Origin: Dehalococcoidia bacterium
GTDB taxonomy: Bacteria; Chloroflexota; Dehalococcoidia; Bin125
Direction: 5' to 3'
NCBI GenBank assembly: GCA_022828105.1
Contig: JAJEJC010000008.1
Span: 248,001-312,000 of the forward strand
Length of the DNA stretch: 64,000 bases
Part shown: positions 1-64,000 of the stretch, piece by piece
Layout: the number at the start of each line of letters is the position of its first letter
Numbering within the stretch: the stretch's first letter is position 1
Notes under the pieces: model-generated
What the model was told of the DNA's origin: nothing
What the model saw: the letters and a program-made list of their open reading frames with translations, nothing else
The model's database searches: none
Position numbers and translations under genes: made by a program

Positions 1-630
1 GACGGTGGCGGACGGCGCCGTCAGCGCAACCAGCTGGCGCAGCTTGCGCGTCGCGCGTAGCTCTTGGAAGGTGCCGACCAGCACATTGGCCAGGACGACC
101 ATGCCGACGAACGCCGCGTCCTGGAGGTGATCGGTCTTCTGTTCGGTCACCGCCAGCACGAGCAGGATGCCGATCAGGCCGAAGAGGATCAGGTTGAAGT
201 AGGTGAAAACGTTGGAGACGACGACATCGACATCGCTGCGCTGCTTCGACGTGTCCTGGTTGATCCGTCCGTCGACGACGCGCTGGGCGACTTCGGCGCG
301 GCTCAATCCGTTCAAGTCGGGAGGCTCGCTCGGTTCGACGCGAACAGGCCGCGCCACCGGGAGCGCTTCACCGCTCTCCTCCAACAGCGACTCCAGCAGC
401 GCCGGCGGCTCGGCGGACAGCGGAGCGGGCGGGGCGTCGATCGGCTCGCCGGGCCAATCGGACAACCAGCCGCGCTCGGCTCGTCCCTCAAGTTCATCCA
501 GCGCGGCGCTGACTCGGGCCAGGGACTCAGGGTCGAGCGGTGGTTGACCCTCCTCCAGTGCGGCGAGGTCGAACTGCAGCGGCGAGTCGTCCAGTGGGTC
601 GTCTGGGAGAGACCAGGAGTCGCTGACCAT
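1..630 (-). CDS. Cation-transporting P-type ATPase, N-terminal part (runs off the window)
   Basis: The minus-strand frame is open from an ATG at 630 to the window edge, giving 210 residues. Residues 1-100 are an acidic, proline-rich extension. From about residue 117 the sequence matches the cation-ATPase N-terminal domain (NGLSRAEVAQRVVDGRIN), followed by two hydrophobic segments (about 146-163 and 181-195) and the start of the actuator region. The layout resembles the CtpE-like calcium or heavy-metal group of P-type ATPases. The phosphorylation (DKTGT) and ion-binding regions lie outside the window, so the ion cannot be named. The long acidic leader is unusual and may be cytosolic and regulatory. 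Its position next to a metal ABC importer suggests a role in metal homeostasis, but this is inference. Confidence 0.85.
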   Translation of the reverse strand, partial: MVSDSWSLPDDPLDDSPLQFDLAALEEGQPPLDPESLARVSAALDELEGRAERGWLSDWPGEPIDAPPAPLSAEPPALLESLLEESGEALPVARPVRVEPSEPPDLNGLSRAEVAQRVVDGRINQDTSKQRSDVDVVVSNVFTYFNLILFGLIGILLVLAVTEQKTDHLQDAAFVGMVVLANVLVGTFQELRATRKLRQLVALTAPSATV

Positions 631-664
631 ATGTCAAGTCTAGAGAGCTTCGGAATCGGCTCGG

Positions 665-1534
665 TCAGTCGTTCAGCGCCCGCTCAAGGCCGGCGAGCCG
701 CTCGGCGCGGCGGGTGGCGCTGCGGCCTCGGCGCGACTCGACGATGCCCCAGAGCAACGCCAGGGCGAACACCGCCGCCTGCACCAGTACGACCGTCGCA
801 CCTGAGGAGACATCGACAAACCAGGATACGTACACGCCGACTAATCCGGTCAGCGCGCCAATCGCGACGGCAATCAGGAACATACGCGGGAAGGAGTCGG
901 TCAGCATCCGCGCCACGACCGGCGGGATCACCAGCGCGGCGGCAATCAACGTGACGCCCAGCACCTGCAGCGCGGCCACGACGGTCGCCGCGAGGATCAG
1001 CGAGAAGATCACCTCGACCCAACGCACGGGAATGCCGTACGCCGTTGCGACATCCTGGTCGAAGGTGATGAAGACCAGTTGCTTCCAGAACAGAAAGAGC
1101 ACAATCGAGATCAGCAGGATCATTGCGACGGTCATCCACAGGTCTTGCGAGGTGATGCCGAGGATTTCGCCGAACAGGGCGGCTTCGAAGTCGCGTGTGA
1201 AACTCCGCGCCCGCGAGATCACGGCGATGCCGATGGCGAAGGCGGCGGTGGTCACGATACCGATCGCGGCGTCGCCGCCAATCTGCCGGCGACGCGCCGC
1301 CTGATTGATCAGGAAGACTGAAAATGCGCCCCAGATGCTTGCGCCGAGGAAGAAGTTGACGCCCAGCGTGAACGACACCACGGCACCGCCGAAGATGCTG
1401 TGCGCGAGTCCGTGTCCGATGTAGGCAAGGCGGCGCAGGATCACGAACACGCCGACCGCCGCGGTCACGCCGCCAACCAGCGAGGCGGCGATCATGGCGC
1501 GCTGCATGAATCCGAACTCGAACGGCTCAAGCAT
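665..1534 (-). CDS. Metal ABC transporter permease (ABC-3 / ZnuB-MntB family)
   Basis: This 289-residue, highly hydrophobic protein has about eight predicted membrane helices. It carries the family hallmark near the N terminus, a cytoplasmic ILRRLAYIGHGLAHS segment like that of ZnuB, MntB and TroC permeases. It forms the inner-membrane channel for Zn2+ or Mn2+ import. It is the last gene of a three-gene operon: its start overlaps the end of the ATPase gene by 8 bases, which implies translational coupling. Substrate choice (Zn or Mn) is not visible from the permease. Confidence 0.93.
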   Translation of the reverse strand: MLEPFEFGFMQRAMIAASLVGGVTAAVGVFVILRRLAYIGHGLAHSIFGGAVVSFTLGVNFFLGASIWGAFSVFLINQAARRRQIGGDAAIGIVTTAAFAIGIAVISRARSFTRDFEAALFGEILGITSQDLWMTVAMILLISIVLFLFWKQLVFITFDQDVATAYGIPVRWVEVIFSLILAATVVAALQVLGVTLIAAALVIPPVVARMLTDSFPRMFLIAVAIGALTGLVGVYVSWFVDVSSGATVVLVQAAVFALALLWGIVESRRGRSATRRAERLAGLERALND

Positions 1535-2369
1535 CGTCGTGGTCCGGGGCGGCGATCACCTCGACCTCGCCCAGGGGCACGGCTTCGCCCTCGTGCGCGC
1601 CGGGCGCTTCCTCGGGCACGGGCAGCACGTAGGTCTCGTGACCACTGCGGACCACCAGCATCGGCTGTCCGTAGGCGCGTTCCAGCACCGCCGGCTGCAG
1701 CACCTCGGAGGGCGGGCCGTCGGCCAGCACGGTCTCCTCGCCCAGCGCGATCAGCCGAGGCAGATGCGAGGCGACGCCGTTCAGGTCGTGCGTGGTCAGC
1801 ACGACCGTCACGCCGGCATGATTGAGGCCGGCCAACTGGTGCAGAATCTCGTGCCGAGTCTTGATGTCGACGCCGGATGTGGGCTCGTCGAGCAGGAGCA
1901 GGTCGGGCGATCCAACCAGTGCGCGGCCGAGGAAGGACCGCTGCTGTTGCCCGCCGGAGAGGGCGCGGATCGGCCGGTGGGCGAACTCGGAGATGCCGAG
2001 CTGTTCCATCACTTCGTGCGCTCGAGCATGGTCGGAGCGACTGACCCAGGGCAGCCAGCGCCGCGTCCGCCAACGCCCGAGTAGCACGACCTGCTCGACG
2101 GTGATGGGAAAATTCCAGTCGACCGTCTCGACCTGGGGCACGTAGCCGACGCGCGTGTTGTCAGCGACCAGCGCGTCGCCGGCGTAGAGCTCCGTCTCGC
2201 CCAGCAACGCCCGCAGCAGCGTCGTCTTGCCGCTGCCGCTCGGTCCCACAATGCCGATCAGCTCGCCCGGCTCGATCCGCAGATTGACATCGCGCAGGGC
2301 GACATGCCCCTCGTAGCCGAGGGCCACGCCGTCCAATCGCACGAGCTCACTTACTGCGATGGTTGCCAC
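1527..2369 (-). CDS. Metal ABC transporter ATP-binding protein (ZnuC/MntB-type)
   Basis: The 280-residue ATPase has Walker A (GPSGSGKT, residues 42-49), the ABC signature (LSGGQ, 137-141) and Walker B ending in DEPTSG (from 161). It energises import of divalent metal together with the permease and binding lipoprotein encoded beside it. The start is a GTG inside the end of the binding-protein gene (19-base overlap). The C terminus carries a short acidic and histidine tail (PDHDDA) not needed for the fold. The family assignment is secure; the exact metal is not. Confidence 0.93.
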   Translation of the reverse strand: MATIAVSELVRLDGVALGYEGHVALRDVNLRIEPGELIGIVGPSGSGKTTLLRALLGETELYAGDALVADNTRVGYVPQVETVDWNFPITVEQVVLLGRWRTRRWLPWVSRSDHARAHEVMEQLGISEFAHRPIRALSGGQQQRSFLGRALVGSPDLLLLDEPTSGVDIKTRHEILHQLAGLNHAGVTVVLTTHDLNGVASHLPRLIALGEETVLADGPPSEVLQPAVLERAYGQPMLVVRSGHETYVLPVPEEAPGAHEGEAVPLGEVEVIAAPDHDDA

Positions 2370-3337
2370 GTGCTGCCTACATCAAACCCGTTCAGCGCCG
2401 AAGCGTCGCCGCCGAGCGCCGTAACCATGGTGCGGACATTCTCAACCATCATCGCCACCAGGGTGTTTTCCGCATCGCCGGGCTCTCCCGGCAAGTCGTC
2501 GTCGGACAGGGTAGAGACCTGCACGGCCCCGGCTTCATCCGCGATGGTATCCAGCACTTCCGAAGGAAACACCTCGGACCCGAAGATTGCGGGCACGCCG
2601 GCCGTCTGCACCTGGGCGATCAGGTCCGCGACTTCGCGCGGCGACGGTTCGGAGAAGTCCGACGGCTGGATTGCGCCAATCACTTCCAGTCCGTATCGCG
2701 GGGCGAAGTAGGGGAAGGAGTCGTGGTAGGTGATCAGTTTGCGATGCGCAGTGGGAATGGTCTGCGTCGCGGCTGCGATTGCCTCATCCAGCTCCCACAG
2801 CCGCTCAATGAAGCGCTCGGCGTTCGCCGCGAAGTAGTCGGCGCCGTGGGGATCGACCTTGCTCAACTCGGCCAGCACGATCTCTGCGTACTCGACCGCC
2901 AGATGCGGAGCGGTCCAGAGGTGAGGATTCGGATTGCCTCCCTCCTCAGGGAAGGAGAAGTCGAACACGTATTCATCGGGCGAGACGGCCAGATCGCCCA
3001 GGAGCACGATCGGCGTGTCGTCGGAGGCATTGGCCTCGGCGAGCTCGAGCGTTGGCAGTTCCAGGTTCAGGCCGTTGATCACGATCAATCGAGCGCGCTC
3101 AATGTGGCCGACTGCCGACGGAGGCGGATCGAAGGTGTGGCTGTTCGTGCCCTCGGGGACGAGGGCTATCACGGCAACACGGTCGCCGCCGACCTCTTCA
3201 ACGATGTTGCGCAGCGGAGCAACCGTCGTGACGACGAGGAACTCGTCGGACTCGCCGTCATCCGAACACGCTGCAGCGGCGAGCAGCAGAAGTGCTCCGC
3301 ACACAGCAAGAACCCAGCGCACATCGAGACGCAACAT
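2351..3337 (-). CDS. Metal ABC transporter substrate-binding lipoprotein (ZnuA/TroA cluster A-I)
   Basis: The 328-residue protein starts with a lipoprotein signal peptide whose lipobox ends at Cys24. Candidate metal ligands are His67 (SHTFDP), His139 (NPHLW), His205 (TYHDSF) and Asp279 or Asp280. The H-H-H-D set resembles Zn-binding TroA more than Mn-binding PsaA, which has Glu at the third position. There is no histidine-rich loop as in enterobacterial ZnuA. A GGAGG ribosome site precedes the ATG. It is the first gene of the operon and lies downstream of a 24-bp inverted repeat, suggesting metal-dependent repression. Zinc is the better guess; manganese is possible. Confidence 0.93.
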   Translation of the reverse strand: MLRLDVRWVLAVCGALLLLAAAACSDDGESDEFLVVTTVAPLRNIVEEVGGDRVAVIALVPEGTNSHTFDPPPSAVGHIERARLIVINGLNLELPTLELAEANASDDTPIVLLGDLAVSPDEYVFDFSFPEEGGNPNPHLWTAPHLAVEYAEIVLAELSKVDPHGADYFAANAERFIERLWELDEAIAAATQTIPTAHRKLITYHDSFPYFAPRYGLEVIGAIQPSDFSEPSPREVADLIAQVQTAGVPAIFGSEVFPSEVLDTIADEAGAVQVSTLSDDDLPGEPGDAENTLVAMMVENVRTMVTALGGDASALNGFDVGSTWQPSQ

Positions 3338-3385
3338 AATCCGGCCTCCGTGACTCGCGCGAGGTCAGGCTATGTCGAATCGGCG

Positions 3386-3409
3386 CTTATTGCAAACAGT
3401 TGCAACAAG
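3386..3409. promoter_or_regulatory. 24-bp inverted repeat, putative metalloregulator operator
   Basis: The site has two arms of the form CTTnTTGCAA, inverted around a 4-base centre; nine of ten positions in each arm pair. It lies 48 bases upstream of the metal-binding lipoprotein start and downstream of the SDR stop codon, so it should act on the metal operon. On the minus strand one TTGCAA could serve as a -35 hexamer. A Zur-, Fur- or MntR-type repressor is the natural candidate, but none is encoded in this window. Confidence 0.55.
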
Positions 3410-3425
3410 CGGGAGCTACTTGCGG

Positions 3426-4403
3426 TCAGACGAGCCCCGGCCGGATGCTGTTGCGGGGGAAGCCGCCTGCGCCGAGCGTGTGCGGCCAGAGATCGAAGAG
3501 CGTGTCGATATCGATCTTGTTGTCCTCGAAGTGCATGTAGCGCTCGAGCACCGGTTCGGAGAACAGCGAGATGCGGTGTCCGCTGGCGCCGAAGATGCGT
3601 CCGTTGGCCGCGTCGGACTGGTCGGAGGCGAGCCAGGCGACGATCGGTGCCACATTCTTCGGGTCGCGCGCGGTGCCGGCGGCCGATTCGGACGGCGCGG
3701 GACCATCCTGCTCGACGCCGCGCCCGCGATCAGTCATCCGCGTCGATGCGCCTGGAGCGATGCAGTTGGTGGTCACGCCGTAGCGTCCCAGCGCGCCGAC
3801 ATTGGAGCGCATCAGTCCCAGCTTGGCCGCGTGCGCGGCGGAGTAGTTGGGCTGTCCCGCTGCGCCGCGAATGCCGGCGTCGGAGGTGAAGTAGATGATC
3901 CGCCGATGCTCGCCGTCGCGATTGGCGCGCCAGTAAATCGAGGCGAACTTGGTCGGCGCGAAGCAGCCTTTGAGGTGCGCGCGCACGAGTCCGTCCCATT
4001 CGTCCTCGAGCATGTTGAAGATCATCCGCTCGCGCAGGATGCCGTGGGCGCAGACCAGCACGTCGAGCCCGCCGAACTCGTCGATTGCGGTCTGGATCAT
4101 CCGCTCAGCGGTATCCATGTCGGCGACATCGCCGACGAAGGGCACGGCTTCGCCGCCGGCGTCTCGGACCTCCTGCACGATCGCTTCGACCTTGGAGGCG
4201 TCCATGCCGAAGCGGCCCTCGACGTCGAATCCTGTGTCGGCGACGACAACCTTGGCGCCCTGTTCGCCGAAGACGCGGCAGAGATTCGAGCCGATCCCGC
4301 CCGCGCCGCCGGTGATGATGCAGATCCGGCCTTCGAGATGCTTCATGTTCTGCCCGCTCCGGCCTACGAATGGTGGGGTGTTGTCGGGATCCTGGGTAGT
4401 CAT
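3426..4403 (-). CDS. SDR-family dehydrogenase with catalytic Lys replaced by His (paralogue 1)
   Basis: The 325-residue Rossmann enzyme has TGGAGGIG (residues 31-38) and an Asp after the second strand (ADTGFD), indicating NAD(H). Its overall pattern (GILRERMIFN, HLKGCF) resembles the 3-hydroxyacyl-CoA dehydrogenase domain of multifunctional enzyme type 2. Ser174 and Tyr187 of the active site are present. The Lys expected four residues after Tyr is His191, with Lys194 three residues further on, and the NNAG motif reads CAHG (118-121). The start is supported by AAGGA upstream of the ATG. It stands in tandem with a close paralogue and downstream of HpaB and VOC genes, so a role in aromatic or fatty acyl breakdown is likely; the substrate is unknown. 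Confidence 0.88.
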   Translation of the reverse strand: MTTQDPDNTPPFVGRSGQNMKHLEGRICIITGGAGGIGSNLCRVFGEQGAKVVVADTGFDVEGRFGMDASKVEAIVQEVRDAGGEAVPFVGDVADMDTAERMIQTAIDEFGGLDVLVCAHGILRERMIFNMLEDEWDGLVRAHLKGCFAPTKFASIYWRANRDGEHRRIIYFTSDAGIRGAAGQPNYSAAHAAKLGLMRSNVGALGRYGVTTNCIAPGASTRMTDRGRGVEQDGPAPSESAAGTARDPKNVAPIVAWLASDQSDAANGRIFGASGHRISLFSEPVLERYMHFEDNKIDIDTLFDLWPHTLGAGGFPRNSIRPGLV

Positions 4404-4440
4404 GGTGAAGTTCCTTTGTGAGCGTGGGGGCGGCCCCTGC

Positions 4441-4480
4441 TGTCGCGCAGCGACATCTCCCCCCGCGAAGCGGGGGGAGT
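4441..4480 (-). repeat. Three-way-junction repeat element, copy 1
   Basis: Read on the minus strand, this copy has a 10-bp C-rich/G-rich hairpin (4457-4479, loop of 3), one spacer base and a second perfect hairpin TGTCGC-TGC-GCGACA (4441-4455). Its outer closing stem is weak. It lies between the two SDR genes. It shares architecture with the copies near 16.2, 17.0 and 17.7 kb. Confidence 0.75.
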
Positions 4481-4487
4481 GAGAAAG

Positions 4488-5414
4488 CTAGGGGAACTGG
4501 CGCGGAGGCGGGCCCATGCCCTGGAGTTCAAATGTCATCGGAATCAGGTTGAAGAGGGTGTCGATGTCCCAGTATGGTTCGACATTCCAGATCGTCTGCT
4601 CCCACTCCGGCTCTTTCCAGACGGTGATCCGCCCGCCGGTCGTGCCGACGACGCGGCCGCTGATCTCGGCCGAGGCGTCGGAGGCGAGATAGGTGACGAC
4701 CGGAGTGACGTTGCTCGGGTCCATCATCGTGCCGGCAGCGGAGAGGCTGGGTGCATCGCCGCCCTGATCGACCGCGCGGCCGCGGTCGGTCATCCGCGTC
4801 GAGGCGGCGGGCGAAATGCAGTTGGAGGTCACGCCGTAGCGTTCGAGCGCCTCGGCGTTCGAGAGCGAAAGGCCGATCTTGCCGGCATGGGCGGCCGAGT
4901 AGTTGGGCTGTCCCGCCTCGCCGCGCACGCCGGCGGACGAGGTGAAGTAGATGATCCGGCGGTTGCCCTTGTCGCGGTTAGCGCGCCAGTGAATGGCGGC
5001 GAACTTGGTCGGCGCGAAGCAACCCTTGAGGTGAATGCGGACCAGTTCGTCCCACTCCTCCTCGGTCATGTTGAACACCATCCGCTCCCGCAGGATGCCG
5101 TGCGCGCAGCAGAGAATGTCGAGGTCGCCGTAGGTTTCGATTGCGGTCTGCACGGCGCGCTCGGCAGTATCCATGTCGGCGATATCGCCGGCGACAGCGA
5201 CGGCCTGCCCGCCCTTGGCGACAATCTCGTCGACCACGGCCTGGACCTTGGACGGGTCCATCCCCGCGCGGCCCTCGACATCGAAGCCGGTGTCGCAGGC
5301 GACCACGGACGCGCCCTGCTCGGCGAAGACCTTGCAGATCTGCGAACCCATCCCGCCGGCCCCGCCGGTGACCAGCGCAACCTTGCCATCGAGGTGTCCC
5401 ATATCGTCCCCCAT
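4488..5414 (-). CDS. SDR-family dehydrogenase with catalytic Lys replaced by His (paralogue 2)
   Basis: The 308-residue protein is a paralogue of the downstream SDR and shares its whole layout: TGGAGGMG (16-23), the ACDTGFD segment pointing to NAD, CAHG in place of NNAG, Ser159, Tyr172 and His176 where Lys is expected, with Lys179 nearby. His is encoded by CAT here and CAC in the paralogue, so both genes keep His through independent codons. It lies 61 bases downstream of the HpaB gene start-to-stop unit and is separated from paralogue 1 by the repeat at 4441-4480. Oxidation of a hydroxyacyl-CoA or ring-derived alcohol is plausible; the true substrate is unknown. Confidence 0.88.
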   Translation of the reverse strand: MGDDMGHLDGKVALVTGGAGGMGSQICKVFAEQGASVVACDTGFDVEGRAGMDPSKVQAVVDEIVAKGGQAVAVAGDIADMDTAERAVQTAIETYGDLDILCCAHGILRERMVFNMTEEEWDELVRIHLKGCFAPTKFAAIHWRANRDKGNRRIIYFTSSAGVRGEAGQPNYSAAHAGKIGLSLSNAEALERYGVTSNCISPAASTRMTDRGRAVDQGGDAPSLSAAGTMMDPSNVTPVVTYLASDASAEISGRVVGTTGGRITVWKEPEWEQTIWNVEPYWDIDTLFNLIPMTFELQGMGPPPRQFP

Positions 5415-5475
5415 CTCTGATCGCGAGATACGGATGGAGGCTAGGCGCGAAGTGCGAGGAGCGTCAATCGGACCC

Positions 5476-6948
5476 TCAAGACCGGCCCAACCAGGCCGGA
5501 TCGAGCAGGCGGCGCACGGTGTCGACGGCTTCGGTCTTGTCGAAGCGGAGGTAGGACTGCGACTTGGAGACCTGCTGGTCGCCGAAGAAGAAGCGCTCGT
5601 AGAGCTCCTGGCGGCCGGCGAGCGAGCTGCCGACGACGTCCCAGGCGAGGCGGAAAAGCGGCACCTTCTCGATACCCTCCTCGCTCATGTCGGCGGCGCC
5701 CTTGAAGTAGCGCTCGACCGATGGACCCAGCGCCTCGGTGATCGCTTCCATGTTCGCCTCGGAGGGCGCGGCCATGAAGTTGCTGCCGCCGATCTGCTTG
5801 ATGTGGTCAATGATCTGCACGTAGTACTCGGGGAACAGCCGCAGACCGGCGGTGATGGCGTTGGCGTTGCAGTACCAGACGCCGTTGTCGGGATTCTCGA
5901 CCGCGCCCTCGACCGCCGCGATCGTAATCGACTCCAGCGTCTGCAGCATCGTGACGATCTCGCCCAGCCGAATCTGCACGTTGATGAACGAGTTGGTCTG
6001 GGCGCTCTCGGCGATCAGGTGCGCGAGACCGAGCAGGAAGCGCGTCTTCGCGACGTTCTTGACGAGCACGTGATGCCCCAGCGACTCCTGGAAACGCATC
6101 ACCATCAACACCGAGTTGTGGATTCGCTCATCCTCGTAGTCGAAGACGTGTTCCCACGGCACCTCGACGTTATCGAAGACCGCGACCGTGTCGATCTCCT
6201 CGAAGCGGCCGGAGACCGGGTAATCGTGCGTCGAGCGGGCGGGATCGAACGAGTCTCGGCAGACCCAGTGCAGCCCGGGCGCATCGACGGGAATCGAGAA
6301 GCCCAGTGCGTACTTGAGCTCGGCCTCTCCCTTGACGATCGGCAGTCCGAAGGAAATGTTCTCATCCGAAAACGGCGCCAACGTGCCGAGCACCCTCGAC
6401 CCGCGGACGATGACGCCGTCGGAGGTCCGCTTGACGATGCCGGCGTTGAGGTAGGGTTCCTGCTCTCCGAGCGGCGTCTTGCGATCGATCTGCGGCGTCA
6501 CGAAGGTATGGGTCAGACAGACGTCGTTGCGGCGGCAATGCTCCAGGATTGCAACCGCGTGCTCGCCGAGTTCGGGGTTCTCCTGGCCCCAGTGATGCTC
6601 GGCCGCTGCGACGCCGGCCATGGCCGCGTTCATGTAGTCGGGCGCGCGTCCGAGCTGCCCGCCGGTGTGCTCGGCCCAGGCGGCGAAGGCCGCGCCGCGA
6701 TCGCGCAGGTCCTGCTTCGAGCGGGGAATCTTGAACGAGCGGTGTGAGCGCTGGCCGTCTTCGTCCTCGTAGGAAACGAGATCGAGGTTGGCAGGGTCGC
6801 ACTGGAAGTCGTAGTAGGCGGCAATCGTTCGCGCGGCGTTGGCGAAGCCGGGCGCGGTCGTGACGTCGCCGACCAGGCCGCCGTTGTGCCAGATACGTCG
6901 TTGGTCCTTCAGCCCGGCCAGGTAGGCCGCGCCGTCGCGCATGGCCAT
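5476..6948 (-). CDS. 4-hydroxyphenylacetate 3-hydroxylase family (HpaB-type) oxygenase
   Basis: The 490-residue protein matches the FADH2-dependent HpaB family along its length: an N-terminal domain containing LTHTFVTPQIDRK, a central beta-domain (VIVRGSRVLGTLAPFSDE) and a helical C-terminal acyl-CoA-dehydrogenase-like domain with GGSNFMAAPSEA. Such enzymes hydroxylate phenolic rings, or in some members dehydrate 4-hydroxybutyryl-CoA. The separate flavin reductase (HpaC) these oxygenases need is not in this window. It sits 12 bases after a VOC protein gene and upstream of two SDR genes, which fits a catabolic operon. The aromatic substrate cannot be read from sequence. Confidence 0.88.
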   Translation of the reverse strand: MAMRDGAAYLAGLKDQRRIWHNGGLVGDVTTAPGFANAARTIAAYYDFQCDPANLDLVSYEDEDGQRSHRSFKIPRSKQDLRDRGAAFAAWAEHTGGQLGRAPDYMNAAMAGVAAAEHHWGQENPELGEHAVAILEHCRRNDVCLTHTFVTPQIDRKTPLGEQEPYLNAGIVKRTSDGVIVRGSRVLGTLAPFSDENISFGLPIVKGEAELKYALGFSIPVDAPGLHWVCRDSFDPARSTHDYPVSGRFEEIDTVAVFDNVEVPWEHVFDYEDERIHNSVLMVMRFQESLGHHVLVKNVAKTRFLLGLAHLIAESAQTNSFINVQIRLGEIVTMLQTLESITIAAVEGAVENPDNGVWYCNANAITAGLRLFPEYYVQIIDHIKQIGGSNFMAAPSEANMEAITEALGPSVERYFKGAADMSEEGIEKVPLFRLAWDVVGSSLAGRQELYERFFFGDQQVSKSQSYLRFDKTEAVDTVRRLLDPAWLGRS

Positions 6949-6960
6949 CGATCGATGCGC

Positions 6961-7515
6961 CTAGTCGCCGCTGGTGAAGGCTGGCGTCGGCTCGTCGACG
7001 AGCGCCTCGTCACCCTCGGTCGGCAAGACCTCGGCATAGTTGAGCGCGCCGTCGATGTCGCCTTCCCAGTGCTCGCGGGGGAGTTCGTAGAGCACCTCGA
7101 TGCCGTGGCCGTCCGGGTCGTTGATGTAGACCGAGTGGGTCATGCCGTGATTGATGCGAAGGTTGAACTTGACGCCCTTTGCCTGCAGAAAAGCGATCTG
7201 CTTGAGCCACGAGTCGCGGTCCGGGTAGTGAATGGCGAGATGGTTGAGTCCCGGACGCTTCGGCGCCATCGACCAGTCGCCGGACTCCTCGGAGTCGCCC
7301 ATGATCTCGGCGAGCGCGAGGTCGTGGTGGCTCTCGGAGAGTCCGTTGTAGAAGCGCATGGTCATCGAGCGCTGGTCGCGGGGCTTGAGCGAGCCGATGT
7401 GGCGGAAGCCCATCACCTCGGTCCAGAACTCGTGCGCCACCTCAATATCGCGCACATTCAAGACCAGATGATTGACACCGACCGGGGTCATCGCGCGTGC
7501 TGGTGCGTCGCTCAT
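6961..7515 (-). CDS. VOC-family protein (glyoxalase / extradiol dioxygenase fold)
   Basis: The protein is 184 residues when started at the ATG at 7515, which has AAGGA upstream; a longer open frame to 7587 lacks support. It has paired beta-alpha-beta-beta-beta modules. Candidate metal ligands are His in VNHLVLNV, His in LNHLAIHY and Glu in GIEVLYE, the usual H-H-E arrangement. The one-domain-pair form fits type I extradiol dioxygenases or glyoxalase-like lyases. It is the first gene before hpaB-like, 12 bases apart, so it probably acts in the same pathway, for example on a catechol made by the oxygenase. That link is inference. Confidence 0.85.
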   Translation of the reverse strand: MSDAPARAMTPVGVNHLVLNVRDIEVAHEFWTEVMGFRHIGSLKPRDQRSMTMRFYNGLSESHHDLALAEIMGDSEESGDWSMAPKRPGLNHLAIHYPDRDSWLKQIAFLQAKGVKFNLRINHGMTHSVYINDPDGHGIEVLYELPREHWEGDIDGALNYAEVLPTEGDEALVDEPTPAFTSGD

Positions 7516-7610
7516 ATTGCTGCATCCTTCCGATCGTCGATCCGTCCAGATAATCGTCTGCACAAGGTAGCAAAGAACGCACGGCACTAACGCCCGAGTT
7601 CGACGCCGAT

Positions 7611-8573
7611 TCAGCGCAGTCTCTTGATCGCCTCGGCCATTGGCTCGCTCTCCGGGCCATGACGATCGGCGGCAGCGACCACGTCGCGGAAGCGTCTCAC
7701 GGTCTGCTGCAGCCGCACTCGGCGGAACAACGAAGCGTCCGCAGTGGAGCCAAGCGATCCGTAGTGCTCAACGATCCGCCAGCCCAGATCGGTTCCGTAG
7801 GCGTCAACCAGGCCGGCGAAGTCGAGCGCCGGATCGGCGACGCGCAGCTCCTGCCAGTCGGTCACCGCCGCCAGCTCACGCACCAGCGGATCGACCAGCA
7901 AGCATCGGGAATCAATGCTCCCGTGCGCCAGCGCCGGCTCAATGCTCCAGACGCGCTCGTCCTCCAGGAATCTCGACCACCAGCGACGCGCCCAGGTCAT
8001 GTCCGACCAACTGAGCAGCGGCCGGAGGATCGATTGCGATCGGTGCGCGAGGGCTTCGTGTTCGTCGCGCCAGGCGCGGTACGACTCGACGCCGAGGCTG
8101 CGCGCCCGTTCGACGGAGAACCCATGCAGCTCGTGGAAGAACCCGGCCAGGTCCCGGACCAGGCGCTCGCGATTCTGGTCGACGATCAGTTCCGGAGTCA
8201 GCGGCCGGCCCTCCGGCTGCTGAGCCGCTCGCCAGGAGCGTCTCCAGTCGGCGCACTGCACGTCAACTTCCCAGATCGGAACCGTGGGGCTCAGAAATCC
8301 GCGCAAGTGCGGCATGACCGACGCCATCGCCTGGAGTCGAGTCTCGGCCCGCTCCGTTGTTGCAAACACCGCTTGCCAGCCATCCCAGTCGACACGAACG
8401 ATGTCACGAGTCGGGCGCTCATCAATGGCAAAGTCGGCATCGGAGAGTTCCGGAAAGTGCTCCTGGAGCGCGAATAGATAGCGTGCGAGGTCGGGGCGAG
8501 CCGCGCTGGATTCGGCTTCATGCTCTGCGATGGGGGCAACAGCGGAACTGGCGGAACTGGCGGAATCGGACAT
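7611..8573 (-). CDS. Aminoglycoside phosphotransferase-fold protein, probable pseudokinase
   Basis: The protein has 320 residues from an ATG at 8573; the open frame continues upstream to 9278 but there it only mirrors the M23 gene. The C-terminal half aligns with the APH/choline-kinase fold: the catalytic loop HGDLHxxN is present as HGSIDSRC (from His217), and the metal-binding motif is intact as VTDWQELRVADPALDFA (Asp239). The catalytic Asp is Ser219 and the loop Asn is Cys224. The N-lobe shows no clear ATP-binding Lys (VFATTER at 69-75). It therefore probably binds a ligand without phosphorylating it, or uses another mechanism. It is encoded 20 bases after an M23 peptidase gene. Confidence 0.75.
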   Translation of the reverse strand: MSDSASSASSAVAPIAEHEAESSAARPDLARYLFALQEHFPELSDADFAIDERPTRDIVRVDWDGWQAVFATTERAETRLQAMASVMPHLRGFLSPTVPIWEVDVQCADWRRSWRAAQQPEGRPLTPELIVDQNRERLVRDLAGFFHELHGFSVERARSLGVESYRAWRDEHEALAHRSQSILRPLLSWSDMTWARRWWSRFLEDERVWSIEPALAHGSIDSRCLLVDPLVRELAAVTDWQELRVADPALDFAGLVDAYGTDLGWRIVEHYGSLGSTADASLFRRVRLQQTVRRFRDVVAAADRHGPESEPMAEAIKRLR

Positions 8574-8593
8574 TGGACGAGTGTATCGGTCGG

Positions 8594-9844
8594 CTACGAA
8601 GTGTCCGCTGTCGAGGGCGCAGCGTATGTCAGGGGCCGATCCTCCCCTGTCCATTGCACTGGATCGACATCCACGCCGCGCACGATCACCTCCCAGTGCA
8701 AATGCGGGCCGGTAGAGAGGCCGGTGGTGCCGATATTGCCCAACCAGTCGCCGGTCTCGACCTCTTCGCCAACGCGAACGGCGATCAGGGACATATGCCA
8801 ATAGCCGCTGTACACGCCGGCCCCGTGGTCCAGGATGACGCCGATGCCGTGGATCGCGAGGTCGCCGGTCCACACGACCGTTGCCGGGGCCGGCGCGACA
8901 ATCGGATCGCCATGATGAGCCGCGATGTCGTGTCCGTGGTGCCACTGGTCGGACATGACGCCGTCGTAGGAGCGCCGCGAGCCGAAGACGCCGGTGACCT
9001 CGCCCTCGACGGGCAGCATCCAGGCGCCCGACCAGCGGGGCGGACCGCTGACGGCAACGTGCTCGACGAATCGCACATCGTGGTCCCGCTGAACCTCTTC
9101 CGCGCTGACCGGCGTACCGACGCCGCCAAGGACGATCTCCTCCAATGGCGCCGGACTGATCAGCACCAACACGGTGGCCGCGACCGAACGCAACCAGACG
9201 CCGCTCTCGCTGTAGAGGTCGACCACGATCTGCGCGACACCATCCGCTGCGTCGCGGGGCAGAGCGACGATTCCCCACCAGACCGTGTCGTCCAGCCGCT
9301 GGAGATTCCAGCTCCTGGTCCCAATCGTGGCAACCACGGAGAACGCGTCTGCGTCCTCGACGGTCATCGAAAACGACTCGCCCTGGCGGATGAACTCCGG
9401 CCAGAGCGTGACGCTCGGCTCCGGCTGCGCCTGCTGGACTTCGGTGCGCTCCTGAGCCGGTTCCTCAACCGGCGGTTGTTCTGCGGCATCAGCCGAGGGC
9501 GCTGAATCCGGGCGGTTTCGGACCGACTCCTGCTCCTGTTCTGACCCAGCTTGCTCCTGCCCTGCTTGCGTGCCTTCATTCGCCGCAGCTTGCGCACGCT
9601 CGATCGGCTTGGCCTGCTCCGAGACTTGCACGGGGTGTTCACTGCTCTGGGCGGCTGACGTGTCGCGTTGCTCTGCGATGGATTGCGATCCGGCGTCGTC
9701 AGCAGGGCCGGCCGCCACGGCGCGAACTGCAGACTGCGGTGTCGGCTGATCACCTGCCTGGTCGACGAACAGCGCCACAGCTGCGCCGATCGCCGCGGAC
9801 GTGATCGCCAGCAGCAGCACGAGGAGCCACCAGTTGCGACTCAA
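8594..9844 (-). CDS. Membrane-anchored M23 (lysostaphin-type) peptidoglycan endopeptidase
   Basis: The 416-residue protein has one N-terminal membrane helix (about 5-27), then a long Gln/Glu/Ala-rich low-complexity linker to about residue 135, a beta-rich middle region and a C-terminal M23 domain. Zinc-site motifs are visible as HHGHDIA and GPHLHWEV, separated by the usual beta sheet. It should cut peptide cross-links in peptidoglycan outside the cytoplasmic membrane. The gene is divergent from the cupin-sigma operon. The linker is probably extended and spans the wall. All catalytic motifs appear intact. Confidence 0.9.
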   Translation of the reverse strand: MSRNWWLLVLLLAITSAAIGAAVALFVDQAGDQPTPQSAVRAVAAGPADDAGSQSIAEQRDTSAAQSSEHPVQVSEQAKPIERAQAAANEGTQAGQEQAGSEQEQESVRNRPDSAPSADAAEQPPVEEPAQERTEVQQAQPEPSVTLWPEFIRQGESFSMTVEDADAFSVVATIGTRSWNLQRLDDTVWWGIVALPRDAADGVAQIVVDLYSESGVWLRSVAATVLVLISPAPLEEIVLGGVGTPVSAEEVQRDHDVRFVEHVAVSGPPRWSGAWMLPVEGEVTGVFGSRRSYDGVMSDQWHHGHDIAAHHGDPIVAPAPATVVWTGDLAIHGIGVILDHGAGVYSGYWHMSLIAVRVGEEVETGDWLGNIGTTGLSTGPHLHWEVIVRGVDVDPVQWTGEDRPLTYAAPSTADTS

Positions 9845-9917
9845 TCACTACTCCATCGGTACATGGCCCGCTTACCGTTTAGCCCGCGACTGCCTGCGCG
9901 TCGGATTGCTCGCACGG

Positions 9918-9946
9918 TTGGATGACACCGCGTCGCCCCATACCCT
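9918..9946 (+). promoter_or_regulatory. Candidate promoter of the cupin-sigma-anti-sigma operon
   Basis: TTGGAT (9918-9923) and TACCCT (9941-9946) are separated by 17 bases and lie about 42 bases upstream of the cupin start. The match to a housekeeping promoter is moderate, and no transcript data support it. Confidence 0.3.
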
Positions 9947-9987
9947 CACTGTAGTCAGCAACGCGATGTCCAGGCTGGGGGAGCGAC

Positions 9988-10431
9988 GTGACGGTAGAGA
10001 CGGCACTTGCAGGCGTTGATCCGGCTCGCCAGTCGGCGCCGTGCTTGCAGCGCATCGCCAAGCCGTGGGGCGAAGAGCTGATTCTCAACCGCGGCGCCTA
10101 TTCGGTCGTCAAGATGCTGCGGATCAACCCTCACTGCCGGCTCTCGCTGCAATATCACCTGCACAAGCATGAGTCGTTGATGCTGCTCAGCGGCCAGGCC
10201 GCGCTCAGCCTGGGACCCGATGTAATGGGTCTGTGCAGTGAGCCGATGGTTGCGGGAGTCAGGCGCGACGTCCGGGCAGGCATGCTGCATCGGCTGAGCG
10301 CGGGCGCGTCGGGCGCGGACATCCTGGAAGTGGCGTCTCGCCTGCCGGGCGACGCCGAGGACATCGTTCGGCTGGCCGACGACTACGGCCGCGCTGTCGC
10401 TGCTGAGCTGCCTCTCGTCGCGAACGATTGA
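9988..10431 (+). CDS. Cupin-domain protein, mannose-6-phosphate isomerase type II-like
   Basis: The 147-residue protein starts at GTG 9988 behind a GGGGGAG site. It carries KPWGEE near residue 25 and SLQYHLHKHESLMLLSG (54-70), the first cupin motif in the form seen in the C-terminal isomerase domain of type II phosphomannose isomerase/GDP-mannose pyrophosphorylase. The domain is stand-alone, without the nucleotidyl transferase half. The second cupin motif is less regular. It is the first gene of an operon with a sigma-like factor and its anti-sigma factor; it could act on a sugar phosphate or be a small-ligand sensor. Confidence 0.75.
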   Translation: MTVETALAGVDPARQSAPCLQRIAKPWGEELILNRGAYSVVKMLRINPHCRLSLQYHLHKHESLMLLSGQAALSLGPDVMGLCSEPMVAGVRRDVRAGMLHRLSAGASGADILEVASRLPGDAEDIVRLADDYGRAVAAELPLVAND

Positions 10432-10946
10432 AGCGTCTCGTGCCTCGCAACGATCTGTTTCAGCGAATCGTCGACGGTGACGAACTCGCCCTGCGGGACG
10501 CGTATCGCGCCTACGGTGTGATCGCGCGTGACCTCGCTCGTCGCATAGCGGGAACGGCCGTCGCCGACGACATTGTGGAGGAAGTCTTCCTGTTGATCTG
10601 GGGTGAGCCTGAGCGCTGGGCGAGCGCGGCGCTCGATGTGCATGTGTTGCGGATCACGCGCGATCTCGCGCTTGCCGTTCGCCGCAGGGGAGTCCGGCCG
10701 AGTCTCGCATCGCTGCAACTGGAGCCGTTTCCCATCGCGCCCGACGCCTCACTGCCGGATGTCGTCGAGGCGACAGACCACGATGCGTTGCAACGAGTCA
10801 TGCTGCGCCTGCCCGACGATCAGGGCCGGTTGCTCGAAGAATCCTGGTTCGAGGGTGCGGCCGCCGACGAACAAGTGCTGGGCTCGGCGCTCGATGCTCT
10901 TGCCGACGCATTGAGTGGCGGACGGCTGGACAGGGTCGACGGGTGA
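10428..10946 (+). CDS. Degenerate ECF-type sigma factor lacking the region 4.2 recognition helix
   Basis: The 172-residue protein starts at TTG 10428 overlapping the cupin stop; GTG 10440 is an alternative start. Residues 8-85 resemble sigma region 2 (FQRIVDGDELALRDAYRAYG, then DIVEEVFLLIWGEPERW). After a linker, residues 121-145 look like the start of region 4 (LQRVMLRLPDDQ...FEG). The expected helix-turn-helix that follows FEG is about 12 residues short and then runs into an alanine-rich helix. It is followed 15 bases later by an anti-sigma gene, as in genuine ECF operons. It may be a non-canonical sigma factor or a decoy. Core-polymerase binding through region 2 looks possible. Confidence 0.65.
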   Translation: MKRLVPRNDLFQRIVDGDELALRDAYRAYGVIARDLARRIAGTAVADDIVEEVFLLIWGEPERWASAALDVHVLRITRDLALAVRRRGVRPSLASLQLEPFPIAPDASLPDVVEATDHDALQRVMLRLPDDQGRLLEESWFEGAAADEQVLGSALDALADALSGGRLDRVDG

Positions 10947-10961
10947 GGCGGGTGGTGATCG

Positions 10962-11654
10962 ATGACTGACCCAGAACCGACGCTTGCCTCGTTCTACCTG
11001 GGCTTGCTGGACGACGAACCGCGCGAGCAGGCCGAGCGCGCCATTCGCAGCGACGCCGCACTGCGAAACCGGTGCGCCGCCTGGCCCACGGCCATCGCGG
11101 CTATCACGGTCGGAGTCCTGGTCACCGATCGCGAGGCGGCTGAAGGACGACTGGAGCAGCGGCTCGTCCAGCGCGCGCGATTGGCGCGCCCCGCTCGTAC
11201 GCACTCCTACCGCTTCTTCCATCGGGCGAGCCGCCGAGCTCGCTGGTTCCTGATTGTCGGCCTGGTCGGCATCGCCGCATTGTTCGGCTATCTCGCGTTC
11301 AGCCCCGAAGACCCGATCTCGGGCAGGGCGGTGCCGCTGACGGAAGACGGGGCGACCGGCGTCCTGATGCCTCGCTACGAAGCGCGTCTCTTCGCGCTGA
11401 TCTTCTGGGGGCTGCCCGAGATCGAGGCGGATCAGACCTGGCAGATCTGGTTGGTTCGCGAGTCTGGAGCGGTAGAACCGGGCCCCAGCTTCTTGGGCGA
11501 CCACGAAGGCAGGGCCGCCGTATCGCTCAACCCCAACCTGATCGAACGCGACGACGCGCTGATCGGCTTCGCGGTATCGCGCGATAATCCGGCCGAGCGC
11601 CGCGACGGCACCGCGTCTTCGGAGGACATCCTCTACCAGTTTCCCAGGCAATAG
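10962..11654 (+). CDS. Anti-sigma factor, RskA-like
   Basis: The 230-residue protein has an N-terminal helical domain of the anti-sigma type (FYLGLLDDEPREQAERAI), no zinc-binding HxxxCxxC motif, a single membrane helix near residues 92-110 and an extracytoplasmic domain with QTWQIWLVRESGAVEPG, which matches the RskA C-terminal domain. It should hold the adjacent sigma-like protein at the membrane and release it after a signal, in other systems by proteolysis. It is transcribed with the cupin and sigma-like genes. The assignment is well supported; the signal is unknown. Confidence 0.82.
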   Translation: MTDPEPTLASFYLGLLDDEPREQAERAIRSDAALRNRCAAWPTAIAAITVGVLVTDREAAEGRLEQRLVQRARLARPARTHSYRFFHRASRRARWFLIVGLVGIAALFGYLAFSPEDPISGRAVPLTEDGATGVLMPRYEARLFALIFWGLPEIEADQTWQIWLVRESGAVEPGPSFLGDHEGRAAVSLNPNLIERDDALIGFAVSRDNPAERRDGTASSEDILYQFPRQ

Positions 11655-11718
11655 GGTGAAATCGGGAACGGCCCAGATAGACTGCAGCAGACGACGGCAG
11701 CGATAGCGAGGACGCACG

Positions 11719-12888
11719 ATGGACTTTGAATTCAGCACCGATCAGGAAGCCTGGCGGAACGAGATTCGCGGCTGGATCCGCGACGAGTTCGGCGACGACT
11801 GGAAGGGCCTCGACGTCTCCTATGACGAAGAGGGAGCGGACGAGGCCTGGGAGTTCTCCACGGGCATCCGGGCCAAGCTGGCCGATAAAGGCTGGACCGC
11901 GCCGGCCTGGCCCAAGGAGCACGGCGGCATGGGCCTCTCCTTCGCCGAGCAGGCAATCTTCAACGAGGAGTTGGCCTACCACCGCGTCCCTGGACCAGAT
12001 CTGATCTCGGTCGGCTATGTCGGACCGACGCTGCTGGTCTACGGGACCGACGCGCAGAAGCATCAGTTCCTGGACGACATCGTCAATGCCCGCGCGTCCT
12101 GGTGTCAGGGTTACTCCGAGCCCGGTTCCGGCTCCGACCTTGCCTCGCTGCAGACGCGCGCCGTCCGCGACGGCGACGACTACGTGATCAACGGGCAGAA
12201 GATCTGGACCTCCAACGCGCACCGCGCCAACTGGATGTTTGCCCTGGTCCGCACCGATCCCGACGCGCCCAAACATCGCGGCATCACCTACCTGCTGGTC
12301 GACATGGACACGCCCGGGATCACGGTGCGGCCGCTGATCAACATGCTCGGCGGACACGGCTTCAACGAGGTCTTCTTCGAGGATGTGCGCGTGCCGGTCG
12401 AGAACCGCGTCGGCGAGGAGAATCGCGGCTGGTACGTCGGCATGGCGACGATGGACTTCGAACGCAGCGCGCTCTCCGGCAGCGCGGTGCTGCGGCGCAC
12501 GTTCGAGGACTTCATTGACTACCTCGGCGAAAGCCCGGCGACCGGCCGCGAGGCCAAGCTGGGCGTCGCCGACACGGCGATCAACATCGAAGTCTCGCGG
12601 ATGCTCTCGCTGCGCGTGCTCTCGATGCAGCAGGGCGGCCTGGCCCCGAACCACGAGGCGTCAGTGGCGAAAATGTTCTCCTCCGAGCTGTCGCAACGCT
12701 TCGCGCGCTTCGGGATCAACACGATGGGAACGTACGGACAGATTCGGCGCGGCGACCCGTATGCGCAGATGAAGGGCTGGTTCACGGAGCAGTACATGTC
12801 CTCGGTGCCGTCCACGATCGCGGGCGGCTCGTCCGAGATCCAGCGCGGCATCATCGCCACGCGAGGCCTGGGCCTGCCCCGCGCCTAG
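11719..12888 (+). CDS. Acyl-CoA dehydrogenase family protein
   Basis: The 389-residue flavoprotein shows the family's three domains: helical N terminus, middle beta-domain with YSEPGSGSDLASLQTRA and YVINGQKIWTSNAH, and helical C terminus ending in IAGGSSEIQRGIIATRGLG. It oxidises an acyl-CoA to an enoyl-CoA and passes electrons to ETF. At the site where medium-chain enzymes have the base Glu (YEGT), this protein has Gly (AGGS), as in several FadE-type proteins whose base lies elsewhere. The chain-length preference cannot be told. It is likely cotranscribed with the glutamate dehydrogenase 44 bases downstream. Confidence 0.93.
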   Translation: MDFEFSTDQEAWRNEIRGWIRDEFGDDWKGLDVSYDEEGADEAWEFSTGIRAKLADKGWTAPAWPKEHGGMGLSFAEQAIFNEELAYHRVPGPDLISVGYVGPTLLVYGTDAQKHQFLDDIVNARASWCQGYSEPGSGSDLASLQTRAVRDGDDYVINGQKIWTSNAHRANWMFALVRTDPDAPKHRGITYLLVDMDTPGITVRPLINMLGGHGFNEVFFEDVRVPVENRVGEENRGWYVGMATMDFERSALSGSAVLRRTFEDFIDYLGESPATGREAKLGVADTAINIEVSRMLSLRVLSMQQGGLAPNHEASVAKMFSSELSQRFARFGINTMGTYGQIRRGDPYAQMKGWFTEQYMSSVPSTIAGGSSEIQRGIIATRGLGLPRA

Positions 12889-12932
12889 TCCTTAATCGCC
12901 CGGTCGACCGGGCGCCGCTGGGGAGCCGTTGC

Positions 12933-14330
12933 ATGGCCTCGCTCTATGACGACTTCTCCGAATACTTCGAGGCGGCGGCGCGTTACTCGAATCTGGATCC
13001 GCGTCTACTGGAGCAGGTCAAGACCTGCAACAACGTCTACCAGATGTCGTTCCCGGTGGAGAACGACGACGGCGAGATTGAGGTCATCGAGGCGTTCCGC
13101 GCCCAGCACAGTCACCATCGCACGCCGACCAAGGGCGGCATCCGCTACTCGACCATGGTCGACGCCGAGGAGGTCAAGGGCCTCGCGGCGCTGATGACGT
13201 TCAAGTGCGCCATCGTTGACGTGCCCTTCGGCGGAGCCAAGGGCGGGGTCTGCATCGATCCCTACCGCAGCTCGCCCGAGTTCGTTGAGCGCGTCACGCG
13301 GCGGCTGGTGGTCGAGTTGAACTCGCACAACTTCATCGGTCCGGCGGTCGATGTCCCTGCGCCTGACTACGGCACCGGCGCTCAGGAAATGGCCTGGATT
13401 GCCGATACTTACCGCACGCTGAATCCGCACGACATCAACCACTTCGCCTGCGTCACCGGCAAGCCGCTCTCGCTGCACGGAATTCCCGGACGGCAGGAAG
13501 CGACCGGGCTTGGCGTGTTCCACGGAATCATCAACTGCCTGGCCGACCCGGAGGCCGGGCACAACCTCTCGCCCGGGCTCGACGGCAAACGGGTGATCGT
13601 GCAGGGACTGGGCAACGTCGGGTATCACGCAGCCAGGGAACTGTCCGATCACGGCGCGCGGATTGTCGGCATCGCCGAGCACGACGCGGGCCTGTACGAC
13701 CCGAACGGGCTGGACCTGGAGGCGATCGCGCGTCATCGCTGGGATCAGGGCGGGATCGGCGGCTTCCCCGCCGGGCAGGTCTTCGCCAACTCGCTGGAGA
13801 CGCTGGAGCAGCCGTGCGACATCCTCGTCCCGGCCGCATTGGAGCATCAGATCACGGTCGACAACGCCGACCGCGTCCAGGCCGAACTGATCGCCGAGGC
13901 CGCGAACGCGCCAACCACACCCGACGCGGATCGGATCCTGCGGGAGCGAGGGATCACGCTGATTCCCGACCTGTATCTCAACGCGGGCGGCGTGACGGTC
14001 TCCTACTTCGAGTGGATCAAGAACCTGTCGCACGTGTCGTTCGACCGGATGCTGACCGGCACAGCGGATATGCAGAACCGGCGGATCCTGGACACCATGC
14101 AGGCAATCACGGGCAGCTCCGTACCGCTGCAGGAACGCGCGATGCTCGAACGCGGGCCGACCGAGATCGACATCGTGCACAACTCACTAGCCAAGACGAT
14201 GGGCGAGTCCTATCAGCGCATCTCCGATCTGCGGCGCGAACGGAACCTGCCCGATCTACGCACGGCCGCCTACCTGTACTCGCTGGAGCTGGTCGCCCAG
14301 AGCTACCTCGAACTGGGGCTGTTTCCCTGA
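12933..14330 (+). CDS. Glu/Leu/Phe/Val dehydrogenase, probably NAD-dependent glutamate dehydrogenase
   Basis: The 465-residue enzyme has the substrate-binding PTKGGIRY and the catalytic Lys motif PFGGAKGG, the conserved Asp in PAPDYGTG and the dinucleotide fold starting GLGNVG. The acidic residue after the second strand (IAEHD) favours NAD over NADP. The region GKPLSLHGIPGRQEATG is typical of hexameric glutamate dehydrogenases. It deaminates glutamate to 2-oxoglutarate and ammonia or the reverse. Its length exceeds the common 420 by a C-terminal helical extension. Leucine or phenylalanine specificity cannot be fully excluded. Confidence 0.92.
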   Translation: MASLYDDFSEYFEAAARYSNLDPRLLEQVKTCNNVYQMSFPVENDDGEIEVIEAFRAQHSHHRTPTKGGIRYSTMVDAEEVKGLAALMTFKCAIVDVPFGGAKGGVCIDPYRSSPEFVERVTRRLVVELNSHNFIGPAVDVPAPDYGTGAQEMAWIADTYRTLNPHDINHFACVTGKPLSLHGIPGRQEATGLGVFHGIINCLADPEAGHNLSPGLDGKRVIVQGLGNVGYHAARELSDHGARIVGIAEHDAGLYDPNGLDLEAIARHRWDQGGIGGFPAGQVFANSLETLEQPCDILVPAALEHQITVDNADRVQAELIAEAANAPTTPDADRILRERGITLIPDLYLNAGGVTVSYFEWIKNLSHVSFDRMLTGTADMQNRRILDTMQAITGSSVPLQERAMLERGPTEIDIVHNSLAKTMGESYQRISDLRRERNLPDLRTAAYLYSLELVAQSYLELGLFP

Positions 14331-14348
14331 GCCGCCAAATGCGGCGGC
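14331..14348 (+). terminator. Hairpin directly after the glutamate dehydrogenase stop
   Basis: GCCGCC and GGCGGC pair around a 6-base loop immediately after the TGA. There is no U-tract, so a factor-independent terminator is only possible. Confidence 0.3.
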
Positions 14349-14388
14349 GCTAAGATGAATACGTCAGTCAGTGAGGAGGGGAGCAGAG

Positions 14389-14625
14389 ATGGCGAACATA
14401 CCGATGGGGCACAGAATCAACGTCCCTGCCTGGACGGCCCTACTGCGCAAGTTCCGAAACGAGCCCGACACAGAGGGCGAAGTCGCAGAGGGTCTCGCCT
14501 CGGAGTTCAACCATCTGCCCACCTATACAGACCTTCGAGCCATGGAGCTTCGTCTCGTTCGCTGGATGATCGCAGTTGGCGCCCTGATCATTGCCGCGAA
14601 TGCCGCAATCGTGAAACTGACCTAA
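14389..14625 (+). CDS. Small protein with C-terminal membrane helix, function unknown
   Basis: The 78-residue protein starts at ATG 14389 behind GAGGAGGGG; an upstream start in the same frame lacks a ribosome site. Residues 1-45 are polar and helical with alternating charges. Residues 57-76 (VRWMIAVGALIIAANAAIV) form one membrane helix, with a short tail. I do not recognise the family; short proteins of this plan, with a helical stalk and a tail anchor, are common as uncharacterised genes. It is 13 bases upstream of an HhH-GPD protein gene and may be cotranscribed. Confidence 0.7.
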   Translation: MANIPMGHRINVPAWTALLRKFRNEPDTEGEVAEGLASEFNHLPTYTDLRAMELRLVRWMIAVGALIIAANAAIVKLT

Positions 14626-14638
14626 GAGGAGACGAGCC

Positions 14639-15166
14639 ATGGGCAATCCAGAGATGTACGTCGACCTCGTGCCGGAGTTCAAGGCCTCGGGCGAGCCGCT
14701 GATCAAGTTCACCAACGACGACGACGCCAACGAACTGCTCGCCAACGACCCGAACGCGCTGCTGATCGCGATCGTGCTCGACCAACAGATCACGACGAAC
14801 AAGGCGTTCTCAGGACCGCGCGACCTCAAGCAGCGGCTGGGACATCTCGACCCTGCGCAGATCGCCGAGATGGACGAGGACGAGTTCCTGACCGTCTTCC
14901 GCGAGAAGCCGGCAATTCACCGCTTCCCGGCGTCGATGGGCAAACGCGTGCAGGCCGCCTGCGCCGTCGTCCGCGACGAGTATGACAACAGCGCCGACAA
15001 CATCTGGGACAACCAGCCCGACGCCACGACGATCATGAAGCGCCTCGGCGGCGTACCCGGCGTCGGGCCGGCCAAGCAGAAGATCGCGATCCTCCTGCTG
15101 GCCCGCTACTACGGCATGGACATCCCCGGCTGGCGCGACGTGATCCCGGTCGAACTGCCCGACTGA
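14639..15166 (+). CDS. HhH-GPD base-excision repair-type protein (uncharacterised glycosylase-like family)
   Basis: The 175-residue protein starts with a strong AGGAG site. It contains LDQQITTNKAFSGPRDLKQR, helical repeats and a helix-hairpin-helix (LGGVPGVGPAKQKIAI) followed by an Asp in GWRDVIP, the GPD-type arrangement. The match is to a group of short HhH-GPD proteins, mainly from actinobacteria and relatives, whose substrates are not established. There is no iron-sulphur Cys cluster and no Lys at the bifunctional glycosylase position, so a monofunctional glycosylase or a non-enzymatic DNA-binding role is more likely. Confidence 0.85.
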   Translation: MGNPEMYVDLVPEFKASGEPLIKFTNDDDANELLANDPNALLIAIVLDQQITTNKAFSGPRDLKQRLGHLDPAQIAEMDEDEFLTVFREKPAIHRFPASMGKRVQAACAVVRDEYDNSADNIWDNQPDATTIMKRLGGVPGVGPAKQKIAILLLARYYGMDIPGWRDVIPVELPD

Positions 15167-15241
15167 GACAGCGCGTTATCCTCCACTGACACTGACTGCG
15201 TGTGCGGCGGCGCGCGCCGCTTCCAATGAGGGTGGTTTCTG

Positions 15242-16201
15242 ATGGCCGTATCGTTTGGCGTTCACACGGGACAGCAGAATGTGGCGATGGGCGATCTGCG
15301 CCGCTTGTGGCGCTGGATCGACGAGCAGGGCATGGACTGGATCTCGGTCTGGGACCACTTCTACGAGGCGCCGCCGGTCGACGGCATGTCGCCCCACTTC
15401 GAAGCGCTGACCTGCATGGCGACGATTGCGGCGGAGACCGAGCGCGTGCGGATCGGCTGCCTGGTCTTCTGCGTGCCCTACCGCAATCCGGCCTACCTGG
15501 CCAAGTCGCTGATGACGCTCGATCACATCTCCAACGGCCGGATCGAGCCGGGCCTGGGCGCGGGCTGGCACCAGATGGAGTTCGAGGGCTTCGGCTACGG
15601 CTGGCCGAGCCTGGGCATTCGCTTCGAGATGCTGGAAGAGGGCACCCAGATCATCAAGGGCATGCTCTCCCAGGAACGCACGACATTCGAGGGCGTCCAC
15701 TACAACGCGCTCGACGCCACCAACCAGCCCGGTCCCGTGCAGGAACACGTGCCGCTCTGGATCGGCGGACGCGGCGAGCGCAAGACGCTGCGCATGGCCG
15801 CCCAGTACGCCGACGGCTGGAACGTGCCCTACATCGGCCCGGAGGAGTTCGCTCGACTGTCCGGCGTGCTCGATGTCCGCTGCGGCGAGCAGGGCCGCGA
15901 TCCGGCCACGATTGACCGCACGGTGAATCTCCAGTTCAACCTCAGTCCGACCGAGGCCGAGGCGCAGATCGCGCGGGAAAAACTGCAGGAGCAGTGGGGC
16001 GAGCAGGCCGACCGCGTCTCGGAAGGGGCGCTGCAGGGCACGCCCGAGGATGCGTTCGACCGCGTCTCGATGTACTGCGACGCCGGAGCGGCGGGAGTCA
16101 ACGTCGCCCTGCGCGCGCCCTGGAGCGAGGCGGCCCTGGAGGCCTACATCACCGAGGTGGTTCCCGCCCTACGCGAAAAGTACGGCGCAGTAGCGCTATA
16201 G
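15242..16201 (+). CDS. LLM-class (luciferase-like) oxidoreductase, probably F420-dependent
   Basis: The 319-residue TIM-barrel protein matches the bacterial luciferase-like superfamily: WISVWDHFY near the N terminus, LVFCVPYRNPAYLAKSLMTL, LDHISNGRIEPGLGAGWH and LWIGGRGERKTLRMAAQYADG. Members of this subgroup use coenzyme F420 or FMN to reduce or oxidise small molecules. Cofactor choice is not certain from sequence, and no F420 biosynthesis gene lies in this window. It ends just before a hairpin and a repeat element, marking the edge of the accessory island. Confidence 0.88.
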   Translation: MAVSFGVHTGQQNVAMGDLRRLWRWIDEQGMDWISVWDHFYEAPPVDGMSPHFEALTCMATIAAETERVRIGCLVFCVPYRNPAYLAKSLMTLDHISNGRIEPGLGAGWHQMEFEGFGYGWPSLGIRFEMLEEGTQIIKGMLSQERTTFEGVHYNALDATNQPGPVQEHVPLWIGGRGERKTLRMAAQYADGWNVPYIGPEEFARLSGVLDVRCGEQGRDPATIDRTVNLQFNLSPTEAEAQIAREKLQEQWGEQADRVSEGALQGTPEDAFDRVSMYCDAGAAGVNVALRAPWSEAALEAYITEVVPALREKYGAVAL

Positions 16202-16211
16202 CTCCTCCCCA

Positions 16212-16232
16212 GTCCCCGCTTTACGCGGGGAC
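16212..16232 (+). terminator. Hairpin after the LLM oxidoreductase gene
   Basis: GTCCCCGC and GCGGGGAC pair perfectly around TTTAC, 11 bases after the stop codon. No U-tract follows. It may terminate transcription or belong to the adjoining repeat element. Confidence 0.4.
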
Positions 16233-16242
16233 CCGCTCGGTT

Positions 16243-16292
16243 CCCCCTCTCCCCCCGCCTCCGGCGGGGGGAGATGCCGAAGGCAGAGGGGG
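16243..16292 (+). repeat. Three-way-junction repeat element, copy 2 (most complete)
   Basis: An outer stem CCCCCT/AGGGGG encloses an 11-bp stem (16249-16259 with 16263-16273, loop TCC) and a 4-bp stem TGCC-GAA-GGCA (16275-16285). All paired positions are Watson-Crick, so the single strand can fold into a closed three-way junction. It lies between the LLM oxidoreductase and mntA-like genes. Confidence 0.8.
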
Positions 16293-16364
16293 GCTCCGGG
16301 GCTCTCCGCAGTATCACGAAACGACTACGCTGGACTCGTCGAACTCGAACCAGGGGCCAGCACC

Positions 16365-16676
16365 GTGATTGCGCTGATCGACCAACACTTCGACGAACTC
16401 TCCGACCTCTGCCGCCAGTACCAGGTCGACCGCCTCGACCTGTTCGGCTCCGCGGCCACCGCCGACTTTGATCCCGCCGTCAGCGACCTCGACTTCATCG
16501 TCGCCTACCACCCCGACGCCGACCCCGATCCGTGGTACCGCAAACACCTGGAACTGCAGGCGGCCCTGGCCGAGCTCTTTGACCGACCGGTTGATCTCGT
16601 AATCGAGCAGCCCTTCAGAAACCCCTACTTCGCCGAGGCCGTCGAGCAAACCCGGACCCTGCTCTATGCCGCCTAG
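16365..16676 (+). CDS. mntA: MntA-type minimal nucleotidyltransferase antitoxin
   Basis: The 103-residue protein starts at GTG 16365. It shows the MNT active site: GSAAT at about residues 26-30 followed by SDLDFIV, giving GS and the two metal-binding Asp residues. MNT proteins paired with HEPN toxins of the HepT family neutralise the toxin by adding AMP to it. The next reading frame begins within its last 11 bases and encodes a HepT homologue, as in functional pairs. The active site appears intact although the partner gene is interrupted. It lies between two copies of the three-way-junction repeat. Confidence 0.85.
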   Translation: MIALIDQHFDELSDLCRQYQVDRLDLFGSAATADFDPAVSDLDFIVAYHPDADPDPWYRKHLELQAALAELFDRPVDLVIEQPFRNPYFAEAVEQTRTLLYAA

Positions 16677-17007
16677 GTCGAAGAAGTACCTGCGTGACAT
16701 CCTCGACGCCGCGCTGCTGATCAGGCAATTCACCGACGGTATGACACTGGCCGACTACTAGTCGGACATCGTTGTCCGTTCAGCCGTCGAACGCCAGCTC
16801 ACCATCCTTTGCGAAGCGATGACGCAACTCTCCTCCTCGGACGAATCATTGGTCGAGCAAATCTCTGACCAAGAATCGATCATCGGAATGCGCATCGTGC
16901 TCGTCCATCGCTACGCCGATCTCGATAACCGACGCGTGTGGAGCACAATCACACTCAGCCTCCCGATCCTTCTCCAGGAGGTCAACTCGCTCCTCGAGCA
17001 ACGCTGA
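16666..17007 (+). pseudogene. hepT: HepT-like HEPN ribonuclease toxin interrupted by an in-frame TAG
   Basis: From ATG 16666 the frame reads 31 codons, stops at TAG (16759-16761), and then continues open in the same frame to 17007. Ignoring the stop gives 113 residues, the normal HepT length. The second part keeps the toxin motif RX4HXY in MRIVLVHRY and the helical pattern SAVERQLTILCEA. A single base change, for example TTG to TAG, explains the break; I see no frameshift. An ATG at 16819 could restart a 62-residue C-terminal fragment that holds the motif. Loss of the toxin with an intact antitoxin is the simplest reading; suppression of TAG or a base-calling error are alternatives. Confidence 0.82.
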
Positions 17008-17016
17008 CCCCGACCT

Positions 17017-17062
17017 CCCCTCTCCCCCCTCCAGGGGGGAGATGTCCCGTAGGGACAGGGGG
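17017..17062 (+). repeat. Three-way-junction repeat element, copy 3
   Basis: CCCC/GGGG closes a 10-bp stem TCTCCCCCCT/AGGGGGGAGA (loop CC) and a 6-bp stem TGTCCC-GTA-GGGACA (17043-17057), with no unpaired linker bases. It begins 10 bases after the hepT-like stop. Confidence 0.8.
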
Positions 17063-17165
17063 CACTCCCCAGCCCCGTCAACCATGCAACAAGTCACCAC
17101 CTTTCATAGAACATCCGTCCACATACAATTGACCTCCTCACCTAACCCGAAATAGGAGTCCACTT

Positions 17166-17567
17166 GTGTCCAGCACCACCGCCAACCCGCCCCTCCCCTT
17201 CACCGCCGACGCCATCATCGACCGCCTCCGACACCAGGCAACCAACGGCCCCGCCTACGTCCAGCACAGCGCGACCAAAGCACTCGCGCACATCAAGGGC
17301 CTCTACGCCCAGGCCCAATACGAAGCCAGGCTCGCCTACGACACGGCCCGCGTCGCACTGAGCGACTCCATCCAACACACCCCCGCCAATAGCAACGACC
17401 AGGCCGGCGACGGAAGCATGGGTCTCGCAGAGCGCATGGAGGGCCTCAACAACGGCACCCTCCAGCCCACTCCCGAAGAACTCGCCCACTTTGAGCCGGA
17501 CAACCCGGCTCAGGCCGATGAAGATGACGAAGACCACCCAGAAGAGCAGGAAGATGATCCTCCCTAA
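17166..17567 (+). CDS. Unrecognised small protein with acidic C-terminal tail
   Basis: The 133-residue protein starts at GTG 17166 behind TAGGAG. Residues 10-70 look helical (FTADAIIDRLRHQA, KALAHIKGLYAQAQYEARLAYDTA), with no Cys and no membrane segment. The last 40 residues are Asp/Glu/Pro-rich (ADEDDEDHPEEQEDDPP). I do not recognise a family. It lies between repeat copies 3 and 4 in the accessory island next to the mntA-hepT remnant. A DNA- or protein-binding helical domain with a charged tail is all that can be said. A competing frame from 17164 is shorter and has odd composition. Confidence 0.6.
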   Translation: MSSTTANPPLPFTADAIIDRLRHQATNGPAYVQHSATKALAHIKGLYAQAQYEARLAYDTARVALSDSIQHTPANSNDQAGDGSMGLAERMEGLNNGTLQPTPEELAHFEPDNPAQADEDDEDHPEEQEDDPP

Positions 17568-17640
17568 TTCCCGCCACGATTCCACGCCGCCCGCCCTCGC
17601 GGTTGCTCCACACCGACCGCCGCTTTTTTTCCTACCGACC

Positions 17641-17675
17641 TCCCCTCTCCCCCCACCTCCGGCGGAGGGATCCGT
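17641..17675 (+). repeat. Decayed three-way-junction repeat, adjoining copy 4
   Basis: This stretch resembles the 5' half and first stem of copy 2 (CTCCCCCCACC, TCC loop, GGCGGAGGGA) but several pairs are broken and the second stem is missing. It abuts the intact copy at 17679. Confidence 0.55.
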
Positions 17676-17678
17676 CTG

Positions 17679-17725
17679 CCTCTCCCCCCTCCAGGGGGGA
17701 GATGTCACGTAGTGACAGAGGGGGG
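17679..17725 (+). repeat. Three-way-junction repeat element, copy 4
   Basis: It has the same 10-bp first stem as copy 3 (17681-17702) and a second stem TGTCAC-GTA-GTGACA (17703-17717), in which the fifth pair is A:T instead of C:G (copy 3) or G:C (copy 1). It ends in a G-run 8 bases before the candidate PAC2 start at 17734. Confidence 0.8.
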
Positions 17726-17733
17726 AACGCTCG

Positions 17734-18654
17734 ATGAATTGCAGTTACCCTCACAACATGAGCGATGAACGCAATGAGGACGCACTGACGATCGACGGCC
17801 TGCCCGACGATCTGCGCCGCCCGATTTTGCTGCTGGCCTTCTTCGGCTGGAACGACGCCGCCGAAGCGGCCACCGACGCGATCAAGTTCCTGCGCAACAT
17901 CGAACCCTCCGCACCGGTCGCCTCGCTCGACCCGGACGAATTCTTCGTGTTCACCGAGCACCGCCCGACGGTCAAGTGGATCGACGGCGACGACGCCCGC
18001 CGTGAAGTCGTCTGGCCGGCGACCGAGTTCACCGTCCTGCGCCGGCCGCAGGCGGAACACGACCTCGTGCTCGGGCTGGGCACGGAGCCGGACCTGCGTT
18101 GGCGGCGCTACTGCCGCGCCGTCCTGCAGGTCGCCGAGAAGGCCCAGGTCGAGGAAGTAGTCACGCTCGGCGCGCTGCTCGCCGATGTCGCTCACACCCG
18201 GCCCACTCGCGTCTCCGGGGGCTCGTCCAATCCCGAGCGCCAGCGACAATTCGGATTCCAGACCTCGCGCTACGAAGGCCCGACGGGCATCGTCGGTTCG
18301 ATCGGCGAGGCCTGCCGCATCGGCGAGATGCCCCACATGGGCTTCTGGGCCTCGGTCCCGCACTACGTCACCTCGCGGCACAATCCGGGCGCGACCAAGG
18401 CGTTGCTGACCGAGATTGACCGCGTCTTCGGCCTGCAGCTCGACCTGCAGAAGCTCGACGGCGCGCAGGAACGCTACCGCGCGCAAATCGACTCTGCGCT
18501 GGAGGAGAAGCCCGACATCCGCGACTACGTGCGCAACCTGGAAGAACAGGCCGACGAAGAGATGAAGCAGGAGTCGCAGTCCGAAACTCCGCTCGACAGC
18601 GACGACATCATGGAAGCGGTCAACCGCCTCCTGCGCGGCGACGAGTCCAACTAA
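17734..18654 (+). CDS. PAC2-family protein
   Basis: The 306-residue protein (298 if started at ATG 17758) matches the PAC2 fold: RRPILLLAFFGWNDAAEAAT near the N terminus, a central VVTLGALLADVAHTRP and a C-terminal helical, acidic tail. PAC2 proteins include archaeal and eukaryotic proteasome-assembly chaperones, while bacterial members are largely uncharacterised; no proteasome genes are in this window. The first start has only the G-run of the repeat as a possible ribosome site; the second has none evident. It is followed after 1 base by an MBL-fold gene, so the two are cotranscribed. Confidence 0.87.
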   Translation: MNCSYPHNMSDERNEDALTIDGLPDDLRRPILLLAFFGWNDAAEAATDAIKFLRNIEPSAPVASLDPDEFFVFTEHRPTVKWIDGDDARREVVWPATEFTVLRRPQAEHDLVLGLGTEPDLRWRRYCRAVLQVAEKAQVEEVVTLGALLADVAHTRPTRVSGGSSNPERQRQFGFQTSRYEGPTGIVGSIGEACRIGEMPHMGFWASVPHYVTSRHNPGATKALLTEIDRVFGLQLDLQKLDGAQERYRAQIDSALEEKPDIRDYVRNLEEQADEEMKQESQSETPLDSDDIMEAVNRLLRGDESN

Positions 18655-18655
18655 C

Positions 18656-19429
18656 ATGTCCGAGCAAGGCGGCGCGCACGACCAGGATGTCGGACACGAG
18701 CACACCGAAGATCGGTCAGGCGAACCGTTCGTCAATGAGATTGAGGTGCGCGGACTGATCGTGGGCGCGTTCCAGGAGAACTGCTGGGTGATCGGCAACC
18801 GCCGCACGTCGGAGGCGATCTGCATCGATCCCGGCGAACAGGCCGACGACATCCTGCACATGGCCTCGGAGATGGGTGTCACGATCAAGATGATCGCCAA
18901 CTCGCACGCGCATCTCGACCACGTGCTGGGCGTGCGCGGCGTGCAGTCGGCCGACAACGCCTCCTTCCTGCTGCACGAGGCGGACCTCGACGTCCTCCAG
19001 GGCGCGGCGGAGTCGGCAGCCCGATTCGGCATGCAGGTCGAACAACCGCCCGATCCGGACCACTACATCGAGGACGAGCAACAGGTCGAGGTGGACGGGG
19101 TCGCGCTGCACGTCATTCATACGCCGGGACATACGCGAGGCTCGGTCTGCTTCTACGGACACGGAGTGCTGTTTTCCGGCGACACCCTGTTCCGCAACAG
19201 CATCGGCCGCACCGACTTGCCGGGCGGAGACTTCGCGCAGGAGATGTCGTCCATCGTCGACAAGCTGCTGATGCTGCCGGACGAGACCATTGTCTTGCCC
19301 GGACACATGGACCAGACCACGCTCGGCGCCGAGCGAGTGCAGAATCCGTTCATCTTGCAGACGCTCCAGCAACGCGGGATGGAACCCGGAGAGCGCCGCA
19401 CACCGGGCGGGCTAATCCTGCCTAACTGA
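18656..19429 (+). CDS. MBL-fold metallohydrolase (glyoxalase II-like)
   Basis: The 257-residue protein has the metallo-beta-lactamase core: SHAHLDHV (the HxHxDH motif), HTPGHTRGSVCFY, SGDTLFRNSIGRTDLPGG and LPGHMDQTT, supplying ligands for two metals. The pattern is that of glyoxalase II-like and persulphide-dioxygenase-like hydrolases. Residues 1-28 form a polar extension. It hydrolyses a thioester or similar bond; the substrate is unknown. The start follows directly after the PAC2 stop, suggesting translational coupling. Confidence 0.9.
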   Translation: MSEQGGAHDQDVGHEHTEDRSGEPFVNEIEVRGLIVGAFQENCWVIGNRRTSEAICIDPGEQADDILHMASEMGVTIKMIANSHAHLDHVLGVRGVQSADNASFLLHEADLDVLQGAAESAARFGMQVEQPPDPDHYIEDEQQVEVDGVALHVIHTPGHTRGSVCFYGHGVLFSGDTLFRNSIGRTDLPGGDFAQEMSSIVDKLLMLPDETIVLPGHMDQTTLGAERVQNPFILQTLQQRGMEPGERRTPGGLILPN

Positions 19430-19453
19430 ACTCCGACGAACAAGGAGCCGGCC

Positions 19454-19909
19454 ATGACCGACCGAGCATCGACGCTGATCGCAATGGAAGACGCGAGAGT
19501 GCAGCTCGAGTCCAGGCTTGACCGGATCGACGAGGCGCACGGGTCATGGGAGGGCGCGGTCGGCGAGTGGTCGGTGGCGCAGTTGCTGCAGCACATGCAC
19601 GGTTGGTTGACGGAGATGACTGGCGCAATCGAGCGCATGAATGCCGGTCAGCGTCCGACGCCGGAGGGTGTCGATTACTCGGACCCCGAGGAGTGGAATC
19701 CAAAGTTCGTGGCCGAACGCGGCGAGCAGACGTACGAGCAGGCGCGATCCACCCTCGGCGAGGCGCACGACGCGTTCGTGAGCGCGGTCGGCCGGGTGGA
19801 CGAGGGTCGATTCGGCGAAGGCAAGACGATCAACCGGATGGTCGAGGGTGTGGTCACTCACCACTACGCCGAGCACGCTGAGGATCTGGATGTCTTCCTG
19901 GGCGGGTAG
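19454..19909 (+). CDS. DinB/DfsB-family four-helix protein
   Basis: The 151-residue helical protein shows the metal-site histidines of the DinB-like superfamily: LLQHMHGW in helix 2 and VTHHYAEHAEDL near the C terminus. Members bind a divalent metal and often act as thiol-dependent transferases or hydrolases. No damage-inducible promoter is visible. An AAGGAG site precedes the ATG. The substrate cannot be predicted. Confidence 0.82.
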   Translation: MTDRASTLIAMEDARVQLESRLDRIDEAHGSWEGAVGEWSVAQLLQHMHGWLTEMTGAIERMNAGQRPTPEGVDYSDPEEWNPKFVAERGEQTYEQARSTLGEAHDAFVSAVGRVDEGRFGEGKTINRMVEGVVTHHYAEHAEDLDVFLGG

Positions 19910-19986
19910 CACGAGCAGGCCGATCCGTAGCGCGTGAGCCGCGCTGGGGTGATACTTGTTTCAATCGGTATGGACCGCAGCATTCC

Positions 19987-20007
19987 CCCCCGGCACTCGG
20001 ACGGGGG
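19987..20007 (+). other. Hairpin upstream of the hot-dog gene cluster
   Basis: CCCCCG and CGGGGG pair around a 9-base loop, 20 bases before the first hot-dog gene. It could be a leader structure or a terminator for the DinB-like gene. There is no U-tract. Confidence 0.3.
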
Positions 20008-20026
20008 CTAAGACAGAGAGTTAACC

Positions 20027-20497
20027 ATGAGCGATGACGAGAGTCTGATCACGCCGGCGATGGAAGCTGCCGTCGGCTCGGAAGGCGAGCCGCGCCAGGC
20101 CACGATCGACAAGGAGTTGGTCCAGCGCCTGATGGTCGCCCTGGACGAGGACGATGAAGAGCTGATGGCCGCAGTCGAGGCGGGCGACGCGAGTTACCCG
20201 ATCCCAACATATGCGTTGTTGACGACCAGCACGTCGCAGCGCCAGCTCAGCATTCCCGACGCTCCTGAGCGAGCGTTGATGGCCGCCGACGCCTGGGAGG
20301 TCAAGGCCGACATTCACCTGGGCGACACGATGACGATCGTCCCCAGGGTTGCCGATATCCAGGAACGGATCGGCGGACGCGTGGGACACTCGCTCTTCAT
20401 CCACCACGAGTGGGTCTACACCAACCAGGACGACGTCGAGGTCGCCCGGGTGCGCCGCACGGTGACGCACTTCCAGCAGCAGCACACCGGAGAGTAG
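20027..20497 (+). CDS. FAS1-like dehydratase-domain (MaoC N-terminal) hot-dog protein
   Basis: The 156-residue protein resembles the N-terminal hot-dog half of MaoC/HadA-type hydratases: an alpha helix near residues 25-45, then LMAADAWEVKADIHLGDTM and HSLFIHHEWVYTNQDD. In HadAB-type enzymes this subunit lacks the catalytic dyad and pairs with a catalytic HadB-like subunit. Here the two following genes are also hot-dog proteins, 8 and 15 bases apart, so a complex is likely. None of the three shows a canonical catalytic motif. It may bind acyl-CoA. Confidence 0.82.
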   Translation: MSDDESLITPAMEAAVGSEGEPRQATIDKELVQRLMVALDEDDEELMAAVEAGDASYPIPTYALLTTSTSQRQLSIPDAPERALMAADAWEVKADIHLGDTMTIVPRVADIQERIGGRVGHSLFIHHEWVYTNQDDVEVARVRRTVTHFQQQHTGE

Positions 20498-20504
20498 GCA
20501 GCCG

Positions 20505-20921
20505 ATGACACTCGATTACGACGCGCTGCACGAGGGCGTCGAACTCCCCACCGAACACCGCACGCCGACCACCGAGCAGGTCGTGGCGTTTTGCAACGCG
20601 ACCGGCAACCAGGGGCCGCAATTCCTCGACCCCGACTTCGCCAAGGAACGCATGGGACTGCCCGGCCCGATCATTCCCGGCAACATGAAGCAGGGATTCC
20701 TCGACCAATACCTGCGCCGCCACTTCGGCCGCAACCAGATCACGCGGCTGCAACTGAACCACCGTCGACCCGATGTACACAACGTCGAGATGACGTTCGG
20801 CGGCGAAGTGACGCGCACGTACGAAGTCGACGGACGCCGAATGGTCGACCTGGAGATTCACATCGACAACCCGCAGGGCGACCGCTCGGTGCGCGGCGCG
20901 GCCAGCATCGCGTTCGACTAG
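20505..20921 (+). CDS. MaoC-like hot-dog protein without the canonical hydratase dyad (1)
   Basis: The 138-residue protein matches MaoC-type R-specific enoyl-CoA hydratases in FLDPDFAKERMGLPGPIIPG and the C-terminal strands. The active-site signature GDxNPxH reads GNQGPQF: Asp becomes Asn, Asn becomes Gly, and His becomes Phe. Hydration by the usual mechanism is therefore unlikely. It is encoded in a three-gene hot-dog cluster. It may be a structural partner, a thioesterase-like variant or a ligand-binding protein. Confidence 0.82.
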   Translation: MTLDYDALHEGVELPTEHRTPTTEQVVAFCNATGNQGPQFLDPDFAKERMGLPGPIIPGNMKQGFLDQYLRRHFGRNQITRLQLNHRRPDVHNVEMTFGGEVTRTYEVDGRRMVDLEIHIDNPQGDRSVRGAASIAFD

Positions 20922-20935
20922 CGCAGGATCGCTCG

Positions 20936-21367
20936 GTGCCGTTGCCCCGTCTGATCGACCTCGGCGAATTGCGCGAAGGCACGCCACTGCCCGAGCGGGT
21001 GCTCGCGCCGGACATCATGGACGTCGCCCGATTCATCGGCGGCGCAGGCTTTGCGATTCCGATCTTCCTCGATCCGGCCGCCGCGCGCGACACCGGTCTG
21101 GATGGACCCGTGATTCCGGCCGAGTACAAGTCGGCCTTCCTGCTCGGTTACCTGCACCAACTGGCGAGGCCCGATGGGCGCGTGCTGCGGCTCCAGTCCG
21201 GCTTCCGGCGTCCCGACTATCACGGCAACCGGTTCACGATCGGCGGACAGGTGACGAAGATCGGCAACGTCGAAGGCGGCTGCGAGGTGAGCCTCGAACT
21301 CTGGCTCGAACAGGAGTCGGGCGACCGCAGCGTGCGCTCTTCGGCTGTGATTCTGCTGCCCGACTGA
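20936..21367 (+). CDS. MaoC-like hot-dog protein without the canonical hydratase dyad (2)
   Basis: The 143-residue protein starts at GTG 20936 behind AGGA; the open frame extends upstream to 20591 only as a mirror of the previous gene. It is a diverged paralogue of that gene (FLDPAAARDTGLDGPVIPAEYK matches in position, along with the closing GDRSVRSSA). At the GDxNPxH site it reads GAGFAIPIF, so the catalytic Asp and His are missing here too. It probably forms a heteromer with its neighbours. Confidence 0.78.
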   Translation: MPLPRLIDLGELREGTPLPERVLAPDIMDVARFIGGAGFAIPIFLDPAAARDTGLDGPVIPAEYKSAFLLGYLHQLARPDGRVLRLQSGFRRPDYHGNRFTIGGQVTKIGNVEGGCEVSLELWLEQESGDRSVRSSAVILLPD

Positions 21368-21383
21368 CCCAGGGTCCGCCGAC

Positions 21384-22751
21384 TCAGACCCCGCTGACGG
21401 TCATCCGTGACATGCGAAGCGTCGGCGCCGACGTCGATCCGAACCACTGCGCATCACTGCCGACGGCATCGATCCGCGCGAGCATGTCCAACAGGTTGCC
21501 CGAGACATTGATCTCCTGGACCGGCTCGGCCAGTTCGCCGTTGCGAATCCAGATACCGGCCGCACCGCGCGAGAAGTCGCCGGTGGTGTAGTTGACGCCG
21601 AAACCCATCAGCGTGGTCAGGTAGAGGCCGTCCTCGACCTCGGCGACGATGTGCTCGGGCGCGCTCTGGCCCGCTTCCAAACTGAGATTGCCGCTGCCGA
21701 TCTGAGGCAGGCCGCCGACGCTGCGCCAGGCCGAGCCGGTGCTCGCCGCGTCGAGACGGCGAGCGTTGTAGGAGTCGAAGAGGAAGCCCTGGAAGGCGCC
21801 GGACTCGATCAGCGCGTTACGCCTGGTGACGACGCCCTCGCCGTCAAAGGGACGCGAGCCGAGCCGTCCGCTCAGGGTGCCGTCGTCAACGATGGTTAGC
21901 AGGGGCGAGGCGATCTCCTCCTGCTCCCGTTCGGCAAGGAACGTCGCGCGCCGGTAGAGCGCCTCGCCGCTCGCTGCGCCAGAGACGATACCGGCCAGTC
22001 CAGCCGCCATGCGCGGCTCCCAGACGACCGGCACTTCACAGGTCGACGCCTTGGTCGCGCCGAGCTGTCTCAGCGCCCGTGCCGCCGCCTCGCGACCGAC
22101 ATCCGCCGCATCGTCGAGCCGGTGCAGCGCCCGCTCGGAGGTTGACCAGCCCGCATTGCGCAATTGGCCGTCGTCCTCCTCTGCCATCACTTCAACCCAC
22201 ATCGAGGCGGACGTGTCGGCGTAGGCCCCGGCGAACCCGTTGGTGTCGGCCAGGGCAAAACTGCTCACGCTCGTGCTGAACGTCGCTCCGCCGCTGTTGA
22301 CGATGCGTCCGTCGGCGTCGAGCGCCGACTGCTCGCAGGTCAGCGCCTGTGAGAGACGGTGGTTTCCGTCCACGTCCGGGATCTGCTCGTCGTACAGCGA
22401 CAGCTGCGGCGTGCTGCGGGCCTGCGTGGTCGGATCTGCGAGACCGGCGTAGGGGTCGGGCTCGGAGATACGGGCCAGCTCCATTGCCGTGCGCACCGCT
22501 TCCTCCAGCGCGGCATCGCTGACGTCGCTGGTCGAGACCGTGGCCTGCCGGCCGCCGAGAATCACGCGCAGACCGACCGAGCGCGCCGTCGATTCCGAGA
22601 CCTTCTCCAGCTTCTGCAATCGCACGGTGGTCGATGCATTGGTCGACGAGACGGCTACCGAGTCGGCCTGATCGGCTCCGGCTGCTTCGGCCATCGCCAG
22701 GATCCGGCCCGCGAGTTCCAGCGGCTCCGTCGACAGTGTCGGGCCCGCCAT
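21384..22751 (-). CDS. pmbA: PmbA/TldE-family protein, TldD partner
   Basis: The 455-residue protein starts at ATG 22751, overlapping the tldD stop by one base (TAATG). The frame stays open up to 22871 only as a mirror of tldD. It has the TldD/PmbA N-terminal fold and the C-terminal barrel with SFALADTNGFAG and GSGNLSLEAGQSAPE but no HExxH, as expected for the non-catalytic subunit. With TldD it forms a metalloprotease that acts on unfolded peptides in microcin and antitoxin processing in enterobacteria; the target here is unknown. Confidence 0.9.
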   Translation of the reverse strand: MAGPTLSTEPLELAGRILAMAEAAGADQADSVAVSSTNASTTVRLQKLEKVSESTARSVGLRVILGGRQATVSTSDVSDAALEEAVRTAMELARISEPDPYAGLADPTTQARSTPQLSLYDEQIPDVDGNHRLSQALTCEQSALDADGRIVNSGGATFSTSVSSFALADTNGFAGAYADTSASMWVEVMAEEDDGQLRNAGWSTSERALHRLDDAADVGREAAARALRQLGATKASTCEVPVVWEPRMAAGLAGIVSGAASGEALYRRATFLAEREQEEIASPLLTIVDDGTLSGRLGSRPFDGEGVVTRRNALIESGAFQGFLFDSYNARRLDAASTGSAWRSVGGLPQIGSGNLSLEAGQSAPEHIVAEVEDGLYLTTLMGFGVNYTTGDFSRGAAGIWIRNGELAEPVQEINVSGNLLDMLARIDAVGSDAQWFGSTSAPTLRMSRMTVSGV

Positions 22752-24217
22752 TACGCCGACATCCCGGAGCCGGAGCGCATCTGCGTGCCGCCCACCGTGA
22801 TGCCCGAGACGAGCACCGTGGGAATGCCCACACCGACCGGGACCGACTGTCCCGACTTGCCGCAGGTCCATCGACCATCCGACATCTCCAGGTCGTGGCC
22901 CACACCAGTCACCTTGGACAACACATCCGGACCGTTGCCGATCAGGTTCACGTCCCGAATCGGCGCGGTCACCTGGCCGTTCTCAATCAGGTACCCCTCC
23001 GTGACCGAGAAGACGAAGTCGCCGTTGGTGATGTTGACCTGTCCGCCGCTGAACGCCTTGCAGTAGATGCCGTACTCCACGCGGCGCAGCAGGTCTTCCG
23101 GGTCATCCTGTCCGGCCGTCATGTACGTGTTCGTCATGCGCGGCATCGGCGCGTGGCGGAACGACTGGCGCCGTCCGTTGCCCGACGGCGCAACGCTGAA
23201 GTGGTCCGACGAGATGCGATCCTGCATGTAAGCGGCGAGTTGGCCGTCCTCGATTAACAGATTGCGTCCGGCGGGTTCGCCCTCGTCGTCGACATTGACG
23301 GAACCGCGCGAGCGATCGAGCGTGGCGTCGTCGATCACCGTGACCAGATCCGACGCGACCGGCTGGCCGATCCGGTTGGAGTAGTTCGACGTGCCTTTGC
23401 GGTTGAAGTCGGCCTCGAGGCCGTGTCCGACCGCCTCGTGCAGCAGGATGCCGGAGTCGCCGGCCGCAAGCACCACGGGGAACGTGCCGGCCGGCGCTTC
23501 GCGCGCCTCCTGTTGCAGAACAGCCTGGCGCGCCGCCTCTTCGGCCAGCGACTCGGGTGAGTGATCGTGGAAGTAGGCCATGCCCATGCGTCCCCCGCCG
23601 CCCCAGCGGGCGTTGCGGCGCTCGCCGTCCAGTTCGGAGAGGCAGGAGACGTTGAATCGCAGCAACGGTTGATAGTCAGCGACCAGACGGCCGTCGCTGC
23701 GCACGATCAGCACGCGTTTCTCCTCGTCCACCATCGAGGCGTCCACGCGGGCAATGCTGGGATGCCAGCCGCGCGCCGCGACGTCGGCGCGGCGCAAGAG
23801 CTCCACCTTGTCCGCCAGGGGCGTCGACGTGCTGGGCGAGGCGATGGCGTATCGGTCGGCGGGATAGGAGGCGGCGGTGAGATCGATCTCCTCGGTCTCG
23901 CCTCCGCCGTGGGCGATCTGGGCGGCGGTCTCGGCGGCCCGCCGCATCGCCTCCAGCGACAGGTCCTCGGTGTAGGCGTAGCCAATCGCGTCGCCCTCGA
24001 CCACGCGGATACCGACGCCTTGCGAGAGCGACGCCTGGGTCGATTTGACCTGTTGATCCTCGTAACTGAGCGAGCCGGAGCGCTTGTGCTCAAAGTAGAG
24101 TTCGGCGAACGTGCCGCCGCGGCCGAGCGCGGAGGCGAGCACCGACTCGGCGGCGGCCTCGTCAACGCCGAGTTGGCCTGCGTAGAAGCCGATCACATCG
24201 GCCGGCGTGTCGCTCAT
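22751..24217 (-). CDS. tldD: TldD metalloprotease subunit
   Basis: The 488-residue protein has the TldD zinc motif HEAVGH (in LLHEAVGHGLEAD) and the partner barrel motifs SYEDQQVKSTQASLSQGVG and FVFSVTEGYLIENG. The HEAVGH motif supplies the zinc ligands of the TldD/TldE heterodimer. The neighbouring pmbA gene starts one base before this gene ends, confirming coupled expression. No obvious substrate peptide gene lies next to the pair. Confidence 0.93.
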   Translation of the reverse strand: MSDTPADVIGFYAGQLGVDEAAAESVLASALGRGGTFAELYFEHKRSGSLSYEDQQVKSTQASLSQGVGIRVVEGDAIGYAYTEDLSLEAMRRAAETAAQIAHGGGETEEIDLTAASYPADRYAIASPSTSTPLADKVELLRRADVAARGWHPSIARVDASMVDEEKRVLIVRSDGRLVADYQPLLRFNVSCLSELDGERRNARWGGGGRMGMAYFHDHSPESLAEEAARQAVLQQEAREAPAGTFPVVLAAGDSGILLHEAVGHGLEADFNRKGTSNYSNRIGQPVASDLVTVIDDATLDRSRGSVNVDDEGEPAGRNLLIEDGQLAAYMQDRISSDHFSVAPSGNGRRQSFRHAPMPRMTNTYMTAGQDDPEDLLRRVEYGIYCKAFSGGQVNITNGDFVFSVTEGYLIENGQVTAPIRDVNLIGNGPDVLSKVTGVGHDLEMSDGRWTCGKSGQSVPVGVGIPTVLVSGITVGGTQMRSGSGMSA

Positions 24218-24267
24218 AACAGTGTGTCTCCGCTGTCCAGGCCTGGAGCGCTGCGCAGGAGCGCAAA

Positions 24268-25452
24268 CTACTCAGGTGTCGCTCCGCTAGAACGGAGTTG
24301 GGCGATGTCGTCCACGCTATAGCCGACCTCGGTCAGAATCGAGTCGGCATCGGCGTTCAGCTCGGGCGCGCGACCCTGGACCGCGCCGGGCGTCCGCGAG
24401 AACGTCCAGGGCAACCCGGTCACCCGCCGCGTGCCGTATCGAGGGTCGGCAATCTCGGTCAGATAGTCGTTGGCCCATACCTGCTCGGAGGCCTCGACGT
24501 CTGCGTAGCTGTTGACCGGCGCCGAGGGAATGTCGGCTGCGCGCAACCGACGCAGCCACTCGTCCCGGTCCGCCGAGGCGAAGCAGTCTTCGAGTAGCGC
24601 CTCAAGCTCGGCGCTGTGATTCAGCCGCGCAAGCGCGCTCGCGAAGCGTTCGTCCTGCTCCCACTCGGGATGCTCCAGCAGCTGGCAGAGGGCTCGCCAG
24701 TTCTTGGCGTCGACGACGCCGATTACGAGCCAGAGGCCGTCCGCCGCCCGATAGAAGGTGAAGGTCGGCATGCGTCGGCGGCGCATGTGCGGCTGCTGAC
24801 CATCCTTGAGATACCCGGTGAGATAGACCGACTGCAACGCGATCTGGGAGCCGAGCAGGGACACGTCCACGTGCTGCCCGCGACCGGTGTCCTTGGCTGC
24901 GATTAAACCGGCGAGCATGGCGATGCAAGCTTGCATCGCGCCTATCTGATCGGCGAAGCCGCCCGGCAACGTGCGCGGTTCGGCATCGTCGCCCAGCGCT
25001 TGCAGCGACATCACTCCGCCGGTCGCCTGGCCGATCACGTCATAGCCGGGCTCGCCGATCTGCGGCCCGTTGGAGCCGAAGGCCGATGCGGAGACCATCA
25101 CGATGCGCGGATTGCGTTCACTCAGCGCTTGGTACCCAATCCCCAGCCGGTCCATGACGCCGGGCCGGTAGTTCTCGATCACGCCGTCGCAGCGCTCTGC
25201 CATCCTGAGCGCAGCTTCCACGGCTTCGGGTCGGCGCAGATTGAGCTCGATCGAGCGCTTGCCGCGGTCGTGGGCCTCGAAGTAGCGGGAGAACCCGTCG
25301 GCGGCGAGATCGGAGCCTCGGCCCGGATCGCCGCCGGGCGGTTCGACCTTCCAGATCTCCGCGCCCAGATCGGAGAGCTGCACCGTCGCGAACGGACCCT
25401 GTTGATAGCGGGTGAAGTCGAGGATGCGGTATCCCTGCAACGGTCCCGGCAT
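24268..25452 (-). CDS. CaiB/BaiF family CoA-transferase (copy 1)
   Basis: The 394-residue protein matches family III CoA-transferases: DFTRYQQGPFATVQLSDLGA at the start, GKRSIELNLRRPEA, a catalytic Asp in GQHVDVSLLGSQ and ASAFGSNGP. These enzymes move CoA between carboxylic acids; alpha-methylacyl-CoA racemases share the fold. The substrate is not predictable. A second, distinct member is at 51605-52810. The gene is divergent from a small protein gene. Confidence 0.92.
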   Translation of the reverse strand: MPGPLQGYRILDFTRYQQGPFATVQLSDLGAEIWKVEPPGGDPGRGSDLAADGFSRYFEAHDRGKRSIELNLRRPEAVEAALRMAERCDGVIENYRPGVMDRLGIGYQALSERNPRIVMVSASAFGSNGPQIGEPGYDVIGQATGGVMSLQALGDDAEPRTLPGGFADQIGAMQACIAMLAGLIAAKDTGRGQHVDVSLLGSQIALQSVYLTGYLKDGQQPHMRRRRMPTFTFYRAADGLWLVIGVVDAKNWRALCQLLEHPEWEQDERFASALARLNHSAELEALLEDCFASADRDEWLRRLRAADIPSAPVNSYADVEASEQVWANDYLTEIADPRYGTRRVTGLPWTFSRTPGAVQGRAPELNADADSILTEVGYSVDDIAQLRSSGATPE

Positions 25453-25514
25453 GGCAGTCCAGGTCCTCTCGCGTTCGAATCGTGTGAGCCTCGCGGGCAG
25501 GATACCGTTGCCCT

Positions 25515-25769
25515 ATGCCGCCGCGAGTTCGATTGTCAGCGGAAGAAGCCGCACGCCTGCCCCATCTGCTGACCCGGGTTGACGCGTTGCGCGACGCCTT
25601 CCCCGGCGACGCCGAAGCGGCAGTCCAGGCGGCCTGGATTCGCGCACATTACGCCGACGAACAGCCGCCGACGCTCAATCTGATTACGCTGCTGCTGTTC
25701 GAGCACGGCGTGCACCGCTCGGCGGACCAGGTATCGCAGGACCTCGCTATCCTGCGTGAGGAATCCTGA
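25515..25769 (+). CDS. Small protein, function unknown
   Basis: The 84-residue protein starts at ATG 25515. It is rich in Ala and Leu with helical stretches, and has no Cys, membrane segment or recognised motif. The pattern AAWIRAHYADEQPPTLNLITLLLFEHGVHRSADQVSQDL could be a compact helical domain. No clear ribosome site precedes the start. It is followed 22 bases later by a SnoaL-like gene. The length and high third-position GC favour a real gene. Confidence 0.5.
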   Translation: MPPRVRLSAEEAARLPHLLTRVDALRDAFPGDAEAAVQAAWIRAHYADEQPPTLNLITLLLFEHGVHRSADQVSQDLAILREES

Positions 25770-25791
25770 ACCCAACCTGGAAGGAACTCAC

Positions 25792-26184
25792 ATGGCACTC
25801 GACGCAGCGGACAAGATGGAGATTCTGGAGCTCGCGGCGCGCTACAACCACGCCATCGACTTTGGCGACGGCGAAGCGTGGGCCGGCACGTTCACCGAGG
25901 ACGGCGTGTTCAACGGCGGACCGCAGCCCGTGAGCGGCCACGTCGCGTTGGCCCAGTTTGTCGCCGGTTTCGGCCAGCAGATGGCCGGCGCACGGCATTG
26001 GACGAACAATCACATCGTTGACGGCGACGGCGACTCCGCCACGCACTCCTGCTACCTGAACCTGGTCCAGTCCAAGGACGGCGGCAGCAGCATCATCACC
26101 GGCATCTATAACGACAAACTGGCCAAGGTCGACGGACAGTGGCGCTTCACTGAGCGCAACGTCACCCCGGACGCTCGCGACTAA
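25792..26184 (+). CDS. SnoaL-like (NTF2-fold) protein
   Basis: The 130-residue protein starts at ATG 25792 behind GGAAGGAA; an in-frame upstream start at 25756 is less likely. It has the SnoaL_4-type pattern: an N-terminal helix pair (KMEILELAARYNHAIDFGD), WAGTFTEDGVF, HWTNNHIVDGDGD and a C-terminal DGQWRFTERNV. The fold forms a cone-shaped pocket used by isomerases, hydratases and ligand-binding proteins. The reaction is unknown. It ends at a large hairpin shared with the convergent LysM gene. Confidence 0.85.
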   Translation: MALDAADKMEILELAARYNHAIDFGDGEAWAGTFTEDGVFNGGPQPVSGHVALAQFVAGFGQQMAGARHWTNNHIVDGDGDSATHSCYLNLVQSKDGGSSIITGIYNDKLAKVDGQWRFTERNVTPDARD

Positions 26185-26207
26185 CTGTTGCCTTCGGCGC
26201 AACGCGA

Positions 26208-26251
26208 CGCGCCTTCCGATTCCCCGCTACAAGGCGAGGTCGGAAGGCGCG
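26208..26251. terminator. Bidirectional hairpin between convergent genes
   Basis: A perfect 12-bp inverted repeat (26208-26219 with 26240-26251) encloses a 20-base loop. It lies between the SnoaL-like gene and the LysM gene that converge here, as expected for a shared terminator. There is no T-run on either side. Confidence 0.5.
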
Positions 26252-26290
26252 CTTCGTGTGCCTTAGATCGCTTGAGACTACGGCCGGCCT

Positions 26291-27517
26291 CTACTCCGAG
26301 AGCGAGTCGGAGGCCAGGCTTTCGTCTTCGGCCAACGAGTTGTGGTATGCAAGCTGGTCGGCTTCGTCGTCGCTTGCCATTTGACCCATGGTCGCGTCGG
26401 CGTCCGTGGTCGACGCCTGTTGGACGGTGCCCGCGTTGGTCTCGACCGTCGCCGGCGTGCCGGTCAGTTCGATTCCGGGCACGTCGCCCTGGAAGCCAAC
26501 CGGGACGAGCAGCACTTCGCCAACGTAGATCAAGTTCGGGTCGCTGAGCCCGTTGAGCGCCATGATCGCTTGCACCGACGTGTCGTTGGCGATCGCGATG
26601 GCTTCGAGACTGTCGCCCGCCTCAATCGAAACCGGAGCGATTGAATGCCAGTTCGCCAGGTCGGCGGGCAGCGAACCGTCGCCGAGGGCGACGGTCGTCA
26701 GTTCAGCAGTGCCGTCTCCCGCCGACTCGGTCGTCGCAACGGCGGATGCACCTTCTGCCGGGGCCACGATCTCTTCAGCAAAGCCGACCGGAACCATCAG
26801 CAGTTGACCGACACTCAGGCTCGCGGGATCCGCGATGTTGTTCAGCGTCGCGATGGCCGAGATGGTCGTGCCGTAGTTCTGCGCGATCAGCCAGAGGGTC
26901 TCACCAGACGCCACCTCGATCGTCTCGATCTCGGTCCAGGCCGCCAGTCGCGCGGCGGGGTCGAGGCCGGAGAGGTCAACGGCCTCCGCCGTTTCAACCG
27001 CGGCGGCCGCGCTCGCGGCGCTGCTCGATGCGGCCTCGGCGCTGGACACCGTCGGAGTCACGGTGCTGACCGTGGTGCTGGTCGAGGCTGCGGTCTCGGT
27101 CGACGGCGCCACCGCAACGGCGGCCGATGTGGTCGCTTCTGCCGCGGTTGTATCGGCTGCGACCGACGGGGTCACCACCCGTGTGACCGTCGGCGCGGGC
27201 GCCTCCTCGCCGCCAAACAGTTGCCAGGCAACGATTGCGGCAACAGCCGCCGGCACGACGATGGCCAGGCTGACGACGGTCCAGGCGCGGCGGCGCTTCG
27301 CCCTCATTTCGCCATGGCCGCCGTCGATCACCGATTCATCCGCCTCCGCGGAGAAGGCGTACGGATTGCTGAATGGCGTGTTGGCCCGATCCGCGGCAAT
27401 CGCCGAGTCGCTATCCACCAATGGCGGATCGAACGGCGTATCGGCTCGCTGCGGATCGGTAGGTTGCGGCGCTCGCGGGCCAAACGATCCCGACGAGGCG
27501 GCTTCTTGCAGGGACAT
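26291..27517 (-). CDS. Membrane-anchored protein with two LysM domains
   Basis: The 408-residue protein has a cytoplasmic N-terminal 75 residues, one membrane helix (about 79-98), a long Thr/Ser/Ala-rich linker, and two LysM domains: one starting ASGETLWLIAQNYG and one starting EAGDSLEAIAIANDT, each ending in VGQLLMVP or VGEVLLVP. A Ser/Glu-rich tail follows. LysM domains bind the glycan of peptidoglycan, so this should tether the membrane to the wall. No catalytic domain is visible. It lies downstream of a crotonase gene on the same strand. Confidence 0.85.
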   Translation of the reverse strand: MSLQEAASSGSFGPRAPQPTDPQRADTPFDPPLVDSDSAIAADRANTPFSNPYAFSAEADESVIDGGHGEMRAKRRRAWTVVSLAIVVPAAVAAIVAWQLFGGEEAPAPTVTRVVTPSVAADTTAAEATTSAAVAVAPSTETAASTSTTVSTVTPTVSSAEAASSSAASAAAAVETAEAVDLSGLDPAARLAAWTEIETIEVASGETLWLIAQNYGTTISAIATLNNIADPASLSVGQLLMVPVGFAEEIVAPAEGASAVATTESAGDGTAELTTVALGDGSLPADLANWHSIAPVSIEAGDSLEAIAIANDTSVQAIMALNGLSDPNLIYVGEVLLVPVGFQGDVPGIELTGTPATVETNAGTVQQASTTDADATMGQMASDDEADQLAYHNSLAEDESLASDSLSE

Positions 27518-27571
27518 CCCGGTCTCCCAACCGAGTCGCCCCGCCGCATAGGCTGCCCGAAGGCGCGTCGC

Positions 27572-28360
27572 TTAGCGGAACTTCCCCGGTCGTTTCTCAA
27601 GAAACGCCGCAATAGCTTCCGCATGCTCCGGTGTCTGCATCGCCCACTCTAGCGCCTTGCCCTCGCGTTGTTGCACCAGCCCGATGTTCGACTCCAACTG
27701 ATTTTGCGAAAACAGCGATTTCACCCGCCGCATGATTGAGTCCGGATTCTCTGACAGCTCTTCACCCAGCGCGACCGCGCGATCGAGCAGCTCGTCGTCG
27801 GGCACGACTTCACGCACCAGCCCTGCCTCCTGCGCCTCGTGCGCGCCGACGAAGCGGCCGGTCAGGCACCAGTCCAATGCACGGCCGACACCGACCAGGC
27901 GTGGCAGCAGCGTGGTCGACGCCGCCTCGGGCAGGAGTCCCATCTTGACAAAGCGGAACCCGAACTGCGCACTCTCGCCGGCGATGCGGAAGTCGAAGGG
28001 CAGAACCGTGGTCACGCCGACGCCCACGGCGTAGCCGTGGATCGCGCCGATGATCGGCTTGCTCTGGACACAGAAATCGGTGTAGGTCTCATCATGCTCG
28101 TCGGCCTGGCCGGCGCGGCGCGAGGCGTTGCCGCTCGACACGTCATCCTGCTGCTGTTGCAGGTCCAGCCCGGCGCAGTAGGCACGGCCGTTGCCGGCGA
28201 ACACAATCGCCGCGACCTGCGGATCGTTGTTGAAGTCGGTCATCGCCAGCTGCTCTTCAGCGGCCATCGCCCGACTCCACGCGTTCAGCTTCTCCGGTCG
28301 GTTCTTGCGGATGATTCCGACTGTCCCACGCGTCTCGACCTCGATCAGTTCGTAGCTCAT
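27572..28360 (-). CDS. Enoyl-CoA hydratase/isomerase (crotonase) family protein
   Basis: The 262-residue protein has the crotonase oxyanion-hole segment AIVFAGNGRAYCAGLDLQQQ and, near residue 130, FRFVKMGLLPEAAST with the catalytic-type Glu. It hydrates enoyl-CoA or isomerises double bonds in fatty acid or side-chain degradation. The long polar insert after LDL (QQQQDDVSSGNASRRAG) is typical of some longer members. Specificity is not predictable. It is divergent from the large LysM-M23 gene. Confidence 0.9.
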   Translation of the reverse strand: MSYELIEVETRGTVGIIRKNRPEKLNAWSRAMAAEEQLAMTDFNNDPQVAAIVFAGNGRAYCAGLDLQQQQDDVSSGNASRRAGQADEHDETYTDFCVQSKPIIGAIHGYAVGVGVTTVLPFDFRIAGESAQFGFRFVKMGLLPEAASTTLLPRLVGVGRALDWCLTGRFVGAHEAQEAGLVREVVPDDELLDRAVALGEELSENPDSIMRRVKSLFSQNQLESNIGLVQQREGKALEWAMQTPEHAEAIAAFLEKRPGKFR

Positions 28361-28510
28361 GTCTCACCTCTTGGCGCTTGGTGTTGCGCGGCGTTGCTCG
28401 CAGCGCGCAGAATCTCTCCGGCGACGGCGCGTTACGTCACCTCACCGAAGTTATCACTCGCTTGACGGACGGGGAGTCCACGAGCCGCAACGTCGTGACT
28501 AGAGTGACAT

Positions 28511-30322
28511 ATGCACCGATTTATCGGGTCGAGGCGGACACTGCGGGTCGCTGTACTCAGCGCGGCTCTGCTGTTGGCCTCCGTGCTCTCCGGGACGTTC
28601 GGCTGGAGCCGCGCCACAGCCGATACCTACGTGGTGCAGCCGGGCGACACACTCACGGGCATCGCTCACGATCTGCAGATTGGGTACTCCGTCCTGCGCG
28701 CGCTGAATCCGGAGATTACGTCGCCGAACAACATCTTTGTCGGCCAGCAGATCCGCATCCCCGACAACACCGCCGCCGGAAACACCCCGACCGGCCTGAA
28801 CGGCGGAAGCACGGCCAGTTTGCTGGCCGCTGCCACGCACACAATCCAGCCTGGCGACACGCTCAGCGCGATTGCCGAGAAGTACGGCACGACCGTCGCG
28901 GCGATTGAGGCGCTCAATCCGACGGTCGATCCGCGACGGCTCTGGGTGGGCACGCAGATCACGCTCCCGCAGGGCAACTCCGCCTTCTCATCCAGCAGCG
29001 GTTCGACCAGTTCCCGCACCTCGCTCAATGCCGGCGTGGTCTCGGGCAGCGCTCAGCCTACGACCTGGCAGACGCGAGAGTACATCGTTCAGGCAGGCGA
29101 CAGCCTGTCCCAGATTGCGGCCGAGGCGTCGCTGACTCTGGAGCAACTCCGCCAACACAATCCGCAGTTGCGCGGATCGGTGATCCACCCAGGCAACGTC
29201 ATCTTCATCCCGGTTCCCGACTATCTCGCGCCTGCGGTCGATCCGGCCGACGCCAACATGGCGCTGACGCAGACGTACATCGTGCGAAGCGGCGACAACG
29301 CCTCGCAGATAGCCGAGCGCTTCGGCATCACCTACGCTGAGCTCATCACGCTCAACGCCGGCGCGAACCTCGCGACGATTTACGTCGGCCAGACGCTGAC
29401 TGTGCCCTGGACGCACGATCCGCTCAGCTCGGCGCCCGGCACCGTGCCCGCGGTCGAGCAGCGGCGGCGCTCCTACCAGGTGCAGGCGGGCGACACCTTC
29501 AGCAGCATCGCCGATCGGCATGGGCTGTCGATGCCCGAGCTGCGGGAACTGAATCCGATGCGCTCGACCGACCTGCTGATCATCGGGCAGCTCATCTATC
29601 TGCCCGGCCACATCGAACTGCCGGTCGTCTCCGAGGATCGAGTGCTGGAGGAGGGCGACCTGCTCCAGTACGCCGCCGCCAAGCTGGGCGTGACCCCGCA
29701 CACGCTGTTGGCGAATCACGGCTGGCTCGATCCGGAGCAATGGATCGACAGCGGCACGAGCTGGCGTCTGCCCCGTCGCGAGGGACTGCTCGTGACCGTC
29801 CAACGCGGCGACACGTTGCTAGCCATCGCGCAACGGCACGGCGTCGACATGGAGGCAATCCTCGACGACCCGGCCCACGGCGTTGAAGACCCCAACGAGA
29901 TCGTGATCGGGCAGGAGATCATCCTGCCGCTCGCCACGCCCGACTTCGTTTGGCCGGCGCAGGGACAGATCACGGATCCGTTTGGGCTCTGCCGCAGTTG
30001 GGATTGCTCCTACCGCCACAAGGGCTTGGACATTGCGCTGGACACCTATGAGCCGATCCTCGCGGTTGCCGACGGGCTGGTCACCTTCGTCGGCGGTGAC
30101 GCGCACATCGGTCTCGGCTGGTACATCGAGATCGACCACGGAAACGGCTGGAGCAGCGTCTACGCTCACCTCGTCGAATTCGCCGTCTGGCAAGGGCAGG
30201 AGGTCAGCGCGGGGGAGATCATCGGCTACAACGGCAACACCGGGCAAAGCACAGGGCCGCACCTGCACCTCGAGATCCGGCACAACGACTGGTATGTCGA
30301 TCCGCTCGTGATGCTGCCCTAG
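28511..30322 (+). CDS. Secreted peptidoglycan hydrolase: seven LysM domains plus M23 endopeptidase
   Basis: The 603-residue protein begins with a signal peptide (hydrophobic core about 13-27). Seven LysM-like units follow, starting with YVVQPGDTLTGIA, HTIQPGDTLSAIA, YIVQAGDSLSQIA, YIVRSGDNASQIA, YQVQAGDTFSSIA, a degenerate VLEEGDLLQYAA, and VTVQRGDTLLAIA. The C-terminal M23 domain (from about residue 480) has HKGLDIA and GPHLHLEI as zinc and catalytic motifs. It should bind glycan strands tightly and cut cross-links, probably in growth or cell separation. Its stop overlaps that of the convergent gene in CTAG. Confidence 0.92.
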   Translation: MHRFIGSRRTLRVAVLSAALLLASVLSGTFGWSRATADTYVVQPGDTLTGIAHDLQIGYSVLRALNPEITSPNNIFVGQQIRIPDNTAAGNTPTGLNGGSTASLLAAATHTIQPGDTLSAIAEKYGTTVAAIEALNPTVDPRRLWVGTQITLPQGNSAFSSSSGSTSSRTSLNAGVVSGSAQPTTWQTREYIVQAGDSLSQIAAEASLTLEQLRQHNPQLRGSVIHPGNVIFIPVPDYLAPAVDPADANMALTQTYIVRSGDNASQIAERFGITYAELITLNAGANLATIYVGQTLTVPWTHDPLSSAPGTVPAVEQRRRSYQVQAGDTFSSIADRHGLSMPELRELNPMRSTDLLIIGQLIYLPGHIELPVVSEDRVLEEGDLLQYAAAKLGVTPHTLLANHGWLDPEQWIDSGTSWRLPRREGLLVTVQRGDTLLAIAQRHGVDMEAILDDPAHGVEDPNEIVIGQEIILPLATPDFVWPAQGQITDPFGLCRSWDCSYRHKGLDIALDTYEPILAVADGLVTFVGGDAHIGLGWYIEIDHGNGWSSVYAHLVEFAVWQGQEVSAGEIIGYNGNTGQSTGPHLHLEIRHNDWYVDPLVMLP

Positions 30323-31287
30323 GCCAGTCGCCGCTGCAGGTCGACGCAGACGCTGCGCAGCACGGCGGCGTCCGGATCGCCGTAGACGGCCAGCGAACGT
30401 TCGTGATAGTCCTGGCGCTCCCGCCAACCGGGCGAGGCAGTCTCGACGATCCCGTCAATCTCCGCGGCTGCGGCCAGCGCCGTCCATTGCGCCCCGGTCA
30501 CGTCGCCCGCTGCCGACAGCGCCTCGCCGCCCAACCTGGCCGGCGCAACTCCGCGCTCGAGCCGAGGCACGAGCGCCGCACCAACCTCCGGCATGCGCGC
30601 ATCCAGGTGCGCGCGGCAGAGCGAGAAGAGGTCGTCCACCGCGGACCAGCGCGCCGACAGCACGAGCGGGTCCTCGGACAGGCGAAGCGCCTCCGACAAC
30701 TGCGACCAGAGGTCCAGCATCTGCAACAACCGACCGCCGGCCCGCACTCTGCGGGGCAGGCGCAGGACATCAGCCGGCTCGCTAACCAACGCGCTCAGCG
30801 ACTGAAACATGCCCGTGCGCACGGCATCAATGGCGTAAACGGGCCGCTCGGTCGCCACGTAGTCGTCCAGCGCGACGCGAGCTCGCTGGATCGCTCGGCT
30901 CGCTCGCTGTTGCCGTCCGTCGGCCGAGTAGTAGCGATCGCGCAGCGCGGTCAACACATCGCGCAGGGTTGGATCGGCCATGCGCAGGGTGTGCATGTCG
31001 GCAAGGTTGCCGGCCAGTGGCTCGACATGCAGCAAGTCTTCCAGTTCGACCAACGCGCCGGAGGTGATCGAGTCGACGACGACCCATACGCCGTTTTCTT
31101 CGCTGATCGCGCCCTCGTCGATCAGCGCCTCGTCGCGATGCCGGAACAACACGATCTGCAGCAGCGACGCGTCCCAGACCTGGTTGCGGGCGTAATCGCC
31201 GACCACGCCGACTCCGCGCACCAGCGAATCCCGGCTGCGATGCCTCGTTCCGATTCGCTCGGCCAGCAGCGCCCATTCGTCGTTCAT
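30319..31287 (-). CDS. Uncharacterised protein, possibly a degenerate nucleotidyltransferase plus helical domain
   Basis: The 322-residue protein starts RIGTRHRSRDSLVRGVGVVG, then DYARNQVWDASLLQIVLF, which recalls the nucleotidyltransferase core (GS...DxD) with the key residues changed. From about residue 110 onward it is helical with many Arg, Leu and Ala residues and resembles HEPN-like or four-helix bundles in pattern only. I do not recognise a defined family. It lies 18 bases downstream of nadE on the same strand and probably shares its transcript. Its stop overlaps the LysM-M23 stop by CTAG. Confidence 0.65.
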   Translation of the reverse strand: MNDEWALLAERIGTRHRSRDSLVRGVGVVGDYARNQVWDASLLQIVLFRHRDEALIDEGAISEENGVWVVVDSITSGALVELEDLLHVEPLAGNLADMHTLRMADPTLRDVLTALRDRYYSADGRQQRASRAIQRARVALDDYVATERPVYAIDAVRTGMFQSLSALVSEPADVLRLPRRVRAGGRLLQMLDLWSQLSEALRLSEDPLVLSARWSAVDDLFSLCRAHLDARMPEVGAALVPRLERGVAPARLGGEALSAAGDVTGAQWTALAAAAEIDGIVETASPGWRERQDYHERSLAVYGDPDAAVLRSVCVDLQRRLA

Positions 31288-31305
31288 GTCGGCATGTGGT
31301 CGGGC

Positions 31306-33030
31306 TCAGAAGCCGCGATAGCGATTGGCGATCGGGAAGCGGCGATCGCGCCCAAACGCCCGCGGCGTGATCTTTAAGCCGGGCGCGGCCTGGCGTCGCT
31401 TGTATTCGGCGCCGGTGACCAGCGACATCACGCGCTTGACATCCGCCTCCTCGTACCCCGCCGCGACAATCTCATCGAGCGAGCGATCCTCCTCGACGAA
31501 GGCTTCGAGGATTGCGTCCAGCCGCTCGTACGGCATCAATGACTGTTCGTCGAGTTGATCGGGCCGCAGCTCGGCGCTGGGCGGCTTGGTCAACACGGAG
31601 ACCGGAATGACCTCGCGCCCGGCCCGTTCGTTGACCAGTTCCGAGAGCCGATAGACCAACAGCTTGGGCACGTCCTGGATCACCGCGAGACCGCCCGTCA
31701 TGTCGCCGTAGAGCGTCGTGTAGCCGGTCGCCGACTCGCTCTTGTTGGAGGTCGTCAAGACCAGCGAACCCAGCTTGTTCGAAAGCGCCATCATCAACAC
31801 GCCGCGAATCCTGGCCTGGAGATTCTCCTCGGTGACATCCTGCGGCAGCCCCTCGAACAGCGGCGCAAGTGAGTCGAGGTACGACTGATACGGCCCCTCA
31901 ATCGGCAACACGTCCATGCGGATGCCCAGATTGTCGGCCAACGCGCGGGCGTCCGCCACGCTGCCCTCCGACGAATACCGCGAGGGCATCGATACCCCGC
32001 GCACGTGCTCGGGTCCCAGGGCATCCACGGCGATTACCGCGGTCAGCGTGGAATCGATCCCGCCCGATAGCGCAATCACCACATCGCTGAAGCCGGTCTT
32101 GTGGACGTAGTCCCGCGTGCCCAGCACCAGCGCCTCATAGACCTGCTCCTCTTCACCGGGCGGCTCGGCGATTGCGTCGCCCAGTTCCGGACCGCACTCC
32201 TCGCCGGACTCGGCGGAGACCACCGTCAGTGCCGCCTCGGTCTGCGGCAGTCGGCGCAGGCGCGGATCATGCAGCCGCGTCTGCCGCACTTCCTCCACGT
32301 CCAGATCAACCGTCAACAGGTCTTCCTCGAACATCGGCGCGCGCGCGATTAGCTCGCCGCCTGGCCCGTAGACCGTCGAGCCGCCATCGAAGATCAGATG
32401 ATCCTGCCCGCCGACCAGGTTGCAATAGAGCGTCAGCACCGCATTGTCGGCCGCGCGGGTCGCGAGCATCTGCTCGCGCTGCAACGACTTTCCGGCGTGA
32501 AACGGCGAACCGTTGATGTTGACCACGACCTCGGCGCCGGCCAGGCATTGATCCTGCATCGGGCCGGAGGAGTACCAGATGTCCTCGCAGATCGTCACTC
32601 CAACTCGAGCGCCCGCAATGTCGAAGAGCTGCACGCCCTCGCCTGGCCGGAAGTAGCGGGCCTCGTCGAAGACTCCGTAGTTGGGCAGGTACTGCTTGTG
32701 GTAGGCCCCAAACAGTTCCCCGTCGTGCAGCACCGCCGCCGCATTGAAGGTGTCGTGCCGATAATCCACGAATCCGACAATCGCCGTCACATGACGCCCG
32801 ATCGTCGCCTCTCGAATCCGATCCATGCGCTCCAGGTTGGCCTCGACGAAGCCCCTCCGCAGGACGAGGTCTTCCGGCGGATATCCGGTCAGCGCCAGCT
32901 CGGGAAAGGCGACCAAATCCGCACCCAACGACTCTGCCCGACCGATGTAGTCGATGATCTTGGCCGCGTTCCCATCGAGGTCGCCGACAGTTGAGTTGAT
33001 CTGGGCCATCGAGACGCGCAGGCGTCGCAC
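31306..33030 (-). CDS. nadE: Glutamine-dependent NAD+ synthetase
   Basis: The 574-residue enzyme starts at GTG 33030 behind AGGAG; ATG 33009 is possible, and the frame open further upstream to 33819 is a mirror of the ABC gene. The N-terminal nitrilase-type glutaminase has Glu44, Lys112 and Cys148 (ICEDIW). The C-terminal synthetase has the P-loop SGGIDS (322-327) and the later TSNKSE. It converts nicotinic acid adenine dinucleotide, ATP and glutamine into NAD+, the last step of NAD synthesis. All catalytic residues appear present. Confidence 0.95.
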   Translation of the reverse strand: MRRLRVSMAQINSTVGDLDGNAAKIIDYIGRAESLGADLVAFPELALTGYPPEDLVLRRGFVEANLERMDRIREATIGRHVTAIVGFVDYRHDTFNAAAVLHDGELFGAYHKQYLPNYGVFDEARYFRPGEGVQLFDIAGARVGVTICEDIWYSSGPMQDQCLAGAEVVVNINGSPFHAGKSLQREQMLATRAADNAVLTLYCNLVGGQDHLIFDGGSTVYGPGGELIARAPMFEEDLLTVDLDVEEVRQTRLHDPRLRRLPQTEAALTVVSAESGEECGPELGDAIAEPPGEEEQVYEALVLGTRDYVHKTGFSDVVIALSGGIDSTLTAVIAVDALGPEHVRGVSMPSRYSSEGSVADARALADNLGIRMDVLPIEGPYQSYLDSLAPLFEGLPQDVTEENLQARIRGVLMMALSNKLGSLVLTTSNKSESATGYTTLYGDMTGGLAVIQDVPKLLVYRLSELVNERAGREVIPVSVLTKPPSAELRPDQLDEQSLMPYERLDAILEAFVEEDRSLDEIVAAGYEEADVKRVMSLVTGAEYKRRQAAPGLKITPRAFGRDRRFPIANRYRGF

Positions 33031-33106
33031 AATCTCTCCTGAGCAGCTTGATTCCGCCGTCAGCCGATGAAATGCAGCGTATCGCACCACAGATACACTC
33101 AAGTTC

Positions 33107-34120
33107 GTGCCGTCGTCCGTCCAATCGCCGATCGAGTCGCCATCGCCGCTGCAGGAGCCGGCGCAGCTCCGCGCCGCCGGGTTCGAGTGGCCGGGCGGAC
33201 GCGGCGTCTCCGATGTCGATCTCCAGGTGCGGCGCGGCGAGATCGTGACCTTGCTGGGTCCGAACGGCGCCGGTAAATCGACCATCCTCAAGATGCTCAG
33301 CGGCGAGATCACTCCGCAACACGGCAGCGTCGCGATCTTCGGCGAGCCGCACGGCGCGGTGGCGCGCAGGAGAATCGGGCTCGTGCTGCAGGAGTCCAGC
33401 ACCGACGATCTGATGACCGTACAAGAGACACTCGAGTTGCACGGTCGACTGTTCGGCCTGCCGCGCGGCGAACTGGCGCGGCGCTGCGAAGACATCCTTG
33501 AGGCCCTCGACATTGCCGACCGCGCCGCCGACCGCTGCGAGACGCTCTCGGGCGGTTTGCGCCGGCGGCTGGACATCGCCAGGGCGCTGCTGCACCATCC
33601 CGACCTGCTCCTGCTCGACGAGCCCACGCTGGCCCTGGACCCCGAATCCAGCGCCGCCATCTGGCAGTCGCTGCACCGGCGCGCCGGCGACGGAGTCGCC
33701 GTCGTCGTCTGCTCCAACGACACCGCCGAGGCCGAGTCCAACGCCGACCGCGTGGTCATCGTCAGCGACGGACGCGTTCTGGCCGACGACACGCCGCAGC
33801 ACCTGACATCCGCGCTCAAGAACGACGCACTGGAACTCGACTGGCCCAGCCCGAGCGACGACGAACTCTCACTCCTGAGCTCCTGGCCGGGCGTGGGCGC
33901 GATTGCCCGTCACGAGGGCGCGCTTCATCTCACGGTCGACAGCTCGGCCGAGATCGTGCCCTTGCTGTTTCAGCAGTTCGGCTCGCGCATCAGCGGGATA
34001 CGCATCCGCGAGTCAAGCCTGCGCGACGCCTGGTTCCAGATCGTCGGACTGCCCCTTGATGATCTCCCGACTCAGCTGGCTGCAGAACGTAAAGAGGGAG
34101 AGCGAGTGCGGCAGCCATGA
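33107..34120 (+). CDS. ABC exporter ATP-binding protein (DrrA-like)
   Basis: The 337-residue protein starts at GTG 33107 and has Walker A GPNGAGKS, signature LSGGLRRR and Walker B LLLLDEPTLAL. The Q-loop region reads LVLQESSTDDLMTV, typical of daunorubicin-resistance-type exporters. The C-terminal 90 residues form the extra domain seen in the DrrA/CcmA group. Its stop overlaps the permease start (ATGA). It powers export of a lipid, polysaccharide or drug-like molecule; the substrate is unknown. The unit is divergent from nadE, with 76 bases between. Confidence 0.92.
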   Translation: MPSSVQSPIESPSPLQEPAQLRAAGFEWPGGRGVSDVDLQVRRGEIVTLLGPNGAGKSTILKMLSGEITPQHGSVAIFGEPHGAVARRRIGLVLQESSTDDLMTVQETLELHGRLFGLPRGELARRCEDILEALDIADRAADRCETLSGGLRRRLDIARALLHHPDLLLLDEPTLALDPESSAAIWQSLHRRAGDGVAVVVCSNDTAEAESNADRVVIVSDGRVLADDTPQHLTSALKNDALELDWPSPSDDELSLLSSWPGVGAIARHEGALHLTVDSSAEIVPLLFQQFGSRISGIRIRESSLRDAWFQIVGLPLDDLPTQLAAERKEGERVRQP

Positions 34121-34908
34121 CCGGCGCCGCACTCGCGTCATTGGCGCTGCTTGAGCGCGATCTTCGCGCGGTGGCGCGGTCGCGGTCCCAGCTCTACTCC
34201 TCCGTGCTGTTTCCGCTGATGCTGATGGCCCTGCTGGGCGCCGGCGTGTCGAGCGGCCTGGCCCCGAACTCTCCGCGCATCATCGACGGCGATTACACCT
34301 CGTTTCTCGCACCGGGCATGATCGCGATGACGGCCCTGTTCTCGTCAACGTTCTCCAGCGCGGGCTTCTACCGCGACCGCGAGAGCGGCCTGCTCCGCGC
34401 GATGCTCGCCTCGCCGCACAGCGCCCGCACCATCCTGTTCGGCAAGGCGCTCAGCGCCATCCTGATCGGCTCATTGCAGGCGTTCGCCGTGCTCGCGCTC
34501 GCGGTCGTCATACCCGGCATCGACCTGGCCTGGCAGTTCGGTTGGCTCGGCGGCGTCGCGACCGTTGTGGCGACGGTGCTCGCGCTGAGCTTCATGCTCT
34601 CCGGGCTGTCCTTGCTGCTCGCGTTGCGGGTCAAGACGATGCAGGGCTTCCACCTGATCTTCAACCTCGTGCTCTTCCCCCTCTTCTTCCTCTCCGGCGC
34701 GTTCTTCCCGCTCGACCAGGTTCCCGGCTGGCTTGAGGTGATCGGCTACATTAACCCACTGACCTACGCCGTCGATCTGCTCCACTACGCCTGCTACGCG
34801 CCGTCGCCGGACGGATTGATCGGACCGCTGATCGATGGCCTGGTGCTTGGCGGTTTCGCCCTGATCGTGTTTACGCTTGGCCTCAGTCGAGCGCCCCGGG
34901 CGGTGTGA
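34117..34908 (+). CDS. ABC-2 type exporter permease (DrrB-like)
   Basis: The 263-residue protein has six predicted membrane helices and the ABC-2 pattern FLAPGMIAMTALFSS, FYRDRESGLLRAMLASPHS and FFLSGAFFPLDQVPGWL. It is the membrane partner of the overlapping ATPase. The next gene, a thioredoxin-fold lipoprotein, begins 4 bases later, so all three may be cotranscribed and the lipoprotein might relate to export or to the neighbouring oxidase genes. Confidence 0.92.
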   Translation: MTGAALASLALLERDLRAVARSRSQLYSSVLFPLMLMALLGAGVSSGLAPNSPRIIDGDYTSFLAPGMIAMTALFSSTFSSAGFYRDRESGLLRAMLASPHSARTILFGKALSAILIGSLQAFAVLALAVVIPGIDLAWQFGWLGGVATVVATVLALSFMLSGLSLLLALRVKTMQGFHLIFNLVLFPLFFLSGAFFPLDQVPGWLEVIGYINPLTYAVDLLHYACYAPSPDGLIGPLIDGLVLGGFALIVFTLGLSRAPRAV

Positions 34909-34912
34909 CGCC

Positions 34913-35785
34913 GTGACTGCGACGCGCATCGCCCTGATCGGCATACTCGCGCTGGCGTTGTTCGCCGCCGCCTGCGGCCGCGACGACCGCAACGTGATCT
35001 CCCCAACCGAGGCGGCGTTCGTGCCCGTCATCGAGTCGTCCGAACTGCACGTGCAGATGACGCGGCTGGTGCTGACGCTGCTCGACCGCGACCGGCAACC
35101 CGAGTTCAGCGACAACACCGTCTTTCGCATCCGCTACTTCGACCCAACCGAGGCCGGGATCAAGTTTCACTCCGAAGCGGAGCTGAGGTCGATCATCGTC
35201 GAGGGGTTGCGCTACCTCATCGCTGATGATGTGCCGTTCGACTCGCCCGGCCAGTGGGCCCTCGCCGTCACGGTCGAGTCGCCGGACGGCTCCTCGGAGA
35301 GCAGCCCGCGGCTGCCAATCCTGGTCAACCAGTCGGCGCGCGGTCTTGTGCCGGGCGACCCCGCGCCTGAGGCGCTTACTCCCACCATCGACGACGGTGT
35401 GCTCGAGCGCATGGCCGAGGTCGATGACACCCGCCTGCCGATGTACGAGCGATCGGCCGCCGAGCTCCTTGAGGCCGGCGAGCCGTTCCTGATTGTCTGG
35501 TCCTCGGCCGAACGCTGCGCCGGACGGCGCGCCTGTGCGCGCGCGCTGGACCAGGCGGCGGCAGTCTCGCAGCAAGGGGAGATCGCGGCCCTGCACGTCG
35601 AACCGTTCGGACGCCCGCGATCGGGAGCGCTCCAGGCGTTGATCGACACCGCAGTCGAGGCCTGGGTGATCGAGGCCGAGCCTCAGTTCTTCATCGTCGA
35701 CGCCGACGGCAACATCGCGGAGCGCTTCGAGATCGTGGTGACGGAGTCGGAGCTGAGCGCTGCGATCGAGGACGTCCAGCGCTAG
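34913..35785 (+). CDS. Lipoprotein with N-terminal beta domain and C-terminal thioredoxin fold
   Basis: The 290-residue protein starts at GTG 34913 and has a lipoprotein signal ending FAAAC (Cys21). Residues 40-150 look like an immunoglobulin-like beta domain. From about residue 190 the pattern is thioredoxin-like: FLIVWSSAERCAGRRACARA holds two Cys separated by five residues, followed by AEPQFFIVDADGNIAERF with the cis-Pro position. Related lipoproteins often have CxxxxC. It could act in thiol or copper handling outside the membrane; it converges on ctaB with CTAG-overlapping stops, so a link to oxidase assembly is possible but unproven. Confidence 0.8.
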   Translation: MTATRIALIGILALALFAAACGRDDRNVISPTEAAFVPVIESSELHVQMTRLVLTLLDRDRQPEFSDNTVFRIRYFDPTEAGIKFHSEAELRSIIVEGLRYLIADDVPFDSPGQWALAVTVESPDGSSESSPRLPILVNQSARGLVPGDPAPEALTPTIDDGVLERMAEVDDTRLPMYERSAAELLEAGEPFLIVWSSAERCAGRRACARALDQAAAVSQQGEIAALHVEPFGRPRSGALQALIDTAVEAWVIEAEPQFFIVDADGNIAERFEIVVTESELSAAIEDVQR

Positions 35786-36711
35786 ACCAGCACATCCAGA
35801 CCGACGGCGGCGAAGACGATGAACAGGTAGGCGATTGAGGCGAAGAAGAGCCGCATCGGCGGGGCTTGCTCGCACCAGACCTGCCAGGCGATCCAGATGA
35901 AGACGGCGCCGGAGATGGCGCAGGTGGTCTCGTAGCACCAGCTCAGATGGCCGCCCAGCGGTCCCAGCAGGCTGACGGCGACCAACCCGACCGAGTAGAT
36001 GAGCAGTTGCTTGCGTGTCTCGCGCTCGCCGGAGACGACCGGCAGCATCGGCACTTCGGCGCGGGCGTAGTCGTCGCGGTACTTGAGCGACAGTGCCCAG
36101 AAGTGCGGCGGCGTCCACATGAAGATCACGAGGAAGAGGATGAATGGCGTCCAGGTCACCTCACCCGTGACGGCCGCCCAGCCCACCAACGGCGGGATCG
36201 CGCCTGCCGCGCCGCCGATTACGATGTTCTGCGTCGTCGAGCGTTTGAGCCAGACCGTGTAGACGAAGACGTAGAACAGCACGGCGGCCTCGGCCAGCAG
36301 CGCCGCGAGCAGGTTCACGGTCAGGGCGAGTTGCACGCCGCCGAGCGCCGCCAGCAGCACGCCCCAGGCGAGCGCGTGACCGGGCTGAATCAGACCCGAC
36401 GGCAGCGGACGATCCGCAGTGCGCTCCATGATCGCGTCGATGTCGCGGTCGAACCACTGATTGAACGTGTTTGCGCCGCCCGCGGTGAGGATGCCACCGA
36501 GCAAAGTGAGGATGATCAGCACGAGTCCATCGACGAAGCTGCCTTTCGGCCAGCCGCCGGCGGCGACGATCATGGTCGGCACGGTGGTGACCAGTAGCAG
36601 CCCGATGATCCCCGGCTTGGTCAACTCCCAGTAGCCGCGCGCCAGCTCGACAGCGCGGCGAGCGTTGGGCAACGAGGCGGGACGGGCGATCGTGAGCGGG
36701 CGCTCGGTCAT
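35782..36711 (-). CDS. ctaB: Protohaem IX farnesyltransferase (haem O synthase)
   Basis: The 309-residue protein has about nine membrane helices and the UbiA-family aspartate motifs NTFNQWFDRDIDAIMERT and YRDDYARAEVPML. It attaches a farnesyl group to haem b to give haem O for the terminal oxidase. The start is ATG 36711, overlapping the ctaA stop in ATGA; the frame open to 37071 is a mirror of ctaA. It is the last gene of the oxidase locus. Confidence 0.95.
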   Translation of the reverse strand: MTERPLTIARPASLPNARRAVELARGYWELTKPGIIGLLLVTTVPTMIVAAGGWPKGSFVDGLVLIILTLLGGILTAGGANTFNQWFDRDIDAIMERTADRPLPSGLIQPGHALAWGVLLAALGGVQLALTVNLLAALLAEAAVLFYVFVYTVWLKRSTTQNIVIGGAAGAIPPLVGWAAVTGEVTWTPFILFLVIFMWTPPHFWALSLKYRDDYARAEVPMLPVVSGERETRKQLLIYSVGLVAVSLLGPLGGHLSWCYETTCAISGAVFIWIAWQVWCEQAPPMRLFFASIAYLFIVFAAVGLDVLV

Positions 36712-37766
36712 CCGTTGCGCTCGCTCTCCAGCGACGCGCTCGAGCCGTCGGTGCCGACCGGGCTGAGGTTGGCTTGATCTTGGCTGCCCGCGCGCAACCC
36801 GCCGGCGCGATAGATCGCGACCAACGCGGCTGCGGACACGAGCAGCCAGGTGATTGAACCCATCGACAGGTGCAAGGCACGCGCCCAAGCGTCGAAGTTG
36901 ATCCAGATCATCGCCGCCCCAATGAAGATCTGTGCGACATACAGCGTCATCGCGCCGTGCACCATGAACGTGAGGCCGCGGGCGCGAGGCCGCAGCATCA
37001 CCACGCCCATCGACGCCGCGAACAGGGCGATCGCGCCGAACAGGACCAGGAATCGGTGTCCCATGTTCCATTGAGCGTACTCGCCGTCGGGAAACAGGCC
37101 TCCGTAGCAGAACGGCCAGTTGTTGCCGCAGGCTGCTCCGCCCGGTCCCACACTCGCGCCCGCGTCCGGTCCCGCGCCGACATGGGTGACGTACGAGCCA
37201 ATCACGACCGCGGCATAGACGAGGATCGCGGTGAGCAGCGCGATTCGCGCATAGTTGCGCGCCTGAGACGGCGAGTCCGAGCCCAGCGGCGCTTCGTCAT
37301 CGCTGGTGACCACGCGCCAATCGAATGTGCTCAACCACGAGAAGGCAACGAGCATCAGGATCAGCATTGCCGTCGCGAGATGCAGTGTGACGATCGCTTC
37401 CTCAAGCCGTTCGGTCACGGTCAGTCCACCGAGCACGACCTGAATCGCAAGCAACGGTATCGACAGCACGGCGGGAAGCCAGACCCGGGTGCGGTCCCGG
37501 TACTGTCGCCAGGCGACGACGGCATAGCCGAGGATGATGAACCCCATGATCGCCGCGACCAGCCGGTGCGTCCACTCCAGCCAGACCTGGTAGCCGGCGA
37601 ACTCGCCGAAGTCGCCCGAGGGGATGACGGCCCCGTAACAGGCCGGCCAATCGGGACAGGCCAGCCCGGATCCGGTGACGCGGACGATGCCGCCCAACGC
37701 GGTCAACGCAAGCAGACCGATCACCAGTCCGAGTCCGACACGTTGATATCTGGTCATTGAACTCAT
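36708..37766 (-). CDS. ctaA: Haem A synthase
   Basis: The 352-residue protein has eight membrane helices in two similar halves. Cys-rich loops are present in each half (LACPDWPACYG and ACGNNWPFCYG), and the conserved haem-ligand histidines are in WTHRLVA, LHLATAM, NMGHRFL and LHLSMG. The GLACPDWPxC pattern is the hallmark of CtaA/Cox15. It oxidises haem O to haem A. ATG 37757 is an alternative start. A polar tail rich in Ser and Glu ends the protein. Confidence 0.95.
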   Translation of the reverse strand: MSSMTRYQRVGLGLVIGLLALTALGGIVRVTGSGLACPDWPACYGAVIPSGDFGEFAGYQVWLEWTHRLVAAIMGFIILGYAVVAWRQYRDRTRVWLPAVLSIPLLAIQVVLGGLTVTERLEEAIVTLHLATAMLILMLVAFSWLSTFDWRVVTSDDEAPLGSDSPSQARNYARIALLTAILVYAAVVIGSYVTHVGAGPDAGASVGPGGAACGNNWPFCYGGLFPDGEYAQWNMGHRFLVLFGAIALFAASMGVVMLRPRARGLTFMVHGAMTLYVAQIFIGAAMIWINFDAWARALHLSMGSITWLLVSAAALVAIYRAGGLRAGSQDQANLSPVGTDGSSASLESERNG

Positions 37767-37884
37767 CTGTAGCCGCTCTGATCACCGGACCGCCAAGTCC
37801 AGCGATGCGCCCTCAGTGTCGCACTTCCATGCGTCTTGGCGATACTCGCCCGTTCGGTCGGCTGTACGCCTGCTTACTGATTGC

Positions 37885-38895
37885 CTATTGCTCACCGGGC
37901 CGAGGTCCCAGTGTGGGAATCTCGCCGTGCACTCGAATCTGCATGTCGCGAACGACATCGTTGCGGCGATCCTTGAATCCCTCGCGCTCGGCCCAGTAGT
38001 AGACCGTGATGATGATCGCCAGGGCGAACATCATCGATCCGGGCACCCACATGATTCCCGCTCCAATGCGCTGATCCATCAGCGCCGTGGGGCCCCACTC
38101 GCGAACCGCCGCCGCCATCGCGTAGGTGTCGTAGATCGGATCTCCGACGTTGATCAGGATCAGACCCAGGCCGATGTTCTGCAGGATCGCAAAGACGAGC
38201 AACACGCAGCGCCAGACGTGGTGGGGACGCAGCCGGGTCGCGTCGACGCCGATCACCAGCCACCAGAGCAACACCGCGCCGAACAGGAAGACGCCATGCT
38301 CGACGAAGTGGATACCCTCCGAGGCGATCGCGGCGTCGTAGGCGTCCGGCCAGTGCCAGCTCCAGACGCTGCCGACATAGATGGCCAGCGCGGCCGGAGG
38401 CCAGGTGAGGCCCCTGACCAGGCGCGAGTTGAGCAGCGGGATCAGATAGGTCGTGCGGACCCGAGGCGATGCCGCGCGCAGCGCCAGCGTCGCCGGCGCG
38501 CCGAGCAGCATCAGCGGCGCAACCAGCATGGTGATGAACACGTGCTGCAGCATGTGCACCCAGAACAGGTCGTCCGAGTAGGTATCGACCGGCGAGATCA
38601 GGCCGAGCAGCATGAACAGCCAGCCTGCGGCGAAGCACCACCCATGCCAGCGCGGGAAGTGGAACCGCGGCGAGTCACGCCGCAACCGGTAGTACGCCCA
38701 GCCATAGAGACCGCCGACCACGACCAGGATGACCAGGCCGGGAGCATCGATGCTCCATACGGTCAGCGCGTTGAGAAAATCCCCGGACTCGGCGAAGCGT
38801 CCGTCGTGCGCGAGGATCAACGACGGCGCCGCCGCGCAGGCGCACGCGACGAGCGCCGCAGCCAGCGCCAGCAGCGCTCGCGGATGCGACCTCAC
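37885..38895 (-). CDS. ctaG: Cytochrome c oxidase assembly factor, CtaG (caa3 type)
   Basis: The 336-residue membrane protein starts with a signal-like helix and has about eight further helices. Diagnostic segments are WHGWCFAAGWLFMLLGLISP, DLFWVHMLQHVFITMLVAPL and SWHWPDAYDAAI, matching the CtaG/caa3 family needed for copper insertion into caa3-type oxidases. The His-rich transmembrane motifs are intact. A short cytosolic tail follows. It lies 13 bases after subunit III. Confidence 0.92.
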   Translation of the reverse strand: MRSHPRALLALAAALVACACAAAPSLILAHDGRFAESGDFLNALTVWSIDAPGLVILVVVGGLYGWAYYRLRRDSPRFHFPRWHGWCFAAGWLFMLLGLISPVDTYSDDLFWVHMLQHVFITMLVAPLMLLGAPATLALRAASPRVRTTYLIPLLNSRLVRGLTWPPAALAIYVGSVWSWHWPDAYDAAIASEGIHFVEHGVFLFGAVLLWWLVIGVDATRLRPHHVWRCVLLVFAILQNIGLGLILINVGDPIYDTYAMAAAVREWGPTALMDQRIGAGIMWVPGSMMFALAIIITVYYWAEREGFKDRRNDVVRDMQIRVHGEIPTLGPRPGEQ

Positions 38896-38908
38896 CGTGG
38901 TATCCGCG

Positions 38909-39529
38909 TCAGCTCAAGAAGAACACGAGCGGGAAGATCACTAGCAGCCATACGAAGCCCACGAAGTGCCAGTAGAGCGTCGCGGCCTCAATCGCCGTGT
39001 TGCGCTTGGCGTCGAAGTGTCCCAGCAGACCGCGCAGCCACTGAGCAAAGATGAACAGTAGTCCGCCGATCACGTGCGCGCCGTGGAAACCGGTCAGCGT
39101 ATAGAACGTCGCCGCGTACGGTCCGTCGGAGATGCCGAAGTCCGCGTGGCTCCACTCGAAGTACTGGTTGATGATGAACGCCGTGCCAACGACCAGCACG
39201 ATGGCCATATTGATCAGCATCGCCCGCCGATTGCCCTTGCGAATCGCGAAGGCCGCGAACTGCATCGGGATCGAGGTGCTGACCAGCAGGATCGTGAACA
39301 GGATCGGCAGGACGTGATCGCCCTCGACGCGGTGCCCGCCGTTGGTCGGCTCCCAGAACAGAGTGTCGCTGTGCAGGGCCAGCATCGCCGCGATCAGCCC
39401 GGCGAAGAACATGATCTCCGAGAAGATGAAGAAGATGATCCCCCACAGGCCGGTCGTCATCGGCTCCTCACCGACGAGGAAGCTGCGAACCGGGTGAACG
39501 CGCCGCTGAGGAAGAGTTCCGGCTGCCAT
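38909..39529 (-). CDS. ctaE: Cytochrome c oxidase subunit III
   Basis: The 206-residue protein has five membrane helices, as in the short, bacterial caa3-type subunit III. Landmarks are GIIFFIFSEIMFFAGLIAAM with the Glu conserved in the family, FYTLTGFHGAHVIGGLLF and YWHFVGFVWLLVIFPLVFF. It stabilises subunit I. It follows ctaD after 2 bases. Confidence 0.95.
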   Translation of the reverse strand: MAAGTLPQRRVHPVRSFLVGEEPMTTGLWGIIFFIFSEIMFFAGLIAAMLALHSDTLFWEPTNGGHRVEGDHVLPILFTILLVSTSIPMQFAAFAIRKGNRRAMLINMAIVLVVGTAFIINQYFEWSHADFGISDGPYAATFYTLTGFHGAHVIGGLLFIFAQWLRGLLGHFDAKRNTAIEAATLYWHFVGFVWLLVIFPLVFFLS

Positions 39530-39531
39530 GA

Positions 39532-41280
<1,749 letters not shown>

Positions 41281-41332
41281 CGTGTCGCCTCCCTCTGCGA
41301 AGTCCCCGGTTCGTCGTCTCGTTCGGGCGGGG

Positions 41333-42685
41333 CTAGCCGCCGGCCGCGATCAACTCGGCAAGCTTGCTCGGAATCTCCTGTGCGACCGGCGGCCGCTCAA
41401 CGGTCTGTAGCCATGCGTACACGTCGGCGATCTCATCATCCGAAATCTGATCCGGCGGGAAGGCGGTCATCGCCTCGAGCGGCTCGCGGTACTGCTGGAT
41501 GACGCGGTCAAGAGGGACCACGGTCATCGCAATCGTCGGACCAACCAGACCTTCGCCCTGGTCGCCGTGACAGACGTTGCAGCCCATCGCGAAGAACAGG
41601 TTCTGTCCATTGACCGGGTTGCCGACCGCGCCGTCCTCTTGCACGACTTCTTTCTCGCCGCCGAAGTCGCCTTCGACCGGCTCGGGCGCGCTGCCCGCCT
41701 TGTTCTCGAACCAGGCGTCGTAGTCGTCCTGGGCCATTGCCTCCACCGAGAAGATCATCCGCGCGTGATCCCGTCCGCAGTACTCCGCGCACTGGCTTTG
41801 GAACACACCGGTTTCGGTAATCCGCACCCAGAGCGTCTGGACACGTCCCGGCACGGCGTCGAGCTTGGTCAGGAACTGCGGAGTGTAGAACGCGTGCAGC
41901 ACGTCGGCCGAGGCGATATTGAAGCGAATCATCTGACCGACGGGCACGGTCACGATCGGAGTGTTGTCGGCGGCCTGCAGCCGGCCCTCGGCGACGGTCT
42001 CGGTGCCGTTGAACGAGCGCATGACCGGCGTTCCCGCGCCATGCCGGATCGGCACGGTGCCGTTGACGGCCCGCTCGACCGTGACCACGTCGCCTGTGCG
42101 CGCGACGACGCGCATGTGCTCGACGCCCATCTTGAGCGTCATGAACGGAACGACCAACGACGGATCCTCGAGCATGATCTCCGTCTGGGCCGGGTCGTTG
42201 GAGACTGGCTCTGCGAGCTCCGTGCCCAGCGGCACGGCATAGTTGAACGCCCACGCCCACTGGCGGCCCTGCACATCCACGACCGTGACTTCCTCGTCGG
42301 CGTCGGCGCCTGCCTGCACATCCTGGAGGACGAAGAACGACGCGAAGAACAGCACGATCACGATGACCAGCGGAATCCCGGTCCAGAGGATCTCGGCCGT
42401 GGTGTTGTGACCGACTTGCGTCGGCAGCTCGTCGTCTGACTTGCGCTTGTAGCGGAACACGACCCAGATGATCATCGCCTCGACGATCAAGAACACGATC
42501 ACCCCGACGGCCAGGATGACGAAGTAGAGCGTGCGGATGTCCGCGCCCTGCTCGGAGACCGCCTCCGGCAATGCGACCTGGGCGCTGACCAGCCCGGAGA
42601 GGGCGAACAGCGCCGCGGCGACCGCGCCGATGACCAGCGTCAGCCGGCCGCTTCGCGTCCGCCACAAGCGTTGTAGTGCCGTCAC
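41333..42685 (-). CDS. ctaC: Cytochrome c oxidase subunit II with fused cytochrome c and an inserted domain
   Basis: The 450-residue protein has an N-terminal signal-like helix, two membrane helices (about 52-76 and 100-120), a CuA domain with ligands His264, Cys299, Cys303, His307 and Met310, and a C-terminal cytochrome c with CNVCH (369-373) and a distal Met expected near AMTA. Between the aromatic strand GRQWAWAFNY (140-149) and VPVGQMIRF there are about 90 extra residues (155-245), where homologues have about 15. The insert contains VVTVERAVNGTVPIRHGAG, a motif otherwise common in phage structural proteins. The fused cytochrome c marks a caa3-type enzyme. Confidence 0.95.
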   Translation of the reverse strand: MTALQRLWRTRSGRLTLVIGAVAAALFALSGLVSAQVALPEAVSEQGADIRTLYFVILAVGVIVFLIVEAMIIWVVFRYKRKSDDELPTQVGHNTTAEILWTGIPLVIVIVLFFASFFVLQDVQAGADADEEVTVVDVQGRQWAWAFNYAVPLGTELAEPVSNDPAQTEIMLEDPSLVVPFMTLKMGVEHMRVVARTGDVVTVERAVNGTVPIRHGAGTPVMRSFNGTETVAEGRLQAADNTPIVTVPVGQMIRFNIASADVLHAFYTPQFLTKLDAVPGRVQTLWVRITETGVFQSQCAEYCGRDHARMIFSVEAMAQDDYDAWFENKAGSAPEPVEGDFGGEKEVVQEDGAVGNPVNGQNLFFAMGCNVCHGDQGEGLVGPTIAMTVVPLDRVIQQYREPLEAMTAFPPDQISDDEIADVYAWLQTVERPPVAQEIPSKLAELIAAGG

Positions 42686-42729
42686 ACGCCCGCTCCCTTC
42701 GCTCCCTGTTTCAGCTTTATCCGTGGTCG

Positions 42730-43872
42730 CTAGCCGGCGCTGGGTTCAGCGCTGTCTGCGCCGTGCATCAGCGGCGCGTCCGACTCGTGCTCGTCGTGGT
42801 GATCGTCATGCGCCGGTTCTTCGAAGTACTGGATGTCCTCCAGGAACCAGCCCACGCCGCCGAAGACGATCAACGTGATACCGGCGCCCAGCACCTGGTC
42901 GGTGAACACCGCGCCGGCCGCCGTGATGATCAGCCCGGCCGCAAACATCAATGGCGACAGGCTGGGCGGCGGCAGGTGGACTCCCGGCGGCGGAGCCACG
43001 TCGGGCATCACTTTCAGTGGATGCTGGCGAAACTCGGCTGGTCCGCCCGCCTCGAAGTAGCCCATGTCTTCCATGAACCACCGGACCGCGCCCAGCACGA
43101 TCAGCGTGATTCCGACGCTCAAGAGCTCGCCGACGAAGATGGCGCCCGCCGCCATCACGATCAGCCCCAGGGCGAACAGGATCGGCGCCAAGCTGGGCGG
43201 TGGCAAGTGGGTTTCCGGCGAGTCGTGCTCGCCTGCCTCGTGTGCGTCATCAAGGCCCGACGGCAGCGCCAGCGTGGCGTCCGGCTGCGGCGCCGGCGCG
43301 GCGATCGCGGGAACGGCCCCCGTACGATCGGCCGGCACAGGGTTGAGATACCCATCCACGACGCGCATGCGCTCGTTGCGATAAGCCATCGGCCTCAAAG
43401 CGGGCGGCAGCAGTCCGGCGATCGGCTTGAGCAGATCCGGCCCGCTGTAGGCCTCCTGCAGGTCGATTCCGAAGCCTGCCGGGCGCTGGCGGTAGATCAT
43501 CAGCTTGTGCAGCTTGATCCCGTTCAGTCGGCAGAGGCGGATCGCGCGGCCGCTCTGTCCCATCGGGACGTAAAGGATCAGCGGCGCAGCCTGCGCCAGC
43601 GGCTTCCAGCGCTCCACTGCGGTGTCATTAGTGACTTCGTGCGTGAGGGCCAGATCGGCAGCAAAGGCGATGAAGTGCCCGGGTTCGTCGGTGACCACGA
43701 TGTCGGGATACAACCAGCCCCCCGACCTGACCCGTACGCCCAACTGCTCCTCGGGAAAGTTGGTCGTGGATTCGCGATCGGGAAACTCGCCGTTGGGATA
43801 GGCGTACGACACCTCAGCGATCTGCTGAAGCACGCTCGCCCGCTTCTGCCTCGCCGACTCCAGCGTGGGCAT
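42730..43872 (-). CDS. Fusion: nuclease-like N-terminal domain plus two duplicated two-helix membrane modules
   Basis: The 380-residue protein starts at ATG 43872; GTG 43899 is possible. Residues 1-150 resemble a widespread restriction-endonuclease-like domain (YPDIVVTDEP and LILYVPMGQSGRAIRL), but the catalytic ExK is missing. After a linker come two near-identical units, each HLPPPSL followed by two membrane helices and WFxEDxxYFE. Such HLPPPS two-helix units resemble small oxidase subunit IV proteins. It is the first gene of the oxidase cluster, 44 bases before ctaC, and no other subunit IV gene is nearby. I infer that it supplies this subunit in duplicate. Confidence 0.75.
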   Translation of the reverse strand: MPTLESARQKRASVLQQIAEVSYAYPNGEFPDRESTTNFPEEQLGVRVRSGGWLYPDIVVTDEPGHFIAFAADLALTHEVTNDTAVERWKPLAQAAPLILYVPMGQSGRAIRLCRLNGIKLHKLMIYRQRPAGFGIDLQEAYSGPDLLKPIAGLLPPALRPMAYRNERMRVVDGYLNPVPADRTGAVPAIAAPAPQPDATLALPSGLDDAHEAGEHDSPETHLPPPSLAPILFALGLIVMAAGAIFVGELLSVGITLIVLGAVRWFMEDMGYFEAGGPAEFRQHPLKVMPDVAPPPGVHLPPPSLSPLMFAAGLIITAAGAVFTDQVLGAGITLIVFGGVGWFLEDIQYFEEPAHDDHHDEHESDAPLMHGADSAEPSAG

Positions 43873-43956
43873 TACTGTCAGTTCGCCTCTCGCTCGCACA
43901 CGCGCCGACCAGTGGCGCGGTCGATCTCAAATCCTACCCCAGCCCTGAGACAGAGG

Positions 43957-44055
43957 CTATCCCTCTCCCTCACCGTCATTCACAGGTTGGCTGCACAGTC
44001 GAGGCGTCCAGTCACGCTGGCAATAGCGGCAACCCAGTTTGGTGAGTAGTCCCAT
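43957..44055 (-). CDS. Possible 32-residue microprotein coupled to citrate synthase
   Basis: The ATG overlaps the citrate synthase TGA by one base (TGATG), which would allow restart of the same ribosome. The product is 32 residues: MGLLTKLGCRYCQRDWTP then RLCSQPVND and a Gly/Glu tail, with three Cys that might bind metal. It lies in the gap before the oxidase operon. The frame is short, so chance is a real possibility. Confidence 0.35.
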   Translation of the reverse strand: MGLLTKLGCRYCQRDWTPRLCSQPVNDGEGEG

Positions 44056-45224
44056 CAGCCGCCGATTGACCGGGACGGTTGATTGATCGGGATGTAGCGA
44101 GGTCGGTAAATCGCCACGCCGCGACCATTGCGCGCGCGCATGCGTTCGTCCACGATCTGCGCGCCGATTCCCGAAATCCGCGACCAGCCGAACAGCGTTG
44201 TGTAGTAGTCGGGGTCGGTGAAGCCCAGCGCATTGACCAGGCTGCCGGAGATCAGGTCGACGTTCGGATAGGGATTCGAGACCTTGGGATTCTCCTTGAG
44301 CGCCCGAATCCCGCCCTCGCGGACTGCCTTGACCGCCTTGAACCAGTGATCGTCCGGGCAGAGTTCCTCACCCACGCCAAGCTGCACCTTGGCCCGCGGA
44401 TCCTCCTGACGCAGCACCGCGTGGCCGAAGCCGAAGATCAATCCGCCGTCGGCGAGACGCTGCTTGAGCAGCTGATAGGCCTCCTCAGGATCCTCGGTGT
44501 CGACTTCCCGAACCATCTTGAAGGCGTCCTGGTTCGCCATGCCGTGCCGCGGACCCGCGAGCGCGTTCATGCCCGATGCCATTGAGCGGTACATGTCGGC
44601 CAACCCCGAAGCGACCGCTCGGCCGGTGAAGGTCGAGAGGTTGCCGCCGCCGTGATCGGCGTGCAGGTTGTAGTAGACCGAGAGCAGCCGGGTCAGTGCC
44701 GCCTCGTCGCCGCCGGGCATGCCCAGCATGTGCACGAAGTTGTTCACGTAGCCGCGTGTCGGCTCGGACGGAATCAGGTCGCCCCAGCCTTCGCGCTTGC
44801 GGAAGATGGCCGCCAGCGCGGTCGGGATCCGCGCGACCAGATTGAGCGCGTCCTCGTAGTAGTCGTCCGTCTTGCCGGTCATGCCCAGGATCTGGATCGC
44901 CGCGCAAAACAGGTCCATTGGGTGACCGGACGTTGGCAGCGCCAAGATGGCCGCCAGCGCGTCTTCCGGGACCTCCGATCGCGCGGCGATGTCGTCCGCG
45001 ACGGCCTGTCGTTCGGCATCGGTGGGCAGCTTCTTGTTGAACAGCAGGTGGATGATGTCCTCGGCCGGCAGAAAGGCGAGCTCCGCGATTGGGTAGCCAA
45101 CGTACGAGACGCCCTCCTGCGGATCGACGTAGCTGGTCTCGCAGGTGCCCACTGGATAGCCGCGCAGGCCGGTATCCAGGTTGTCGTTCGTGATCGTGAA
45201 TTCAATGGTCGGAATGTCGGACAT
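44055..45224 (-). CDS. gltA: Citrate synthase
   Basis: The 389-residue protein starts at ATG 45224; GTG 45251 would add 9 residues. It carries the catalytic residues in HADHGGGNLS (His), FGFGHAVLR (His) and NPYPNVDLISG (Asp). It condenses acetyl-CoA and oxaloacetate to citrate. Some type I citrate synthase-like proteins act as 2-methylcitrate synthases; that cannot be excluded. The spacing to GreA-like upstream is 132 bases. Confidence 0.93.
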   Translation of the reverse strand: MSDIPTIEFTITNDNLDTGLRGYPVGTCETSYVDPQEGVSYVGYPIAELAFLPAEDIIHLLFNKKLPTDAERQAVADDIAARSEVPEDALAAILALPTSGHPMDLFCAAIQILGMTGKTDDYYEDALNLVARIPTALAAIFRKREGWGDLIPSEPTRGYVNNFVHMLGMPGGDEAALTRLLSVYYNLHADHGGGNLSTFTGRAVASGLADMYRSMASGMNALAGPRHGMANQDAFKMVREVDTEDPEEAYQLLKQRLADGGLIFGFGHAVLRQEDPRAKVQLGVGEELCPDDHWFKAVKAVREGGIRALKENPKVSNPYPNVDLISGSLVNALGFTDPDYYTTLFGWSRISGIGAQIVDERMRARNGRGVAIYRPRYIPINQPSRSIGG

Positions 45225-45356
45225 CGTCGCCACTTTCCCCGCGCGCACCAAGAAAGAACCGATAGCAACCGCTCCCCGATGCGCGAAGGGCGCGGCTCAT
45301 CTCGCTCTTAGGGAATCTCGCCTCCGCCTGCGGCGTGTTCGGCCCAGTCAGGCCGA

Positions 45357-46400
45357 TCAGCCGTTGACGGCAAGCAACCGGAACCGTTTGCGCCCGCTGG
45401 GGGCCTGGATTTCGATCTGCCGTCCGGCAGCTTTGTCCAGCAGTCCGCGGCCCAACGGGCTCTCGACCGAGATCCGCCGCGCCGCCGCGTTCGCTTCGGT
45501 GGTTCCGACCAGAGTGTACTCCTTCGCGTCGCCGATCATCCCGTCCTTCTCGTCGATCTCCACCACCGAGACGCGGCTGCCCAGCTTGGCTCGGCCTGTT
45601 TCGCGCTCCTCCCGAACCACCGCGTGCGCAATCTGGTACTCAATCTCGTCAATCCGCGACTTCAGCCGTTCCTGATACTCACGCGCGGCCTCGAGCGGCG
45701 CGTTTTCGCGGATGTCCTTGTCCTCGCGCGCCGCGGCGACGGCCTGCACCGCTTCCGGCATCTCTGCCTGGAGCTGGCCCAATTCCTCGTGCAGGTGCTC
45801 CAGGCCCGCAGCCGTCATCTCGAAGATCTTCGCCTCTTCGTGCTGGAAGGCCGATGCGTCCCGCACGACATTGGTCGCCCGCTTGATCCGCAGGAAGTTG
45901 CCCAGGTTCTGCGCCTCCGCCGCGCCGCCGGCGCCGGTCGTCGTCGTGTACTGCTGCTTCCAGCAGAAGCGCAGAAACTCTTTCACCGGCTGCAACTTGG
46001 CCGCCGGATCCATCGTGTTCGAGCCGATCGTCTCCTGAAAGCCCTCCATCGACTTGGGCGACAGATCGGTCACCGCGGTACTGGGTCCGAAGTGCCAGAG
46101 GAACCTCGTCACCGCCTCGCGCGCGGCCTCGTCAAAGACGTACGCGCCCCGCTTCGGTGCGGCTGCGCCCGACGCCTTGCGCCGCGCCCGCTTGTCCTCG
46201 CGCTCCTCTTCCCAGGCGAAGTACTCCATCACGGCCGCATCGAGCGTCATCGGCGGAGCCGCCACGGCGACTCCTCCGCCTGACTCGGCCTCAGGCTCGT
46301 CGTCCAGCAACTCGGCTTCGCCCTCCACGACGTCGTCCGTCGCGTCGTCCGATAGCTCGTCCACGGCATCGGTGGCCACCGCGTCGTCCAGGTTTGCCAT
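45357..46400 (-). CDS. GreA-type transcription elongation factor with N-terminal integrase-like domain
   Basis: The 347-residue protein starts at ATG 46400 behind GGGGGA. Residues 1-50 are acidic. Residues 87-178 resemble the SAM-like core-binding domain of tyrosine recombinases (AAREAVTRFLWHFGPSTAV, LQPVKEFLRFCWKQQ). Residues 193-347 are a full GreA: a coiled coil starting MTAAGLEHLHEELGQL, acidic tip at DIRENAPLEAARE (Asp229, Glu232), and a C-terminal FKBP-like domain starting GSRVSVVEI. GreA enters the RNA polymerase channel and triggers cleavage of backtracked RNA. The N-terminal DNA-binding-like domain is unusual. It is divergent from rsmG. Confidence 0.85.
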   Translation of the reverse strand: MANLDDAVATDAVDELSDDATDDVVEGEAELLDDEPEAESGGGVAVAAPPMTLDAAVMEYFAWEEEREDKRARRKASGAAAPKRGAYVFDEAAREAVTRFLWHFGPSTAVTDLSPKSMEGFQETIGSNTMDPAAKLQPVKEFLRFCWKQQYTTTTGAGGAAEAQNLGNFLRIKRATNVVRDASAFQHEEAKIFEMTAAGLEHLHEELGQLQAEMPEAVQAVAAAREDKDIRENAPLEAAREYQERLKSRIDEIEYQIAHAVVREERETGRAKLGSRVSVVEIDEKDGMIGDAKEYTLVGTTEANAAARRISVESPLGRGLLDKAAGRQIEIQAPSGRKRFRLLAVNG

Positions 46401-46523
46401 GCGTCGTCCCCCGCTATACAACCGTTGGGTAGTCCATCATCGTCGACATCGTTGTCACGATTGACACGCGAGCCCGCCAGAGCCCCTGGCAACGCCCGCG
46501 CCTCTATCCTAACTCCCCAACCA

Positions 46524-47264
46524 ATGTCCGAAATGTCCAACTTGCCAGACGAAGATCAGATCAGCCGAGCACTCGACCGCGCCGGCGTCCGTTATGTGCA
46601 GCAACTCAATCCTGAGTTGCCCAGGCAACTCAGCCAATGGTTGAACTTGCTGCTCGCCGCACCGCGCAACCTGACCGCCGTTCGCGATCCTGCAGAGGCG
46701 ATCGAGCGCCATGTCGTCGAGCCGCTGCTCGGGCGGCACCGCCTGATTGCGGCCGACCTGCCCGTGCCGTATGGTCCGCTGATCGACATCGGCAGCGGCA
46801 ACGGCGCGCCCGGATTACCCATCGCGCTCTGTGAGCCGGAACGCGCGGCAACCATGCTGGACTCGCGCCGCGGCTCCACGGACTTTCTCAGGTTCGTTGT
46901 CGAGCAGATCGGCGCTGACTGGATCAGCATCCATCACGAGCGAGCCGAGAGCGCAGGACGCGGCGCGCTGCGCGACCGGTTTGCGCTCGCCCTCAGCCGC
47001 GCGGCGGCGCCGCCTAACCGGGCGATCGAGCTGGCCATCCCTCTCCTGCAGGCCGGAGGTCTGGCCGTGCTTTGGACCGGGACCATGGATGCGCACGCGC
47101 TGGCCGGGCTCGACCGCGCGGCCGGTGTGCTGGGCGCCGCGGTCACGCCGCTCGACGGCGCGCGAGACATCCAGGTCTTGACCAAGACGGAGGCAACCGC
47201 ATCCAGCTACCCGCGTCCCTGGAATCAGATCCGACGCCGGCCGCTGTCCGAGATCGACCAGTGA
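46524..47264 (+). CDS. rsmG: 16S rRNA (guanine527-N7)-methyltransferase
   Basis: The 246-residue protein starts at ATG 46524; the open frame reaches back to 46425 without a ribosome site. It contains NLTAVRDPAEAIERHVVEP, the SAM-binding loop DIGSGNGAPGLPIAL and LSRAAAPPNRAIE, typical of RsmG/GidB. It methylates G527 of 16S rRNA; loss gives low-level streptomycin resistance in other bacteria. The C-terminal tail is slightly longer than usual. Confidence 0.9.
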   Translation: MSEMSNLPDEDQISRALDRAGVRYVQQLNPELPRQLSQWLNLLLAAPRNLTAVRDPAEAIERHVVEPLLGRHRLIAADLPVPYGPLIDIGSGNGAPGLPIALCEPERAATMLDSRRGSTDFLRFVVEQIGADWISIHHERAESAGRGALRDRFALALSRAAAPPNRAIELAIPLLQAGGLAVLWTGTMDAHALAGLDRAAGVLGAAVTPLDGARDIQVLTKTEATASSYPRPWNQIRRRPLSEIDQ

Positions 47265-47297
47265 ACGTCCCTTGCGGCCTCGCTCTACCCTGATCCC

Positions 47298-48770
47298 ATG
47301 GCCCTCCCGCAGTCCGCGCCCGCGTCGCCGGCGGCGTTCGCTTCCGCTCCGTTTCGACGCAATATCCGCATCTACTACCTCTTCATGGCCTCGACCGGCT
47401 TCATGGTCTTCCTGCCGATCTGGATCATCTACCTGATCAACGGCCGCGGACTCTCGTTGACCGAGGTTGGCGTGTTCGAGGCGGTCTTCTGGATCGTGAT
47501 CATCGTCGGCGAGGTGCCGACCGGTGCGATCGCAGATCGATTCGGGCGTCGCATCTCGCTCACGCTGGGCGCGTTCCTGTTTGCCGTCGCTTGCGTGATC
47601 TTCGCCCTGGCCGACACGTTCACGATTTTGCTCGCCTCATATGTGGCGCTCGGCCTTGCCATGACGCTGTACTCGGGGGCCGGCGACGCGCTGCTCTACG
47701 ACAGCTTGCGAGTCCTGGGCCGAACCCGCGAGTACGAACAGCACGCCGGACGCGCGCATGGGCTGTTCTGGGGCATGATGGTGCTCGCCACCGCTGTCGG
47801 TGGACCGCTCTCGTATCTGATCGGATACTCGCCCGCGATCCTGCTCTCCGCCGTTTTCTTCCTGGTTTCGGGCGTCTTCGCGTTGATGCTGCGCGAGCCG
47901 CCGCGCCGGGACGCAGACTTCCCCGCAGATCCGCTGCATGCGCCGCCGGCCGATGTGCAGCACACGTCCGCCGGGGACTCGCAGGCGGGCCTGCCGATCT
48001 TCAACGAGATGATCGAGGGATTTCGCATCGTCTGGCGGATCCGACCCGTCCGCTACCTCGTGCCCTTCGCGGCGGTGTTGATCGCGCTGTTCGACATGCC
48101 GCGCTTCCTGACCCAGCCGTTCGTCGCCCAGCATGGACTCGACCCGCTGGCAAGCGCGGCCGACGGCTTCATCTGGTCGGCGTTGCTTGTGCCGGCCTAT
48201 CTGGGATCGATGATTGGGATGCTCTCGGCAGCGCAACTGATGGCCAAATTCGGCGAGCGGCGCTCGTTCCCCACGGTCCTCGTCTTCGGCGCGATCTTCA
48301 TGATCCCGCTCGTGATCTGGAATCACCTCGGACTGCTCGGCGCGATATTCTTCGTCAGCATCGCCCAGGCCGCGATCCGGCCGGTGGCGAGCGGATACAT
48401 CAACCGCCGCATCGCCTCGGATCAGCGTGCGACCGTACTCTCAATCTTCTCGCTGGTCGGCGGCGGGGCGATGGGAGTCGTGCTCGTGATCGTCGTGCCG
48501 GCCGCAGACGTGATCTCCTTCCCGGCCGCGTTCGGGATCGCGCTGGCCATTGCCGCGACGGTCGGCGTCGCGTTGTGGTGGCTGTGGCGGCTGGCGCATC
48601 GCCGCGACCAGAGAGAGCGGATTCGGCAATGGTCGCTGCCGATCGCCAAGCCGCAGGCGCACCATCCTCGCAACCTGACGACGCCGCAGGTCGGACAATC
48701 CGCCGCCAACGGGCGAAACGGAACAGGCGACGACGCCATTCTGTACCCGAATGTGCAGAACCTCGACTGA
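47298..48770 (+). CDS. MFS transporter, first of three tandem paralogues
   Basis: The 490-residue protein has twelve predicted helices and the MFS motif A as GAIADRFGRRISL after helix 2. It begins FRRNIRIYYLFMASTGF and shares with the next two genes the pattern EVPTGAIADxFGRR and LREPPRR(x)AxF. A polar C-terminal tail of about 60 residues follows the last helix. It is likely a proton-linked efflux pump, but the substrate is unknown. It lies 34 bases downstream of rsmG. Confidence 0.9.
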   Translation: MALPQSAPASPAAFASAPFRRNIRIYYLFMASTGFMVFLPIWIIYLINGRGLSLTEVGVFEAVFWIVIIVGEVPTGAIADRFGRRISLTLGAFLFAVACVIFALADTFTILLASYVALGLAMTLYSGAGDALLYDSLRVLGRTREYEQHAGRAHGLFWGMMVLATAVGGPLSYLIGYSPAILLSAVFFLVSGVFALMLREPPRRDADFPADPLHAPPADVQHTSAGDSQAGLPIFNEMIEGFRIVWRIRPVRYLVPFAAVLIALFDMPRFLTQPFVAQHGLDPLASAADGFIWSALLVPAYLGSMIGMLSAAQLMAKFGERRSFPTVLVFGAIFMIPLVIWNHLGLLGAIFFVSIAQAAIRPVASGYINRRIASDQRATVLSIFSLVGGGAMGVVLVIVVPAADVISFPAAFGIALAIAATVGVALWWLWRLAHRRDQRERIRQWSLPIAKPQAHHPRNLTTPQVGQSAANGRNGTGDDAILYPNVQNLD

Positions 48771-48860
48771 TGGAGTTTGGCGAGGTGGCGGCGTCGCCGC
48801 GCGGATGCGTAGCATCTATCACATTGGCGGCAATTGACCGCCCCTCCACAGTGTCCTCAC

Positions 48861-50285
48861 ATGACCCAGACGCAACGCTACGCGCGCAACATCCCGATCT
48901 ACTACCTGTTCCAGTTCGCCACTGGATTTCTGATCTGGGTGCCCGTCTGGATCATCTTCCTGCAAGACGAGCGCGGCCTCTCGCTGACCCAGGTCGGCCT
49001 GATGGAGGCCGTGTTCTGGGTCTCGATGTTCATCGCCGAGGTGCCGACCGGCGCCATCGCCGACCGCTTCGGCCGCCGCATCTCGCTCGCGCTGGGCGGC
49101 TTCTGCTTCACCATCGGCACGTTCATGTTCGTCATGCTCGAGAGCTTCGCCGGTCTGGCGTTGAGCTACGTGATTATGGCCGTCTCGATGACGCTCTACT
49201 CCGGTTCCGGACACGCCCTGCTGTTCGACACCCTGCGCACACTCGGCCGCACGCGCGAGTACGAGAAGCACATGGGCCGCTCTGAGGCGATGATGACCGG
49301 CGCCCTGCTCGGCGCGGCGCTGTTCGGCGGTCCCATGGCCGGCCTCTGGGGTCTGGAGACCGTCTTCCTAGTCGGCGCGTTCACGATGGCGTTTGCCGGC
49401 CTGATCGCGCTGCTGCTGCGCGAACCGCCGCGCACCGAAGCGGAATTCGGCGAGGACGGCCTGCACGCCGCGCCAATCTCTCCCACCGACGCCGCGGCCG
49501 GGAACCACTCTCCGCAGGGCGTGGTCAGCTACATACTCGACGGCTTCCGCATCGTCCTGCGCCAGCGGCCGGTGCTGTGGATCATCGTTCTGGCCGGGAT
49601 CGTCACCGTCGCCTACGAGATGCCAAACTTTTTCGTCCAGCCGTTCCTGCGCGAACACGGCCTGAGTCCGGAGGGCAGCATCCTCGACGGCGCGACCTGG
49701 AGCGCATTAATCGTCCCCGGATTCGCGGCGATGTCGGCCGGGTCGCTGCTCGCCTCGCCGTTCGTCGCGCGCGTCGGCGAGCGCCGCGCCCTCTCAATTC
49801 TGATCTTCGGCGGCGCGTTCCTCTTTGTGCCCCTGCTGCTCTTCGACCATCTCAGCATTGTCGCCCCGATCGCCATCCTCGGCGGCATTCACGCCGCCAT
49901 CCGTCCGATCGCCACCGGATACATCAATCGCCGCATCCGCTCCAACCAACGGGCCACCGTGCTCTCGATCTACGAGTTGACGATGGCTGCCCAAATGGCG
50001 GTCATCGTGCCGGCCATCTCCGCCTCGGCCGACACGATCGACTTCCGTTTCGCCTACGGACTCTCGGTCGGAGTCGTGCTCACGATTGGGACGCTGTTCT
50101 GGCGCCTGTGGCGACGCTCACACCGCCGCGAGCAGGCCGAGGCCGTCCGCCGGATCAGCGTGCGCCGCGCGCCCCAGGCCAACGGTGTAGGGCTCAACGG
50201 GTCCAGCAATGGACATCACGGCAACGGCGCCGGCGCCCACGATCAGCACTCGGTTCCCGTCTCCCATCCGCGCGAACAGGGCTGA
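48861..50285 (+). CDS. MFS transporter, second of three tandem paralogues
   Basis: The 474-residue protein starts at ATG 48861; TTG 48834 would add 9 residues. It has the same plan as its neighbours: YARNIPIYYLFQFATGF, EVPTGAIADRFGRRISLAL, LREPPRTEAEF and INRRIRSNQRATVLSIY. The C-terminal tail is Gly/Asn/His-rich (NGHHGNGAGAHDQH). The closeness to the other two indicates tandem duplication followed by divergence. Confidence 0.9.
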   Translation: MTQTQRYARNIPIYYLFQFATGFLIWVPVWIIFLQDERGLSLTQVGLMEAVFWVSMFIAEVPTGAIADRFGRRISLALGGFCFTIGTFMFVMLESFAGLALSYVIMAVSMTLYSGSGHALLFDTLRTLGRTREYEKHMGRSEAMMTGALLGAALFGGPMAGLWGLETVFLVGAFTMAFAGLIALLLREPPRTEAEFGEDGLHAAPISPTDAAAGNHSPQGVVSYILDGFRIVLRQRPVLWIIVLAGIVTVAYEMPNFFVQPFLREHGLSPEGSILDGATWSALIVPGFAAMSAGSLLASPFVARVGERRALSILIFGGAFLFVPLLLFDHLSIVAPIAILGGIHAAIRPIATGYINRRIRSNQRATVLSIYELTMAAQMAVIVPAISASADTIDFRFAYGLSVGVVLTIGTLFWRLWRRSHRREQAEAVRRISVRRAPQANGVGLNGSSNGHHGNGAGAHDQHSVPVSHPREQG

Positions 50286-50332
50286 GCCGGCCACCCGGCG
50301 CGCCGCTCCTGGAATCACCTCGATCGTCAACG

Positions 50333-51592
50333 GTGCTGCAACGCTCTTACACCCGCAACGTTCCATTGTTCTACCTCTTTCAGTTGCTGTTTGGCTTTCA
50401 CTTCTGGATCCCGATCTGGTTTCTGTTTCTGCAGTCGGACCATCAGCTCTCCTACACGCAGATCGGGCTGATGGAAGTGACATTCGGCGTCACCACGATC
50501 CTGGCCGAGGTCCCAACCGGAGCGATCGCCGACCACTTCGGTCGGCGCGCATCGCTTGCCGCAGGCGCGTTTGGATTCGCCGCAGGCGTGGCGCTCTTCG
50601 CCGCCCTGGGCTATCCCCTGCTGATCGTTGGCTACGCACTGATGGCCCTCACTCGCACGCTGCTCTCCGGCTCCGGCGACGCCCTGCTGTTCGACACCCT
50701 GCGCAGTTTGAAGCAGACCGCAGACTACGAGCGGCACGCCGGCCGCTCGCGAGCGGCGGCCACCGCCTCACTCCTTACGGCGACAGTGTTTGCTGGTCCG
50801 CTGGTGTCCTGGATCGGCTTCCAGGCAGCGATGCTCTGCAGCGCCGTCGGCATGGGACTCGCCGGGATCGCCGCGCTCCTGCTGCGCGAGCCGCCCCGGC
50901 GCGAGGCAGAGTTCGGAGAGTCGATCAATCCCGCCACGGACCAGCCTGGCCGCCTGACCGTGCTACGCGAGATATCGCAGGGTGTGCGCATCGCGCGAAC
51001 CGTCCGGCCGGTGCTCTGGACGATCCTGCTCAGCGCAGTACTGTTCGCCACCCTCGACTTACCTGATTTCTTCATTCAACCATTCATTCGCTCGCACGGG
51101 ATCGATCCCAGCGATGCCCTCGATGCGAGTTTTACCTACTCGAGCCTGCTGCTGCCCTCATTCGTGGGCATCATGGTCGGCTCCATCCTCGCGGCGCCGC
51201 TGGCGGCAAGACTGGGCGAGTCGCGGGCGTTGCCCGCGCTCTGGTGCGTCGGCGTGTTGGCGATGGTTCCGTTGCTGGCGTTCGACCATCTCGGTCTGGT
51301 CGCGGCGCTCGCGGTCCTGGCCGCGTCGACCGCAATCATTGAGCCGCTCGCGGGCGGCTACATCAACCGACGCATCCCTTCCGACCAGCGCGCCACCGTG
51401 CTGTCAATCTTCGCACTGGTCTCCGCCGTGATGATCACCGTGGTGATCGGCTCGGCGTCGGCCGTGGTCGACACCTTCGACTTTCGCGCCGGTTTCGCGC
51501 TGGCGTTTGGCTTGCTGGTCGTTGGCGGACTCATCTGTTGGCGCAACTGGTCGGCCGCCCATCGCCGCGACGCGCAGGCGCCGCTACCGTAG
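50333..51592 (+). CDS. MFS transporter, third of three tandem paralogues
   Basis: The 419-residue protein starts at GTG 50333; the frame open upstream to 49577 is a mirror of the previous gene. It has SYTRNVPLFYLFQLLFGF, EVPTGAIADHFGRRASL, LREPPRREAEF and INRRIPSDQRATVLSIF in the same order as its paralogues, but lacks their long polar tails. It ends 13 bases before the convergent CoA-transferase gene. Confidence 0.9.
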   Translation: MLQRSYTRNVPLFYLFQLLFGFHFWIPIWFLFLQSDHQLSYTQIGLMEVTFGVTTILAEVPTGAIADHFGRRASLAAGAFGFAAGVALFAALGYPLLIVGYALMALTRTLLSGSGDALLFDTLRSLKQTADYERHAGRSRAAATASLLTATVFAGPLVSWIGFQAAMLCSAVGMGLAGIAALLLREPPRREAEFGESINPATDQPGRLTVLREISQGVRIARTVRPVLWTILLSAVLFATLDLPDFFIQPFIRSHGIDPSDALDASFTYSSLLLPSFVGIMVGSILAAPLAARLGESRALPALWCVGVLAMVPLLAFDHLGLVAALAVLAASTAIIEPLAGGYINRRIPSDQRATVLSIFALVSAVMITVVIGSASAVVDTFDFRAGFALAFGLLVVGGLICWRNWSAAHRRDAQAPLP

Positions 51593-51604
51593 TCGGCGGC
51601 TGGG

Positions 51605-52810
51605 TCACGCAACGATTTCCCGCTCGCGCAGTGACGCAACTGCCTCTTCGTCGAACCCGAGCGCCGAAAGCAGTTCCGCGGTGTCCTGACCGCGGGTTGG
51701 CGCGCCGCCCCGGACTCGGCCGGGGGTTGCCGAGAGCTTGGGCGCGACGCCGGCCTGACGCATCACGCCGCCGTCGGGCGTCGGCACCTCGACCACCATC
51801 TCCCGCGCGATGTTGTGTTCGTCCTGCAACGCCTCCTCCAGCGAGAGCACCGGCTTCGCGCAGACATCGATGTCGTTTAGCAGATCGTGCCACTCGTCGG
51901 CGGTCTGAGTCTTGAACGACGCGGCAAAGGCCTGCCGAATCTCCTCGCGCCGAGCCATGTCGGTCGTGCCCTGGTCCTCGATGTACTGCTCCAGACCCAG
52001 CGCGCGACAGAGGTTCGCGTAGAAGTAGGGCTCCATCGAGCCGACCGAGAACCAGCGACCGTCCGACGTTTCGTAGACCTGGTAGTGCGGCTCGCCGCCG
52101 TTGAGCACATGCGCCGCCGGGGACATGTCCGCGCCCGCGCCCGCGTAACCGGCGAGCGCAGACGTGATCAGCGACATCACACCGTCGGACATGCCCAGAT
52201 CGATGTACTGTCCCTTGTCCGTTCGCTCGCGGGCCTGGAGCGCGCAGACGATTGCGAATGCCGCCATCAAGCCGCCGCCCGCGAAGTCGGCGATGATGTT
52301 CACCGGGATCGCCGGCCGACCAGCGGCCGCGTAGTCGCCGATCATGCCCAGCGCGCCACCGGTGGCGATGTAGTTGATGTCGTGGCCGACGTGCGCGGCG
52401 TACGGTCCGGTTTGCCCGAATCCCGAAAGCGAGCAGTAGACCAGCTGCGGATTGCGCGCCGAGAGCGTGTCCCAATCCACTCCTAACCGCTTGACCACGC
52501 CAGGCCGAAATCCCTCCAACACGACATCGGCGTCGTCCGCGAGTCGATAGAGGATCTCGCGCGCTTCATCCGCCTTCAGGTTCAGCCCAATCGAGCGCTT
52601 GCCCCGTCCCAGCGCGTATGAGGAGAAGCGCCGCCGCTCCTCGTTCGGATCGCGCGACAGATCCCGTCGACCGCGAGGCCGGCCGGCCTGCTCAATCACG
52701 ATTACTTCCGCGCCCATGTCGGCGAGCAGCATGGAACAGTAGGGTCCCGGTGCAAGCGCCGACAGATCCAGCACACGAACACCGTCCAGGGGGCCATCGA
52801 GCGTCGTCAT
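51605..52810 (-). CDS. CaiB/BaiF family CoA-transferase (copy 2)
   Basis: The 401-residue protein has LSALAPGPYCSMLLADMGAE near the start, the conserved Asp in GQYIDLGMSDG and SLSGFGQTGPYA. The Gly/Pro pattern and length resemble alpha-methylacyl-CoA racemases and related family III transferases. It is not closely similar to copy 1 at 24268-25452, so the two should have different substrates. It is the last gene of a minus-strand run that begins with the two-component pair. Confidence 0.92.
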   Translation of the reverse strand: MTTLDGPLDGVRVLDLSALAPGPYCSMLLADMGAEVIVIEQAGRPRGRRDLSRDPNEERRRFSSYALGRGKRSIGLNLKADEAREILYRLADDADVVLEGFRPGVVKRLGVDWDTLSARNPQLVYCSLSGFGQTGPYAAHVGHDINYIATGGALGMIGDYAAAGRPAIPVNIIADFAGGGLMAAFAIVCALQARERTDKGQYIDLGMSDGVMSLITSALAGYAGAGADMSPAAHVLNGGEPHYQVYETSDGRWFSVGSMEPYFYANLCRALGLEQYIEDQGTTDMARREEIRQAFAASFKTQTADEWHDLLNDIDVCAKPVLSLEEALQDEHNIAREMVVEVPTPDGGVMRQAGVAPKLSATPGRVRGGAPTRGQDTAELLSALGFDEEAVASLREREIVA

Positions 52811-52850
52811 CGCCTGCTCCGTTCGCTCTTCGCGAGGACTGGCGTACAGG

Positions 52851-53906
52851 CTACGGCTCGGCCTGCAGATCGGCGCGCCGCGCCGAGACCTGGAAGAACC
52901 AGAGGAACAGCAGTCCGACGAGTGAGATGGGAATGATCACGAGCCCGTGCAGGATCGCGGCGAACGCGACCGCCGTCGCCTCGGCGCCCTGCGCGCCGAC
53001 CGTGCCCAGTGTCGGCAGCCAGATCAAGAGCGTCGCTTTCGCAGCCCACTCGAACGGCCCGACGCCGCCCGCCGTCGACGGCGCCGTGATCAGCAGGTTG
53101 GCCGCAGCCGCGACAAGGAGGTAGACCGGGAACGGCACGCCCAGGTTGAATGCCTGGCCGACCATCCAGTACATCACCGCTTCCAACGCCCACGCGATCA
53201 GGCTGGCGACCAGCGCGCCCGTCACCTGTCGGCGGTTCGCTTGAGCCGACATGCCGGTGATCAACGGCGACAGCCAGTTCCACTCACGCTGCGACTGACC
53301 TGGAATCCGTGCTAGCAGGCAGCCGATGATCCGTTCGGCGTCGTCGGGACGGCGCGCGATCGCGCCGAAGACAATGAATGCGCCAATGATCCCGAAGACA
53401 AGGAACGACATTGCGCCGGTCAGCTCGTCTCCGGCGTCGCTCATCCCCCACAACCCGACCAGGCTGGCGATCACGCCGATCACGAGGAAGCAGGTCAACA
53501 TCAGTCCGTCGTAGACGCGAGTCATGAAGATGCTGGACAACCCCGTCAGCCGCGAGATGCCGTGTCGCTGGTAGAGCACGTGCGCTCGCACGAGCTCGCC
53601 GGCCCGCAAGGGCAGCACGTTGTTGACTCCGAAGCCAATCGCAACGATCGGAAACAGCCGCCACCAGGGAATCCGCTCGATGTGCAGCAGCAGCCAGTGC
53701 CAGCGCCAGGCCCGCGCGGCGATGCCTGCGAAGTACACGACCAGCGCGGGACCGATCCACCAGGCTGACACTTCGGTAAAGGCGCGACCCACCTGGTGAA
53801 AGTCCGCATTGCGCAGGAACAACACGAGGAACGCGGTGCTGCCGCCCAGGCCGAGCGCGAGCCTCGCACCCGAACCTGTGACCCAACTCGGCAACCGTCG
53901 CGTCAT
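52851..53906 (-). CDS. Lysylphosphatidylglycerol synthase TM-region / flippase-like protein (UPF0104)
   Basis: The 351-residue protein has about eight membrane helices and the family motifs ARAWRWHWLL, GFGVNNVLPLRAGELVRAH and FMTRVYDGL. The stand-alone membrane domain of this family is the flippase part of MprF and occurs widely as an uncharacterised protein next to envelope genes. It probably moves a lipid or glycolipid across the membrane. It lies next to a PAP2 protein on the same strand, in keeping with lipid handling. Confidence 0.88.
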   Translation of the reverse strand: MTRRLPSWVTGSGARLALGLGGSTAFLVLFLRNADFHQVGRAFTEVSAWWIGPALVVYFAGIAARAWRWHWLLLHIERIPWWRLFPIVAIGFGVNNVLPLRAGELVRAHVLYQRHGISRLTGLSSIFMTRVYDGLMLTCFLVIGVIASLVGLWGMSDAGDELTGAMSFLVFGIIGAFIVFGAIARRPDDAERIIGCLLARIPGQSQREWNWLSPLITGMSAQANRRQVTGALVASLIAWALEAVMYWMVGQAFNLGVPFPVYLLVAAAANLLITAPSTAGGVGPFEWAAKATLLIWLPTLGTVGAQGAEATAVAFAAILHGLVIIPISLVGLLFLWFFQVSARRADLQAEP

Positions 53907-53936
53907 TACCGTTCCCCGCAGGACGTTGCGGGAAGA

Positions 53937-54932
53937 CTAGCCCGTTGGAATCCTCATCGGCGGCAGTCGCAGAGCCTCGCGCAGCCAGTTCGCTACCCTC
54001 AGCCAGCGCTCCGCAAGCTCGGCGCTGCGCCGCTGCATCCAGTAGCGGACGAACCGTCCGCCCTCAACGGCGCCGAACGCGAACGCCGCGACCGCGCCCC
54101 CGGCGATGATGTCCGCGATGTAGTGCTCGCCCAGATACACGAGCGCGAACGTCAACGCGGCCGAGTACAGCAGCGCGATGCCGGCTATCCAGCGAGAGCG
54201 CAGGATGATCCCGACGCCAACCACCACGAACGAGGCGGCGAAGTGCAGCGAGGGCATCGCCGCCGACGGATTCGGCTCGGCCATTGCCTCGAAGGCCCAG
54301 TTGTAGAAGTCGACGCCCAGGATCGCCGGACCAACGCCGTGCATGCCTCGCACGACATCGTCGATCAGACCCTGCCCGGCCGCCATCCAGGGCGGAGCCG
54401 TAGGCACGGTGAAGTAGAGCACCAGACCGAGGTAAAAGGTCAGCGCGACGATCAGCGTCACCCGCCAGGCCATCCGGCGCACGAATAGCCAAGCGCCGAT
54501 CACCGCCGCGTGCGGGAAGACGAACCAGGTCCAGTGCACAATCGCCGAGAAGTAGGCGGCCAGTCCGGGATCGGAGCCGGCCCCGCCGATCCGCGACTGC
54601 AGCCAGGCCGAGGGCGTGATCCCGGCGAACATCCACAGTTCCCAGTCGAGCACGTATCCGGTCAGCGTGCGCAGACCCGTCTCATCGGCTGCGTCCCGCA
54701 GCTGGATGAAGAAGCCCATCGCCACGACGTAGGCGACCAGGATGCCCCAGTCGCCCCAGCGTCGAGCGAGCACGAACACGGCCAGCACGGCGCAACCCGC
54801 AACGGGCGCGAAGACCACTGGATCGAGCGACGCCATCTGCCGCAGCACCACGGACAGGATGCCCAGCGCCAATGCTGCCCAGCAGAGCGCGCCGATCACT
54901 TGCCGGCGTTGAACCTTGACGATTCGCTGCAC
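53937..54932 (-). CDS. PAP2-superfamily membrane phosphatase / inositolphosphotransferase-like
   Basis: The protein is 332 residues from GTG 54932 (uncertain; the frame is open to 55052). It has about eight membrane helices and the PAP2 motifs AMPSLHFAASFVV and YLGEHYIADIIAGG, with the catalytic His residues of motifs 2 and 3. The overall plan, with PSLH late in the chain, resembles the AUR1-like inositol-phosphoceramide synthase branch. It removes or transfers a phosphate-linked head group of a lipid. It is encoded between a lipoprotein and a flippase-like gene. Confidence 0.85.
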   Translation of the reverse strand: MQRIVKVQRRQVIGALCWAALALGILSVVLRQMASLDPVVFAPVAGCAVLAVFVLARRWGDWGILVAYVVAMGFFIQLRDAADETGLRTLTGYVLDWELWMFAGITPSAWLQSRIGGAGSDPGLAAYFSAIVHWTWFVFPHAAVIGAWLFVRRMAWRVTLIVALTFYLGLVLYFTVPTAPPWMAAGQGLIDDVVRGMHGVGPAILGVDFYNWAFEAMAEPNPSAAMPSLHFAASFVVVGVGIILRSRWIAGIALLYSAALTFALVYLGEHYIADIIAGGAVAAFAFGAVEGGRFVRYWMQRRSAELAERWLRVANWLREALRLPPMRIPTG

Positions 54933-55073
54933 GACCCCAATCACCCCCCGCTTCGCCGTCTCATCGCTTTCTGACTGCGCCCTCGTAAGCCTATCGGCTC
55001 TGACCACATAGGGTAGCGAATTGCGCGCAGCGGATTCAGTGCGCAACAACAAGCACGCACGACGCGCATTGTC

Positions 55074-55823
55074 CTAGCTCGCTGCCGCGAGCTGCTCCGA
55101 GATTGAGTGGGCGATCCCATTGACGTCGGTCAAGGGGAAGATCGCCTCACTGTTGTCACACGACGCCGCGCCGCTGCCCGCTGCTCCCTCGCGGGTTACC
55201 TCGATCACCCGTTTCATGAACACGATCACTCCGTTCTGCGCAAAGACCAGGAGCGCCGATTGCCAGCAGCCGCCGCTGTGACCGTGATGCAACTCGATCA
55301 GCACCGACGCATCGCCGACGATCGGCGCTTCGCGGAAGCTTGCATCGAAGAGTTCGTGTTGGGGCACGATGATTCGGGCCAGCGAAGGCGGCTGCGACGC
55401 GAGGTGGCGTACCCAATCGATCGCATCATCGCGCGACCGATCCGTGTACACATGGATCCAGAATGTCTCTCCGGTCGGACTGTCCAGGCTGGGTTGATAC
55501 AACACTCCGACCGATGCTTCGGCTCGGCCCGGCAGTGCGGCGACGATCGGATCCTCGGATGCCTCCAGCCAGAACTGCAGCCCTACCTCGATCTCCGTCG
55601 ACTCCAGGTGTCGACCGATCGGTACTTCCAGCGTGAATCCGCCGTTCGCATCCCCTGCCGACCCGTTCTGGAGCTCGCTCTCCACTTCGGTCTCTTGCTG
55701 CCCCTCGTTCGGCACGGCGCCGTCCGGCTGCTCCGGCTCCCCGCATGCGTCCGCGGCCAGGGCAATGGCGACCAGTGCGCCAAGAAGGCCCAAACGCCTG
55801 CTGAGCCGCCGCAAGCCCGACAC
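55074..55823 (-). CDS. Lipoprotein, function unknown
   Basis: The 249-residue protein has a lipoprotein signal with lipobox LAADAC (Cys27), an acidic Gln/Glu linker to about residue 60, and a C-terminal alpha/beta domain with FWIHVYTDRSRDDAIDWV and a pair of Cys residues (SGGCWQSALL and AASCDNSEA) that may form a disulphide. I do not recognise the domain. It begins one base after the sensor kinase stop, so it is coexpressed with the two-component system and may sense or respond to an envelope signal. Confidence 0.78.
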   Translation of the reverse strand: MSGLRRLSRRLGLLGALVAIALAADACGEPEQPDGAVPNEGQQETEVESELQNGSAGDANGGFTLEVPIGRHLESTEIEVGLQFWLEASEDPIVAALPGRAEASVGVLYQPSLDSPTGETFWIHVYTDRSRDDAIDWVRHLASQPPSLARIIVPQHELFDASFREAPIVGDASVLIELHHGHSGGCWQSALLVFAQNGVIVFMKRVIEVTREGAAGSGAASCDNSEAIFPLTDVNGIAHSISEQLAAAS

Positions 55824-55824
55824 C

Positions 55825-57438
55825 TCAGCTCAGCTCCGGGCCCGAAGTGTCCGCCTGCTCCCCCCGTTCGTCCCCGCCCTGGGCAGCGAGCAGGACGATA
55901 TGGAAGGTCGTGCCGACACCCTGTTCGCTCGACACTCGAATCTCGCCCCCTTGCGCCCGCACCAGCTCGCGGGCGATCGCCAGTCCCAGTCCCGTCCCAC
56001 CTTGCGCGCCGGGCCGATCGGACTTGTAGTAGCGGTCGAACAAGTTCGGTATGGCCTCCTCGGGAATGCCGACCCCAGTGTCGGCGACCGCAATCGACAC
56101 GCTGCTCCGGCTCACAACTGTTGCGCTCAACTCTACGTCGCCGCCCGGCGGCGTGTGACGCAGCGCATTGTCTAACAGGTTGCCAAGGACCTGATCCAGA
56201 CGGTCCCAGTCGCCCAGCACATCTCCCACCTCTGCTCCATGATCGGGCGTCACCGTCAGCCTGACGTCCAACTCCTGCGCGCGCAGCGCGAACAGGTCCC
56301 CCACATGGTCCAACAGCGAGGCAACGTTGACCGGCTTCGACTCAACCTGAACCTGCCCTGCCTCAATCCGTGAAAGGTCCAGCAGGCCCTCGACCAGGCG
56401 CAACAAGCGCCGCGACTCGTCTTCGATGATTCGATAGGCATTGCGCTGTTCGTCGTCCTTGACCACATCGTCCATCAAGGCCTGCGAGAACCCGTTGATC
56501 GAGGTCAACGGCGTCTGCAAGTCGTGCGACACGTTGGCCAGGAAGTCCCGCAGCGCGGTCTGCTGGCGCTCGACTTCCTCGGTCATCTGATTGAACGACG
56601 CCGCCAACTCTTGCGCCTCCTGCGATCCGCCGACGTCGACGCGCTGCTGCAACTGCCCCCGCGCGACACTGCGCGACGCCGCGGCCACGCGCTGAATTGG
56701 TCGATAGATCGAGCGGGAGACCAGGAATCCCACCAGCGAGGCCACGACCAGCGCGACCGCCCCCGCGATCAGCAGCCTCGGAGCCAGGTCAGCCGCCACC
56801 TCGCTGCGTGATCCGCCGACCAGGGCGACGGCGATGCAGCAATATCCCTGCCGCTGCGCTTCCGCGCCCAGACTGGTCAGCACGTACGAGAGCTGTTCGC
56901 CGTCTTCGGTCGTCGTCTGTCCTTCGACGACCTCATGCTGATCCAGGGCTTGGAAGTCAAGCTCCAGGCGCTCGCCATGAAAGCGGTTCCCCGGCTCATA
57001 CGTCCGAACAACGTCGCCCGCCGACGTGAGCCCCAACACCACCACATCCAACTCATCGACAATCGAACCGATCAAGCGCTGTTCGGTCTCGAAGCTAGTC
57101 AGCGTGCGCTCCAGCGTGCGGCCTTCGCGCTCTTCCGAGAACAGTTCCGGTCCCCAGGCGGTCGCCAGCTCTCTGAGTTGCGATTGATCGACGCGATCCT
57201 GGTAGCCGCCGAGCAGCAGGAAGCTGGTCAACCCGACGACGATCAGCGTCAGTACGACGATCGCGACCAGGGTCATGTAGATCCGCGACCGGATCGTGCT
57301 GAACTGCAGAACCGGCCAGCGCATTTCAGGCAACCGCAACCATGCGGTGGTCTCCGACAGCCACTTCGTCGACTTCGTCAGTCGTGGCGACATCAGCAAC
57401 CCGGACCCGCTGCGGCCGTTGCGTCTCGGGCGCTCCAC
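55825..57438 (-). CDS. Sensor histidine kinase
   Basis: The 537-residue protein starts at GTG directly after the regulator stop. It has two membrane helices (about 55-78 and 224-245) around an extracellular sensor domain of about 145 residues, a HAMP domain, a dimerisation domain with the phospho-acceptor His in NVSHDLQTPLTSINGFSQ, and an ATPase domain with DNALRHTPPGG, DTGVGIPEE and GGTGLGLAI. It belongs to the PhoR-like class and should phosphorylate the adjacent OmpR-type regulator. The signal is unknown. Confidence 0.95.
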   Translation of the reverse strand: MERPRRNGRSGSGLLMSPRLTKSTKWLSETTAWLRLPEMRWPVLQFSTIRSRIYMTLVAIVVLTLIVVGLTSFLLLGGYQDRVDQSQLRELATAWGPELFSEEREGRTLERTLTSFETEQRLIGSIVDELDVVVLGLTSAGDVVRTYEPGNRFHGERLELDFQALDQHEVVEGQTTTEDGEQLSYVLTSLGAEAQRQGYCCIAVALVGGSRSEVAADLAPRLLIAGAVALVVASLVGFLVSRSIYRPIQRVAAASRSVARGQLQQRVDVGGSQEAQELAASFNQMTEEVERQQTALRDFLANVSHDLQTPLTSINGFSQALMDDVVKDDEQRNAYRIIEDESRRLLRLVEGLLDLSRIEAGQVQVESKPVNVASLLDHVGDLFALRAQELDVRLTVTPDHGAEVGDVLGDWDRLDQVLGNLLDNALRHTPPGGDVELSATVVSRSSVSIAVADTGVGIPEEAIPNLFDRYYKSDRPGAQGGTGLGLAIARELVRAQGGEIRVSSEQGVGTTFHIVLLAAQGGDERGEQADTSGPELS

Positions 57439-58161
57439 CTACCCGAGCTCGTGCGGTTCGCCGTTCGACGACAGCGCCAGGCTGGACGGATGGTCGCGAA
57501 GCGTCATCTTGTAGCCGACGCCGCGCAGGGTCTCGATTTGCAGGTCGCTGTCGCGCAGGTGCTGGCGCAGGTGATTGATATGCACGTCCACGGTCCGCGT
57601 CTCGCCGCTGAAGGTGTAACCCCAGACCAGCGAGAGCAGTTGTTCGCGCGACATGACCGTCTGCAGATTCTGCGCCAGCGCGAAGAGCAAGTCGAACTCC
57701 TTGGTCCGCAGCTTCAGCGACTCGCCGGCCAGCATCGCCTCGCGGGTCTGTCGATTCAGCGTCAGGCTGCCAACCGCGACCTCCACGCCGGAGCGAGCAA
57801 TACCGTCGGCGCGGCGCAGGATCGCTTTGACTCGCGCGACCAGTTCTTTGGGATTGAACGGCTTGGTCAGGTAATCGTCGGCGCCCAATTCGAAGCCGGC
57901 AACTTTGACCGCGTCCTCGCGACGAACGGTCAGCATCAGAATCGGTACGTCCGAGTCCTGGCGGATGCCCTTGGTCACTTCGAACCCGTCGAGCTTGGGC
58001 ATCATCAGGTCAAGCACCACGAGGTCGGGCCGCAGCATCACGGCCTTCTCCAGCGCCTCCTGCCCGTCGGAGGCAAACTCGAGCTCGTATCCCTCGCGGG
58101 ACAGGTACAGGCGGACGAGTTCACGGATGTGGGGCTCATCGTCGGCAATGAGAATCTTCAT
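57439..58161 (-). CDS. OmpR/PhoB-family response regulator
   Basis: The 240-residue protein starts at ATG 58161 with MKILIADDEPH; the frame open upstream to 58320 lacks coding character. The receiver domain has the Asp pair (ADDEP), the phospho-acceptor Asp (DLVVLDLMMPK), Thr (LMLTVR) and Lys (YLTKPF). The C-terminal winged helix has ETRTVDVHINHLRQHL, the recognition-helix pattern. It is the first gene of the operon and is followed without a gap by its kinase. Confidence 0.95.
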   Translation of the reverse strand: MKILIADDEPHIRELVRLYLSREGYELEFASDGQEALEKAVMLRPDLVVLDLMMPKLDGFEVTKGIRQDSDVPILMLTVRREDAVKVAGFELGADDYLTKPFNPKELVARVKAILRRADGIARSGVEVAVGSLTLNRQTREAMLAGESLKLRTKEFDLLFALAQNLQTVMSREQLLSLVWGYTFSGETRTVDVHINHLRQHLRDSDLQIETLRGVGYKMTLRDHPSSLALSSNGEPHELG

Positions 58162-58191
58162 GGTCGTGCAGCCTGCCCACCAACCGATTTC

Positions 58192-58212
58192 ACTATAGAA
58201 CGTCGCACGACG
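58192..58212 (-). promoter_or_regulatory. Candidate promoter with 12-bp palindrome for the two-component operon
   Basis: Read on the minus strand, TATAGT (58192-58197) is a good -10 hexamer 31 bases before the regulator start. A palindrome CGTCG-TG-CGACG (58201-58212) lies immediately upstream, between the -10 and -35 positions. The -35 match is poor, so control by a bound regulator is plausible. Confidence 0.35.
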
Positions 58213-58342
58213 ATTCTTGGACTCCACTGAGGCGTCGACTGTCGAATACGGACACTGCCGTTCGCAGGACTCATTGATAGCCTCAACTTGCACAAGCTGC
58301 ACAAGTCGCGCATGCACCATTCAAACTGCCAGGGAGCGAACC

Positions 58343-59599
58343 ATGCCCAGACGTCAACTGCCGCCCGGTGTGGAAGTCCGGTCCGCGAACAGCGAGGAGA
58401 TGGAGGACTTCCGCTTCATCGCCAACCTGGCGCTCGGCGAACACGGCAATCCGAAGCGCGATCCGGTGACCTTCCTGCAACCCGAGTGGTCAACCTGCGT
58501 GTTCGAGCACGGCGCGTTGTCGACCACGTTCGGCGCATGGCCGTTCTCGATGCGATTCAACGGCGAGCGCGCACACGTCGCCGGCGTCACCGCCGTCGGC
58601 ACCGACCCGACCAAGCGCCGCCGCGGCTACCTACGCCTGGCGATGGAGCACTCGCTGGACGAGCAGTACGAACGCGGCCAGTCGCTGGCGGCGCTCTATG
58701 CCTCACAGGCCGGCATCTATCAGCGATTCGGCTATGCCGTCTGTTCTCGCCGCCTGCGCTATGAGATCGATCCGCACGATCTGAACTTTGTCCAGGCGCC
58801 GACGCCGATCGGCACGCTCAGCGTGTCCAACGCGAAGGACCTGCCCGACAACGCCGTCGTCGTCCGTGACCTGTATCGCAAGTACATGCAACCGAGAAAC
58901 GGATTGCTGCACCGCGGCATCAACCTCTGGACCGCCGAAGTTCTCGACGAGCCTTCCGACATTGAGGAGGGTCCGGTCCGGGTCCTGCTCTACGAAGAGG
59001 ACGGCGAGGCGCTCGGCTACATGGTCTACACCAGCCGTGAAGATCAGAGCATCAGCAAGCACAGCGCCTATCAGCGCGATCATCGGATGACGATCCGGGA
59101 ATACGGCTGGCTCACGCCGGCCGCCTACGTCGCGATGTGGCAGTACGCCGCCGCTCAGGATCTGACCTGGCGGATTTACCTCAACGACGCGCCCTCAGAC
59201 GATCCGATCCAGCACTTCGCACGCGATCCGCGCACGCTCAGGGTCGGGGCGCTGGACGGTGTTCTCGTGCGCATCGTCGACCTGCCCCGGGCGCTGATCA
59301 CACGCCGCTACCAGGTCGAGTCCGAGCTCACGTTCCGAGTCCTTGACGAGCTCTGCGAGTGGAACCAGGGCACCTGGAAGCTCAGCGTGGGACCGGAGGG
59401 CGCCGACATCCGTCAGGTTGACGAGTCACCGGAACTGACCATGGACGTGTTCACTCTGGCGCACCTGGCGACCGGCGCGCTCTCGGCGACCTACAACCAC
59501 CGCCTGGGCCGGATCGAGGCCGCCGACTCGGCCGCGTTGCTCAGAGCCGATCACCTGTTCGCCACCGAGTACGCCATGCACTGCATGAACCACTTCTAG
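58343..59599 (+). CDS. Eis-like GNAT-family N-acetyltransferase
   Basis: The 418-residue protein starts at ATG 58343 behind AGGGAG. It has the Eis layout: N-terminal GNAT domain (VAGVTAVGTDPTKRRRGYLR supplies the CoA-binding loop, then QAGIYQRFGYAVCSRRLRYE), a central second GNAT-like domain and a C-terminal sterol-carrier-like domain. Eis enzymes acetylate amines, including aminoglycosides and peptides. The C-terminal carboxylate that activates the substrate in Eis is present as a Phe-terminal acid. The natural substrate is unknown. Confidence 0.9.
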   Translation: MPRRQLPPGVEVRSANSEEMEDFRFIANLALGEHGNPKRDPVTFLQPEWSTCVFEHGALSTTFGAWPFSMRFNGERAHVAGVTAVGTDPTKRRRGYLRLAMEHSLDEQYERGQSLAALYASQAGIYQRFGYAVCSRRLRYEIDPHDLNFVQAPTPIGTLSVSNAKDLPDNAVVVRDLYRKYMQPRNGLLHRGINLWTAEVLDEPSDIEEGPVRVLLYEEDGEALGYMVYTSREDQSISKHSAYQRDHRMTIREYGWLTPAAYVAMWQYAAAQDLTWRIYLNDAPSDDPIQHFARDPRTLRVGALDGVLVRIVDLPRALITRRYQVESELTFRVLDELCEWNQGTWKLSVGPEGADIRQVDESPELTMDVFTLAHLATGALSATYNHRLGRIEAADSAALLRADHLFATEYAMHCMNHF

Positions 59600-59622
59600 G
59601 CCATCCAGGATCGCGAACCGGC

Positions 59623-60564
59623 TCAACCCGCCTCACCCAGCAGGTAGTGTCCGACCGCCTCTTCCAGCGCCTTGACCTCGGCTGGTTCCAGATCGCGGTA
59701 TGGCGGCCGCGTATGCGTCAGCGGTAAGCCGCTCGTGATCTGGATGAGCTGTTTCATCGCGCCGACGCGGGGAAACTGGTCGAGAATCGCGTGCAGCTCG
59801 TTGAGCTGAGCCTGCGGTCGCTGCGGCTCGCCGCCCTCGCGGTGGGCAAACTGAATGGTCTTGACCAACGCCGGCACCGCATTCGCCATCCCTGAGACCC
59901 CGCCGACGCAACCCGCCTGGTACAGCGCCGCGTGCGCCGCGTCGGAGCCGGCCATGACCCGAAACTCCGAACCCGGACCGTCGGCCGGGACCTGGGCCAT
60001 GTAGCGCGTGGTCTGTTCCGCATCGCCGCCGGAGTCCTTAATGCCCATCAGTTGATCGGGATGCCGTCGCAACACACCGGCCAGTACATCCTCGCCAATG
60101 CCGATCTTCGCCTGGGCCGGCATGTGGTAGAGCAGCACGCGCCCCTCGTCAGGCAACGACTCGATCACGGCGCTGAACCAGTCGATCATCCCGCGCGAAT
60201 CCACGTTCTTGAAGAAGTACGGAGGCAACAGCGCCACCGCGTCAGCCCCGGCGTCGAGCGCATCGTTAGCTGCCCGAATCGTGTCCGCGAGCGACGGACA
60301 GGTCGCGCCGGCGACCACTACCAGACCGCCGCCGACCCCTCGCGACGCTTCTTTCACCGCCTGCACGACGCGCCGGCGCTCGTCCAGCCCCACCGATGGA
60401 CCTTCGCCGTTCGTGCCCAGCGTCAAGATGCCGGTGATGCCCATCCGTCGCAGCCAGTCGACGTGCGCGCCGATCCAGTCGACATCCACATCGCGGCCGC
60501 CTGCCGTGAACGGCGTCACCTGCGCTGCTATCAACCCGTCAAGCCGTTCGTACGCCAGCGCCAT
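59623..60564 (-). CDS. Dihydrodipicolinate synthase/N-acetylneuraminate lyase family protein
   Basis: The 313-residue TIM-barrel protein has LTLGTNGEGP, catalytic Tyr in LLYHMPAQ and the Schiff-base Lys in MGIKDSGGD. DapA has the same pair but family members also include aldolases of sugar acids; the presence of one paralogue outside a lysine operon favours a sugar-acid or aromatic aldolase. The exact reaction is not predictable. It is divergent from a glycosyltransferase gene. Confidence 0.88.
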   Translation of the reverse strand: MALAYERLDGLIAAQVTPFTAGGRDVDVDWIGAHVDWLRRMGITGILTLGTNGEGPSVGLDERRRVVQAVKEASRGVGGGLVVVAGATCPSLADTIRAANDALDAGADAVALLPPYFFKNVDSRGMIDWFSAVIESLPDEGRVLLYHMPAQAKIGIGEDVLAGVLRRHPDQLMGIKDSGGDAEQTTRYMAQVPADGPGSEFRVMAGSDAAHAALYQAGCVGGVSGMANAVPALVKTIQFAHREGGEPQRPQAQLNELHAILDQFPRVGAMKQLIQITSGLPLTHTRPPYRDLEPAEVKALEEAVGHYLLGEAG

Positions 60565-60640
60565 GGTCCTGCCTCCGCTCGATTGCCTGGGAGCAGCCTA
60601 GACCTGAGCCGCAGCGCCAGCGCGGCAATAGCCTCAGTAC

Positions 60641-61996
60641 ATGCCAGACACTCCAGACATGCCACGCGTGTTCATCTGCAGCGCGACCGGCGCGTTGACC
60701 TCCGACGTTGCTCCCGTCGGCGGAGGCGTGGCCGTCCTGGAAGCGCTGGTTCCCCATCTGGAACGAGCCGGATTCGACCTCACCATCCTCACGCCCGGCA
60801 GCGACGACGAACGAGTCGGCGCTGACCAGACCCTGGCCGTGCCGACGCTGGCACGGGCCGAACCCGAACGACTCCTGCGCCTCAATGCCCGCAGCTACGC
60901 GACCTTCGCCCTGGAGTGGGAGTCCGCGCTGGGCCGCTACTTCTCCGACATCGACCCGACCGATGCGGTCGTCATCGCCAACGACACCTCGGAGGGCCCG
61001 CCGTTCGCGGCGCTGCAGCACAACGGCTTCCGCCAGATGGCGTTGCTGCATGTCGTCGTCAGCGAGTTCTTCAGCCGCCGCTACATCTCGCAGCCAACCG
61101 GCCTGTCGATTAACGGTGCGCACCTCTCGGCCATCTGGCGACTCGCAGAGTCCCGGGGGTTGACCCGCTTCGCACCCGACATCGCGCGGCTTGTCTGGCC
61201 AAAGGAGGCCGACCTCGTCCGCTGGGTCGACGTCCCAATCGCGCCATCGGCGCCTGTCGCGCGTTCCCTGGCCGCTTGCTATCCCGGCAGCGCGGTCTCG
61301 GAGCGCATCGAGATTGTGCCCTGGGGCGTGGTCGGCACTCCTGATCCGACACTTCGCGAGCATCGCCGAGCAACGCTCCGCTCGATCGGCGCCGATCCGA
61401 ACCGATTCACGCTACTCACACTCAGTCGCATCGCCCCGGAGAAGCGAATCCACCTCGCCATTGACGCGCTCAAACTGATCGAATCCCAATCGCCGTCCAC
61501 TGCCGAGAGAATTCAGTTGATCGTCGCCGGCGCGCCGGCATACATGGGCGGCCGCTCATACGAGCGCAAACTGCGCCGCGCTGCCTCCACGCTTACGCGC
61601 GCCGATGTGCACTTCCCTGACTACGTAGGGGACCCGGACAAGTGGCGGCTCTTCGCTGCCGCCGACGCCTTCCTCTCGCCCAGCTATTACGAGGCCTACG
61701 GGCTGACCATTGCTCAGGCGCTCGCCAGCGGACTGCCGGTCATCGCCGTGCCCCACGCGGGAGCACGCGCCACGGTCGACGAAGGCCGCGGCTGGATCGC
61801 CGAGCCAACGCCGGCCGGCTTCGCCGCCGCGATCAGGCGCGCGCTGCATGCCGACGAGACCCGCGAGATCCTGCGGCATCGCGACCACGCCGCGCGCTGG
61901 GGCCGCGAGCGCCCGTTCTCGGTTGCCGCCGAGCGGCTGATTGGAATCGCCCATAGACTCGCCAGTGGCGATCACACCGGGGAGGCAACACGATGA
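60641..61996 (+). CDS. Glycosyltransferase, GT4 family
   Basis: The 451-residue protein has the two Rossmann domains of GT-B enzymes. In the C-terminal domain SRIAPEKRIHLAIDAL and SYYEAYGLTIAQALASGLPV are the GT4 donor-binding motifs, with the catalytic-type Glu pair. The N terminus has GGGVAVLEALVPHLERAG, the acceptor-side glycine loop. It makes a retaining glycosidic bond in an envelope or storage glycan. An alternative start is ATG 60659. The next gene overlaps by ATGA. Confidence 0.9.
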   Translation: MPDTPDMPRVFICSATGALTSDVAPVGGGVAVLEALVPHLERAGFDLTILTPGSDDERVGADQTLAVPTLARAEPERLLRLNARSYATFALEWESALGRYFSDIDPTDAVVIANDTSEGPPFAALQHNGFRQMALLHVVVSEFFSRRYISQPTGLSINGAHLSAIWRLAESRGLTRFAPDIARLVWPKEADLVRWVDVPIAPSAPVARSLAACYPGSAVSERIEIVPWGVVGTPDPTLREHRRATLRSIGADPNRFTLLTLSRIAPEKRIHLAIDALKLIESQSPSTAERIQLIVAGAPAYMGGRSYERKLRRAASTLTRADVHFPDYVGDPDKWRLFAAADAFLSPSYYEAYGLTIAQALASGLPVIAVPHAGARATVDEGRGWIAEPTPAGFAAAIRRALHADETREILRHRDHAARWGRERPFSVAAERLIGIAHRLASGDHTGEATR

Positions 61997-62625
61997 CGCA
62001 GCGAGCAGTGCTCTTCGACTTCGGCGGCGTCCTGATCCGCATGGACTGGGACGGGTACGACGAGTTCGGCAAGCGCTGGAATCTGCCGCCAGGCACGCTG
62101 GTCGACGCCTTCTACCGCACGCCCGAATGGCACGCCATCGAGACCGGCCGCGGCAACTGGGAGACCTGGCAACGCGGCGTCGAGCAAAGCCTCGCGCCGT
62201 ACCTGCAGGGCGATGCCGCGACCGAAGTCCAGAGCCTGCTTGACGCCTGGTACGCCCAACCCTGGCAGTACCACCATCCCAACTTCGAGCTCGCCCGCGA
62301 CCTCCAGGCCGCCGGACACAAGATCGGCGTCCTCTCCAATGCCCCCGACGACCTGCGCGACCGCTTCCTCAGCAACCTCCCGGTCGAGGTCGACTGGGAC
62401 GCGATCGTCGTCTCGGGCGAAATCGGCATGCGCAAGCCCGATCCCGGCATCTTCCACCACGCGGCCGAGGCGATCGGCGTCGCTCCCGAGCACTGCTTCT
62501 TCATCGACGACCTGGAGGAAAATGTGCTCGGCGCGCAGGCGGTCGGAATGAGCGGCTACCACTTCACCAGGAACAACTACCGGGCGCTCAGGATCGCGCT
62601 GCGGGCATCCGGTATCGACAGCTAG
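61993..62625 (+). CDS. HAD-superfamily hydrolase (subfamily IA)
   Basis: The 210-residue protein has motif I as FDFGGVLIRMD (nucleophile Asp, with Gly in place of the usual second Asp), motif II LSNAP, motif III Lys in MRKPDPGIF and motif IV FIDDLEENV. Gly at the second position occurs in the YihX-like branch, which still acts on phosphosugars. It may dephosphorylate a sugar phosphate in the pathway of the overlapping glycosyltransferase. Its stop overlaps the aquaporin stop in CTAG. Confidence 0.9.
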   Translation: MTQRAVLFDFGGVLIRMDWDGYDEFGKRWNLPPGTLVDAFYRTPEWHAIETGRGNWETWQRGVEQSLAPYLQGDAATEVQSLLDAWYAQPWQYHHPNFELARDLQAAGHKIGVLSNAPDDLRDRFLSNLPVEVDWDAIVVSGEIGMRKPDPGIFHHAAEAIGVAPEHCFFIDDLEENVLGAQAVGMSGYHFTRNNYRALRIALRASGIDS

Positions 62626-63389
62626 CCGCCCTCGGGCGCACCCCGATCGCGCAACAGCGCAAAGAACACCGACGCAAACACCGCGCCCAGACTCGGCGCG
62701 ACCCAGTAGACCCAGTGGTTGTCCCAGAACCAGGCGATGGCAGCCGGACCGAACGCGCGGGCCGGATTCATCGACGCGCCCGAGACCGAGCCGGCCATCG
62801 TCACTGCCGCCGCCACGTACAGACCCACAGCAATCGCGAACACGGTCGCGCCGCGGCCCCGGTCGGCCAGCATCAGGATCGCGTAGACCAGGAAAAACGT
62901 GATCACGATCTCCGTGCCGAAGGCCTGGATCACGGGGCCGGTGCTGAAGTTGGCGCCCAACCAGGACTCGCCCTCGCCCGTGTGATTGCGGAACAGCCCG
63001 TGCATCACCGACGACGCGATCAACGCGCCCACTAACTGCGCGCCCACGTACGGCGCGAGCTTGCGTCCCGGTAGTTTGCCCGTCAGCCACAGTCCCAGCG
63101 AGACCGCCGGATTCAGATGCGCGCCCGAGACCGCCCAGAAGGCGAAGATCATCACCGCCACGCCGAACCCGTTGACCAGCCCCACACCCAGCGCGCCCAG
63201 CGATCCGCCCGACCACCAGTTGACGTGCGCCGATCCGGCGCAGAACAATACCAGGCCGAACGTGCCCAGCACCTCCGCCATCAGTTGCCTGGCGCCGGCC
63301 TGGTTGCTCGCGCGGTCAAGCCTCAGCCGTCCCAGCAGCGGACTCGCCGCACGGACGACAGGAGCCAATGCCCGTTCAATCGGACTCAT
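62622..63389 (-). CDS. Aquaporin / glycerol facilitator (MIP family)
   Basis: The 255-residue protein has six membrane helices and two half-helices with the NPA boxes: SGAHLNPAVSLGLW and SGASMNPARAFGPA. Arg follows the second NPA as in water-selective channels. An N-terminal extension of about 35 polar residues precedes the first helix. It passes water and perhaps small neutral solutes. The selectivity filter has not been modelled. Confidence 0.92.
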   Translation of the reverse strand: MSPIERALAPVVRAASPLLGRLRLDRASNQAGARQLMAEVLGTFGLVLFCAGSAHVNWWSGGSLGALGVGLVNGFGVAVMIFAFWAVSGAHLNPAVSLGLWLTGKLPGRKLAPYVGAQLVGALIASSVMHGLFRNHTGEGESWLGANFSTGPVIQAFGTEIVITFFLVYAILMLADRGRGATVFAIAVGLYVAAAVTMAGSVSGASMNPARAFGPAAIAWFWDNHWVYWVAPSLGAVFASVFFALLRDRGAPEGG

Positions 63390-63479
63390 GATCGAAGCCT
63401 CCTGCCGACATCATGAATTCGACCGAAACGCTAACAGTCGACCGCCAACCTCCGGTGTGCGCGCTGTTAAGGTTGAGCC

Positions 63480-64000
63480 ATGCCAAATCGACTCGCCGGG
63501 GAGACCTCTCCCTACCTGCTGCAACACGCCAACAATCCCGTGGACTGGTATCCGTGGGGCGACGAAGCCTGGGCTCGCGCCCGCGCCGAGGACAAGCCCG
63601 TCCTGGTCAGCGTCGGTTACGCCGCCTGCCACTGGTGCCACGTGATGGAGCGCGAATCGTTCGAGGACGAACAGATCGCCGCGCTTCAAAACGAACTCGT
63701 CGTCAGCATCAAGGTCGACCGCGAAGAACGTCCCGACGTGGACGAGATCTACATGGACGCCCAGCAGATGCTGCACGGGCACGGCGGCTGGCCGCTCAAT
63801 GTCTTTTGCACGCCCGACGGCCGTCCCTTCTTCGGCGGCACCTACTTCCCGCCTCAGCGCCGGACCGGCATGCCCGGCTGGACCGACGTGCTGCGGGGCG
63901 TCGCCCGCGCCTTCCGCGAGCAGCGCGACCAGGTCGAACAGCAGGCCACGCAGCTCACCCAGCACCTCAACCTGCGGGTCGAGCTGGCCGGCGAGGAGTT
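63480..64000 (+). CDS. Thioredoxin-domain protein, YyaL/DUF255 family (runs off the window)
   Basis: The frame is open from ATG 63480 to the window end (173 codons). It begins [20 protein letters not shown], then [36 protein letters not shown] and FGGTYFPP, the N-terminal part of the DUF255/SPATA20-type family. The full proteins are about 650-700 residues with a helical glycosidase-like C-terminal domain that is outside this window. The CHWC pair may be redox-active. The function of the family is not settled. Confidence 0.9.

What the first reader, a model, noticed from the sequence alone, without database searches (positions are those of the whole stretch)
16243..17725. Palindromic repeat family that folds as a closed three-way junction with compensated base changes
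Three intact copies here (16243-16292, 17017-17062, 17679-17725), one decayed copy (17641-17675) and one intact inverted copy at 4441-4480 share an outer C-run/G-run stem, a 9-11 bp first stem and a short second stem with a 3-base loop. In the second stem the fifth base pair is G:C, C:G or A:T in different copies, and the first-stem tip varies in matched pairs. Such covariation means the fold, not the sequence, is conserved. The copies sit between genes and flank the mntA-hepT remnant. This could be a MITE or REP element moved by a single-strand transposase, or a structured RNA. I cannot say whether the family is already described.
Basis: seen in the sequence. Interest (0 to 1): 0.72.

Follow-up and report, generated by a model that had tools for sequence, protein, structure and literature searches.

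The report
Triplex-forming repeats tied to nuclease genes
The repeats are a large, real family of short DNA elements that look built to fold back on themselves into a triple helix, and across many bacterial phyla such elements flank a small DNA-cutting enzyme gene (DUF559), which suggests how these long-puzzling repeats spread.

Summary
The window's genome has at least 140 copies of this element (backwards-pattern control 0), and 14 of 15 genomes of the genus carry it. The variable pair of the second stem is Watson-Crick in 60 of 60 copies, with all four pair types. The outer C/G stem is only weakly supported. Instead, the G-rich tail is the mirror image of hairpin 1's purine arm and follows purine-motif triplex rules (arm A, G, C gives tail A, G, T). 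The copies are therefore hairpin-capped relatives of the intrastrand triplex repeats BoxC/PIT/TM. The proposed transposase is not supported: the window's genome has no Y1/RAYT gene. What co-occurs is DUF559, an EDxHD/Vsr-like nuclease. DUF559 genes are flanked by such elements in all 13 cases in the genus, 18/29 in Chloroflexota and 18/20 plasmid-collection records from several phyla, against 0/30 toxin-gene controls. Element class follows the DUF559 tree (26 changes; shuffles at least 37). Whole element-DUF559-element units sit in frame inside LeuRS, IleRS and methionine synthase. I propose a REP-RAYT-like system driven by a homing-type nuclease. The association is shown; that the nuclease acts on the element is inferred. 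No paper in the held library links the two.

The parts
16243..16292 (+). Class A element, short stem-2 type. Hairpin 1 with tip GCCTCCGGC from 16249, stem 2 TGCC-GAA-GGCA, tail AGAGGGGGG.
17017..17062 (+). Class A element, long stem-2 type (TGTCCC-GTA-GGGACA); tail degraded to AGGGGGC.
17679..17725 (+). Class A element, long stem-2 type. Hairpin 1 17682-17701, stem 2 17704-17716 (loop GTA), tail AGAGGGGGG 17717-17725.
17641..17675 (+). Degraded hairpin-1 remnant next to the 17679 copy. The linker ATCCGTCTGCC between them recurs at other copies in the genome.
4441..4480 (-). Class A element, long stem-2 type with degraded tail, between two SDR genes. Across the genus the orthologous site is class A, class C, another palindrome, or empty.

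Best explanation
The copies are short, non-autonomous mobile DNA repeats. On the G-rich strand each has (i) hairpin 1, CTCCCCCC..GGGGGGAG; (ii) hairpin 2 with a GNA triloop; and (iii) a tail AGAGGGGGG. [Inferred] When the strand is single, for example on the replicating lagging strand, the tail folds back into hairpin 1 as a purine-motif triplex and hairpin 2 caps the turn. [Shown] DUF559 (EDxHD/Vsr-like nuclease) genes occur as units bounded by elements of the same architecture, usually in inverted orientation, and element class follows nuclease clade. [Shown] Whole element-DUF559-element units are present as in-frame inserts in conserved genes. [Inferred] The nuclease recognises folded elements of its own class and cuts or nicks beside them, and repair copies the unit, or the small element alone, into new places: homing-like, and analogous to REP-RAYT with a different enzyme. 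Genomes without a DUF559 gene keep non-autonomous copies as relics.
For: Association: a generic element lies within 260 bp on at least one side of DUF559 in 13/13 genus loci, 54/70 loci in element-selected genomes and 18/29 loci of a Chloroflexota-wide sample, against ParE controls 0/30 and random positions 3/101. In a motif-free test, matching flanks occur in 11/13, 35/70 and 13/29 against ParE 2/30, or 0/30 for inverted matches. A fresh plasmid-collection set (Neisseria, E. coli, Klebsiella, Deinococcus, cyanobacteria, alphaproteobacteria, Photobacterium) gave 18/20. Co-evolution: 26 class changes on a 112-protein DUF559 tree against a minimum of 37 in 2,000 within-taxon shuffles; 4 against 13.7 expected within Alphaproteobacteria. 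Mobility: the insert lies between positions 236 and 237 of T. thermophilus LeuRS, with similar clean breaks in IleRS and MetH; presence/absence at orthologous sites. Enzyme: catalytic residues are 98-100% conserved; the AF2 model (pLDDT 91.6) matches 3hrl, the I-Bth0305I homing-endonuclease catalytic domain and Vsr. Triplex: arm/tail bases pair A-A 295/303, G-G 13/13, C-T 11/11; own tails fit the code better than swapped tails, 6.24 against a maximum of 5.35.
Against: No cleavage or transposition is shown. Several genomes have many copies but no DUF559 gene (G004: 195 copies, 95% complete). Class copy number tracks a class-matched DUF559 only for class C (p=0.0036), not A, B or D. Many DUF559 genes show a clear element on only one side. 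For the E. coli relative TM_ECO, in vivo DMS footprinting did not support a stable triplex (PMC4666352). The only functional study found on a DUF559 protein (Caulobacter VsrA, PMC12907096) interprets it as a mismatch-repair nuclease. DUF559 loci from one genome are not independent. The generic element regex was written after reading part of the data; the plasmid set and the flank-alignment test do not have that bias.
Confidence: 0.58

Rival explanations
1. DUF559 is a homing-type nuclease gene that uses existing palindromic elements as landing sites. The elements themselves multiply by another route (replication slippage, gene conversion or an unknown transposase).
For: The nearest functional fold relative is a homing endonuclease. 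Many elements exist without DUF559. Insertion sequences are known to target REPs (PMC1525189, title and abstract seen).
Against: In the LeuRS, IleRS and MetH inserts both elements and the gene are present together while solved homologues are uninterrupted there. Element class follows the DUF559 clade across taxa.
Confidence: 0.22
2. The repeats are REP/BIME elements moved by a Y1 (HUH) single-strand transposase, TnpA_REP/RAYT.
For: REP-like size, inverted heterotypic pairs (15/15 long with short), intergenic positions.
Against: No PF01797 match in the window's genome and one weak match in 15 genus genomes; no GTAG tag at the element end.
Confidence: 0.05
3. A structured RNA (terminator, mRNA stabiliser or small RNA) conserved for its RNA fold.
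For: Covarying stems; 26 S. meliloti REP elements are reported with transcriptional activity (PMC2873474).
Against: No Rfam match. Purine-motif triplexes do not form in RNA, and the related PIT elements showed no promoter or terminator activity (both PMC4666352). DUF559 association and presence/absence at orthologous sites point to a DNA element.
Confidence: 0.07
4. Passive structure-prone repeats. DUF559 is a Vsr-type repair nuclease and its neighbourhood to the repeats is incidental, both favouring intergenic gaps.
For: Caulobacter VsrA, a DUF559 protein, is interpreted as very-short-patch repair (PMC12907096).
Against: Another small mobile gene family (ParE) shows no such neighbourhood (0/30); class-clade co-segregation; in-frame inserts in essential genes.
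Confidence: 0.05

Closest known systems
BoxC / PIT elements / TM_ECO (class II intrastrand triplex motifs; PMC4666352)
   Same: Pyrimidine arm, purine arm and a 3' reverse-Hoogsteen purine tail in mirror order; G/C-rich; dispersed; inverted pairs always heterotypic (TM_ECO type A with B, 5/5; here long with short, 15/15). Class D copies in the genus and copies beside E. coli ycjD fit or nearly fit the TM_ECO consensus.
REP/BIME with RAYT (REPtron; PMC3733652, PMC2817692)
   Same: Short palindromes in inverted pairs, many non-autonomous copies, a nuclease gene flanked by the repeats.
   Different: The nuclease is an EDxHD/PD-(D/E)XK DUF559 protein, not an HUH tyrosine transposase; no GTAG/CGTC tag; triplex-type mirror tail.
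RIME1 / Bru-RS palindromic repeats of Rhizobiales
   Same: Rhizobiales loci carry the same core CTCCCC..GGGGAGATG..CAGAGGGGG as inverted pairs 80-150 bp apart.
   Different: Identity with published RIME1/Bru-RS was not tested (papers not held; resemblance from memory).
I-Bth0305I homing endonuclease and Vsr (EDxHD nucleases)
   Same: Fold: Foldseek E=1.1e-3 and TM 0.79 to 3r3p; weaker to 1vsr and 1cw0.
   Different: DUF559 genes lie between palindromic triplex-type repeats rather than in inteins/introns or beside a cytosine methylase.

Membership tests
Class II intrastrand triplex motif (BoxC/PIT/TM) | 5' pyrimidine arm, purine arm, 3' antiparallel purine third strand obeying G.GC, A/T.AT (T.CG at inversions) | tested here: met
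   Arm/tail covariation A-A, G-G, C-T; mirror code above swapped tails
Class II intrastrand triplex motif (BoxC/PIT/TM) | Second loop of 1-6 nt, as in the ITxF search | tested here: not met
   The loop is a covarying hairpin of about 9-13 nt; hence a variant, not a strict member
Class II intrastrand triplex motif (BoxC/PIT/TM) | Triplex formed in vitro by the isolated strand (CD/NMR) | not testable with these tools
   Shown for TM_ECO in PMC4666352, not for this element
REP-RAYT | RAYT (Y1, PF01797) gene in repeat-bearing genomes, flanked by the repeats | tested here: not met
   0 in own genome, 1 weak match in 15 genus genomes
REP-RAYT | GTAG or CGTC tag next to the hairpin | tested here: not met
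   Consensus alignment has no tag at an end; the GTA seen is the stem-2 loop
MITE of a DDE transposon | Terminal inverted repeats shared with an autonomous transposon, with target-site duplication | not tested
   No systematic search for other transposases or target-site duplications was made
Rfam structured RNA | Match to a curated covariance model | tested here: not met
   0 matches in the window at gathering thresholds
RIME1 / Bru-RS | Published consensus of the rhizobial/Brucella repeat | not tested
   Original papers not held; only the shared core in Rhizobiales genomes is shown
DUF559 nuclease (partner gene) | Pfam PF04480 with conserved catalytic residues | tested here: met
   E=2e-39; D47, E58, D60, H64, D71 98-100% conserved in 111 proteins

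The most novel reading that the evidence does not exclude
A bacterial mobile-element type spanning several phyla, in which a homing-type EDxHD nuclease (DUF559, including E. coli YcjD) mobilises families of short DNA repeats that it recognises as intrastrand triplexes. It would be the missing mobility gene of the BoxC/PIT/TM and RIME-like repeats.
Probability: 0.5. Interest if true: 0.92.

Novelty: new variant of a known kind. Interest (0 to 1): 0.82.

Why it matters
BoxC/PIT/TM-type repeats are among the commonest dispersed repeats in bacteria, and the 2015 survey reported no mobility gene near them (PMC4666352). A nuclease gene that sits between such elements in several phyla, and whose clades match element class, gives a directly testable candidate for how they spread. 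It would also give DUF559, an uncharacterised family found in 142 of 301 Chloroflexota genomes and as ycjD in most E. coli, a first function outside mismatch repair, and suggest a natural role for DNA triplexes.

Tried and rejected
RAYT/Y1 transposase: rejected for this genus. Structured RNA: no Rfam match. Closed three-way junction as the conserved feature: outer-stem complementarity is only slightly above shuffled flanks and absent in other phyla. The MAFFT alignment misplaces the variable hairpin-1 tips, so no covariance model was built; patterns, parsing and shuffles were used instead. Copy number against DUF559 presence: no relation for classes A, B and D. E. coli strains without ycjD at sapF-fabI are not clean empty sites, because efflux genes lie next to sapF there. 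PADLOC defence family: only a marginal DpdF hit.

Full report
1. The observation. The pattern GGGGAGATGTCN{4,9}GACA hits the 2.74-Mb genome 67 times, and the looser GGGGAGATGNCN{3,9}GNCAGAGGGG hits it 140 times, each with 0 hits to the backwards control. In the genus, 14 of 15 genomes carry it, with 3 to 195 copies; G008 has none. In the other 85 relatives searched only one genome has a single hit.

2. Covariation. Sixty long-type copies were parsed. The variable stem-2 pair is C:G 30, A:T 21, T:A 5 and G:C 4, so 60/60 are Watson-Crick, against a mean of 23 and a maximum of 36 in 10,000 shuffles. Stem-2 loops are GNA triloops in 74 of 83 copies. GNA loops closed by C-G are, from own knowledge, the consensus of unusually stable DNA mini-hairpins. 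Hairpin-1 tips vary in many forms, often still paired.

3. What is not conserved. The 5' flank is only slightly more complementary to the tail than shuffled flanks (4 or more bases in 69% against 52%), although RNA-parameter folding closes an outer stem in most copies. Rhizobiales and Clostridia copies lack the 5' C-run. The conserved thing is the tail itself.

4. The mirror rule. Over all held loci, the base next to GGGGAG in hairpin 1's 3' arm predicts the base before GAGGG in the tail: A gives A (295 of 303, T in 5), G gives G (13/13), C gives T (11/11). This is the purine-motif triplex code (G.GC, A or T.AT; T over a C:G inversion is from own knowledge). It holds for other classes by eye: GGGAGAGGG..GGGTGAGGG, GGGGAGAAG..GATGAGGGG, GGAGGGG..GGGGTGG. 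A test that chose hairpins without looking at the tail gave a mean code run of 6.24 with the element's own tail, against at most 5.35 with swapped tails and 4.56 with shuffled tails. PMC4666352 describes the same architecture, class II intrastrand triplex, for BoxC/PIT/TM_ECO, and shows triplex formation in vitro for TM_ECO. The present elements differ by carrying a second hairpin in the second loop. That paper also states that purine-motif triplexes cannot form in RNA and that no mobility activity was found near TM_ECO.

5. The partner gene. A cluster of copies at G000:C4 376-386 kb holds a DUF559 gene bounded by elements on both sides. All 13 full DUF559 genes in the genus lie next to elements of the same architecture, of several sequence classes: A, GGGGAGATG..CAGAGGGG; B, GGGGAGCTG..CTGAGGGG; C, GGGGAGGTG..CGGAGGGG; D, GGGAGAGGG..GGGTGAGGG. 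Of 43 genomes chosen because they hold the element, 34 have DUF559. In a Chloroflexota-wide sample 142 of 301 do.

6. Statistics and controls. At least one element within 260 bp: genus 13/13; element-selected genomes 54/70; Chloroflexota sample 18/29; ParE toxin genes 0/30; random positions more than 500 bp away in the same loci 3/101. Matching flanks by motif-free alignment: 11/13, 35/70, 13/29 against ParE 2/30 and random 1.3%. The tail regex was written after reading some of these loci, so a fresh set was taken from the plasmid collection (some records there are chromosome-sized): 18/20 with at least one element and 11/20 with matching flanks.

7. Co-segregation. On a tree of 112 DUF559 proteins, 82 with a classed flank, element class changes 26 times. 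Global shuffles need at least 41, shuffles within taxon at least 37 (2,000 each). Within Alphaproteobacteria it is 4 against 13.7 expected. Class D DUF559 proteins of the genus group with class D proteins of other Chloroflexota rather than with their own genus, which suggests transfer as a unit.

8. Mobility. At the SDR-SDR site of the window (copy 4441-4480), the orthologous gap holds a class A element in three genomes, class C in three, another palindrome in two, and no clear element in six. DUF559 units are present or absent after the same AMP-ligase gene. In-frame element-DUF559-element inserts lie inside leucyl-tRNA synthetase (the T. thermophilus chain is continuous from 236 to 237), isoleucyl-tRNA synthetase and methionine synthase; two more host genes were recognised by eye only (HMG-CoA reductase, a DNA methylase). 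Plasmid records show DUF559 between sufB and sufC, paaD and paaZ, and hpaB and hpaE. E. coli ycjD, between sapF and fabI, is a DUF559 gene with an exact TM_ECO about 170 bp downstream in BL21.

9. The enzyme. PF04480 E=2e-39. Catalytic positions are nearly invariant. The closest solved sequence is 3hrl. An AF2 model (pLDDT 91.6) matches 3hrl, then the catalytic domain of homing endonuclease I-Bth0305I (E=1.1e-3), then more weakly Vsr. The one functional paper found, on Caulobacter VsrA (PMC12907096), shows a DUF559 protein can cause an SOS response and interprets it as mismatch repair.

10. Limits. No biochemistry. Genomes with many copies and no DUF559 exist (G004). Copy number tracks matched DUF559 only for class C (p=0.0036, four classes tested). 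DUF559 loci within a genome are related. In vivo triplex formation was not supported for TM_ECO. The library holds only open-licence papers, so an existing DUF559-repeat link in a subscription journal cannot be excluded.

11. Verdict. Its structural class is known (triplex-type BoxC/PIT/TM, and probably RIME1). The hairpin-capped form and the partnership with DUF559 nucleases appear new, and the partnership gives these repeats a candidate engine.

Noticed in passing
window 16365-17008: mntA-like nucleotidyltransferase gene (16365-16676) followed by a hepT-like frame starting near 16666 with an in-frame TAG near 16760; the pair lies between two of the elements.
   Followed up: partly
G000:C4:376000-386000 (L031): About a dozen inverted long/short element pairs in about 6 kb, repeated with their spacer, like BIME tandem arrays; several contig ends of the assembly also carry copies.
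   Followed up: partly
L205, L215, L218, L236, L237, L255: An alphaproteobacterial DUF559 clade; three of its loci viewed (L205, L215, L218) share an element class with a much longer second stem (for example CTAAGAATTTGC..GCAAATTCTTAG between GGGAGA and GAGAGGGG).
   Followed up: no
L350, L353 near 2410-2470: At the SDR-SDR site two genomes carry an unrelated palindrome, TCATACCCGCGCTTGCCGCGGGTATC, perhaps another repeat family.
   Followed up: no
window translations, e.g. 16846-17100 and 17142-17708 (-): The elements create spurious ORFs with SLRDISPLEGGE-type peptides, a likely source of false gene calls.
   Followed up: no
L370 (Synechocystis plasmid): DUF559 gene directly upstream of a BREX-1 PglX methyltransferase gene.
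   Followed up: no
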